DNA from: a virus
Strand: one strand, 5' to 3'
Virus record (IMG/VR): IMGVR_UViG_3300017963_002468
Span: 1-36,872 of that record
DNA: 36,872 nucleotides
Both the position numbers and the translations under genes were made by a program. Shown here in pieces: positions 1 through 36,872 of this stretch; positions within the stretch are counted from its first letter, which is position 1, and each line of letters begins with the position of its first letter. The notes beneath the pieces were generated by a model. That model made no database searches and was not told where the DNA came from. It saw only the letters and a program-made list of their open reading frames with translations.

Positions 1-378
1 CGCCAAGGTTGGCCCCGCGAAGGTAGGCCCCGCCAAGGTAGGCCCCGCGAAGGTTGGCCCCGCGAAGGTAGGCCCCGCCAAGGTTGACCCCGCCAAGGTT
101 GGCCCCGCGAAGGTAGGCCCCGCGAAGGTTGACCCCGCCAAGGTTGGCCTCGCCAAGGTAGGCCCCGCCAAGGTAGGCCCCGCCAAGGTTGGCCCCGCCA
201 AGGTAGGCCTCGCCAAGGTAGGCCCCGCCAAGGTAGGCCCCGCGAAGGTAGGCCCCGCCAAGGTAGGCCCCGCGAAGGTAGGCCCCGCGAAGGTTGGCCC
301 CGCGAAGGTAGGCCTCGCCAAGGTAGGCCTCGCCAAGGTTGGCCCCGCCAAGGTTGGCCTCGTCAAGGTAGGCCCCGC
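1..378. repeat. 15-bp tandem repeat array coding for pentapeptides
   Basis: About 25 copies of a 15-bp unit of the form cgccaaggtNggcccc, varying at two or three positions (g/c, t/a, c/t). The unit length is exactly five codons and the variation falls on pentapeptide positions 2, 4 and 5, so the array is coding sequence. It is highly homogenised, pointing to recent expansion or gene conversion. Confidence 0.9.
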
Positions 379-472
379 TTTGGATCGCCGCCTCAACTGC
401 AAGCTTCAGGGAGTCGACTTCGGCGGAAAAAAGAACGTCACCATTCCAGCGGTGTTTGATTTCAAAGTTCAT
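1..472 (-). CDS. Pentapeptide-repeat protein, N-terminal part, runs off left edge
   Basis: The frame starts at ATG 472 with GAGGG seven bases upstream and stays open to base 1, so the 3' end is missing. The first 38 or so residues (MNFEIKHRWNGDVLFSAEV...) form a non-repeat cap of a type I recall from phage pentapeptide proteins. The rest is about 25 copies of A-(N/Y)-L-(G/R)-(G/E), which predicts a right-handed quadrilateral beta-helix. The function is unknown; some pentapeptide proteins mimic DNA or bind gyrase, but nothing here shows that. If the window is circular, the frame continues without a break into the Ala-rich gene at the right edge. Confidence 0.85.
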   Translation of the reverse strand, partial: MNFEIKHRWNGDVLFSAEVDSLKLAVEAAIQSGAYLDEANLGGANLGEAYLGEAYLRGANLRGAYLRGAYLGGAYLRGAYLGGAYLGEAYLGGANLGGAYLGGAYLGEANLGGVNLRGAYLRGANLGGVNLGGAYLRGANLRGAYLGGAYLRGANLG

Positions 473-764
473 GCGTAGCCCTCTGCGCTTGTAAAAAAGA
501 AGCACCAGCTACACGCGGCAGTAGCTGGTGCTCACCGGAAGGAAAGGAAGCAGCCTGTCCGTCAACTTTCTTGATTTGTCCGGCCGTGGCGAGGATATAC
601 GCAGCCAGAAAGAGCAGGCCGCCAAGAAACAGGATTGCCGAGATTACTGTTTTCCACCCGCCACGGACGCCGTAAACTTCGGTGTGTTGGCCCTCCCGGT
701 TTGTCGAGCTTCCAACTCGGGTAGTTCTCGCTCGAAGGCGGCTTGAGCTCGGTTGTCCTCCCAT
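462..764 (-). CDS. Possible small membrane protein
   Basis: I cannot name this ORF. From ATG 764 it would encode 100 residues, with one convincing transmembrane segment at about residues 50-70 (TVISAILFLGGLLFLAAYIL). The frame is open further upstream to 1115, but that part reads as low-quality sequence antisense or overlapping to the 644-1006 gene. The start is uncertain because no good Shine-Dalgarno site is visible. It overlaps the end of the preceding 120-residue gene by about 120 bp, and its last 10 bases overlap the start of the pentapeptide gene. Oddly, a strong terminator-like hairpin (501-532) lies inside its 3' end, which lowers confidence that the full C-terminus is real. Confidence 0.4.
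   Translation of the reverse strand: MGGQPSSSRLRARTTRVGSSTNREGQHTEVYGVRGGWKTVISAILFLGGLLFLAAYILATAGQIKKVDGQAASFPSGEHQLLPRVAGASFLQAQRATHEL
501..532 (-). terminator. Intrinsic terminator, minus strand
   Basis: Perfect 12-bp arms AGCACCAGCTAC and GTAGCTGGTGCT around an 8-nt loop. On the minus strand the hairpin is followed by TTCTTTTTTAC. It would end transcription of the 1345-to-462 genes just before the pentapeptide gene, whose start is 29 bp downstream. Confidence 0.8.
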
Positions 765-1006
765 ACCCTGAGATTCACCTTCAGTTCCTCTAGGGCTTCC
801 GGCCACGCTTCTTTCACTTCGTTCCACGCCCATTCCTGGTTGGTTACTAGCGCTTGGACAAACCGACGAAAAACCAACTGGCGTGCTCGTGTGGCTGCTG
901 TTGCAGTCACCCGCCATATTTTCTGTAAGTCCCGACAAGGGAAGAGTTTGTCGTTCGACCGAGTCATTGTTTGTACTTGCGCTAAGAAATTTTCGCATAG
1001 GGCCAA
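644..1006 (-). CDS. Hypothetical protein, 120 aa or shorter
   Basis: I do not recognise this protein. It is hydrophilic and rich in Ala, Glu, Arg and Trp (for example QEWAWNEVKEAWPEALEEL and VWEDNRAQAAFERELPELEAR), and looks largely alpha-helical. The frame's first possible start is TTG 1006. ATG 967 (MTRSNDKL...) would give 107 residues, and neither has a strong Shine-Dalgarno. It lies between the 68-residue gene upstream and a possible membrane protein that overlaps its 3' end. Its composition is protein-like, unlike the overlapping 217-residue frame, so I take it as the real gene here. Confidence 0.6.
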   Translation of the reverse strand: MALCENFLAQVQTMTRSNDKLFPCRDLQKIWRVTATAATRARQLVFRRFVQALVTNQEWAWNEVKEAWPEALEELKVNLRVWEDNRAQAAFERELPELEARQTGRANTPKFTASVAGGKQ

Positions 1007-1086
1007 CCGTCCGTGGCTGCGCTAAAAACCGCACGAAATTATCCTTGCCTCTTCCTTGAATCCGGTTTACGGTTTCTACAAGAGCC

Positions 1087-1125
1087 GAGCCCCGGCACCC
1101 TGCTCGACCGACCACACCGGGGCTC
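1087..1125. repeat. Inverted repeat after the 68-aa gene
   Basis: Perfect 9-bp arms GAGCCCCGG (1087-1095) and CCGGGGCTC (1117-1125) with a 21-nt loop, starting 14 bp after the stop of the 1139-1345 gene. No T-run follows on either strand, so it could be a Rho-dependent or processing hairpin or a protein site rather than an intrinsic terminator. Confidence 0.5.
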
Positions 1126-1138
1126 AGCGGACTACGGC

Positions 1139-1345
1139 TTATTCCGCGACGCTTGAGCAGGCTGGTTTTGCCTTAGCCTGTAGCTTTTCGAGCGTCTGCT
1201 GAAAAAGAGGCGATTGGCGGACCATGACAGCTATGGCATTAGCTGCCGTGCCGTAATCACCCTCAGCCAAGCGTTCGGCGACATCCAGAACGTCCCCATA
1301 CCTTTCGTCGCCCGTATTCCGATTGATTCCTACCTGAGTGAGCAT
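1139..1345 (-). CDS. Hypothetical protein, 68 aa
   Basis: Small acidic then basic helical protein (MLTQVGINRNTGDERYGDVL...), with a central Ala-rich helix and two residues that vary widely in such proteins, so I assign no family. It is the first gene of the leftward group ending in the pentapeptide gene. A consensus-like promoter sits immediately upstream, with the predicted transcription start falling on or next to the ATG, so the mRNA may be leaderless. No Shine-Dalgarno is visible. The regulator-like gene at 1449 is divergent. Confidence 0.6.
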   Translation of the reverse strand: MLTQVGINRNTGDERYGDVLDVAERLAEGDYGTAANAIAVMVRQSPLFQQTLEKLQAKAKPACSSVAE

Positions 1346-1351
1346 GCCGTA

Positions 1352-1379
1352 AGTATACGTGCGAATTCGTACTTGTCAA
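1352..1379 (-). promoter_or_regulatory. Sigma70-like promoter, minus strand
   Basis: Minus strand: -35 TTGACA at 1379-1374, 16-bp spacer, -10 TATACT at 1357-1352. The expected start point is about base 1345, the A of the downstream ATG. This is the strongest promoter match in the left end. Confidence 0.65.
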
Positions 1380-1400
1380 TACGGAATTCTACGATTTTGT

Positions 1401-1414
1401 ACGTTCTTGAACGT
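1401..1414. promoter_or_regulatory. Palindrome, possible operator
   Basis: ACGTTC-TT-GAACGT, a 14-bp palindrome with perfect 6-bp arms, in the intergenic space between the divergent genes at 1345 and 1449. It is a natural candidate for the binding site of the ribbon-helix-helix-like protein encoded next door. Confidence 0.4.
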
Positions 1415-1448
1415 TGACGTGCGATAACTGCTTGATAGGGTAGGATTT

Positions 1449-1754
1449 ATGGCAGCAAAGAAAAAATTGGGTGCTGACCTAGCCCCTGGAGTAGTGGACC
1501 AATTCAATGATTGGGCGGACGCCTGTAATTACACCCGGGGTGGCGCCGCCACGTCAGCCCTCAAGCTCCTACAGGTTGCGCCGTTTTTGTTGAGAGACTT
1601 GGCTCTGAGTGGCAAGTGGAAGGAAGTTGAAAAGTGGTGTAAGCGGCTTGATTTTCTGATGGCAGAGGATGTGGTAAGGCGGGCTGGGCGAGAAGCCGCA
1701 GACCGGAAAGAGCCCCCTGCCTCTGGTCGCAAGAAAGTTGGCGGAAAAGGGTAA
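1449..1754 (+). CDS. Ribbon-helix-helix-like DNA-binding protein candidate
   Basis: 101 residues. Residues about 7-45 (LGADLAPGVVDQFNDWADAC, then NYTRGGAATSALKLL) follow the strand-helix-turn-helix pattern of CopG/Arc-type regulators: a short strand, a first helix, a Tyr-Thr-Arg turn, and a second helix ending in Leu-Leu. The C-terminus is Lys/Arg-rich. It is transcribed away from the 1345 gene, and the shared intergenic region holds a palindrome, which fits a small autoregulatory repressor. GTAGGA lies just upstream of the ATG. The family call is by motif reading only. It could be the lysogeny or anti-late regulator, but no direct evidence shows that. Confidence 0.6.
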   Translation: MAAKKKLGADLAPGVVDQFNDWADACNYTRGGAATSALKLLQVAPFLLRDLALSGKWKEVEKWCKRLDFLMAEDVVRRAGREAADRKEPPASGRKKVGGKG

Positions 1755-2055
1755 CAAGCTCGACTTCTTCGATGGTGAGAATATCGGTGGACTGGGCCAT
1801 GATCCACACCCCCTTGTCAAAAAGTCACCACCCGGCCACCTTCCGTGGTGAGCGATTCCTTGGCCCCGGGCGAGCTGATTGGCAGCATCCGGCAACCGCC
1901 GAATCTAGCATTCTTATACACAAAACTCACAGGCCGGTCAACCCACAAAATGCGGATTTCCCTCCCCCGTATATTGTGGGGGTAAATACCTTCCGTATAT
2001 AGGTAGAGGTACCTATATGGTGTCACCGTAGCTGACTCAACCATAGGAGAAAGCC
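1755..2055. other. Intergenic region with no convincing gene
   Basis: About 300 bp between two plus-strand genes. Short frames on both strands look like noise. The only clear structure is the AT-rich palindrome at 1997-2018. The last bases hold AGGAGAAAGCC, the ribosome-binding site of the next gene. Confidence 0.6.
1997..2018. promoter_or_regulatory. 22-bp inverted repeat upstream of the exported-protein gene
   Basis: ATATAGGTA (1997-2005), GAGG, TACCTATAT (2010-2018): perfect 9-bp arms and a 4-nt spacer, ending 37 bp before ATG 2056. Its position fits an operator or a 5' UTR hairpin controlling that gene alone. Confidence 0.5.
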
Positions 2056-2385
2056 ATGAAAAACCGCATTTATGCTTTACTGCTGTTCATGGGCATTGTG
2101 CTGCCGTTGTGTCTTGGGCAGGTGTGTGGGGTAGTTCCAAATGACCCTGCTCGGCTTGAAGTGACAGATACGCTAAGGGAAGCCTGTCCAGATTATGATG
2201 ATGCCAGAATACTCACAAAGATCCTAATAGTTGACGACTCCCGGAGTGGTGGTGTGCTACGTCGCGAAAACGCCCTAGCTACATCACTAGTTTACGGCTG
2301 CTGTGTAGGGTACGGCTGCGCAGAGGACGAAGCTGATTGCGTAAACTGCACGGTAGCCGTCTACAATCAGGTGTGGCCACAGTAA
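2056..2385 (+). CDS. Exported Cys-rich small protein
   Basis: 109 residues with a clear Sec signal peptide: MKNR, a hydrophobic core (IYALLLFMGIVLPLCLG) and a likely cleavage near residue 21-25. The mature part has about seven cysteines, including CC and CVNC, suggesting disulfides in the periplasm or outside the cell. AGGAG sits seven bases before the ATG. It is oriented opposite to the virion genes and bounded by its own palindrome upstream and a shared terminator downstream, the layout expected of a lysogenic-conversion (moron) gene. Function unknown; superinfection exclusion is only a guess. Confidence 0.65.
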   Translation: MKNRIYALLLFMGIVLPLCLGQVCGVVPNDPARLEVTDTLREACPDYDDARILTKILIVDDSRSGGVLRRENALATSLVYGCCVGYGCAEDEADCVNCTVAVYNQVWPQ

Positions 2386-2435
2386 AAAGGCACCAAGCCC
2401 CTTTGTGGGTGACCCTTTGATCAGGTCGCCTTTTT
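2384..2435. terminator. Bidirectional terminator between convergent genes
   Basis: AAAAAGGC (2384-2391) and GCCTTTTT (2428-2435) form the base of a hairpin, with ACC/GGT extending it. A T-rich tract follows on the plus strand (cctttttctttttacgg) and the A-tract gives the same on the minus strand. It ends the 2056 gene and the whole leftward block. The right arm lies inside the last codons of the holin-like gene. Confidence 0.7.
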
Positions 2436-2681
2436 CTTTTTACGGCTCTTCTTCGCCGAGGGCTTTGTGGTTGGTATCAGCTTCAGGGCCCCGGATTTCT
2501 CGCCGGCGTCCTCGTGGGCTATCCCCAGGATCACAGCCACACCAACGCCCAGAATGCTCATAACCACCTCTTCTGGCACCTCAAGCCCCCATTGGGCCAA
2601 GTACGCCAGGATTACTGTGGCGACCGCCGTTTGGATCTTCCGGCTTTTCAGCGGCCACAGGAGTCGTGTGAGGAAATTCAT
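2421..2681 (-). CDS. Holin-like membrane protein
   Basis: 86 residues from ATG 2681, chosen over TTG 2705 because AAAGG precedes it at normal spacing. It shows two predicted membrane segments: residues about 15-32 (KIQTAVATVILAYLAQWG) and 38-56 (VVMSILGVGVAVILGIA). A short EDAGEK motif follows, then a very basic tail ending in KKSRKKKK. A basic C-terminus after two transmembrane helices is typical of class II holins and of a small phage membrane protein family found beside lysis genes. No endolysin is recognisable nearby, so the lysis role is an inference from topology and position. Confidence 0.55.
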   Translation of the reverse strand: MNFLTRLLWPLKSRKIQTAVATVILAYLAQWGLEVPEEVVMSILGVGVAVILGIAHEDAGEKSGALKLIPTTKPSAKKSRKKKKAT

Positions 2682-2760
2682 TGTAAAGCCTTTCTTTAGC
2701 GGCAAGTAACAGAGTCAACACCAACGCCAGCAGAGCTGCGAGCCAGGTGTACCTGTGCAT
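2581..2760 (-). CDS. Small membrane protein overlapping the holin-like gene
   Basis: 59 residues from ATG 2760, which has GAGG seven bases upstream. Residues about 5-22 (TWLAALLALVLTLLLAA) are a single membrane anchor. The rest is polar and Pro-rich (TTPVAAEKPEDP). It overlaps the holin-like gene by about 100 bp in another frame, an arrangement seen in lysis cassettes (Rz/Rz1, holin/antiholin). It also fills what would otherwise be a gap after the lipoprotein gene. A longer frame to 2838 exists but lacks a better start. I cannot say whether it is a spanin, an antiholin or noise. Confidence 0.45.
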   Translation of the reverse strand: MHRYTWLAALLALVLTLLLAAKERLYNEFPHTTPVAAEKPEDPNGGRHSNPGVLGPMGA

Positions 2761-2834
2761 AGAGCTATCCTCAAAAAGGCCGACCTGCGCCTTGCCCCTA
2801 GCCCGACGCAGGCCAGCCCGCGCAGAGAAAGGGC

Positions 2835-3350
2835 TCACGGATCATCTTCACCTTCCTCGGTAGTTGCCCCGTCGGGTAATCGCCGGAGTATTTCATCCAT
2901 GAGCTTGTCACGCAACTCGCCACCCCCATTATTCGCCTCACCACCTCCAGAATTCCCCACCGCAGGGGCGAGCAACCCGGTAAGCCGCTCGATAGCTCCA
3001 AACATTCGCTCGGCCACCTCTGCGTTTTTCTGAGCCAGGGCAATGTAGGCGCTCATTACATCCTTGGGCTCACTCTTCTGCCAGAGAATGTGTGTTCCCC
3101 CACTGATATTCGTCGCCTGGCCGTCTACCATGGTGACAGTCACATTATCCCCTTCAGCGGCAATCACCTCTCGGTTATGCGTCGTGGCTTCCGACAACGT
3201 TAGGTTGTCCTCTGCGTCCCAGATTGTTTCGCTACGAGCTTCCGCAGCCACCCGGGTATCCAGGCCCGGCGTGAGAAACGAACACCCCCACAGGCACCCC
3301 ACACATAGCAGCACTAACGCCCCAACAATTACTCGAATCCACTCTCTCAT
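2835..3350 (-). CDS. Predicted phage lipoprotein
   Basis: 171 residues. The N-terminus MREWIRVIVGALVLLCVGCLWGC is a signal peptide with a lipobox-like LWGC (Cys 23; Cys 19 is an alternative). The mature part starts with SFLTPG, has a beta-type middle (DNVTVTMVDGQATNISGGTHI), then a helical segment (AYIALAQKNAEVAERMFGAIERLTGLL), a Gly/Asn-rich linker and an acidic end. Its ATG overlaps the stop of the 1411-residue internal protein gene by ATGA. Between virion genes and a holin-like gene, an outer-membrane spanin-type lysis role is possible, but I do not see a specific family signature. Confidence 0.6.
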   Translation of the reverse strand: MREWIRVIVGALVLLCVGCLWGCSFLTPGLDTRVAAEARSETIWDAEDNLTLSEATTHNREVIAAEGDNVTVTMVDGQATNISGGTHILWQKSEPKDVMSAYIALAQKNAEVAERMFGAIERLTGLLAPAVGNSGGGEANNGGGELRDKLMDEILRRLPDGATTEEGEDDP

Positions 3351-6300
3351 TGCCTTTCTCCTTGTCCTAATAGGACTGTTCGATAGAACTCATAAGCCTT
3401 TTCCAATGTGTCGCGGTCCTCTTCAGTTAGTGTGGCATAGAACGCCTGCAGCGTCCCGGTCTTGCGCGAAAGCCCCCAAAGGGGTTCCATTGCTGCCAAT
3501 GACTGCTGAAGTCCGCGTCTTGTGCCCCCTAGGCTGGCGTACTCAGCCAGATACTTTTTCTTGGCCCGCTCGTCTCCATAGCGAACGGCAAGCTTAAAAT
3601 TGCGGAGAGCGTCGGTACGTGGGCCCAAGCCTTCCCCACGGCCACGCCCAATAGACCGGAAGAACCTGTCCTTGAGGTCGAGAATCTCGTAGTAGGCTGC
3701 CTGCCCCGGCTCTGTCTTAGAGAAGCCCGTCAGATACTTCAGGCCCCTAGCCCCCTTCTGTTGGGGTAAGCCAACGGCAGCTTTGTACTCTTTTTCCACA
3801 CCAATGATTCTGGCCAGGTGTTCCCAGCGGTCTCGTATTGTTCTGGGGTCTCGCACGTCAGGAAACAGTGTCTTCCCTGCTGCAATCTCGCCAGGAACCT
3901 TGATAAGCGGATTGACGCCGTTCACAAGCTTGTTAACAGGAGAGGCTATCATGTCGTTAGCCACTTCCTTCAATGTGCGACGATGGTCAAGAATATCCTT
4001 TACGTCCGTGTACACACCCTCAGCACCAAGCCATTCAAGAAAGTCAGAGGCGGTACCAATTCGGGTAAAATAGGCTGGGCTCCCGTCTGGCGCTCGTATT
4101 GTCAGGTGGTGACGTTTGCGAACGTCTTTTGGTATCTCTTCTTCCTCCTCTGGGAAAAACAAGTTGCTGAACAGGCTGTAGGCTAACTGGGCCCCGTAGA
4201 GCAGGATTGCAATGCGCCCGAGTCGGTACAGCATAAACGGGGCATGAGCAGCGGCACCAAGTCCTAATGTCTTTGCTATCTTCCGGCCGACCCTAATTGC
4301 TTTATCCTCTTGTCGGGCTAAGTTACGGATACCATTCCAGTAGGCCCGTAGATTGCCCTCTTGGAACGACCAGTACGGATAGACTCTGCTACGAAGGAAC
4401 TGGCCGAGGATCGAGATGTCGCTGTAGTCTACAAGTATATCAGCCGACAAACGGAAAGCTTTATCGCGGGGGTCGACAATACCATCTACTTCAGCAGGTA
4501 TGCTGCTGCCATAGTTGTTGGGTTTGCCTTCTGGTGAACTACTGATTTGGGAAGTGTAATCCAGATATGTAGCATACCGAAGAATGCTTTCCCTCATGTC
4601 GGTACCCAGCCCGACCGTTTCCCAATACTTTCGCCAGGGCAGGGTTACTGTTTTGGCAACTTTCCCCACAGTAGTTTTTGGCTTATTGATTAACCGCTCG
4701 AACTTCTTGAGTTCACTTACTTCACCTAGTTCGTTTACTCGCATGAGCGTCCGGCCACCGCCTCGCTCTACCCATTCGAGCAATTCGAGAGGCACGTTCT
4801 CTCGACCAGTGTAGTACTGCGCCAAGTCAACAATGGCCTTTGGTACATACTGTGCCGAACTTGGGTTAAGAGATAGCACCTTGTCCGCCTCACCCATATT
4901 CCGAAGGTTGTAGCCGACAACTCTCGTGGGGCCCTGGAGCTGCCACCGCTTTACTTGGCCAACCAGATATGTCAGCGCATGGTCGATTTCTTTCAGGACA
5001 GGCGGCGTCTGCCACTTCTTGCTTTCGTATTCAGCCTGTTCAGCGATAGCGTTAGGCACGACAAATGGGGCGTGTTTTTGCCCCATGGCCAGAACTTGCC
5101 GAATCTGGTCAGAGGTTAAGCCTATCTCCTCGCCGGCTGCTTCCATCGCCCGCTGAGCCAATGATTCCGGTATAGAATGCGTAAGGAACATGTGCCGTCC
5201 AGGCTGGATAGCCATTTCCTGGTACCCTTCCGGAATTAGCTTACGCCAATCGGTACCCGCTTCTTTTGCCTGGGCCCTCAATTGAGGCAGGATATCGTAT
5301 TGGCTCTTGAGTCTTACTAGAGCCTTGGCCCTTAGCGTGTCTGCAACCATTTGGGTTGCGATTTCGTATTCTGCCTCAACGTAGTTCGAGTTGATATCGA
5401 GAACCGAACCCTTGCGTTCCTTGAGCCAGCTACGTTGAGTCTGAACACCTACGCCCTTGCCGCCAACACCAATTCCCTCACGTAACCGCATGTAGGTTAG
5501 TACTTGGTGTCGGAAGTAGTTTTCCCTTTGGAACCTGTCGGACAGATCGATACCCAGCGGCTTGTGGGCGTCGATATAGTCCTGCTGCATCTTCTCAAAC
5601 CAGAGACGACGGTATTCCAAGGACGCCTGTACTCTCGGGTTATTGGCAACATGTGCATTGATTCGGTCGAGTTCTGCCTTTGTGGCTTCCGGCGTCAGGC
5701 CCCAGGGCAATTCACCTTCAGTTGCGGCTAGATCACCCAATACAACTTTCCGATTAAAGAGATCGTAGTCGTCTGAGCTGAGCGGCTTGACGGTCCTTTC
5801 AATGAGCGATTGGCCTGTAGCAGAAGCTACCCCGGGTGCCCTGTTGTACGCTTGGAATGCCGAGCGGGCCTCACCGAACTGCTTCGTTCGGGGTAGCTTT
5901 GGTAAAGCACCCCGTGTCGTAAGTTCGGCCATCTTGCCCCAGAACGCGCGCCACTTATCAGAAAATCCCCGCTTACCTATACCCTGGCTGCGCTGGTAGC
6001 CAGTCTCAAACTCTGTGTTAGGTGAAGCGTATTCCGATTTGACTGTCTTGTTCTTTGGTACGTCTTCGCCAACCAAATCTTTAGCCGAGCTAGCCTTGAC
6101 GCGAATGTCACCCTTGGGGCCAACCTCGTAGTTTGGGCTACTGGTCGCCCCAATTGTTTCTAGTGCTTCACCTCTCGCCATCCGACCCGTAAGGGACTCG
6201 GCTACTTCCGGCATTTCTTGCGCTTGCCGCTGTGGTGTTTCGGCGACAGCTTCGGCTCGTTCGGCCTGCGACTGGCGTTGTATTCTTTCGCGGCCCGCCT

Positions 6301-7582
6301 TTTCGCCGCCTTGTCCGAGTATCCTTTCTCTTTCAATTGCCGCTTTCTCTTTAGGTAACACTTGGGCACGTTGCACCTCCTCAATTTGCTCGCTGACAAG
6401 AGCAGCGAAATCGGAACGGTCTTTCTTGCCCAGTACCGTAGCCACATCTTTACCAACAATTGAACGGGTGATCGGCCTTTTGGCGTCAGCCGCGTCTTTA
6501 ATCTTTGCCGCCTGCTCAGAGTTCAGTTCAGCCCATTCACGAACCCCTTGACGGCTAAGCAGGTCTTTGCGTATACGGGCTCGGCCCTTCTTGAGTCCGA
6601 GCATGTTTGCCATGACATCGACAGTGAAACCAACAATTCCCCCTATCTGGCCCTGTTCAAGAACCGTGTCGAACATGTCCCGTTCTTTTTCGTAAATCTT
6701 CGCAACTGCATTGTGTCCAAGGCCGGCAAGCCCTTCCTGTATTCCTTCGTAGATACTGCCGACGGCGCCACTTTTGAGTACGTCGCCAAGATTATGCACA
6801 AAGGCACCGCCCGACGCCTTGTTGAACCGATTGAGGATTCGTGAGGCAGGTATGATTTGCGACGTTTCGATTGCGCCGCCCAACAAAGCAGCAATCTGGG
6901 CTTCTCCCTCAGAGGCGCCCGCCTGCTTTGCTGCTTCGTATTGGTCGGCCATGCCGGTAGGTGCAGCAAGGGCACTCATGAACGCCAATGTGCCCCTGGT
7001 TCCAAGTTTCAAAGCTTGTGCCCCGCCACCACCAAGAACATAGTATGCAGCACTTGTTAACCCACTGGGTATCTGCTCCCAAAGCATTGACTTGGCCAAT
7101 CGAGGGTCGCCAGGCACATATTCATTCAATGTATCCTCAAGCCTCTGGCCGAGTTGCCATGCTGTCATATCACGTATATCACGATCCCCCTGGCGGGCAG
7201 ATATGCTCTTAATGCCTTCACGATCCAGTTCAGATTGAATCACCTTCATCGCAACGGCCCAAGCCTTGGGGGCATCGGAAACCATTGATCCAATTGTTCG
7301 CACGCCGGACGATACGGTGTTGGCAACCTTATCCAGCCGGCTTGGCGTGTGCCCGGGGTCTGGGTCGTATAGCTTCTGGTAGAGATCCGTTAGTTGTGAT
7401 TCGTTGAGTTCAGATATCATCGCCGGTGTACTACGAGTTGCGCCAATAGGTTCGCTGGGCGGGATTGGTGGCGTGGAGGGTGTCGTTGATAGGGAGTAGT
7501 CGAAACCCGGGATTGACTCTGGCGGCGGCTCAAGCAACGAGCCTTTCAGTAAGGTATCAATTGCGGTATCCGTGAGAGTCAT
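3347..7582 (-). CDS. Large internal virion (ejection) protein, LPD38-type polyvalent protein
   Basis: 1411 residues, the largest gene. The N-terminal 50 residues are Pro/Ser/Thr-rich. Residues about 170-340 are Ala/Gly-rich and partly hydrophobic (AAYYVLGGGGAQALKLG; AALLGGAIETSQII). Residues about 350-560 are charged and coiled. The C-terminal half contains VVGYNLRNMGEADKVLSLNP and a region resembling the LPD38 domain of phage large polyvalent proteins. A hydrophobic stretch lies near 1105-1140, followed by EEEEE and a basic patch. Such proteins are packaged in the head and ejected with DNA in podoviruses, in the place of T7 gp16. Three bases separate its ATG from the upstream stop. No lytic transglycosylase motif was recognised. 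Confidence 0.75.
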   Translation of the reverse strand: MTLTDTAIDTLLKGSLLEPPPESIPGFDYSLSTTPSTPPIPPSEPIGATRSTPAMISELNESQLTDLYQKLYDPDPGHTPSRLDKVANTVSSGVRTIGSMVSDAPKAWAVAMKVIQSELDREGIKSISARQGDRDIRDMTAWQLGQRLEDTLNEYVPGDPRLAKSMLWEQIPSGLTSAAYYVLGGGGAQALKLGTRGTLAFMSALAAPTGMADQYEAAKQAGASEGEAQIAALLGGAIETSQIIPASRILNRFNKASGGAFVHNLGDVLKSGAVGSIYEGIQEGLAGLGHNAVAKIYEKERDMFDTVLEQGQIGGIVGFTVDVMANMLGLKKGRARIRKDLLSRQGVREWAELNSEQAAKIKDAADAKRPITRSIVGKDVATVLGKKDRSDFAALVSEQIEEVQRAQVLPKEKAAIERERILGQGGEKAGRERIQRQSQAERAEAVAETPQRQAQEMPEVAESLTGRMARGEALETIGATSSPNYEVGPKGDIRVKASSAKDLVGEDVPKNKTVKSEYASPNTEFETGYQRSQGIGKRGFSDKWRAFWGKMAELTTRGALPKLPRTKQFGEARSAFQAYNRAPGVASATGQSLIERTVKPLSSDDYDLFNRKVVLGDLAATEGELPWGLTPEATKAELDRINAHVANNPRVQASLEYRRLWFEKMQQDYIDAHKPLGIDLSDRFQRENYFRHQVLTYMRLREGIGVGGKGVGVQTQRSWLKERKGSVLDINSNYVEAEYEIATQMVADTLRAKALVRLKSQYDILPQLRAQAKEAGTDWRKLIPEGYQEMAIQPGRHMFLTHSIPESLAQRAMEAAGEEIGLTSDQIRQVLAMGQKHAPFVVPNAIAEQAEYESKKWQTPPVLKEIDHALTYLVGQVKRWQLQGPTRVVGYNLRNMGEADKVLSLNPSSAQYVPKAIVDLAQYYTGRENVPLELLEWVERGGGRTLMRVNELGEVSELKKFERLINKPKTTVGKVAKTVTLPWRKYWETVGLGTDMRESILRYATYLDYTSQISSSPEGKPNNYGSSIPAEVDGIVDPRDKAFRLSADILVDYSDISILGQFLRSRVYPYWSFQEGNLRAYWNGIRNLARQEDKAIRVGRKIAKTLGLGAAAHAPFMLYRLGRIAILLYGAQLAYSLFSNLFFPEEEEEIPKDVRKRHHLTIRAPDGSPAYFTRIGTASDFLEWLGAEGVYTDVKDILDHRRTLKEVANDMIASPVNKLVNGVNPLIKVPGEIAAGKTLFPDVRDPRTIRDRWEHLARIIGVEKEYKAAVGLPQQKGARGLKYLTGFSKTEPGQAAYYEILDLKDRFFRSIGRGRGEGLGPRTDALRNFKLAVRYGDERAKKKYLAEYASLGGTRRGLQQSLAAMEPLWGLSRKTGTLQAFYATLTEEDRDTLEKAYEFYRTVLLGQGERQ

Positions 7583-7585
7583 ACG

Positions 7586-9271
7586 TTAGCCCAGGTAACC
7601 AGCCAGAGCACCTTCAAGGTCGTTAAGTCTTTGCCGTTCCTTCTTACTCAGGTTCTTCTTGGCCTTCAGTGTGTTATGCTCTCGAATTAAGAACTGAACT
7701 CTCGGGTCTTCTTTGGGTACTGGCTGTTCTGCCCGTTGTGGAATTTCCGCAGGTGCTGGCTGAACAGGTGGCCCTTCCGGCCCTAACCCAGGTGGAAACT
7801 GCGGTAGCATTGGTGGCGCGCCCCCCTCTTGTGGCCCCATCGCAGCAAGCGTGTCCGCCAGAGGCGTGGGTATGGGTGGCTCTACGACAGGACGCTCGAC
7901 TACTTCAGGGAGAAAGAACTCCCGCTTTGCAGCCATCATTGCCTTGGCGTAGGCTACTGATCCGGTTCGGATTCTTTCGGCATACGCATCGTTGCTCTCG
8001 CTGAGTCCTTGCGGATTATTCTTTGCGTATTGCTCTGCGTATTCGTCAAACTGTTGTGCTTCCGGCGTAGGCTCAGGGATACCGTCCTTGTCATAAACAT
8101 AAGGAACACCATTCACCGGTGGTGCTTCTGTGCCCGGCGTACCCTGGCCTTCTGCAATTTCAAGCTTATTCGCCGTCACCTTCCCCGTGCCTGGATCTTG
8201 CCAGTATTTATAGCCATCCTCAGTAAATCTCCTTACCTGCTGTTCGAGTGGTGGGATTGGCTCCGGCTTTATCTCAAAATCGGGATTCAGTAGTTCGTTA
8301 CGCATTTGGCCGTAGAGTCGGCGTATCTTCGGCTCAACTTCCGCTGGCGTGAGTTGTTTGGCACTTACAGCAGAGCGCAGGTTACGGACTTGTTCTTGCC
8401 ATTGCTTTATCCGCTGCTTCTGGGGAGTACTGAACCGCCGGACAATCATGTTGTTGGCGGCTTCGTTCAAAACGCCGTCTACCACTTGTGCCTGCTGTAC
8501 CGTCTGCTGCTTCGCGGCCTCCTCGGCAAGAGCTTGGCCAATAAGGGCTTGCCGCTGCACCTTCGTTGGCTTGGGTACACGCCCTGTAGCTGCGCCAGTC
8601 AGGGGCGCAGTGGGCATAGCCAGGCTGCTGAATTGCGGTCCCTGTGCGCCTCTCCTCGGTGGTCCCGTAGGTACAGGTGTCGGCCCCACCCCAGGTAATG
8701 AGACAGGCGGTGTAGTCTGTAATCGTTGCTGAACCTGAGCCTGCATGGGGTTCTGGATATTGATAGGTGCTTGTTGCAACTGCTCTTGTAGCTGCAACAT
8801 GTCAGGGCCCATTCCGGGCGCCAGCTTACCTTGGGCGTAGAGGTTTCGGAATCTGTTGAATTCTAGTTGTTTACCTATCTTTTCGCCGTATTGCTCTGGT
8901 GGCACACCGGCGAGGTTGACGCCGAGACGCAATGCGCTTCTTTGCATTTGGGCATCGTTATACAGCTTCGCCCGAGCAATGTCGTTCTGGCCGTAGGCCT
9001 CGATTTGGCCGAGACGATACTGATTCTGGAGTGCGCCAAGAGCTACGTTACTGCCAAGATTGCCAAGCATATTGGCTGTAGCCATTTGGCCTTGGTGACG
9101 CTGGGCCTGAGCTTGTCGAGCAGAAGCCCATTGCTGGTTGGCCAAGCCGCCCAAGCCTTGTCCGTAACCACCAAGAGTAGCAGCAAGGCCCACGGACAAA
9201 GCATCCATGTCATGGCGTATATTGATTGGTGGTGGCGGTGGCCACATAGGAACTACGCTTGCTATACTCAT
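7586..9271 (-). CDS. Internal virion protein, Q/P-rich
   Basis: 561 residues. The N-terminal third is Gln/Ala-rich and helical (QWASARQAQAQRHQGQMATA). The middle holds a Pro-rich linker (VSLPGVGPTPVPTGPP) and then a long amphipathic helix. A second Pro-rich stretch near 460-520 is followed by a basic coiled coil (HNTLKAKKNLSKKERQRLNDLE). Position between two other long internal-protein candidates and low sequence complexity match T7 gp14/gp15-type ejection proteins. I do not recognise a specific family. A run of five prolines follows residue 10. Confidence 0.6.
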   Translation of the reverse strand: MSIASVVPMWPPPPPINIRHDMDALSVGLAATLGGYGQGLGGLANQQWASARQAQAQRHQGQMATANMLGNLGSNVALGALQNQYRLGQIEAYGQNDIARAKLYNDAQMQRSALRLGVNLAGVPPEQYGEKIGKQLEFNRFRNLYAQGKLAPGMGPDMLQLQEQLQQAPINIQNPMQAQVQQRLQTTPPVSLPGVGPTPVPTGPPRRGAQGPQFSSLAMPTAPLTGAATGRVPKPTKVQRQALIGQALAEEAAKQQTVQQAQVVDGVLNEAANNMIVRRFSTPQKQRIKQWQEQVRNLRSAVSAKQLTPAEVEPKIRRLYGQMRNELLNPDFEIKPEPIPPLEQQVRRFTEDGYKYWQDPGTGKVTANKLEIAEGQGTPGTEAPPVNGVPYVYDKDGIPEPTPEAQQFDEYAEQYAKNNPQGLSESNDAYAERIRTGSVAYAKAMMAAKREFFLPEVVERPVVEPPIPTPLADTLAAMGPQEGGAPPMLPQFPPGLGPEGPPVQPAPAEIPQRAEQPVPKEDPRVQFLIREHNTLKAKKNLSKKERQRLNDLEGALAGYLG

Positions 9272-9281
9272 GCTCCCTACC

Positions 9282-10955
9282 TCAATATCGCGGTTGGTTC
9301 ATAAAACCCATGCCCGTGCCACCAAGGAGACCAAAGGCCATGCCGGGTAGTACGCCCCCGCTACCTGCGAGAGCGTACCCTAGTCCGCCACCTACGCCGG
9401 TCCCCATTGCAGCTCCGCCGCCAAGGCCAAGCCAGTTAAACTTATTGGCGTCATGCATTTGCTGGCGGGCAAGGTCGTAACGCTGTAAGCCGCCAATCAT
9501 ACTGCCGACACCGAATTGTGATTGGGCATACATGGCCGGATCGGGGTACTGGTTCACCACATTCAAGCCAAAGCCAATCTTCTGCTGGCCGAGAGCAAGG
9601 TCGAGCTGCTGTCGCTGGGCAGCTTGGGCAGCTTGCCAATTGAAATCCTCGCCACTCAGTTGCGAACCGAGATTGAACTGATTCTGGCGCCCTGCGTTCA
9701 CGAGGTTCTGGTAGTCGCCGCTCAACTGCTGCTGTAGCGCCAGACGGTTACCGTACAACTGTTGGTCGAGAGCCTGGCGAGTTGCGTTTGCTGCCGCCTG
9801 AGTCTGTAGAGTTTGGCCGCTCAGTCGCTCCTGGGCTCCAAGCCCTAAGCCCGCAAGCTGCTGCTGCAGGGCCAGGTTTCTGCCCATGAGCCTCTCGTCT
9901 TGCCCTAGTCGTTGTTGAGCCAAAGCGGACCGAGTATTGAGTGTGTCGCCCGTAAGGGCTTGTGAGAGATTCGTGCCGCCGGCAGCGCGTCGTTCGCGAG
10001 CAGAGGCAATATCGCCCGTCAATGCCTGTTGAAGCCCACGGGCGGCGCCGTAACCCCGCTCACGGGCCGAGAGAGCTTCGCCAGTCAACGCCGCTCGCAC
10101 GTCTGCTTGCTGTTGCCTTGTCCGTTCCTCGAACCGCCCAAGAGCGTCCGTTCGTTCCCGCTCGTTGCCCTGGGCTACACTGGCCCCGATAGTTGTGTTG
10201 CCTAACCCGGAAGCCAACAACCGCTGCTGGGCCCGGTTGCCTGCGGCGTCGTACCGGCGATTGATATCCCGGCGTTCCTGCTCGCCCATGCCGCGAAGCT
10301 CGCCCATGATTGCCCGGGTACGGCCAGTGTACTGCTGGTTCACGTCCCGCCGGCGAGCCTGCTCGGCGTCCATGAGGTTCAGGTAGCGTCCCTGTAACCC
10401 GCCCATGATCGAGCCAGTGTCACGTCCGTACTGGCCGGCTATCTGGCCCTGACGATTACGTGCGGCGCCGAGAATCTGGTCGGCGTACTGACTTTGCAAG
10501 TGGCCCAGGGCACCTTGTTGAGCCGCAGCCCGGCCCAGTAGGGCACCACTCTGAGCCCCCAAGTTACCGAGGATACCCGCTTGTCGCTGCTGGGTCTGGC
10601 CCATGAGCGCATTACTCAACGCCGTCTGCTGTTGGACTAGGGCATTCCGCTGCTGAGCTTCCGTGCCCATAAGGCCCTGCCAGCGGCCAAGGGCATCACC
10701 AGCCACCTGCTGGTTCATGGCTGTCATTTGTTGTGGGAGCAAACTGCTACGCTGGTTCAACAAGTTACTCAAGTATCCCTGAGACCTATCGTAGGCATCC
10801 ATCTGGGTGCCCCACAGCTCACCGTATTGGCGTTCACCCTTGCCCAAACGATCCTGTTCTGCAGCTAATGCCCGGTTGTACTGCATGTTATACATACCGG
10901 CATTAAGAAGGTTACTGAAAAGCCCCAATGCCATTTGTGAATTCATGCCACTCAT
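9282..10955 (-). CDS. Internal virion protein with Gln-rich repeats and glycine-zipper tail
   Basis: 557 residues rich in Gln, Ala, Leu and Arg, predicted almost wholly helical. It has degenerate internal repeats of the type (Q/R)ALTGD-x(3-5)-R (ALTGEALSARERG, ALTGDIASARERR, ALTGDTLNTRSA) and related LSG copies further on. The last 50 residues are a Gly/Ala-rich hydrophobic segment (LGLGGGAAMGTGVGGGLGYA...), which could insert into membranes. AGGAGA precedes the ATG. By position and character it fits a gp14-like ejection protein forming part of the channel through the envelope. The repeats suggest growth by internal duplication. Confidence 0.6.
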   Translation of the reverse strand: MSGMNSQMALGLFSNLLNAGMYNMQYNRALAAEQDRLGKGERQYGELWGTQMDAYDRSQGYLSNLLNQRSSLLPQQMTAMNQQVAGDALGRWQGLMGTEAQQRNALVQQQTALSNALMGQTQQRQAGILGNLGAQSGALLGRAAAQQGALGHLQSQYADQILGAARNRQGQIAGQYGRDTGSIMGGLQGRYLNLMDAEQARRRDVNQQYTGRTRAIMGELRGMGEQERRDINRRYDAAGNRAQQRLLASGLGNTTIGASVAQGNERERTDALGRFEERTRQQQADVRAALTGEALSARERGYGAARGLQQALTGDIASARERRAAGGTNLSQALTGDTLNTRSALAQQRLGQDERLMGRNLALQQQLAGLGLGAQERLSGQTLQTQAAANATRQALDQQLYGNRLALQQQLSGDYQNLVNAGRQNQFNLGSQLSGEDFNWQAAQAAQRQQLDLALGQQKIGFGLNVVNQYPDPAMYAQSQFGVGSMIGGLQRYDLARQQMHDANKFNWLGLGGGAAMGTGVGGGLGYALAGSGGVLPGMAFGLLGGTGMGFMNQPRY

Positions 10956-10966
10956 TGCTTTATCTC

Positions 10967-11662
10967 CTAAGCCAGTACAAAAGCTGCCGATACTGAGATA
11001 TCTTCGCTATCGTGATTGCTTCCGTTTGCCGTTACACGTACTGCCACATCCTCGCCGTAGGTAATCGCATAGTGTGTTGTGTCAATGTCTACCTGCGGGT
11101 TCTGCGTCCATGTGGTGCGTGCTTGAATTCCTAAGTCACTATCGTTATTGGACACTGCGTTTGCGCCGCCGCAGTAGAAGTTAATCTTGCTCATGTTTGC
11201 CCCGGAATCCTGTACACGAACCCGGCAAGCAAACGTCACCAGATATGCCGGCCCCAGCAACCACAAAGCTCGACAAATCAGATAACTTACCGCATCAAGA
11301 CAGGTACTCCCCTCATAGAACTGCATTTGCATGATTGTGCTGGGGTGTCCGACATACAAGGCTTGCAGGTCATGTGCCGTATCCAATGGGGCACCGGCGA
11401 TATCGCATGACGCACTTGCACTCAGGTCGTGTACGAGTCCGTAGTAACTCGTATCGTTATACTTGTATTGAAGCGGAAAACCCTTCTGGAGTAACGAAGT
11501 GTCCGACATGGTAATTTGCGAAGTGCTCGCTGGTGTGGCCGTATAAGCATCTGGACTCAGCTTACGCCAGCGAGTCATCGTCTGCTCGTTCCGTGAAATT
11601 GTGCGCAGTGATTCACCTGTCTCATTGAAATTGGTGACGATTGTCCGTACTGGCGTCAGCAT
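10967..11662 (-). CDS. Putative virion protein, 231 aa
   Basis: Start chosen at ATG 11662, whose A overlaps the TGA of the nozzle gene (TGATG), a coupling overlap; TTG 11665 is the only longer choice. The sequence is Ser/Thr/Ala-rich with alternating hydrophobic residues, predicted mostly beta, with five cysteines. It lies between the nozzle and the internal proteins, all on one transcript, so it is probably part of the tail or an internal protein. I do not recognise the family. Confidence 0.6.
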   Translation of the reverse strand: MLTPVRTIVTNFNETGESLRTISRNEQTMTRWRKLSPDAYTATPASTSQITMSDTSLLQKGFPLQYKYNDTSYYGLVHDLSASASCDIAGAPLDTAHDLQALYVGHPSTIMQMQFYEGSTCLDAVSYLICRALWLLGPAYLVTFACRVRVQDSGANMSKINFYCGGANAVSNNDSDLGIQARTTWTQNPQVDIDTTHYAITYGEDVAVRVTANGSNHDSEDISVSAAFVLA

Positions 11663-14226
11663 CAAAGTTTCCTGTGTTTACCTGCCGGCTGAGTTTCGAC
11701 CGTTATCCGCTCAACCGCCCATTGGCCCGTACCCGTCAATTTCACGACATAAGCTGTTCCTCGGCCACGTACTGTGGTCCAGTAGTTATCCCCCGCGCTT
11801 AATGTCGCACTTGTGAAAGCGTCCGCTGACGCTGCGGTCTCGTGAGTACCTCCTACTTGTATTGCGGTAGTTACGTCTGCACTGTCGCTGGATAAGACAC
11901 CAGTGAAGGCGCTTACCAGCCCCGCTTGTCCACCACGGCCTAATGCCATTGGTCCGTACTGCACATAGCTGCTTAGTGTGTTTCCATCGTCGTCCGTGTA
12001 TTCGTCGCCGTATCGCCGTATGTAGCCGTCACGTCCACCAAGCAAAACGGTTCGGCCACCCTCTCCCGCCACCTGGTGTACACCTACTGAATGCACTTGG
12101 TGGTCCGATTGTAGAGAGACAGGCCAGAACGTTTTCGTATCCCACTGTAGCCACCAGTGTTGCCCGTCTTGAATTTCATCAACATCGCTCAGGTAGATAT
12201 GTACACCGTGCTTATCGTGATCGAAAGCCATTGTTACGAGCGTGCTTTGTGGATCGATACCCTCAAGCTCTTCTGGTAAGGGCGCTTCAGATATGGGCAT
12301 AGGTTCGCTGGTGGCCCCCGGCGGAATCACATAGAGCCCTTCGTCGGAAAGGAACACGATTTCGCCAGACGGCCCATGACACCATGCAAACTTGTCTACA
12401 ACACCAATTGCGTAACTGAGATTCGTTAACGTCCCACCGGCAGCCGGATCGCCGCGCATCACCCATAACTGGTGTCGACACGCAAAAATCAGGTAGTCGT
12501 TCAAATATGAAATCAGGGCAGTTAATGGTTGGCCGATAACCGACATGCCCGTGGAAGTTCCTGCCATTGCCCTGGTCGTGTCGTCAAAATCGGCACCCAA
12601 GTCCCAGTCGTTCGGATCGTTTACCCGACTCATGTACCAGATATGCGGATTATTGATTCTGCCTGCGAGCACCAACCGCCCACGGTATACAGCTATCAAC
12701 GGGCAACCCGTGGGCATAGAGCCCTTTGGCTTGTCCGGTGCCCCGGTCACAATGTCTTGAGACCACAGCGTTAGCGTGCCGGCGGACGGATCGTATATCT
12801 TTGGACCACGCTCGATACGGAACGAAAAAGCTGTACCGTCAGTACCCGTATCTACGTCGGCCAAAGTGATTGTGGTAGAACTTACTGACGTAATCTTGTA
12901 GGCGCCCGGCTGCGTAACACCGTCAGCCCCGACGTTGACAGTCCCGTCCCACAAGACGACAAGATCGTCGTCAGCGTCAACACCCAGCGTAGACCAGTTC
13001 TTTCCGGCAACGTCGTCAAACACTCCTGTGCCGGTAGTTACCGTACCGTCGGTCCCGCTACACCGCTCATCGTCGTAGTCAGCGATATACAGCTTGCCGG
13101 CAAACTCTGCAGCTTGTAAGTGTGTGTTCGCCGAAACCGTCAGACTGCCCGAAACCGCCCCCATGTCGCCGGCGTCGTTCTCCTCGTACAACGTACCATT
13201 CGCTGCGGCTACGAGCCGAGGGTATGTCTTGTCGATAGCCGCCGTTGCGCTGCTTGTGTATAAAAGTATGAACTCATCGATAAGTCCGTAATTCAAACTG
13301 CTGGACTGGTCGGCTCCAGCGATTGTCTTAGAGCCAAAGAACCCGAATGCAAACTGTGTAGCATTAGCCGCCGTCCAGCTACCGCCGTCATTCAGGCCCG
13401 TCTGCGTAGTCTGACGATCACCGTTCCAATAAATATCAACAGCGGTTCCATTGCACCGCACTTTCAACCAGATAGGACTGGCCGTGAGCCCCGTCTTTTG
13501 GAAGCTGGTCAACTGGCTGCTGGCGCCGTTGACATACTTGTAAACCGTGGTGGTGGCTGCGGTTGTGCTCGTCCAATCGATTGAAAGGTATACCCCGTAG
13601 CCGCCGGCCTGGTTGGGTATCGGCTGCGCGTGGGCAAGACGGCAGTAGAAACGAACACCGTGCTCCTCGAAACCGGAAGCAGACGGCGGGTGAATCTTTA
13701 CAAGAAATGTGTACGGGTAGGCTGTATCAATGTCCGTGATCTGGCTATGGATGGCGCCGGAACCCTGACGGATACCGGGATCGGGATCTGCTGGCGAGAA
13801 AGCTACGTGAGAGTCGGAAGCCATGCCCCGATACTTCCCGGGCGAGACTTCGACTACCTTAATCCTTGGGACATTACTTGCATGAACCCATGTCGCTGCA
13901 GACCAGCCACTATCTAAGGCTGAGCCGTCAGCAAGCTGAAAAGCGTCGTGAAAACGGCCAGTCAGCCCTGTGCCGACGGGCATGACCGAAGCAATCATGC
14001 GTATCGGATTGCCTGAGCCAAGATAGGAGTTCGGGTGAGCAACCGACGGGTCAACATACGCCTTCGCCAGACCTGGCCGTGAGCCCCCGCGATACCTTCC
14101 TCCTAATGTATCTTGAGGGCGCACGTTCTCCAGGTCAGACGAGGTATACGGCGGCTGGTCCTGGTAGGCCAGCCGCCGATTTAACCCGCCAGAGGGGAAC
14201 TGTAGGTCAATTCGTCTCTTCGCCAA
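11662..14226 (-). CDS. Tail nozzle protein (T7 gp12-like) with an inserted lectin-like domain
   Basis: 854 residues from TTG 14226, which has GAGG seven bases upstream and gives the start (M)AKRRIDLQFPSGGLNRR; the frame is open to TTG 14265. The N-terminus (FPSGGLNRR...QPPY) and the later beta-propeller-like segment (YRGRLVLAGRINNPHIWYMS, then VNDPNDWD) are typical of podovirus nozzle proteins. Between them, residues about 90-330 contain FHDAFQLADG...DEFILLY with the look of a concanavalin/LamG jelly roll, probably an insertion. The propeller part also holds an Ig-like stretch. It should form the distal tail tube below the adaptor. The gene overlaps the small coiled-coil gene upstream by 20 bp. 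Confidence 0.75.
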   Translation of the reverse strand: MAKRRIDLQFPSGGLNRRLAYQDQPPYTSSDLENVRPQDTLGGRYRGGSRPGLAKAYVDPSVAHPNSYLGSGNPIRMIASVMPVGTGLTGRFHDAFQLADGSALDSGWSAATWVHASNVPRIKVVEVSPGKYRGMASDSHVAFSPADPDPGIRQGSGAIHSQITDIDTAYPYTFLVKIHPPSASGFEEHGVRFYCRLAHAQPIPNQAGGYGVYLSIDWTSTTAATTTVYKYVNGASSQLTSFQKTGLTASPIWLKVRCNGTAVDIYWNGDRQTTQTGLNDGGSWTAANATQFAFGFFGSKTIAGADQSSSLNYGLIDEFILLYTSSATAAIDKTYPRLVAAANGTLYEENDAGDMGAVSGSLTVSANTHLQAAEFAGKLYIADYDDERCSGTDGTVTTGTGVFDDVAGKNWSTLGVDADDDLVVLWDGTVNVGADGVTQPGAYKITSVSSTTITLADVDTGTDGTAFSFRIERGPKIYDPSAGTLTLWSQDIVTGAPDKPKGSMPTGCPLIAVYRGRLVLAGRINNPHIWYMSRVNDPNDWDLGADFDDTTRAMAGTSTGMSVIGQPLTALISYLNDYLIFACRHQLWVMRGDPAAGGTLTNLSYAIGVVDKFAWCHGPSGEIVFLSDEGLYVIPPGATSEPMPISEAPLPEELEGIDPQSTLVTMAFDHDKHGVHIYLSDVDEIQDGQHWWLQWDTKTFWPVSLQSDHQVHSVGVHQVAGEGGRTVLLGGRDGYIRRYGDEYTDDDGNTLSSYVQYGPMALGRGGQAGLVSAFTGVLSSDSADVTTAIQVGGTHETAASADAFTSATLSAGDNYWTTVRGRGTAYVVKLTGTGQWAVERITVETQPAGKHRKL

Positions 14227-14440
14227 CAGCCACCTCTTGATTTTCGTCACTCGACTCCGGCCCAAACAGGGCTTTCAGCTCGCCATGAGCCGCAGCAATC
14301 TGAAGGCGTCGCGTGTTGACTCTAGCAAGCGCTTGCTGGAGCGTGGCCATCTGAGTTTTTATCTGTTCCTGGTCTTCGACCAGTCCAGTTTCCTCAGCTT
14401 CCAGTTCCTTCATTCGCTTACTAACCGCATCATTCGACAT
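14207..14440 (-). CDS. Small coiled-coil protein
   Basis: 77 residues from ATG 14440, chosen because AGGAG lies eight bases upstream; GTG 14458 is in frame but sits on that site. Residues about 5-60 form a heptad-like coiled coil (MKELEAEETGLVEDQEQIKTQ...), and the end is acidic. It lies between the tail fibre and nozzle genes and overlaps the nozzle start. It could be a tail-assembly factor or a minor virion part; I see no family signature. Confidence 0.6.
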   Translation of the reverse strand: MSNDAVSKRMKELEAEETGLVEDQEQIKTQMATLQQALARVNTRRLQIAAAHGELKALFGPESSDENQEVAVGEETN

Positions 14441-14467
14441 CTCATTTTCTCCTGTCACTATATTCCC

Positions 14468-14486
14468 GCAGTGAAACGTTCACTGC
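14468..14486 (-). terminator. Hairpin directly after the tail-fibre stop codon
   Basis: GCAGTGAA, ACG, TTCACTGC: perfect 8-bp arms, starting at the base after the TAA of the tail-fibre gene. No T-run follows on the minus strand, so it may slow or stabilise RNA ends rather than terminate. Confidence 0.45.
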
Positions 14487-16694
14487 TTAGTCAACTCTCA
14501 TTGCGCGAACACAGATAAGACCGTCGAGGGTTCCGCCGGCATCGGCAACAATGGTCAAGGAACCGTTCTCTGCAATCTCCCATTCGGCGTTATCAATTGC
14601 GCCGATACGGTCGATATCCGTGTCGCTCGCAGCCACGGTAACAACGTCTGTGATTGCGTTACCCAAAGCACCAACCTTGCCCTTGTGTAATTTCCAAGTA
14701 CCGCCATCGGCGGACGTAGCAATTGACCAGGCGTCGATTACTCGGAACTTGAACGGCGCATTGTCCGTAAAAATATCCGTCCCGAGGTTGTCCGCATTTG
14801 CGACGGTTTTTGTGATAACAAAATCAATACCGTAGGTAGATGTACCTGGTGTGATCTCGTCAAGCTCGTCAGCATTGATGTTGGACACGGTGTTGCTGTC
14901 CACGTCGATTGTCTTATTTGTCAGCGTGGCAGTATCAGCCCGGAAGACAAACGTGTCGTCACCATCCACATCAGGAATGGTATACGTGTTGTCTTGATTT
15001 GTTTGGTCGGCGGCCACAATAATCGCATCATTAGTGGTCTGATCCATTGTGATCTGTGTACCGACTACCGGACTGGTCAGCGTCTTGTTGGTGAGGGTCT
15101 GCGTACCAGCCAACATGCAGAAGCTATCATTGCCATCCACATCAGGAATGGTATACGTGTTGTCTTGGTTTGCTTGGTCGGCGGCCACAATAATCGCATC
15201 ATTAGTGGTCTGATCCATTGTGATCTGTGTACCGACTACCGGACTGGTCAACGTCTTGTTGGTCAGCGTTTGAGCCTCAGCCAGAAACACAAACGTATCC
15301 GAGGCGCCAGTAGCGATATCCGGGATATTGAACGTATGAGCTTCGCCAGTCTGGTCTGCGACTACGATATGAGCATGTTGCGTAGCCCGAAGAAAACTCA
15401 ATTCAGTACCATTACATATCTGAATATCGCCACTACCGGCAGCGTCCAGAAGCATGTTGGCGTTAGTGTCGTCCGTAATGACCTCCAACTTTGCGCCAAC
15501 ACCGGCATCACCGGTTGTTATCTGGAAACTATCGCGCGGTGTACTATCCTCTACGAACGTGAGGTAAGGATCGCCGCCACCATCGCAGATAGAATCAGTG
15601 GTGACAATAATCGGCGAAGTCAGAGTCTTGCTTGCCAGAGTCGCCGCTACGTCGTCAAGTACCAGATTATGACTGGCCCCCGCATTCATGTCGGGAATGA
15701 CAATTGTTTCGGCCTGAGTTTGGGTGGCAGGGTTCACCGTGATATCGTTCGTGCCCGCCTCAATCGTGAATGGGTCACTTACCTTTGACGCTTCGGCAAC
15801 AGACGGCGCGCCCCATGATACGTTACTGGCGGCACCGCCAGAGAGGAGTGCTTGACCTGATGTGCCTACGCCAAGCCGTGTCCAAGCCGAGCCGTTGTAA
15901 TACAGAACCTCGCCCTGAGCTGCCGCCCCAGCATAACTAGGGACCGTACCCGTCAAGTCGGGTATCGTCAGCGTCCGGTCGTCCGTATGACTGGAACTGA
16001 TTGTCAACGTCTTAGCCGTAGTGGCTCCATTCAGTTCGACACTCAACGCTTTCGTACTGTCTGTGCCATCCGTCAACACAACATTGCCCGTCCCCTTGGG
16101 CGTCAACTGCAGATCAATATTGTCGTTGTCGCCACCAGCGCCCACAATTGGGGCTACTCCCGTGTCGCCACTGGTTATCTGAATGTAGTTGACCGGGGTA
16201 CTGTCTTCGACGAACACCAGATACTCATCGCCACCAGCGTCGTTAATAGAGCCAGTTGTAGCGATTATCGGCGTCGTCAATGTCTTGTTCGTCAGCGTCT
16301 GCGTCAGTGTTGTGAACACAAACGTACTTGACGTGCCGGCCATATCAGGAATCGTCAAGGTGGGCTGCGAACTAGTCTGGTCGGTAATGGTCAACAGCGC
16401 ATCAAGGCCGCTGGCATCGTTCAGGGTCGCCCCCGTACTAATCGAGGACGTTGAACCACCAGCCACATTGAAATCACAAGAAGTACTAGACCCCTCATTA
16501 ACATACATTGTGGACCCTACGCCGCCGTCTGTCTTCAGGTATATGGCACCTGTTGGATATCCCGAAGAGGCGTCCGTAGGCACTGAGGCGCCAATGTGAA
16601 GATACCGCCCTCCGTTCGCTCTCGAATAAAGCAGCGAAGCCGTTGAGCCCAAATCCGCGTTTGTCAGTGCGTGTTCCAAACTATGAATTCCCAT
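14487..16694 (-). CDS. Repeat-built tail fibre protein
   Basis: 735 residues from ATG 16694, preceded by AGGAGAG; the longer frame to 16742 has no such site. The chain is built from beta-type repeats with the signature T-L-T-N-K-T-L-T-S-P, preceded by DTFVF-x(3)-A-x-TQ and followed by stretches such as TIPDVDG. At least five copies occur; the two most C-terminal are nearly identical in DNA. TLTNKTLTSP repeats are common in the shafts of phage fibres and tailspikes. The last 130 residues (PFKFRVIDAWSIATSADGGTWKLHKG...) are a different domain, plausibly the tip or trimerisation part. The role in host recognition is inferred. Confidence 0.75.
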   Translation of the reverse strand: MGIHSLEHALTNADLGSTASLLYSRANGGRYLHIGASVPTDASSGYPTGAIYLKTDGGVGSTMYVNEGSSTSCDFNVAGGSTSSISTGATLNDASGLDALLTITDQTSSQPTLTIPDMAGTSSTFVFTTLTQTLTNKTLTTPIIATTGSINDAGGDEYLVFVEDSTPVNYIQITSGDTGVAPIVGAGGDNDNIDLQLTPKGTGNVVLTDGTDSTKALSVELNGATTAKTLTISSSHTDDRTLTIPDLTGTVPSYAGAAAQGEVLYYNGSAWTRLGVGTSGQALLSGGAASNVSWGAPSVAEASKVSDPFTIEAGTNDITVNPATQTQAETIVIPDMNAGASHNLVLDDVAATLASKTLTSPIIVTTDSICDGGGDPYLTFVEDSTPRDSFQITTGDAGVGAKLEVITDDTNANMLLDAAGSGDIQICNGTELSFLRATQHAHIVVADQTGEAHTFNIPDIATGASDTFVFLAEAQTLTNKTLTSPVVGTQITMDQTTNDAIIVAADQANQDNTYTIPDVDGNDSFCMLAGTQTLTNKTLTSPVVGTQITMDQTTNDAIIVAADQTNQDNTYTIPDVDGDDTFVFRADTATLTNKTIDVDSNTVSNINADELDEITPGTSTYGIDFVITKTVANADNLGTDIFTDNAPFKFRVIDAWSIATSADGGTWKLHKGKVGALGNAITDVVTVAASDTDIDRIGAIDNAEWEIAENGSLTIVADAGGTLDGLICVRAMRVD
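14963..15263. repeat. Direct repeat of about 130 bp within the tail-fibre gene, 171-bp period
   Basis: Bases 14963-15092 and 15134-15263 differ at three positions by eye. The offset of 171 bp is exactly 57 codons, so one whole fibre repeat (through TLTNKTLTSPVVGTQITMDQ) was duplicated in frame. The near identity points to a recent event. Confidence 0.85.
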
Positions 16695-16719
16695 GACTAC
16701 TCTCCTACCTATATGCACA

Positions 16720-16737
16720 AAGGCAGCACGCTGCCTT
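16720..16737 (-). terminator. Hairpin upstream of the tail-fibre gene
   Basis: AAGGCAG, CACG, CTGCCTT: 7-bp perfect arms in the 115-bp gap between the 16810 gene and the fibre gene. Only TTTG follows on the minus strand, so this is at most a weak terminator. It may reduce fibre expression. Confidence 0.4.
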
Positions 16738-16809
16738 GGCACCGCACTGCCTCTTGTTCAAAGGTTGTTCCTTCCACCAACTGGCCTACAGGCGGCAGGG
16801 TACACCCCA

Positions 16810-17181
16810 CTATATTTGTTCTTCACCTTGTTGACCGTTTTTTGATGCAGGCCAACCCAGTAGTCTCACTTGCTCCTTCGTCACCTTCAGATTCTTGCCC
16901 TGCCCCAACTCTGTCTGCATTTGCACCTTCGTTGCTCCGGCAGCCACCTCGGTGATTGTCACGTCCGTCTCCGGCTGATCTGTGTCAACTCGACAGCAGA
17001 CTGTATTGTTGGCCACGCCTGGGTGTTCAACTGGCTCTGCGTAGTCAGTAACCTGAGTTACATTCGGCATCGGATAGCCATATCTGGCGTTATTCCCGAT
17101 CCACGGCAAGCCTAATGCCACCTTGGCCTTCGCGTGCCAGGAATCAAAGGTTGCCTGCGTCTTGAACACCAGATAACTCAT
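16810..17181 (-). CDS. Hypothetical protein beside the tail fibre
   Basis: 123 residues from ATG 17181, which overlaps the TGA of the lectin-fold gene (ATGA), implying coupled translation. The N-terminus MSYLVFKTQATFDSWHAKAKVALGL resembles small phage proteins with an FDxWHxxxKxxLGLP pattern that sit next to fibre genes. The middle repeats PEPV/EHPGV turns and the C-terminus is charged. A chaperone for fibre assembly or a small capping protein are both possible; I cannot tell. Confidence 0.6.
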   Translation of the reverse strand: MSYLVFKTQATFDSWHAKAKVALGLPWIGNNARYGYPMPNVTQVTDYAEPVEHPGVANNTVCCRVDTDQPETDVTITEVAAGATKVQMQTELGQGKNLKVTKEQVRLLGWPASKNGQQGEEQI

Positions 17182-18005
17182 AGCGCAATCCCCCATTTTC
17201 TAGCCAAGTAACTTTCGATAAGCCCTCGTGTTGTCGCCCCAACGTCAACATTAAAAATCAATAGTTCGCCAATGAGGCCATCGTAATGAACAATAGGTGC
17301 ATAAGGCGAATAACCCAAGCCAACTGCGCCATTTGTGCTGCCAAGTGGGTCTGCCGCTGCCGTACTTGGAGTACCACCATTTATCCGTATACTTAACGTG
17401 CCACTACCTAAAACCACAGAGCAAACATAACCAATGTAAGCAGACACCGGCACAGCCGGCTCAATGCAATCCACGCTCTCGCCGTGGTAAGCAGTAATCC
17501 TGTGTTCACTGTCACGAGTATGTAAACCAAAAAAACCTTCCAGCCCATCGGAAAATATCGCTGGGTTTTCCCACGGATCATCTCTAATGCCCGCAACGGC
17601 ATCTGCCTCAAAAACAACAAAAAGCGAGTATGCGTCCACCGCTACAAAGTTGGATAGGATATCACCATTTGCTTCAGTCATATACTCACCGGCCCGGAAT
17701 TCAAGAGCATTAAGGCCGTTAATGTCGCGACCAAAATATGGTCGATTGGCGGCAGTATCCTGCGAAAATGGATGAAGACTTCTGTTGTCATTCAGATACT
17801 GAACACGATCATTGATTATCGTCAAGTTGTTCAGGTTGGATGGGTCTAGCCAGCAACGTAATCCAGCCATGCTCACGTCCGGCGTCCAATGCGGTACGCC
17901 GGAAAAAACACGATTGCCATAGCCTTTGGGATTTGAACGGCTAAGCGCATGCACCTCTTGAGTTATTCCGAAGTTGTTCTTTCTTCTAATTCGGCGCCGC
18001 GGCAT
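17178..18005 (-). CDS. LamG/concanavalin-like receptor-binding or virion surface protein
   Basis: 275 residues. A basic N-terminus (MPRRRIRRKNN) is followed by a classic lectin-like jelly roll: RCWLDPSNLNNL...VQYLNDNRSL, then AANRPYFG...GLNALEF, then YDGLIGELLIFN and finally RGLIESYLARKWG. This is the pattern of the LamG-like domain common in phage and planctomycete proteins, usually carbohydrate-binding. It lies between the paired decoration-like proteins and the tail-fibre gene on the same strand, so it probably sits on the virion surface. Ligand unknown. Confidence 0.75.
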   Translation of the reverse strand: MPRRRIRRKNNFGITQEVHALSRSNPKGYGNRVFSGVPHWTPDVSMAGLRCWLDPSNLNNLTIINDRVQYLNDNRSLHPFSQDTAANRPYFGRDINGLNALEFRAGEYMTEANGDILSNFVAVDAYSLFVVFEADAVAGIRDDPWENPAIFSDGLEGFFGLHTRDSEHRITAYHGESVDCIEPAVPVSAYIGYVCSVVLGSGTLSIRINGGTPSTAAADPLGSTNGAVGLGYSPYAPIVHYDGLIGELLIFNVDVGATTRGLIESYLARKWGIAL

Positions 18006-18017
18006 TATTGTGTACTC

Positions 18018-18359
18018 TTAGAAAATTCCAGATTGGTTTGCACCGGCGGATAATCCAATTACCGGATCAGCATTAGTAACCGTACAGTCGGCGTAAATTG
18101 TGCTGATGCCTGGTCCGACCACGGTGCTCTGGCCGGCCATTAACGGGAACACTTTATCCGCTTCGCTATGGGCAGGAGTGAAACTGCTGGTAGTCGAGAT
18201 AAAGACAGTAGCTTGGTTTTCTGTATCATTGCTGTTACCGCTAATGTCAGTCCCAAGGTGCACCAGTGTGTATTCCTTCTGTGGATTGAGCACAGCCGAA
18301 GTCGCTGTGGTACTACACGCCAGAATAGCGAAGTTCTCTACCGCGCTTGCCAAAGCCAT
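18018..18359 (-). CDS. Virion protein candidate, paralogue A
   Basis: 113 residues: MALASAVENFAIL...LNPQKEYTLVHLG...VVGPGISTIYADC...GLSAGA. It is clearly homologous over its whole length to the next gene upstream (18373-18720); shared blocks include LNPQK-YT-VHLG, VF-STTS, FPL, VVGPGIS and SAGA. Predicted mostly beta. Small beta proteins duplicated in tandem between capsid and fibre genes are often head decoration or tail-attachment proteins. No family recognised. Confidence 0.7.
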   Translation of the reverse strand: MALASAVENFAILACSTTATSAVLNPQKEYTLVHLGTDISGNSNDTENQATVFISTTSSFTPAHSEADKVFPLMAGQSTVVGPGISTIYADCTVTNADPVIGLSAGANQSGIF

Positions 18360-18372
18360 AGCTCACCTCACA

Positions 18373-18720
18373 TCAAAAATCGCCGAACTGACGGGCACCA
18401 GCAGAGAACGCCAGGGTCGGATCGCCCGTGCCTGCCGCACAAGTGGCGTAGAGCCTGCTGATACCGGGGCCAACAACGACGCTCACCGCATCCTGCAATG
18501 GGAAAATGTCATTAAGCTCAGCAAAGGATGGTGTTGTCTCACTCGTAGTTGAAAGGAAGACCGTTTCATCAGAATTGCTATCGTCAGTACCGCTTGCGTC
18601 TACGCCCAGATGGACCACTGTGTATTGTTTCTGTGGATTTAGAAATGCCGACGTTTCTGTCTGGCTACACTCCAAAATACCAAAGTGTTCACATGGGCTT
18701 GTTGCGCTTCCTAATGCCAT
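18373..18720 (-). CDS. Virion protein candidate, paralogue B
   Basis: 115 residues: MALGSATSPCEHFGIL...LNPQKQYTVVHLG...VVGPGISRLYATC...AFSAGA. It is the tandem paralogue of the gene 13 bp downstream, similar in length and order of motifs but diverged in the first 15 residues and in the acidic middle (DASGTDDSNSDE). Ends in QFGDF where the other ends in QSGIF. Likely a virion surface protein; the pair may form a hetero-oligomer or have specialised. Confidence 0.7.
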   Translation of the reverse strand: MALGSATSPCEHFGILECSQTETSAFLNPQKQYTVVHLGVDASGTDDSNSDETVFLSTTSETTPSFAELNDIFPLQDAVSVVVGPGISRLYATCAAGTGDPTLAFSAGARQFGDF

Positions 18721-18738
18721 ATCATCACCTGTTCCCGT

Positions 18739-19734
18739 TCAATACTGCACGCCACCAACTGTGACTTTTATGTTCCATGCTCGCGTCAGGCTTGCCGACG
18801 GCTCAATATCTGACTCGTCACTGTTGTAACCCAACGTATCCGGCGTATTTGCCCGCCTATCAAATTCAATGCACCCTGCCAGTTTCTTTTCAAAGTCGGC
18901 CATGTAAGGGCCCGATTGGTCTTTGTCCCGTAGCTCGGCCACGGCCAGACAGCTCGCCATTAGCACTTGTCCAAATGGCATACCGCCGTAAGGCGAGGGG
19001 TTCCCTGAAGTGAGGGCGTCAGGCAGCACGTTGTAACGATAGCCCAGTGTGTATGTGTCATCCGGCGTCGGAACTACCATGAGGTCGAATCGCTGCCCAT
19101 CTGAGCCGTCAGTCGTCAATGGCTTAACCGCCGCATATAAAGGCGCATTCGTCGATGGATCTGACTGCCGCATTGTACGAATCTGGCCCTCGCCGATAAC
19201 GGGTACCGTGTGTAACTGGTCGTCCGCAGCGGCGTAAGTCAAGTCACCCTCGATACCGCCAAAGTCGTCTGGTAGACGATAATCACCATTAGCGGTAATC
19301 GTTACCGTAGCCCCGTTCGCTTCACCGCTTGCATCGCCACTAACGACACAGACTGTTGTACTGGTTACAGACGTAATCGTGTAAGATGAGCCATCCGTTA
19401 CCGCTAAGGACTTACCAACCATGCTGTCGTAGAAAATCGCATCGTCGACAGTTACTGTGGTCGTGCCGTTGTCTTTCGAGGGGCCGCCATTCAGCGTGCT
19501 TGTGCTCGTAGGCCACGCAGTTATCGTTGTGGTCGGACGAAGGAATGACCATTCGTGCGGGCCAGCAACGTGAGCAGGTGGATAATACGCCTGCTGTGTG
19601 CCTTGATTGACGATATCGCCGAGCAAACTAGTTTCATCGCTCGACCAATCTGCCGAATCGCGGGAGTAACCTAGGTAGTAGGCTACTTCCTTCATTAGAT
19701 CCGTGTGGCCATACGACAGCGTTGATTCAGCCAT
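18739..19734 (-). CDS. Head-tail adaptor (T7 gp11-like tail tubular protein A)
   Basis: 331 residues. The N-terminus (DLMKEVAYYLGYSRDSADWS...LLGDIVNQGTQQAYYPP) and EWSFLRPTTTITAW match the start of gp6/gp11-like adaptors of podovirus-type phages. Residues about 80-155 (TTTVTVDDAIFYDSMVGKSL...TITANGDYRLPDDF) look like an inserted beta domain. The C-terminus (GQVLMASCLAVAELRDKDQSG...FEKKLAGCIEFDRR) is the usual closing helix. The adaptor ring binds the portal and the nozzle. It is placed correctly between capsid and nozzle genes. Confidence 0.7.
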   Translation of the reverse strand: MAESTLSYGHTDLMKEVAYYLGYSRDSADWSSDETSLLGDIVNQGTQQAYYPPAHVAGPHEWSFLRPTTTITAWPTSTSTLNGGPSKDNGTTTVTVDDAIFYDSMVGKSLAVTDGSSYTITSVTSTTVCVVSGDASGEANGATVTITANGDYRLPDDFGGIEGDLTYAAADDQLHTVPVIGEGQIRTMRQSDPSTNAPLYAAVKPLTTDGSDGQRFDLMVVPTPDDTYTLGYRYNVLPDALTSGNPSPYGGMPFGQVLMASCLAVAELRDKDQSGPYMADFEKKLAGCIEFDRRANTPDTLGYNSDESDIEPSASLTRAWNIKVTVGGVQY

Positions 19735-19812
19735 AACTAGCCCTCACCACCCTACAACAGGGCCAGAGCCGGAGCCCCGACCCTGTCGCAGAGAGGAGGA
19801 AAATGAGGCCTC
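19735..19812. other. Short intergenic region with an imperfect hairpin
   Basis: Seventy-eight bases between the lectin-fold gene and the adaptor. ACAGGG and CCCTGT form a 6-bp stem around a GC-rich loop; no T-run follows. It also carries GAGGAGG on the plus strand, which has no gene to serve. Confidence 0.35.
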
Positions 19813-20664
19813 TTACGAAGACCGGCCCTGGTAACAACGCCACCAGTCCATAGTGACGGTATAATCAGACGCCGAGCCTCCCTTAACGGCAATAACCGGA
19901 GTCATCTCTTCGCCGCCAGGAAAGTTAGTCGTGTCCTGAATGTAGACAGTAGCATCACCAGACGCCTCGCCGACATAAGTAGTTTGCTCGGCACCGTCCA
20001 CATAAAACTTAATTCGTTCACCTACCACAGCGGTGGGGTCATACTTGAACCCCAATTTTGCATAAGTGTCAGCAACGGCAGTGTCTACGCCCGATATGAT
20101 GGTATCGAACGCAGCCCCAGTTTTCTGGGTGACAACATTGATAGCATCACCATCAGCCTCCCATTGCACGAAACCCAGCAAGTCTACATCAGCAAAGTCG
20201 TTGCCGTCATTGTGTATGAAGTCGGCGACACCAGAACCTTGACTAGCCAAGCCAACAAAAAAATTGGCGATACTATCGGCAATTGTTGACTTCTTTACAC
20301 GACACTCAAACCACAACTTATTACTAGTCGCAGTAGTAGACGCTGGAATAACGAAAGGTGCGGACTGGGCGCCACAGGCCTCCAAAGCAGCTTCCTCGTT
20401 ACTGGTAGTACAGAACAAGGCCACTTCGCCACCAGCAATCGCCGTGCCGCCTATCGTGCAGTCACCCTCAAACGTCGGCAAGCCACTGGCGTTAAGAACG
20501 GTAGTGGCCGTTGACGAATAAGTGAGGAAATCGTCGAAGATTCCATAACCCTGTCTCGGATCGACGATGATATCGAGAATAGGGCAATCCGCCCAAATAG
20601 AAGGACTAGGCCCCGCATCTGTATTAGCGGCACGTAACCCCTCAGTGTATTCAACCTTATACAT
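19813..20664 (-). CDS. Lectin-fold virion protein next to the major capsid gene
   Basis: 283 residues from ATG 20664, with AGGAG eight bases upstream. The chain has a jelly-roll pattern: FDDFLTYSS near residue 43, NEEAALEACGAQSAPF, LWFECRVKKSTIADSIANFFVGLA, LGFKYDPTA, IKFYVDGAEQTTY and a closing TVTMDWWRCYQ. Proteins of this kind often follow the major capsid gene in metagenomic podovirus-like phages. A head fibre or decoration role fits best, but is inferred from position and fold. Confidence 0.6.
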   Translation of the reverse strand: MYKVEYTEGLRAANTDAGPSPSIWADCPILDIIVDPRQGYGIFDDFLTYSSTATTVLNASGLPTFEGDCTIGGTAIAGGEVALFCTTSNEEAALEACGAQSAPFVIPASTTATSNKLWFECRVKKSTIADSIANFFVGLASQGSGVADFIHNDGNDFADVDLLGFVQWEADGDAINVVTQKTGAAFDTIISGVDTAVADTYAKLGFKYDPTAVVGERIKFYVDGAEQTTYVGEASGDATVYIQDTTNFPGGEEMTPVIAVKGGSASDYTVTMDWWRCYQGRSS

Positions 20665-20709
20665 GTGAATTCTCCTAATCTTTCTTGTTCGTTCTCTTCG
20701 CTACCTGAC

Positions 20710-21789
20710 TTACGACAGGGCCGCACTACCGTTAGTTGTTCGTCCTGTGCTCAAGCACGCCTGGGCACGCCGGTCGGTACAAAGAATGTTCCACGTCAGG
20801 TCTAGGTGACAGTGGTACACATTATGCTGCGACGGACTCTCTTTTGGCGGTGACTCTCGCAGATAGTCGCCCTTCAGGAACACTGGGTAGAACTTCGACC
20901 AGTCCAAAAGGTAAATGGGTGCGTCGCTGTCGCTATCCAACGTTTCGATCCAGACAATTGGGTTACGCCGGAACGTAATTGTGCCATCCATCGCCGCCAG
21001 GTCTCGACCGAGATTTTCGTTCTGGTTCTCGGCCAGAGTTTCCATCTCAATGATCTCGTCCAACGGCGCGTAAATCCGGTATTGCTGCCCCACGCCCTTG
21101 CGGTAGTCAGGTATGTCAACCGGACTCTTGAACCGAATCTTCCGGTAAGCCGTGCGGAGCTTCGTAATCAAGTCCGACTTGGCCACGTTTGTGTATTTGC
21201 AGGTGTAATTTCGCCAATTGGTATACGTGTTCGAGTTCAAGCCACCGGGGCCAGACGAATAGCTGGCATGATTGCCACCATAAAAGCCGCCCGTAGTGCT
21301 GCCCGATGCGTACTTGACAACCCAATAAGGCAAGCCAAATGGGTTCGTCTTGTCCGTAGAACCGCCAGGTGCGGCAAAAAAATCAGCCTCCATGCGTTCG
21401 GCAAGGCCAATCATCGTGGCAATACGCCGGGTCTTGATCATATCCACGATTCGTGAGGCCCCGCGATTCATAAGAACCTCGCGAACCTCATACGCCCAGT
21501 TGGCAGTGGTATGCCGCCACGGGATATCGATTGTCTGCAAGAAGTCCTCGACGTTTACGTCATCCGTCTCGAACATCCCGACGTTTCTGGCGGACGAGGA
21601 ATAGTCCACCATGAGCGTTTTCTGGATTCCGTAACCATCGTCAAACTGAACCTTGTCTTTCTTCAGAATCCGACTCATCACCTCATAGTTCGTGAGATTT
21701 TGGGCGATTTGCGTAAACCTCAGACGCCCTAAATCTCTCAACGTACTGGTGACCAGATCGGCAATGTTACTAGCTTCAAGTGTTGGCAT
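20710..21789 (-). CDS. Major capsid protein
   Basis: 359 residues: PTLEASNIADLVTSTLRDLG...RFTQIAQNLTNYEVMSRI, a glycine-containing loop (GGFYGGNHASYSSGPGGLN), LRTAYRKIRFKSPVD, and LKGDYLRESPPKE...HCHLDLTWNILCTDRR. This order is familiar to me from capsid proteins of uncultured podovirus-like phages that also carry the terminase and portal types seen here. HK97-fold is expected but not visible in the linear sequence. It lies directly after the scaffold gene, with 41 bp between them. The protein is on the short side but complete. Confidence 0.85.
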   Translation of the reverse strand: MPTLEASNIADLVTSTLRDLGRLRFTQIAQNLTNYEVMSRILKKDKVQFDDGYGIQKTLMVDYSSSARNVGMFETDDVNVEDFLQTIDIPWRHTTANWAYEVREVLMNRGASRIVDMIKTRRIATMIGLAERMEADFFAAPGGSTDKTNPFGLPYWVVKYASGSTTGGFYGGNHASYSSGPGGLNSNTYTNWRNYTCKYTNVAKSDLITKLRTAYRKIRFKSPVDIPDYRKGVGQQYRIYAPLDEIIEMETLAENQNENLGRDLAAMDGTITFRRNPIVWIETLDSDSDAPIYLLDWSKFYPVFLKGDYLRESPPKESPSQHNVYHCHLDLTWNILCTDRRAQACLSTGRTTNGSAALS

Positions 21790-21830
21790 TTCGAGTTTCC
21801 CTTCTACTCGTTATGCCCGAAAGCAAACCG

Positions 21831-22964
21831 CTAGAAATCCTCATCACTGGGGCCAGCGTCCGGCCCGTAGTCAATCCCTCTATCGGCGAGGTACTTCCGA
21901 ACACCTTCTACAGCCTTTTTGGTAGGCGACACTGCAGCCTCGCCGCCACGCTGAGTAGGACGGGCTGTCGCCTGAGACTTACGTGTATCCAGCGTCTTTC
22001 CGATTTTCTTTCGGGCTATTGTTTCAATTTTGTCACCTAACACACTTCGGGCGGCTCGCTTGCACAAATCGGCCATTGGTGGTACGGGGCGACCCACCGC
22101 TTGGCAGCCGGCCATAAGAACGTCTATCTCGTTCGCGATAGCCTGGACGTTCTCAAATTCGTCACTGCCCCTATCCATTTGCGCAATAGGCTTATTGCCA
22201 ACAAGGTCACGGTATTCGTCACCCAAACCCTGAATGCCCGCCTCGAACGCCTGTATGTTTGCGTTATGTTGCGCTCTTAGTTGAGCCTGTTCCTGGGCTG
22301 AAACTGTTCCCGTGACTTGCTCTAATTGACCCCGAAGTTCCTTGAGTTGGGATTCGTAGTGCTGAGTCATTTTCCTGAACTCAGACAACACCGGCTCGTC
22401 AACATCGTCCGGGCTCAAGCCAACTTCGTATTCGCCACCCTCCTCCGTTCCCACCTCTGTGCTGGTTGGTTGAACTTTCTGCTCATCGGCAGTACTTGCC
22501 TTTTCTTGGGCTTGTGCGCCGGCATACAGCAAGTTCAGGTGGGCTCTCAGTTCCTGATTAGAACGGAATCCACCAATTAGCTGGTCAGGGAAACCCACTT
22601 GACGGGCTTCGTTGACAAGCCGTGCATCAAGGTCGAACCCAGCATCTTCTTTGTCCGCCTTGGTATCATCGCCGGCAGGTTGTTCCTCGCCGGCGGAATC
22701 ATCTTGTTCTGTTGTCTCTGCGCTCGGTTCGGGTTCAGTTGCTTCGCCGCCTTTGTCTTGCTCGGTCGGCTGGGCGTCCGGATCTTCCGGCTCGTCAAAG
22801 TTGTACTGTTCCTCCAAGCTTTCCGGCTCGCCCGTGTCTTCGTTGCCGCCATCCTCAAACGCATCAGGTACAGCCATCTTCTCGGCAGCTACTGATTCTG
22901 TTTCCGGCTCTGCATTCTGTTCGATTGGCAGCGGATTCTTCCTTGGCCTACCTCTCTTAGCCAT
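21831..22964 (-). CDS. Capsid scaffolding protein
   Basis: 377 residues. Residues about 15-110 are extremely acidic (Glu/Asp/Pro/Thr-rich). Residues about 195-245 form a coiled coil (FRKMTQHYESQLKELRGQLEQV...). The C-terminus is basic with KIETIARKKIGKTL and a final EDF. Acidic, coiled-coil, just before the major capsid gene: this is the standard profile of a podovirus scaffold. The first residues MAKRGRPRKNP contain an AT-hook-like GRPRK. Its ATG overlaps the upstream gene by 8 bp. Confidence 0.75.
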   Translation of the reverse strand: MAKRGRPRKNPLPIEQNAEPETESVAAEKMAVPDAFEDGGNEDTGEPESLEEQYNFDEPEDPDAQPTEQDKGGEATEPEPSAETTEQDDSAGEEQPAGDDTKADKEDAGFDLDARLVNEARQVGFPDQLIGGFRSNQELRAHLNLLYAGAQAQEKASTADEQKVQPTSTEVGTEEGGEYEVGLSPDDVDEPVLSEFRKMTQHYESQLKELRGQLEQVTGTVSAQEQAQLRAQHNANIQAFEAGIQGLGDEYRDLVGNKPIAQMDRGSDEFENVQAIANEIDVLMAGCQAVGRPVPPMADLCKRAARSVLGDKIETIARKKIGKTLDTRKSQATARPTQRGGEAAVSPTKKAVEGVRKYLADRGIDYGPDAGPSDEDF

Positions 22965-23355
22965 CTCGTATCACTCCTCTCTTTCTAGGGTCGCCGTAAC
23001 CACCGTTACGGTCGTACATGCCTATTGACTCTCCGTATCGTTTACGGTGTGCTCTGCTTGTCAGGATTGCCCGCCCATCGGGCGTAAAATCCGTGGGCAC
23101 ACCGTCCCGAATCGACTTTGCCCGTGCTTGAGGTATTTGCTCTACAGCAACACCCATCGCATCACTGCGCTGTGGCCAAGTCCCTGGTGTATCTTGAAAT
23201 CCCCCATGCTCTGCCCCCATGTCGCGTATCGCTTTCGTACCGTCGTCCAGGGTGATAGAACCATCACGCCGCTGGCGGCGCAGCATTTCCGCGCTAGTCA
23301 TAAAGACTTCTTCAATCTCGCCGTTATCACTCCGCCTGTAGCAATACACCGGCAT
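22957..23355 (-). CDS. Hypothetical phage protein, FmdB-like N-terminus without zinc cysteines
   Basis: 132 residues. It starts MPVYCYRRSDNGEIEEVFM, the usual opening of FmdB-type zinc-ribbon proteins, but the CxxC pairs are missing (one Cys only). The C-terminal half (WPQRSDAMGVAVEQIPQARAKSI, then GVPTDFTPDGRAILTSRAHRKRYGES) is conserved, as I recall, in similarly placed phage genes between portal and scaffold. Its ATG overlaps the stop of the 23355-23615 gene by one base (TGATG). Function unknown. Confidence 0.7.
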   Translation of the reverse strand: MPVYCYRRSDNGEIEEVFMTSAEMLRRQRRDGSITLDDGTKAIRDMGAEHGGFQDTPGTWPQRSDAMGVAVEQIPQARAKSIRDGVPTDFTPDGRAILTSRAHRKRYGESIGMYDRNGGYGDPRKRGVIRDG

Positions 23356-23615
23356 CAGGCACCTTCCTCACCTTTTGCGATACACGGACGAGCCAGCAGC
23401 TTGTCGTGTATAGCCCGAAGCAATTTCAGTTCTTCACCAGTTCGCGTATCCACGCTCCGGATCGCTTCGGTATTGTTCGCAATGATTTGATTCGTGCGGT
23501 TGAGTAAGCGGATTATGTGTCTGACTAACCACCAGACAAAAGCGAGTAGTGCAGCAGCAAAACCAGCAAAACCGTATTGAACAGCCGGTTGCGACATGAT
23601 TTCGGATGGTTCCAT
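23355..23615 (-). CDS. Small membrane-anchored coiled-coil protein
   Basis: 86 residues. One membrane helix at about 12-33 (VQYGFAGFAAALLAFVWWLVRHI), then a helical tail (LLNRTNQIIANNTEAIRSV...ELKLLRAIHDKLLARP). AGGAG lies nine bases before ATG 23615. Similar N-anchored coils are annotated in phages as holin-like or unknown membrane proteins. Located between portal and scaffold genes, so a lysis role is not favoured by position alone. Its stop overlaps the next start (TGATG). Confidence 0.65.
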   Translation of the reverse strand: MEPSEIMSQPAVQYGFAGFAAALLAFVWWLVRHIIRLLNRTNQIIANNTEAIRSVDTRTGEELKLLRAIHDKLLARPCIAKGEEGA

Positions 23616-23631
23616 TACACATTACTCCTGG

Positions 23632-25434
23632 TTATCCAACCGGCCTCCCCAATGCTGCCAGTTCTGCGGGCTGCGCATTGCCGCCCATTAACGTTTGCAT
23701 TAACGTTGCATCTTTGCCCGACCTTGTTGCGCCGGGACGATTTACCCGTTCGTTTACGTGCTTGGTCAAAGAGGGCTTGTTCGGCGGATTGCCAACCGGG
23801 CCCGGCTCTTCTTCCCCCAAAGGCATGGACGTAATCAGAATGTCCTTGAGTTCGGGAATGCTGGAATACTTGCCGATAAGCTTGAGCAGAGCCTGTATAT
23901 CAAGCGATATGCCCTGCTGCTGTAGCATTGGGGTGTACGGAACAAGGAACCGCTCCCATATCTGCATGATGGTTTGCAGCCGCTGGGAAGGTGTGTAGTG
24001 CTGCATTGAATACGGCTCAATGTTTATGTTGTAGTCAAGGAAATCACCTTCCCGGTCCTCTGCTGTGAATGCTGTAGGAATGTCCTCATCGATCCCCTCG
24101 ACGCGTTTGACAAGCGGAATCTCGATAAGCGGATCAGTCCACAGATACCAGGCCAATGCACGAATGATTTCTGTCGAGAAATCAACTGTGCGGTCTTGCA
24201 TATCGGCAACACGTTTACTGGCTTGCCCGGCAAGCAGTTCGTCTTGTCCAAGAGTCCCAGACTGCGGCGATAGTCCGCCGAGAAGATCCAGGTTGCCCCA
24301 GAGCCAGGTCGCCAGATCCTTGGTCTGCAGGAACATGGCAAGCGTCTGGGCGTTGACACCACCAAACTCATGAACTTTAGCACCGGACGGACTATCCATA
24401 CGAATCATTTGCCCGTCACTTGCTTCGCCAATTCGCTTAGCGTCGTCAGCCGCTCCACCCTGATACCCCAGAATCTCTTTCTGCCGTTTAGCTTGCCGGC
24501 CTAGTTTGAGAAACAGGACATTGGCGAGCATGTGCAGGTCGAGCCATTGGGCGCCGGGCGAAAGGGGCATGGGGTTGCCCGGTACGGCGTTAAAAGAGAG
24601 TAGGTGATAGGGGCCAGCCTCCGGCCCCGCCCATTCAACAACACGGAGTACAAGCGACTCTTGCTCGACCGGAATCGTGACAACTAAGTTTTCGCTAGGT
24701 AGCCACAAGTCCCATAGTTCAACGTAATCTTTGAACTCGTCTACGTCGGAACTGGCACCTCGCGAAATTGTATCAAGCCGTTCGTCGCCCAGGTTGTCAT
24801 GCGACAACTTCTCGGTAGGCATCAACTGCGCTCTGGCGTCGGGAAAGTACAAATCGGAGTTCTTTACCCAGTCGACAGGAACGCGGTAGCGGTTGCCGGC
24901 ATACTCAATCTGCTCATATCTCTTGGCCGTCATATCCTGAACCCAGTCGTCCAGGTTCACTACGTCCGCGTATGGCTGACACACGTCGTGAAGAAATCCA
25001 CCAACCTCCACTGAGCCGGAAGGATTGAGTCCCACCTTGACAATGCCCAACGAGAACATGGCATTGCGCACGGCTTGTCTCAGGGTCTCTTCAAGCCGGA
25101 TTTCGTCGATCAGGTGATTAACAGCTAGACTGAGCGTAGAGGCATACGCCTTGTAGGCATCGAACCGGGTAGTACACAGGGCACGGGGCGCCTTTGCCGC
25201 CAATTGCACCGTGTAGATATTGACAGCCATTTCGACAAGATTGATAGGCACTCGCTCGTCAGTGCCTGAATCCGAATAATGCTTACCGACATACTGGCGA
25301 ATCAGATCCTTCTGCGTTTCGCGGAACGGTTGCAGCTTCTTCCAAGACCAGTCCATTGCCCGCCTGAGTCGCTTGAGCTGCCTATCAGTAAATGGGCTTT
25401 CTTCGAGTTGTTGCTGTTCTTCGTAACTAGCCAT
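23632..25434 (-). CDS. Portal protein
   Basis: 600 residues from ATG 25434 (MASYEEQQQLEES). An in-frame extension to 25494 would read into the terminator hairpin and begins MRCRITALPF, so I reject it. Motif-like stretches: RRAMDWSWKKLQPFRETQKDLIRQYVGKHYSD, KAPRALCTT, GIVKVGLNPSG, DVVNLDDWVQDMTAKR, LLGGLSPQSGTLGQDELLAG, and RIxTIMQIWERFLVPY near the end. It resembles portals of uncultured podovirus-like phages. The portal ring is the DNA channel and the terminase dock. The start has only a weak GGA ribosome site. Confidence 0.8.
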   Translation of the reverse strand: MASYEEQQQLEESPFTDRQLKRLRRAMDWSWKKLQPFRETQKDLIRQYVGKHYSDSGTDERVPINLVEMAVNIYTVQLAAKAPRALCTTRFDAYKAYASTLSLAVNHLIDEIRLEETLRQAVRNAMFSLGIVKVGLNPSGSVEVGGFLHDVCQPYADVVNLDDWVQDMTAKRYEQIEYAGNRYRVPVDWVKNSDLYFPDARAQLMPTEKLSHDNLGDERLDTISRGASSDVDEFKDYVELWDLWLPSENLVVTIPVEQESLVLRVVEWAGPEAGPYHLLSFNAVPGNPMPLSPGAQWLDLHMLANVLFLKLGRQAKRQKEILGYQGGAADDAKRIGEASDGQMIRMDSPSGAKVHEFGGVNAQTLAMFLQTKDLATWLWGNLDLLGGLSPQSGTLGQDELLAGQASKRVADMQDRTVDFSTEIIRALAWYLWTDPLIEIPLVKRVEGIDEDIPTAFTAEDREGDFLDYNINIEPYSMQHYTPSQRLQTIMQIWERFLVPYTPMLQQQGISLDIQALLKLIGKYSSIPELKDILITSMPLGEEEPGPVGNPPNKPSLTKHVNERVNRPGATRSGKDATLMQTLMGGNAQPAELAALGRPVG

Positions 25435-25465
25435 TGGTTTTCCAAACGAGGGCGAGCCAAAAGAA

Positions 25466-25501
25466 AAAGGCAACGCAGTGATGCGGCACCGCATTGCCTT
25501 T
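25466..25501 (-). terminator. Strong intrinsic terminator between terminase and portal genes
   Basis: Minus strand: AAAGGCAA, about 20 nt with an inner TGCGG/CCGCA hairpin, TTGCCTTT, then TTCTTTTGG. It lies only 32 bp upstream of the portal start, leaving no room for a promoter after it, so the downstream virion genes depend on read-through, antitermination or an upstream internal promoter. Confidence 0.75.
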
Positions 25502-25575
25502 CGTCTCGCAGCTATACACCTGAAGGTTGGCCAGAACCTACCAGGGGCTGCCCTCGTGTTTTCTTATGTCTTCAG

Positions 25576-25839
25576 CTACTTGATCTCGATCATTTCCCTT
25601 TCTTCAGCGGACAGCGAATACAAGACCCTTTTGATCTCTGTCATTGTCCCATTGTCCAAGCCATCGTCCGGTTGTCCCAACCCCATCGGAGCTTCCCAGT
25701 CTCGCGGGCAATACACCGGTATCCGTTTCCCGTCATGAACCACTAGATACCCGACATACGTGTCGTCGCCCAGCGATACGCTTTTAGTATGCCAGTCAAC
25801 AAACTTGCCATTCAGTTTGCCGCCAACAACGAGTTGCAT
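25576..25839 (-). CDS. Hypothetical protein between terminase and portal
   Basis: 87 residues. Predicted small beta domain (MQLVVGGKLNGKFVDWHTKSV...YVGYLVVHDGKRIPVY) followed by a helical acidic C-terminus (SLSAEEREMIEIK). Four bases separate it from the terminase stop, so it is probably translated by coupling; no Shine-Dalgarno is visible. The 136 bases to the portal gene hold the terminator. Function unknown. Confidence 0.65.
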   Translation of the reverse strand: MQLVVGGKLNGKFVDWHTKSVSLGDDTYVGYLVVHDGKRIPVYCPRDWEAPMGLGQPDDGLDNGTMTEIKRVLYSLSAEEREMIEIK

Positions 25840-25843
25840 GGTG

Positions 25844-27712
25844 TTACCAGTAGTCCTTCGATTTCAAGCTTGCCTCATACGCTTCTCGTCTGGCCGCAAA
25901 ACAGTAGGGTGAATGCTCCGGCTCTTTTTCCGAAACAATACGACCTATCATGTGTGCCGCTCGCCAGGCCAAAGCGTCAGCCGTTACACGGTCGGCATGA
26001 TTTTCTCTTGCCCCTGATGAGTCCATAGTATTTACTGAGTGCGTATGTACCACTTTGCCGTCCGTACCGAATACGATAAGTTCGCATTCCTCGATAGCCG
26101 GCTTTGAGCGATTCATGAACGCGCCGGTAGAAAGAGCCAGGCCGTATTGGCCGAACAACGTCTGCTTGGCCGGCGGAGTTGCCCACCAGCCGGGCACATC
26201 TGTCGATTTTTTTGACAGGGAATCTTCCTTCTCCCGAAAGTAGATATTCCTGAAGCCAACTTGGACAACACGGGCGCCAAACTGGTTACCAGGCCCGTTC
26301 GCCTCCCAAATCAGATAAGCCCCGTCACCTCCTGTACCCTTGAACCAACGACAGATAGATACGCAGTAATCTGCGAACTCTTCGGGTCGTAGCCTTGAAT
26401 GAACAAATTCACCCACCTTCCCACCCGTCTTCTTGTCGAGGATAGATAAGACAGAGTTGGAAGCCCCTGTGCCCGCCGAGATATCGGCACCAGCTACATA
26501 ATCCCGATCAGCCGGCACTTTGCCGGCTACGTCCACGTTTATCCATAGCTTGAAATGACCTCTGGGCTCGTCAACAAAATCGACAGGCTCGAACTTTTCC
26601 GAGTCGTAATGTAGTTCGCCAACACGATACGGCGGCCTGCAATACTCTTCTTTGTGGCTTCTGAGCACTTCGGCAGAAAAAAACCGGGAACCAGAACCCA
26701 GAAAGTCAATATCCAATTCTTGGGCAATGAGAGTATCAAGACGGGTCCGACGGCATTGAAGGTCGTACCAAGGCGAACGAATCTTGCCGTCCAAAACGAA
26801 CTTGTAATGTGGCTCGACGGTCCTCTCCAGGCCTGCCAAGCCATCTGGACTGTATTCAAGACCACGATCGAGAGCGTACTTCCTCCAGTACTCACGATCC
26901 AGAAGCTTGAGTTTTCCGTTAGGTTGAGTCCCGTATATACCACGTCGGCGATCAGGGATATCCGACCAATGGATACGGGTGCATTTCATGTCCAAATCGC
27001 GGGAATCGGCGTAAGCGTTACCTACACCTTGTGGTGTTGAGTTGAGAATTCGGCATGGCGTAGCTGCAATAGTGGCTGCCTCAGCTCGGTAGCCATCATT
27101 CACCTCAAACGCCGCGTATTCATCCAATAGTATCGCATTACGCCGATCGCCACGCGCTACATCGCCAGTAGTCGATTCCCCGTCAATCACTGAGCCGTTG
27201 TCCAGATTCTGCAAATGGAGCTTGATCCTGTGCTGGCTAGGCTTGAGCCAGCCAGGTAGGTGATCGGCCAGGAAATCAAGCTTCCAGAACAGACACTTCG
27301 GATTGCCCGACTTGTCAACGTAATCCTCGTTCCGCGAAATCATGAGCAGCGATTCAGCCTCGTAGAAGCGCCAACGGTGATCGAAAACGGTAAGGCACAT
27401 CCATGAAGCACCCGTATCCCTGGACTTCTCGATACGGATATCCTCGTTCCCAATTGCGTTGTTGATTTCCAGAATGATTTCGTCTTGCTTTGGGTAGGTA
27501 ATGAATGGCAGCTTCTTGAGACCATTACCTCCACGCGGGTCGTAAGTCCAGACGAACGTATTGATATAGAACAGAATGTCCCGCGCACACATTATCCAAA
27601 GCTCTTCGGCTCTCTTACGGCTCTCGTAGCCTAGACGCAGTATCTCCTTGCGAAACAGCAGGTTCGTATAGAAATCCTTTGGGACCATTTCGTAATAGGG
27701 CGTCTGAGTCAT
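25844..27712 (-). CDS. terL: Terminase large subunit
   Basis: 622 residues. ATPase: an atypical Walker A KSRDTGASW at 96-104, Walker B ILLDE at 194-198 and coupling motif NSTPQG near 224. Nuclease: VAGADISAG (Asp 410), LIWEANGPG (Glu 470) and NHADRVTADALAW (Asp near 575) supply the acidic residues of the RNase H-like fold. Length and motif order are normal, so it should be active in cutting and pumping DNA into the head. Its ATG overlaps the stop of an 18-codon ORF. The gene is the clearest marker that this is a tailed phage. Confidence 0.9.
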   Translation of the reverse strand: MTQTPYYEMVPKDFYTNLLFRKEILRLGYESRKRAEELWIMCARDILFYINTFVWTYDPRGGNGLKKLPFITYPKQDEIILEINNAIGNEDIRIEKSRDTGASWMCLTVFDHRWRFYEAESLLMISRNEDYVDKSGNPKCLFWKLDFLADHLPGWLKPSQHRIKLHLQNLDNGSVIDGESTTGDVARGDRRNAILLDEYAAFEVNDGYRAEAATIAATPCRILNSTPQGVGNAYADSRDLDMKCTRIHWSDIPDRRRGIYGTQPNGKLKLLDREYWRKYALDRGLEYSPDGLAGLERTVEPHYKFVLDGKIRSPWYDLQCRRTRLDTLIAQELDIDFLGSGSRFFSAEVLRSHKEEYCRPPYRVGELHYDSEKFEPVDFVDEPRGHFKLWINVDVAGKVPADRDYVAGADISAGTGASNSVLSILDKKTGGKVGEFVHSRLRPEEFADYCVSICRWFKGTGGDGAYLIWEANGPGNQFGARVVQVGFRNIYFREKEDSLSKKSTDVPGWWATPPAKQTLFGQYGLALSTGAFMNRSKPAIEECELIVFGTDGKVVHTHSVNTMDSSGARENHADRVTADALAWRAAHMIGRIVSEKEPEHSPYCFAARREAYEASLKSKDYW

Positions 27713-27765
27713 TCGTCTATGTATTCGCCTTCCATGTCCCCAACGTCTTCAGCTAAGGCACTCAT
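27709..27765 (-). CDS. Possible 18-residue ORF bridging to terL
   Basis: MSALAEDVGDMEGEYIDE, acidic. Its ATG overlaps the TGA of the upstream gene (ATGA, 27765-27762), and its TGA overlaps the ATG of terL (ATGA, 27712-27709). The ORF thus fills the 49-base gap exactly and would carry ribosomes from one gene to the next. AAGG inside it may serve terL. It may act as a coupling device whose peptide has no role, or be coincidental. Confidence 0.4.
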   Translation of the reverse strand: MSALAEDVGDMEGEYIDE

Positions 27766-28100
27766 ATCATGCGTACCCCTTCGGGTTGGGCCACTGGGTC
27801 TAGTCGATGCCGGAGATCAGAACGCTTGGCTGGCGCGTACATGCGGCCAGTTCGTTCACTTAATCCGACCAGGCCAGAAAGTGGTTGAGTCCATTCATTG
27901 GGCTGGCCAGCCAACTGAGCCGTGTAGCGTATACCCCACTCATCTTCGAGCATGATTCGGGGATTCTGTGCCCGGACCAAGTCAACCCAACACTCTCTGC
28001 AATAGTCCTCACGGTTGTAACCGAATAGCTCAGGCCAACCGGCTCTATCCAGAAACCCGCGCGTCGACATGCCACAGTTGCCTTTGCAGCTACGCGGCAT
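27762..28100 (-). CDS. Small Cys-containing protein upstream of terL
   Basis: 112 residues from ATG 28100; TTG 28106 is the first possible start. Cysteines in CKGNC near the N-terminus and CREC near residue 38 could hold a zinc ion. The middle (PRIMLEDEWGIRYTAQLAGQPNEWTQPL) is not familiar. It overlaps the end of the small-subunit candidate by 11 bases and lies two genes upstream of the portal on the packaging transcript. Might be a packaging accessory; function unknown. Confidence 0.6.
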   Translation of the reverse strand: MPRSCKGNCGMSTRGFLDRAGWPELFGYNREDYCRECWVDLVRAQNPRIMLEDEWGIRYTAQLAGQPNEWTQPLSGLVGLSERTGRMYAPAKRSDLRHRLDPVAQPEGVRMI

Positions 28101-28473
28101 TAGCAAGCCCCTTTTTCCTCGCCTCGGCCTCAGCCTTCTGCTTGGCCTTGATAATCAAGTCAATGAGACCCTTAAGTTCCCGCCCGTCATCGCGGCGACG
28201 TGACTCCTCTTCCACATCCGTTTTCGATGGCTTGAAGAACTTTTCATAGAACGCTTTGGGGTCGCTCTTGGCCGTCCTCAGAAATCTAGGGGCCCCTTGG
28301 GACGGAACAGAACTCGACTTGATCTTGTTGGGTGGGATATCAATGTGATCGAAAACCCAGTCGATAACCTTACTCTTCTTGGCCTTCTTGCCCCTGGCCG
28401 CACGAACCATTTTCCGATAGGCCTTGTCCTCCAAAATCTCGGCGGATTGGCAGCTCTCAGAAGCGCGCGACAA
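28090..28473 (-). CDS. Terminase small subunit candidate
   Basis: Up to 127 residues from TTG 28473; ATG 28410 (MVRAARGKKAKKSK...) gives 106. No start has a strong Shine-Dalgarno. The N-terminal part is very basic. The middle reads IDWVFDHIDIPPNKIKSSSVPSQGAPRFL...KAFYEKFF, similar to a motif I recall from proteins just upstream of terL in related uncultured phages. The C-terminus is a charged helix ending in AEARKKGLANAA. As first gene of the late transcript and just before terL it is the best candidate for the small terminase, but no classic helix-turn-helix is evident. Confidence 0.5.
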   Translation of the reverse strand: MSRASESCQSAEILEDKAYRKMVRAARGKKAKKSKVIDWVFDHIDIPPNKIKSSSVPSQGAPRFLRTAKSDPKAFYEKFFKPSKTDVEEESRRRDDGRELKGLIDLIIKAKQKAEAEARKKGLANAA

Positions 28474-28508
28474 CTCAGTACCCTACCAGATATAGTATAC
28501 CCCTTGGG

Positions 28509-28537
28509 ACTATACACTACGCGCAACTATTAGTCAA
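28509..28537 (-). promoter_or_regulatory. Late promoter with overlapping near-palindrome, minus strand
   Basis: Minus strand: TTGACT (28537-28532), 17-bp spacer, TATAGT (28514-28509); start expected near 28502. It is the only strong promoter upstream of the packaging and virion block. Bases around 28495-28515 form a near-palindrome GTATA-C-CCC-TT-GGG-AC-TATAC that covers the -10, a likely operator. Confidence 0.75.
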
Positions 28538-28562
28538 GTGATACTGTATCGGCCTGTGAAGA

Positions 28563-28578
28563 GTTCACACCGTGAAAC
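28563..28578. repeat. Degenerate second parS-like element
   Basis: GTTCAC-ACC-GTGAAAC: inverted 6-bp arms with a wider centre, four bases before the good parS-like site and sharing the half-site CGTGAAAC with it. May be a decayed copy or a second, lower-affinity site. Confidence 0.4.
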
Positions 28579-28581
28579 TAT

Positions 28582-28597
28582 TGTTCCACGTGAAACA
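28582..28597. promoter_or_regulatory. parS-like ParB-binding site
   Basis: TGTTCCACGTGAAACA. The canonical bacterial chromosomal parS is TGTTTCACGTGAAACA; this differs at one base (T to C at position 5), a variant that keeps the CACGTG core and both half-sites. It lies in the 180-bp gap upstream of the late promoter. No ParA or ParB gene was seen in the window, so binding by host ParB is the simplest reading. Confidence 0.75.
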
Positions 28598-28653
28598 TTG
28601 GGGTGTAGGAATTACAGTCTCGCTGATATGGTGGGCGCAAAAAAAAGGGGGGA

Positions 28654-28962
28654 TTATGGGCCTGAAGTAAATTCACCAGGCCCTGCAACCTGTTCCCAGC
28701 GTCCCGACAGCCACCTCTTTTCGATGTAGCTCAGGGCAGCACCGAATGTCTGGAACGCGATTTCTTCGTTCCAACAAGGCCAGTCGGGGATTAGATGTTG
28801 TAGCAACCAGGGATACGCAGAATTCTTCCCGCAGCGGGCGAGATAAGCTACATATTCATACATTCCAAGAGTTCCGTCAGATAGATGCCTGGAAGGGTGG
28901 CGCCACGCCTGCCCGCAGGCCACACAAGAAAGAATTGGTCCTCTTTCCCGAAGTTGAATCAT
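28654..28962 (-). CDS. Hypothetical protein with CVAC motif
   Basis: 102 residues. A CxxC (CVACGQAW) near residue 13, two more Cys at about 44 and 63, then FQTFGAALSYIEKRWLSGRWEQVAGPG. Its ATG follows the TAG of the Tat-signal gene with no gap (TAGATG), so it is the last gene of the small-protein operon. A zinc-binding fold is possible. No family recognised. Confidence 0.6.
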   Translation of the reverse strand: MIQLRERGPILSCVACGQAWRHPSRHLSDGTLGMYEYVAYLARCGKNSAYPWLLQHLIPDWPCWNEEIAFQTFGAALSYIEKRWLSGRWEQVAGPGEFTSGP

Positions 28963-29130
28963 CTATTGCCACTGATATGAATGTCGGCAGGCTTTGGTTG
29001 CATTACCGGTCACAGCACACCGCAACACAGTGCCTGGAAGTGGGCTGTCATTACTCGGAAGCCCCAATGGCGACACCAATGCCGCTGTCACTCCCGTAGT
29101 CGTCTTCAGGAATCTCCGACGGGTAATCAT
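28963..29130 (-). CDS. Tat-signal micro-protein, 55 aa
   Basis: Starts MITRRRFLKTTTGVTAALVSPLGLP: the TRRRFLK block is a full match to the twin-arginine consensus (S/T)RRxFLK, followed by a hydrophobic stretch. GAGG lies eight or nine bases before ATG 29130. The frame ends TAG at 28963, immediately followed by the ATG of the next gene. The remaining 30 residues are polar with two Cys (LRCAVTGNATKACRH). Good translation signals at both ends argue for a real gene. Would be exported folded, or anchored, via Tat; function unknown. Confidence 0.65.
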   Translation of the reverse strand: MITRRRFLKTTTGVTAALVSPLGLPSNDSPLPGTVLRCAVTGNATKACRHSYQWQ

Positions 29131-29151
29131 GGCTCAACCTCTTCCGTCCGC

Positions 29152-29373
29152 TCAGCCGCCCTTGTTGCTACTTCGCTGAGCATGATATTCTATCCTTGTT
29201 GCCAGTTTCTCAACTGCCTTTTTGGCCTCAATCCAAGCGAAATCCTCGGTGATATTATCGTTGAACGTCTCTGGTGTCACCAAGCCTTTCTCGGCCACCA
29301 AAGTATGAAGCTCACCCAACCTAGTGGCCATAGCCTTGAGTTCCACTTGGACCTCTTGTAGTTTATCGGCCAT
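29152..29373 (-). CDS. Small coiled-coil protein
   Basis: 73 residues, almost entirely helical: MADKLQEVQVELKAMATRLGELHTLVAEKG, a short break with Pro, then FAWIEAKKAVEKLATRIEYHAQR. Charged, without Cys. Its ATG overlaps the end of the 29363-29689 gene by 11 bases, and 21 bases separate its stop from the Tat-signal gene. Could dimerise; role unknown. Confidence 0.65.
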   Translation of the reverse strand: MADKLQEVQVELKAMATRLGELHTLVAEKGLVTPETFNDNITEDFAWIEAKKAVEKLATRIEYHAQRSSNKGG

Positions 29374-29689
29374 TAGTCCTCCACCTCCACAATCCGCTTA
29401 CCCCTCTTATTCCTCGCCAGCCATATACCTTCTTCACCTTTACACAAACCTCAACAGGCCCCTCACCCGGCCTCAAGGTGATACCCTTTATGTTGTTCTC
29501 AAACGCGACAGGATCAATATGGACAAGCAAACCGTGACGACAGCCTTGTGGCGAACCCCACGTCAATTGAGTCTCGCCCGAAACATACGTCGTCTCGTAC
29601 GGTGCCAGTTCAGTATCCGAGAGAACGTACAACGACCTGCGAACGGGAAGACACGTCGCCCTTTCGCTATCCTGTCTTGCTAGCCACAC
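29363..29689 (-). CDS. Hypothetical protein with hairpin-masked ribosome site
   Basis: 108 residues from GTG 29689. AGGAGG lies nine bases upstream, but it can pair perfectly with CCTCCT next to the start. The upstream gene is translated across this hairpin. The chain is mostly beta (RRSLYVLSDTELAPYETTYVSGETQLTW...HIDPVAFENNIKGITL...VEVCVKVKKVYGWRGI) and may be a single small domain. I do not recognise it. Confidence 0.55.
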   Translation of the reverse strand: MWLARQDSERATCLPVRRSLYVLSDTELAPYETTYVSGETQLTWGSPQGCRHGLLVHIDPVAFENNIKGITLRPGEGPVEVCVKVKKVYGWRGIRGVSGLWRWRTNGR

Positions 29690-29861
29690 AGGAGGGCTCC
29701 TCCTTCACCTTCGCCTGCCACCGGCCGCAGGCGGGGAGGCTAGATGAAACTCTGGGGTAAAGCGGCACTCCCAGGCAACCAGCCTCCATAGTAGGAGGCA
29801 TACAACGGCATTCACCGTCCTGACGCCAATAACAATCGCCGCACGTCTTGTCGGTGCTCAC
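29667..29861 (-). CDS. Small zinc-ribbon-like CxxC protein
   Basis: 64 residues from GTG 29861, overlapping the previous stop by GTGA. Pattern KTCGDCYWRQDGECRCMPPT...YPRV...PACGRWQAK. The two N-terminal CxxC-type pairs, an aromatic after the first, the PPT turn and the closing CGxW are those of a very common small phage protein, probably zinc-binding. Related modules occur in three neighbouring genes. Role unknown. Confidence 0.7.
   Translation of the reverse strand: MSTDKTCGDCYWRQDGECRCMPPTMEAGCLGVPLYPRVSSSLPACGRWQAKVKEEPSCVASKTG
29690..29704 (-). promoter_or_regulatory. Hairpin sequestering a Shine-Dalgarno site
   Basis: On the minus strand AGGAGG-AGC-CCTCCT, perfect 6-bp arms, placed between the ribosome site and GTG 29689. 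It would hide the site unless ribosomes finishing the upstream gene melt it, coupling the two genes. Confidence 0.55.
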
Positions 29862-30064
29862 GGAACGCCCCTCATATTCAACACCAATATCAAAAAAGGG
29901 AGTGTGAGACCATAAACGCCAATCCCTAAAAGCAAAAAGCTAAGCAAGCAAGAGCGGCGTTCCTTGCCCCGCAACTCACAAACCATGCACACAACACCAC
30001 CGAACAGAAGAAATATGCCAATCTGGATTATCGCAGATAGCGCCAAGCCAAGAAGGAAAATCAT
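29858..30064 (-). CDS. Small two-helix membrane protein
   Basis: 68 residues with two hydrophobic segments: 1-28 (MIFLLGLALSAIIQIGIFLLFGGVVCMV) and 40-62 (LLSFLLLGIGVYGLTLPFLILVL), separated by a basic loop (RGKERRS). No signal of a known family. Sits seven bases after the CxxC fusion gene. Two helices could form a small holin or a membrane-stress effector, but early-type neighbours argue against a lysis role. Confidence 0.6.
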   Translation of the reverse strand: MIFLLGLALSAIIQIGIFLLFGGVVCMVCELRGKERRSCLLSFLLLGIGVYGLTLPFLILVLNMRGVP

Positions 30065-30071
30065 AGGAACC

Positions 30072-30596
30072 TCAAGGCGCTTCCTTCACGTAGACTCTGA
30101 GAGCCGTCAGAGGCTGAGTAATCCCAGCCCTTTCCACCAACCGGCCCGCCTCAAAGTCCTGACTACCAGAAAGCGACAAGAACGTCTTCTCAAACAGAAT
30201 TTTCGGTTCCTTGCACTCGTCTGTGCATATCTCATACACAATTACCCTGTACGGATTCATGCCTGTCCTCTCTTTCTCTTTAATGCCGTTCCCTTCTTCA
30301 CCTACAGAATCACCGCCATAATGGTCAACAGGACACCGGCCCATATCTCTCTCGACGCGAGCACCATTTAGACGAGAACAAGTGCCCGCAGGTGTGCCGT
30401 AAATAGTGGGCTCGCCCTTTGTGTAGTACTGGCAACCAAAGCAGGAAGTGGGGCCACTTTTGTGAACATAAGACGAGCAAGGAGTCAAAACCTCGTAGTC
30501 AAAGGGCAGACGAGCACAACGGTGATATGTCTGGCGGCCAGGAATAGAGACAGGCCCCCTGTAATGCTCACAAGTCTTGCAGGTCTTGTCACTCAT
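30072..30596 (-). CDS. Two-module CxxC protein with a C-terminal domain
   Basis: 174 residues from ATG 30596 (ATGA overlap with the gene upstream). Two zinc-ribbon-like modules: KTCKTCEHYRGPV...YHRCARLP near the start, and TSCFGCQYYTKGE...GTCSRLN near 50-75. After a charged linker, residues 113-174 (MNPYRVIVYEICTDECKEPKILFEKTF...) look like a separate small domain. It has an in-frame ATG at 30260 preceded by GAGG, so it could also be made alone. It is the largest member of the local Cys-rich cluster. Confidence 0.65.
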   Translation of the reverse strand: MSDKTCKTCEHYRGPVSIPGRQTYHRCARLPFDYEVLTPCSSYVHKSGPTSCFGCQYYTKGEPTIYGTPAGTCSRLNGARVERDMGRCPVDHYGGDSVGEEGNGIKEKERTGMNPYRVIVYEICTDECKEPKILFEKTFLSLSGSQDFEAGRLVERAGITQPLTALRVYVKEAP

Positions 30597-30811
30597 GAGC
30601 CGGAATCCCCCTCACCAGGCTCAATAAGCTCCCACTGGGGACAAACCTTAGTGTGGTGGGTTAACTTGCGAAGCCCCCGATCAATAGACTGCAAAGAAGA
30701 CGGAAACCAAAGGCAAATGCCGTCACAAGTTGTGTGTGACTGTACTAACGCTAAACGCTCAAAGTGCACACAGTGCTCACAAGTGCGGGAAGAACTGCCA
30801 GACGCGCTCAC
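30593..30811 (-). CDS. CxxC zinc-ribbon-like small protein
   Basis: 72 residues from GTG 30811, which overlaps the upstream stop by GTGA and gives (M)SASGSSSRTCEHCVHF; the frame could start further up at 30862, but that part overlaps coding sequence and lacks support. Motifs CEHCVHF, TTCDGICLWFP and VCPQWELIEPG follow the family pattern of the neighbouring genes (CxxC + aromatic, C near the middle, CPxW at the end). Its stop overlaps the next start by ATGA. Confidence 0.65.
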   Translation of the reverse strand: MSASGSSSRTCEHCVHFERLALVQSHTTCDGICLWFPSSLQSIDRGLRKLTHHTKVCPQWELIEPGEGDSGS

Positions 30812-31113
30812 GTGCCACCCCCCTCCGCTTTCCACGCCGCATAGCCCGCGTCCGTACCCCACTCAGGAGAAGGATACCACTTCCCACAACAAAGCTCCTT
30901 CCGAGTCCAAGGATACCAATAAACGGCGTCTATGAGTTCCAGCCAATCGCTCTTGAGCCGAATGTCAGGAAACCTAAAAGAACACTGACCCAAATCAGAG
31001 TCACCCTCCAAAGGATCAGGTGCCTCGTCAGACACACTCGGCATGTCACGCCAATATGCACAATACCGACATACGCGAGGCATGTGATATGGAGATTCGG
31101 GAGAAGTGACCAA
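30808..31113 (-). CDS. CxxC zinc-ribbon-like protein, first gene of the small-protein operon
   Basis: 101 residues from TTG 31113, with AGG five to nine bases upstream; ATG 31083 (MPRVCRYCAYWRD) is the alternative and starts right at the domain but has no ribosome site. Motifs: VCRYCAYW, LGQCSFRFPDI, and LCCGKWYPS at the closing position. It is the first gene after the promoter at 31142-31170, so the whole Cys-rich series is probably one transcript. Confidence 0.65.
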   Translation of the reverse strand: MVTSPESPYHMPRVCRYCAYWRDMPSVSDEAPDPLEGDSDLGQCSFRFPDIRLKSDWLELIDAVYWYPWTRKELCCGKWYPSPEWGTDAGYAAWKAEGGGT

Positions 31114-31141
31114 CCAAACCTACTTCCTGCGACAACAAAAA

Positions 31142-31170
31142 CATATACACCACAAATCACCAAAAGTCAA
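31142..31170 (-). promoter_or_regulatory. Sigma70-like promoter for the small-protein operon
   Basis: Minus strand: TTGACT (31170-31165), 17-bp spacer, TATATG (31147-31142). Expected start near 31136, some 23 bases before the TTG at 31113. Confidence 0.6.
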
Positions 31171-31352
31171 ACCCCCACAGTACCCAAAGTAAGGGCGATG
31201 GCTAAGTTACAAAACGGTTATATTGGCTGTAACTCCTGTGTAACCACCCAAAAACCGCCAGTGACTGAACAGGGGCTATATAGGGGTACCAGCCCATGTG
31301 AGCCCGGGGGGTGTGGATCAAATCCCACGAATCAGCGTCTGGGCCCCCGGTA

Positions 31353-31422
31353 TTGGGCGAAAAACACAGGGTTGGCATGGTGTGCACAGATCATACCACC
31401 AAAACCTGCGTTTTTCGCCCAA
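31353..31422. repeat. Long interrupted inverted repeat
   Basis: Perfect 13-bp arms TTGGGCGAAAAAC (31353-31365) and GTTTTTCGCCCAA (31410-31422) separated by 44 bases. Inside, AGG, TT and TGGT blocks also pair imperfectly with ACCA, AA and CCT on the other side, so the whole 70 bp can form a long stem. A partial direct copy (aaaaacacgggtttggc) follows at 31421. Candidate replication origin element, operator or recombination site. Confidence 0.6.
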
Positions 31423-31614
31423 AAACACGGGTTTGGCTGACTACACCATAAGTTAGCCCCTCTTACACCCCTATGACTCAGGTATCCTTGTGGGTTAGGC
31501 TATGGTACGATCTTGAGATACTACCACGACGTGAACAATTAGCATGGCTGCTGTCGTATCAACAGGCTGAATATTGCAGCCTTGTGATTGTACGCATGGT
31601 AAAACTAAAAGTCT

Positions 31615-31634
31615 ACCTAGGGAAAACCCTAGGT
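31615..31634 (+). terminator. Hairpin ACCTAGGG-AAAA-CCCTAGGT
   Basis: Perfect 8-bp arms and an A4 loop, followed by TTTGCTG on the plus strand. Could act as a weak terminator or as a structured site in the control region. No gene ends just before it. Confidence 0.5.
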
Positions 31635-31783
31635 TTTGCTGTAACCTTTGATTGTGGTGGGGTTTACGATTTTGAGAAAATCTGAGAATTTTTGATTGGT
31701 GTGCATATGAGCGTGCGTGCACGTAGGTTGGTGACGGCCCGTGGGTTTGCCTGGCGGGCTCGAAAAAAAATTTGAAATCCGAT

Positions 31784-31812
31784 TTGGCATTGTGCTGGAA
31801 TTGTGGTAGACT
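31784..31812 (+). promoter_or_regulatory. Candidate early promoter, plus strand
   Basis: TTGGCA (31784-31789), 17-bp spacer, TAGACT (31807-31812). Moderate match. It sits about 100 bp upstream of the first rightward gene; the leader holds a hairpin at 31823-31845 (GGCGGG / CCCGCC). Confidence 0.45.
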
Positions 31813-31915
31813 GGTATTGGCCGGCGGGCAAGCTGGTTACCCGCCAGCCTGGCAATCAACGGTGTGTGGCCGCTGAAAGCCGCCCAAATCATACCAGTTT
31901 TGCAAGGCAAATCCA

Positions 31916-32413
31916 ATGAGCGTAATCCGATTTGACAAAGAACAGACAGCTACCCTTGAGCGATCGTTAGCCGAGGGCCTGGCTGGGGGCTACTATTCGG
32001 GGCTCATCGAGCGGGTAGTTCGCAACTCTGAGCCCTACCGCGAGTGGTGGACTTGGCATACGACTGTTGCCCACACTAAGGGGCTCTCGGCCGAGGATTT
32101 GCAGCAGGAGATTATCAACCGCGCCTGCTGGTACTGGCTTGTAGCTAACCGGACGGCATTTGCTCTCCAATACCGCAAAGAGCCGGGGTTTTTTGAAGAC
32201 GACGCCGAGGGGCCTAGGGGTAATCTGATTATCAACGCCGATCAGCTTCGCGAAGAGCTTTGCCACCTCAGCTACAATCTGAGCACCAACGACGGCAACA
32301 GGTTCTTAGCTGAGCCCTGGGACGACCTATTGCGCGACCTTATCAACGCCCTAGGTGACCACATATTGTTCGGGCAGCGTCAGCGTCAGGACGTTGCCGC
32401 CGCCTGCAGCTAA
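31916..32413 (+). CDS. Hypothetical early protein, 165 aa
   Basis: MSVIRFDKEQTATLERSLAEGLAGGYYSGLIERVV..., largely helical and acidic with an aromatic-rich block WWTWHTTVAHTKG and later QQEIINRACWYWL. AAGG lies eight bases before ATG 31916. The first gene of the rightward group, so expressed early if the promoter call is right. I find no motif of polymerase, primase or helicase. Not recognised. Confidence 0.6.
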   Translation: MSVIRFDKEQTATLERSLAEGLAGGYYSGLIERVVRNSEPYREWWTWHTTVAHTKGLSAEDLQQEIINRACWYWLVANRTAFALQYRKEPGFFEDDAEGPRGNLIINADQLREELCHLSYNLSTNDGNRFLAEPWDDLLRDLINALGDHILFGQRQRQDVAAACS

Positions 32414-32423
32414 CCCCAACCGC

Positions 32424-32451
32424 ACTCAGAGGCCAACAGGGGCCTCGGAAA
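32424..32451 (+). repeat. Hairpin-plus-leader element, copy 1
   Basis: ACTCAGAGGCCAACAGGGGC-type 28-mer with stem GAGGCC / GGCCTC, ending CGGAAA. It is followed by AAGGAGACAGGACG and ATG 32466. The same 28-mer with one change recurs at 33265, also just before a gene start. Confidence 0.75.
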
Positions 32452-32465
32452 AAGGAGACAGGACG

Positions 32466-32960
32466 ATGGACACTAGACAAATGACTGATGACCAACTGAT
32501 AGCTAAGGCCGCCAACTACAAGGCCGGCATGCTGGAGGGCGGCGAGGGCTACAACCCCTACGAGGTGGAGATAGATCGCCGTCAAGCCGCCAAGGAGGCG
32601 GCCCGTGCGAAGAGCCGAGCAGAGCGCCGTTACGAGTTGCTCCGTGAGATTGAGAGCTTAGACTGCTCAATGGCTCGGGAGTCCGGCACCTACGATCCTG
32701 ACCGCATTGCCGCACTACGGGCAGAGGTGGAGGCGATAGACACCGAGCGAGAGGCGGAGTTTGCGGCGGAGTGGACGCTGGAGGTTACCAAGGCGCGGCG
32801 AGAGGAGTGGAACACCCGTGTGTTGGCCGGGGAGTTTGGGTCGGCCCCAACATGCTATAAGGCGATGCGGGCCGCCGAGCACGAGCAGGGCTGGACGAGC
32901 GACGATCTCAGGCGCGCAGTCAAAATGCACCAGCTCCCAAAATGGAGCCCCAAATCATGA
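32466..32960 (+). CDS. Coiled-coil hypothetical protein, 164 aa
   Basis: Start at ATG 32466, with GGAG seven to nine bases upstream and a hairpin before that; the longer frame from 32355 overlaps the previous gene. Sequence MDTRQMTDDQLIAKAANYKAG..., a long charged helix (AAKEAARAKSRAERRYELLREIESL...IAALRAEVEAIDTEREAEFAAEW), then TCYKAMRAAEHEQGWTSDDLRRAVKMHQLPKW. Rich in Ala, Glu and Arg. Not recognised. Its TGA overlaps the next ATG. Confidence 0.65.
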   Translation: MDTRQMTDDQLIAKAANYKAGMLEGGEGYNPYEVEIDRRQAAKEAARAKSRAERRYELLREIESLDCSMARESGTYDPDRIAALRAEVEAIDTEREAEFAAEWTLEVTKARREEWNTRVLAGEFGSAPTCYKAMRAAEHEQGWTSDDLRRAVKMHQLPKWSPKS

Positions 32961-33175
32961 CGACGAAAAAGCAACACCGGCGACCGACCGGGCCATACCG
33001 GACGCAGTATTGGCCAGCAGTGATCGAGGCGGCCAAGCGCCGACGGCACCTGCGAAAAGTGGCAGAGAACTACGAACTAACAGGCCACCCGGCGTGCCTC
33101 AACACCATCATGGTCAACGCTGACGCTAATCTGTGGCTGACCTATTACACTGGTCGGGTAACCGACCCTAGTTAA
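32957..33175 (+). CDS. Basic small protein, 72 aa
   Basis: From ATG 32957, overlapping the previous stop by ATGA; the frame is open to 32942. MTTKKQHRRPTGPYRTQYWPAVIEAAKRRRHLRKVAENYELTG... is strongly basic in its first half. Could bind nucleic acid, but no motif supports a named family. Confidence 0.55.
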   Translation: MTTKKQHRRPTGPYRTQYWPAVIEAAKRRRHLRKVAENYELTGHPACLNTIMVNADANLWLTYYTGRVTDPS

Positions 33176-33188
33176 CAGGAGTAAGCTC

Positions 33189-33305
33189 ATGACTGACGCG
33201 CGATACGACCGTAAAATCCGTGTTGCTGGCCACGATGCCGGCAAAGGCTACCGTGATATACTATACTCAGAGGCCAACGGGGGCCTCGGAAAGGCAGGTG
33301 AGTGA
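33189..33305 (+). CDS. 38-residue ORF coupled to the next gene
   Basis: MTDARYDRKIRVAGHDAGKG...ANGGLGKAGE. AGGAG sits seven bases before ATG 33189, and its TGA (33303-33305) shares a base with the next ATG (TGATG). The C-terminal third is read through the hairpin-leader element, copy 2, so translation of this ORF would unfold that hairpin. It may be a real peptide or a leader that controls the next gene. Confidence 0.5.
   Translation: MTDARYDRKIRVAGHDAGKGYRDILYSEANGGLGKAGE
33265..33292 (+). repeat. Hairpin-plus-leader element, copy 2
   Basis: Identical to the 28-mer at 32424 except one base (AACGGG for AACAGG in the loop). Stem GAGGCC / GGCCTC. Followed by GGCAGGTGAGTG and ATG 33305. Confidence 0.75.
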
Positions 33306-33589
33306 TGAGGATCTATAACCCTCCATACGCTGCGGGCGAACTTGTCAGCAAAGCGCCGGAGATTTTGTGCGTAGGAAGCGACGACGATCACGACGGCGGT
33401 TTACTCGGCGTAGCGATAGGCACAGGGGAGGTGTGGCACCTCGCACCTAGGCGGCGAGACGATCTCTGGTGTATACCAATGCTGACGGTGGCTAATAGGC
33501 CGAGTGACGATGATCCCAATCCCCGCAAATGGCAAGCATGGGCTCGCCGTTGTCGTAAGGCGATTTGCCGAAAGCAAGCCCCCCAATGA
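33305..33589 (+). CDS. Hypothetical protein, 94 aa
   Basis: From ATG 33305 (GTG 33302 is in frame but lies on the overlap). MRIYNPPYAAGELVSKAPEILCVGSDDDHDGGLLGVAIGTGEVWHLA..., beta-rich N-terminus and a basic helical end (KWQAWARRCRKAICRKQ). Its TGA overlaps the recombinase ATG (ATGA), so the two are probably co-translated; it might assist or control the recombinase. Not recognised. Confidence 0.6.
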   Translation: MRIYNPPYAAGELVSKAPEILCVGSDDDHDGGLLGVAIGTGEVWHLAPRRRDDLWCIPMLTVANRPSDDDPNPRKWQAWARRCRKAICRKQAPQ

Positions 33590-34320
33590 GTAACAAAGCC
33601 ATCCTATACGCCCGTTATTCGCCACGTCCGTTGGAGAAAACCCAAGCCGAGACTCTCGATATCCAGCTTGAGCGAATGCGGGCCTATGTCCGGTTCGCAG
33701 AACTCGATCCGGAGCCTGTAGAACTACGCGACGAGCGAACCTCCGGCGGCAAAAGTCTACAGAGCCGAACGGTTGGCAAGCTGCTGCTCGACCACTTGGC
33801 CACCGGTGTTTATGGCCATGTTGTAGTATGTAAGCTCGACCGGCTATTCCGCTCAGTCGTCGATTGCCGCCAGACAGTAGACGCCTGGGACAAACAGGGC
33901 ATCGCCCTACATATCCTGGACTTGGGCGGCTCGACGCTCAATAGCCAGACGGCAATGGGCCGCATGTTTTTGGGGATCACGGCAGTATTTGCCGAGTTTG
34001 AACGCGATCAGACCGCTAGCCGAACTAGGGAGGCGATCCGGCACTACCAGGCCAACGGCCGGAGAATGAGCGATCGAATCCCTTACGGTTGGCGAGAAGA
34101 TCCAGACTCGGTCCCGAATAAGCGAGGCCGACCAACTGGCATAATCGAACACCCGCACGAGCAGAAGATAATCGAGCGAATCCGGGCCGAACGCGACAAA
34201 GGCCGGGGCCTCCGTGAGATCGCACGCCTCCTAATGGGTGAGGGAATCACCTGTCGCGGCGAACAGTGGTACCATCAGACCATTCGCACTATCCTAGCCC
34301 GCAAAAACGGCCTAGAATGA
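33586..34320 (+). CDS. Serine recombinase (resolvase/invertase family)
   Basis: 244 residues from ATG 33586. N-terminal catalytic domain: ILYARYSPR with nucleophile Ser 12 and Arg 10, DERTSGGKSL near 49-58, and KLDRLFRS (Asp 85, Arg 86, Arg 89), all as in active resolvases. A connecting helix follows (TAVFAEFERDQTASRTREA). The C-terminal part (PYGWREDPD; ITCRGEQWYHQTIRTILAR) resembles the start of the Recombinase domain, but the chain is far shorter than 450-600-residue large serine integrases and lacks a zinc ribbon. Roles could be dimer resolution, inversion or a second integration system. Confidence 0.8.
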   Translation: MSNKAILYARYSPRPLEKTQAETLDIQLERMRAYVRFAELDPEPVELRDERTSGGKSLQSRTVGKLLLDHLATGVYGHVVVCKLDRLFRSVVDCRQTVDAWDKQGIALHILDLGGSTLNSQTAMGRMFLGITAVFAEFERDQTASRTREAIRHYQANGRRMSDRIPYGWREDPDSVPNKRGRPTGIIEHPHEQKIIERIRAERDKGRGLREIARLLMGEGITCRGEQWYHQTIRTILARKNGLE

Positions 34321-34613
34321 ATCTACCCCACCCTAGACACCTCCCAGCCCGAGATCGTCCAGCAGAGCCCACGTATGACGTTTCTGAGAACACGTACCCC
34401 TACCACTCCCCCCGACAAGCGGGGGATCAAATAGCCGGAATCTGCATTTCTGTCGTAGAATCACAGATTGTACATAGGCTGTTAACCGCTAGGTTGTAGG
34501 TTCGAGTCCTACTCGGGGAGTAGAATTGACAAGGATTTACGGTGGTTTTAGAGGTACATCGCTCCCCCTGAGATTGACGGAGTCCCCCCCGAGGAGGTAG
34601 ATTTCGCCCCGTT
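34321..34613. other. Recombination region upstream of the integrase
   Basis: No gene. Contains a hairpin CCCCCG-ACAAG-CGGGGG (34409-34425), the tRNA-Asn 3' half (34471-34520), a weak promoter (TTGACA at 34526, 17 bp, TAGAGG at 34549), and GAGGAGG 17 bases before the integrase ATG. Confidence 0.6.
34471..34520 (+). other. attP-like tRNA-Asn 3' half
   Basis: GGCTGTTAACCGCTAGGTTG holds a GTT anticodon at 34481-34483 in a normal loop. A perfect T arm follows: GTAGG, TTCGAGT, CCTAC (34496-34512), then TCGGGGA and G as acceptor 3' strand and discriminator. The D arm and 5' half are absent, so it cannot be a working tRNA. Phages that integrate into tRNA genes carry just this 3' identity segment next to their integrase. 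Confidence 0.75.
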
Positions 34614-35600
34614 ATGCCCCGCCCAGCTCCTACATTCCGGAAGCATCACACCGGCGTCTACTTCTGCCGTTGGGGCGGGAAGGACCATATCTTCTCGAAG
34701 GACAAGGACGCGAGCTACAAGCAATATCTGGACTCCCTCCGAGACTGGGCGGAATGGCAAGCGGAGCGCAAGGCTGTCTTGGCCCGTCCGTTCCGGAAGC
34801 TCACGGTCAAGGAACTCAGTGACCAGTTCCTGCAGAGCCGGTTCGCCGAGGGCGGCCGGGACCGCCAGGACTTCTACGCCAAGCACCTTAGGCGATTCCT
34901 GTCCAGCCATGCCGGAGACAGGGCGGAAACAATCCGCGCAGTCCACCTCCAACACTTGAAGGATTACATGCTCGGTCAGGAGAAATTCAGAGCAGCTCGC
35001 ACTATCAATCACGACCTCCAAGCAGTCAAAACAATGCTCCAGTGGGCTATGGACCTGGAGTACATTCCGCCTGTCAACCTGCACGGCGTCAAGAAACTCC
35101 CACTCGGGGAGATCCCCGACAAGTCCTGGCCCATTGGCAAAGTCCGCAAGTACATCCTGGGCTGCAAAGACGAAAACATGCGGGCCTGGTTGGCAATCCA
35201 TTTCCTCTGCGCCATGCGACCCAAAGAGGTCGTCCGGGTCATGGCTGGCCAAGGTGAGTGGGTCCAACGGGGTGTCCTCAAGATTCCGAACAAGGCTGGG
35301 CAGAAAGTACGGCTCGCTCGGCACGTGCTTTTCTCACCCGAAGCCTTCTCTTGGTGGCGGCTTGGTAAGCCGCGCTGGTCGCGGCTTGACTCTTTTTCCG
35401 CTGCTGTGAAACGCGAGCAATCAGAGACCTCGCATCCGCTTCGACACTCTGCGGGGACAATCCTGATTGAATCAGGAGTTCATCGAGAAGACGCCGACTC
35501 AATTCTTGGTCACTACCCCCGGGCGGTTTCGTTAGTATACATGCGTATGCAATGGCGGCGTCTGAGGAGTTTAGCGGCCCGATTAACTCTAAAAGGCTGA
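34614..35600 (+). CDS. int: Tyrosine integrase
   Basis: 328 residues. N-terminal arm-binding-like part (HHTGVYFCRWGGKDHIFSKD), core-binding helical domain (about 60-150), then the catalytic domain. Arg 202 (CAMRPKEV), Lys 227 or 231 (NKAGQK), His 274 and Arg 277 (HPLRH), His 300 (LGHY) and Tyr 309 (VYMR) make a full R-K-H-R-H-Y set. It lies 94 bp after the attP-like tRNA fragment, so it very likely integrates the phage into a host tRNA-Asn gene. GAGGAGG is 17 bases from the ATG, farther than usual. Confidence 0.9.
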   Translation: MPRPAPTFRKHHTGVYFCRWGGKDHIFSKDKDASYKQYLDSLRDWAEWQAERKAVLARPFRKLTVKELSDQFLQSRFAEGGRDRQDFYAKHLRRFLSSHAGDRAETIRAVHLQHLKDYMLGQEKFRAARTINHDLQAVKTMLQWAMDLEYIPPVNLHGVKKLPLGEIPDKSWPIGKVRKYILGCKDENMRAWLAIHFLCAMRPKEVVRVMAGQGEWVQRGVLKIPNKAGQKVRLARHVLFSPEAFSWWRLGKPRWSRLDSFSAAVKREQSETSHPLRHSAGTILIESGVHREDADSILGHYPRAVSLVYMRMQWRRLRSLAARLTLKG

Positions 35601-35620
35601 GACTCATAATTGTTTTCCAG

Positions 35621-35836
35621 TTAAGGCCATGAACCTTCCCTATAGTTATCACCAGTAGGAGCACCGCCTAATACTTGGCTACTGCGACTTGGGCGGCCTA
35701 CTTGCTCAGTCCCTGGTCGGTTCAACGTCCGTATCCGACCATCCTCTTTTAGGGTTTTGCGACAATCCTTGCACAACAAATAGTATTCTGCCTCTAATGG
35801 GTCCATCCTGCATACACAATGCACACAGTGGCTCAT
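35621..35836 (-). CDS. Small CxxC protein
   Basis: 71 residues: MSHCVHCVCRMDPLEAEYYLLCKDCRKTLKEDGRIRTLNRPGTEQV.... Two CxxC pairs (Cys 4 and 7; Cys 22 and 25) about 15 residues apart could bind one zinc, and the following segment is basic. The C-terminal 30 residues look unstructured. Converges on the integrase with 20 bp between stops. Possibly a DNA-binding or adaptor protein; not recognised. Confidence 0.6.
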   Translation of the reverse strand: MSHCVHCVCRMDPLEAEYYLLCKDCRKTLKEDGRIRTLNRPGTEQVGRPSRSSQVLGGAPTGDNYREGSWP

Positions 35837-35877
35837 TCTTTTAGATCCCAGAATTCAGAAGATTGGGTCGCGACGGA

Positions 35878-36039
35878 TCATTCGCTATACTCCACAAACA
35901 TCACCGTCGTCACGTCCGTACATACTACACCGTCGTAAGTACGTATCACGACACAGCGCGGCTTGTAGACAATTGGCTCCTTGGGTCGCTCAACCACAAA
36001 CGACCCGAACCACTCTTCAGTCTGTTTTTGTGGTGGCAT
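35878..36039 (-). CDS. Hypothetical small protein
   Basis: 53 residues from ATG 36039 (MPPQKQTEEWFGSFVVERP...), chosen because AGGTG precedes it; the frame is open to 36063. Mostly beta (PIVYKPRCVVIRTYDGVVCTDVTTVMFVEYSE). Its start overlaps by 22 bases the stop of the alternative reading frame of the Ala-rich gene. Function unknown. Confidence 0.5.
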   Translation of the reverse strand: MPPQKQTEEWFGSFVVERPKEPIVYKPRCVVIRTYDGVVCTDVTTVMFVEYSE

Positions 36040-36150
36040 CGGACACCTCATATAATCTCGCACGGATATCTAATGCGTGCAGCAGCTTCGCAGCTACTCC
36101 AAATGTGCAATAACCATCCCCGTGCAGAAGATTAGCAATCCATAACTTCT

Positions 36151-36872
<722 letters not shown>

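Follow-up and report, generated by a model that had tools for sequence, protein, structure and literature searches.

A tRNA-Asn 3' half beside a divergent tyrosine integrase as the very probable attP core of a temperate tailed phage

The 3' half of a tRNA-Asn(GTT) gene very probably forms the attP core of a temperate tailed phage; the integrase that acts at the host tRNA-Asn(GTT) gene is very probably encoded by the gene starting at 34614. The phage is represented by the window, that is, the whole 36,872-nt stretch of viral DNA that was analysed (IMG/VR record IMGVR_UViG_3300017963_002468). In the proposed mechanism, the integrase would recombine attP with the host gene, with the crossover placed in the 7-bp loop (CTGTTAA) that the two anticodon-stem strands enclose. 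At attL, the host 5' half and the phage 3' half would make a complete tRNA-Asn, with the integrase gene next to it; at attR, phage DNA past the serine recombinase gene would run into the displaced host 3' half with its terminator, and then into the chromosome. In its basics, this mechanism is textbook knowledge, and tRNA-gene integration with restoration has long been known (passages in PMC4383910). Insertion into a host gene without destroying tRNA-Asn is thus a known trick, encountered here in a little-explored integrase branch. By comparison with other sequences, four elements of the case could be demonstrated: the half-tRNA, its match to host tRNA-Asn genes, the same module in two viral contigs, and both attL and attR in relatives. 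Feature coordinates are collected in Table 1.

Table 1. Features of the window and of the related G523 element (window positions unless a contig is named)
Feature	Position	Strand	Basis or content
Major head protein, host marker	20710..21789	-	phrog_9953
Terminase large subunit, host marker	25844..27712	-	relatives in 9 of 397 Phycisphaerae genomes
Serine recombinase, 251 aa, last gene before attP	33565..34320	+	PF00239, part of PF07508
Candidate P-arm site CCCCCCGA	34408..34415	+	71 nt before core; putative
Very probable attP core, 3' part of tRNA-Asn(GTT)	34477..34520	+	44 nt identity to bacterial tRNA-Asn
Candidate P'-arm pair CTCCCCCT (34562-34569) and CCCCCCGA (34585-34592)	34562..34592	+	putative
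Tyrosine integrase, complete, 328 aa	34614..35600	+	PF00589, phrog_1, alignment, XerD and lambda-Int-like matches
G523 element	L132:1376-5613 (G523:C46)		integrase, Rep_trans protein, ribbon-helix-helix protein

The core spans a bacterial tRNA-Asn(GTT) from the anticodon arm to the discriminator base. After the letters CATAGG come the GTT anticodon loop (CTGTTAA), the 3' strand of the anticodon stem (CCGCT), the variable loop (AGGTT), a perfect 5-bp T stem (GTAGG and CCTAC, around TTCGAGT), the acceptor 3' strand (TCGGGGA), and the discriminator G, followed by TAGAATT. The acceptor 5' strand and the D arm are absent from the half-tRNA in the window, and ARAGORN called no tRNA in the window. 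A preliminary description had recognised this 3' half, with its GTT loop, perfect T arm, and acceptor 3' strand but no 5' half, and the letters bear it out; its statement that one copy is present in the window also holds, and 100 dinucleotide-preserving shuffles of the window gave no copy with up to three mismatches allowed. Its 50-bp fragment starting at 34471 has to be shortened: identity with host genes starts at 34477 (GG) and runs for 44 nt. The complete tyrosine integrase that it had placed 94 bp downstream is in place, with a start codon 94 nt past the last tRNA base. The identity of the core as attP is confirmed by sequence comparison.

When bacterial tRNA-Asn genes with the same 3' end were sought, as the preliminary description had proposed, a 40-nt piece of the core was found exactly in 84 bacterial stretches (GTDB-based genome_contigs) and in two viral contigs. 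In 82 of these stretches of bacterial DNA, ARAGORN called a complete tRNA-Asn; the two exceptions are L028, which ends at the stretch edge, and L037, which is a half itself. In silico hybrids of the host 5' half, the window 3' half, and the window downstream DNA gave a predicted tRNA-Asn at 82 of 83 loci, the sole failure being L037, without a 5' half. The tRNA matches and the hybrid joins together indicate that this part of attP would restore the tRNA, a mark of tRNA-targeting integrative elements. In the host tRNA-Asn, the perfect inverted repeat AGCGG-CTGTTAA-CCGCT encloses 7 bp. Near the tRNA-Asn of several Phycisphaerae there is also a degenerate second tRNA-Asn-like copy (L007 (-) 3532, L013 (+) 746, L020 (-) 3938, L031 (+) 427-470, L059 (+) 7584), in which a hairpin (such as TCCCGATGTCCATCGGGA) and then TTAACC replace the anticodon loop.

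The same module is present in other, diverged phages. Viral contig L003 shares 42 nt with the core from 34479 (the first anticodon-loop base), also without a 5' half, and its integrase starts 80 nt after; this integrase is 44% identical to that of the window over 327 alignment columns (E 9e-82). Viral contig L090 carries a related half-tRNA followed by an integrase 28% identical to the window's (E 7e-37). In all three phages, the core precedes the integrase in one orientation. A profile scan of viral_contigs returned only L003, L090, and a weak L089 (21%, 2e-6). The tRNA-half pattern was found in 10 contigs of that collection: a half without its 5' part in four (L003, L090, L091, L092), a case at the stretch edge in L097, and a complete tRNA-Asn in the other five. 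At L091:1483 and L092:194, the half tRNA-Asn goes with a different integrase, placed before the core. A terminator-like hairpin lies in the phage P' arm directly after the tRNA half in L090 and in G511 (L284), a prophage described below; a rebuilt tRNA would therefore gain a new terminator.

The window integrase matches PF00589 at 28.4 bits (cut-off 27.1) and phrog_1 at 3.6e-16. Its candidate catalytic residues R202, K227, H274, R277, H300, and Y309 are invariant in the window, L003, and L090 integrases, and the R, HxxR, H, and Y align with the catalytic residues of XerD. The R-K-H-R-H-Y set identifies it as a tyrosine recombinase (phage integrase), and recombination activity is predicted. The structure model is of low confidence (mean pLDDT 56.9; residues 165-328 under 50), and because it is too weak in the catalytic half, fold matches were used for the N-terminal part only. 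This part consists of three strands and a helix, like solved N-terminal integrase domains (3nrw, TM 0.81 by target length); the best PDB fold match of the model is lambda Int (E 5.9e-4). The integrases of lambda and Tn1549 share with it the family catalytic residues, the N-terminal three-stranded sheet plus helix, and the core-binding domain, but sequence similarity is weak and the fold model poor. The lambda integration site is not a tRNA gene. The window integrase and its relatives stand far from named integrases: the window protein gave no match in 50,697 phage records (tblastn at 1e-5). Searched alone, it also gave no relative in viral_contigs and nothing at 1e-20 in 392 genomes of the phylum. 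A profile of the three integrases (window, L003, L090) gave relatives where these single-protein searches failed.

This profile was searched in 397 genomes of the Phycisphaerae, the class to which G007 belongs (G007, titled Phycisphaerales bacterium, is the genome that contains L055). The strongest relatives are those of G523 (4e-127) and G460 (3e-126); the G518 integrase is split over two contigs (1.8e-50 and 1.4e-29). Each of the three lies directly after a complete tRNA-Asn. G523 has both element ends, with 4,165 bp between the copies of a perfect 48-bp direct repeat. Copy 1 completes the tRNA-Asn and is followed by the integrase; copy 2 is a 3' half without a 5' half, followed by a terminator-like hairpin. 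An ARAGORN tRNA-Asn call on this leftover half was rejected as false, tRNA fragments called as tRNAs being a known type of false call (passages in PMC9897764). The G523 element is small and of rolling-circle type, with a Rep_trans replication protein (PF02486, 4.1e-18), and its site is tRNA-Asn, as in the window phage.

Genomes G555 and G612 have upstream DNA 83% similar to that of G523 and a terminator-like hairpin directly after tRNA-Asn; none of 67 family integrases matched the short stretches of the two. Comparison of the G523 flanks with both genomes matched the upstream DNA and no downstream DNA, so the empty-site join rests on the position of the tRNA and terminator. Beyond the G460 integrase, no leftover half was found within 21 kb. 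In a Planctomycetota MAG, L037 carries a half and then a flank that is found after the complete tRNA-Asn in L031 of the same MAG (right flanks 93% over 636 bp; left flanks unrelated); by this comparison, L037 is a second leftover junction, from another element. Within the family of G523, a place matching the 3' half only was present in 10 of 51 genomes, including G523 itself and G734, which has a degenerate copy of another kind. More widely, a complete tRNA and a directly oriented fragment at the element ends were seen in G523, G421, G594, G753, G560, G464, and G511 (two contigs). The hybrid attL/attR sites that the preliminary description had called for therefore exist in relatives (both ends in G523), whereas none was found for the window phage itself, which was not found integrated. 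Its prediction of integration into tRNA-Asn(GTT) with restoration gains support from G523, G460, G518, and 82 of the 83 hybrids.

The crossover point can be narrowed by comparing complete tRNAs with their halves. Identity starts at the first anticodon-loop base in G594, G753, G560, G464, G421, and G511, 3 nt earlier in G523, and 2 nt earlier in the window. Because the shared sequence starts there, we infer a crossover in the anticodon loop, with CTGTTAA at 34479-34485 as the likely 7-bp overlap. In G560 and G464, the only difference between the halves is a swapped T-A pair at the T-stem end; in G511, a T-stem pair changes from G-C to A-T. Paired changes of this kind locate the crossover upstream of the T arm and suggest that each half functions as tRNA. 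Tyrosine integrases that target tRNA genes and cross over in the anticodon loop were reportedly described by Williams in 2002. Anticodon loop and stem have been presented in reviews as a natural 7-bp overlap with core sites (passages in PMC8371274). Islander class A sites, as described in passages of PMC4383910, have the same features: the tRNA 3' part in attP, the gene restored, the host fragment displaced, and shared sequence from the anticodon loop. Nothing in the mechanism differs; the difference is that the integrases studied here are far from named ones. Klebsiella islands at asparagine tRNA genes (PMC4891358, PMC13023037) likewise make tRNA-Asn a hot spot, in different hosts.

The host of the window phage is probably a Phycisphaerae bacterium, because integrase and virion genes point there; we stop at probable because metagenome bins may include stray contigs. 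To our knowledge, few Phycisphaerae phages are known. Terminase relatives in G511, G653, G472, and G748 show 42-45% identity across almost the full protein, and head-protein relatives occur in seven of the nine terminase-bearing Phycisphaerae contigs; in the phage collection, the terminase reached at best 33.5% over half, among the matches listed. G511 holds a prophage with a 45% identical terminase, integrated in the chromosome at tRNA-Pro. On its contig, the terminase is followed by plus-strand genes, a serine recombinase, and a tRNA-Pro half at 8607-8648; beyond this half lie 64 kb of ordinary bacterial genes (among them LpxD, LpxI, ABC transporter, nucleotide-sugar dehydratase). The complete tRNA-Pro and a wider-family integrase (6.6e-12) are on contig C7 of G511, and a 14-nt word present in both arms (0 of 200 shuffles) ties the two ends together. 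Gene order in the window is the same: terminase, plus-strand genes, serine recombinase, and core, followed by its own integrase. A Phycisphaerae host would tie a viral contig to a likely host class, integration site, and prophage architecture.

The same mechanism in a host from the Chloroflexota or another planctomycete class is unlikely, though less so than the other alternatives. The half-tRNA, once expected to lead directly to the host, does not name it by itself, because Planctomycetota and Chloroflexota both match. Among the matches listed to the 40-mer, 80 rows are titled: 18 Chloroflexota, 1 Alphaproteobacteria, and the rest Planctomycetota, some of these last being Pirellulales or Planctomycetaceae. 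The Alphaproteobacteria title (L050) is probably a misnomer, as judged from letters around the tRNA identical to those of G426 C32 (L272); G426 belongs to the family of G523. Against such a host, relatives of both integrase and terminase are found in Phycisphaerae, and the integrase was found at 1e-12 in none of 301 Chloroflexota genomes (best candidates scored, up to 7 per genome), the terminase and head protein having been searched, among these bacteria, in Phycisphaerae.

Neither junction is present in the window, whose P-core-P' arrangement is therefore that expected of unintegrated DNA. The junction between two elements in tandem at one tRNA-Asn would read identically, DNA alone cannot separate the two forms, and tandem arrays at one tRNA are documented (Islander; passages in PMC4383910). 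We regard this arrangement as improbable: the 1.3 kb beyond the integrase contain no recognised second phage gene set. In either form, 34477-34520 would be a functional core.

It is very improbable that the serine recombinase integrates the phage, with the half-tRNA and tyrosine integrase as an acquired cassette. Its gene does end 158 nt before the core, and homologues of 224 and 230 aa are found in the terminase-related Phycisphaerae contigs (G511, G653), the one in G511 being the final large gene recognised ahead of the prophage end. But tRNA-Asn is paired with a tyrosine integrase in L003, L090, G523, G460, and G518, with no close serine recombinase partner seen beside their cores, though a 30%-identical serine recombinase lies 3 kb outside the G523 element and another is elsewhere on the G518 contig. 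The G511 prophage, which has the serine gene, still terminates in a tRNA half, and its opposite end carries a tyrosine integrase. Large serine integrases are recognised by their length, for which 224-251 aa is too short. As a candidate large serine integrase, the window protein was rejected: it has 251 aa, without the long C-terminal region, and covers only positions 1-51 of 102 of PF07508. Nor is it a truncated one, because its homologues have 224 and 230 aa. According to passages in PMC4383910, no integrases other than those of the tyrosine type are known to act at tRNA genes, which also counts against the serine recombinase. Weakest of all, to the point of being hardly credible, is the idea that the half-tRNA is a chance or vestigial piece unrelated to the adjacent integrase: tRNA fragments are common debris (passages in PMC9897764), but the same module accompanies diverged integrases in L003 and L090, the pairing potential of the half is intact, and 82 of 83 hybrids fold.

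With the half-tRNA taken as the attP core, the flanking DNA offers candidate arm sites. C-rich repeats (CACCCCCG-like) flank the core on both sides, and the window integrase may bind arms in a lambda-like manner. With at most one mismatch, CACCCCCG gave 12 sites in six of six elements; the best of 20 shuffles gave 8 sites in five. Exact 8-mers in the same six elements did no better than shuffles. For a word shared by P and P', the number of shuffles as good, out of 200, was 0 for L090, 5 for G523, 51 for the window, and 57 for L003; the arm motifs in the window alone are thus not significant.

The integrase belongs to a wider family in Phycisphaerae. At 1e-12, the profile gave at least 73 matches in 59 of the 397 genomes (best candidates scored, up to 5 per genome), and 71 were examined; those left out are G518:C28, an N-terminal piece next to tRNA-Asn, and G639:C310. 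A complete same-strand tRNA gene ends 106-271 bp before the match in 56 of the 71, with a spacing of 122-165 bp in 52 of these (median 135); three others have an opposite-strand tRNA and 12 have none. Leaving aside five matches with <260 bp of upstream DNA, the same-strand tRNA is present in 54 of 66. Ten isotypes are used (Gly, Asn, Pro, Ile, Val, Ala, Arg, Asp, Thr, Phe). As a control, 12 of the 21 PF00589 matches in G001 were inspected; none has this arrangement, though in three the locus contains a tRNA at another place, near the 3' side of the match.

A tree of 67 integrases places the window with G523, G460, and L003 (100/98) and then with L090 (100/99), all at tRNA-Asn. Over all isotype labels, the tree requires 30 changes, whereas shuffled labels require 42 and none of 200 shuffles came as low; considered one by one, Pro, Ile, Val, and Ala are not clustered, and Asn needs three changes. 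The target therefore appears to be kept among near relatives and to switch over longer spans. Among 18 elements searched for leftover halves, 6 yielded one: two in the search of all 18 to about 20 kb and four more when seven of these were followed to 60 kb. G445 is doubtful and not counted; L194 and L211 (cut before the tRNA) and L195 (too short) are outside the 18. No leftover half was found out to 60 kb for G438 and the second G464 element.

We rate as evenly poised a broader proposal drawn from these comparisons: a large Phycisphaerae integrase family may be specialised on tRNA anticodon loops, may have hopped among at least ten isotypes at near-fixed spacing, and may be common to tailed phages and small plasmid-like elements of rolling-circle type. 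The window's clade would be its tRNA-Asn branch, and the phage halves, with covarying T stems, would be selected as working tRNA parts. A literature search, largely of papers outside subscription, found no paper on integrases of Phycisphaerae elements. If the proposal is true, the family is a natural series for learning how integrases change their tRNA target; with its many tRNA targets and constant geometry, it provides a data set for target switching, and its members could supply landing-site tools for bacteria that have none.

At the right end of the window, 36151-36852 (-) is a GGC-rich repeat, whose minus-strand frame reads as an Ala/Asp/Trp-rich repeat protein and whose plus-strand frame reads as Gly/Pro/Val repeats.
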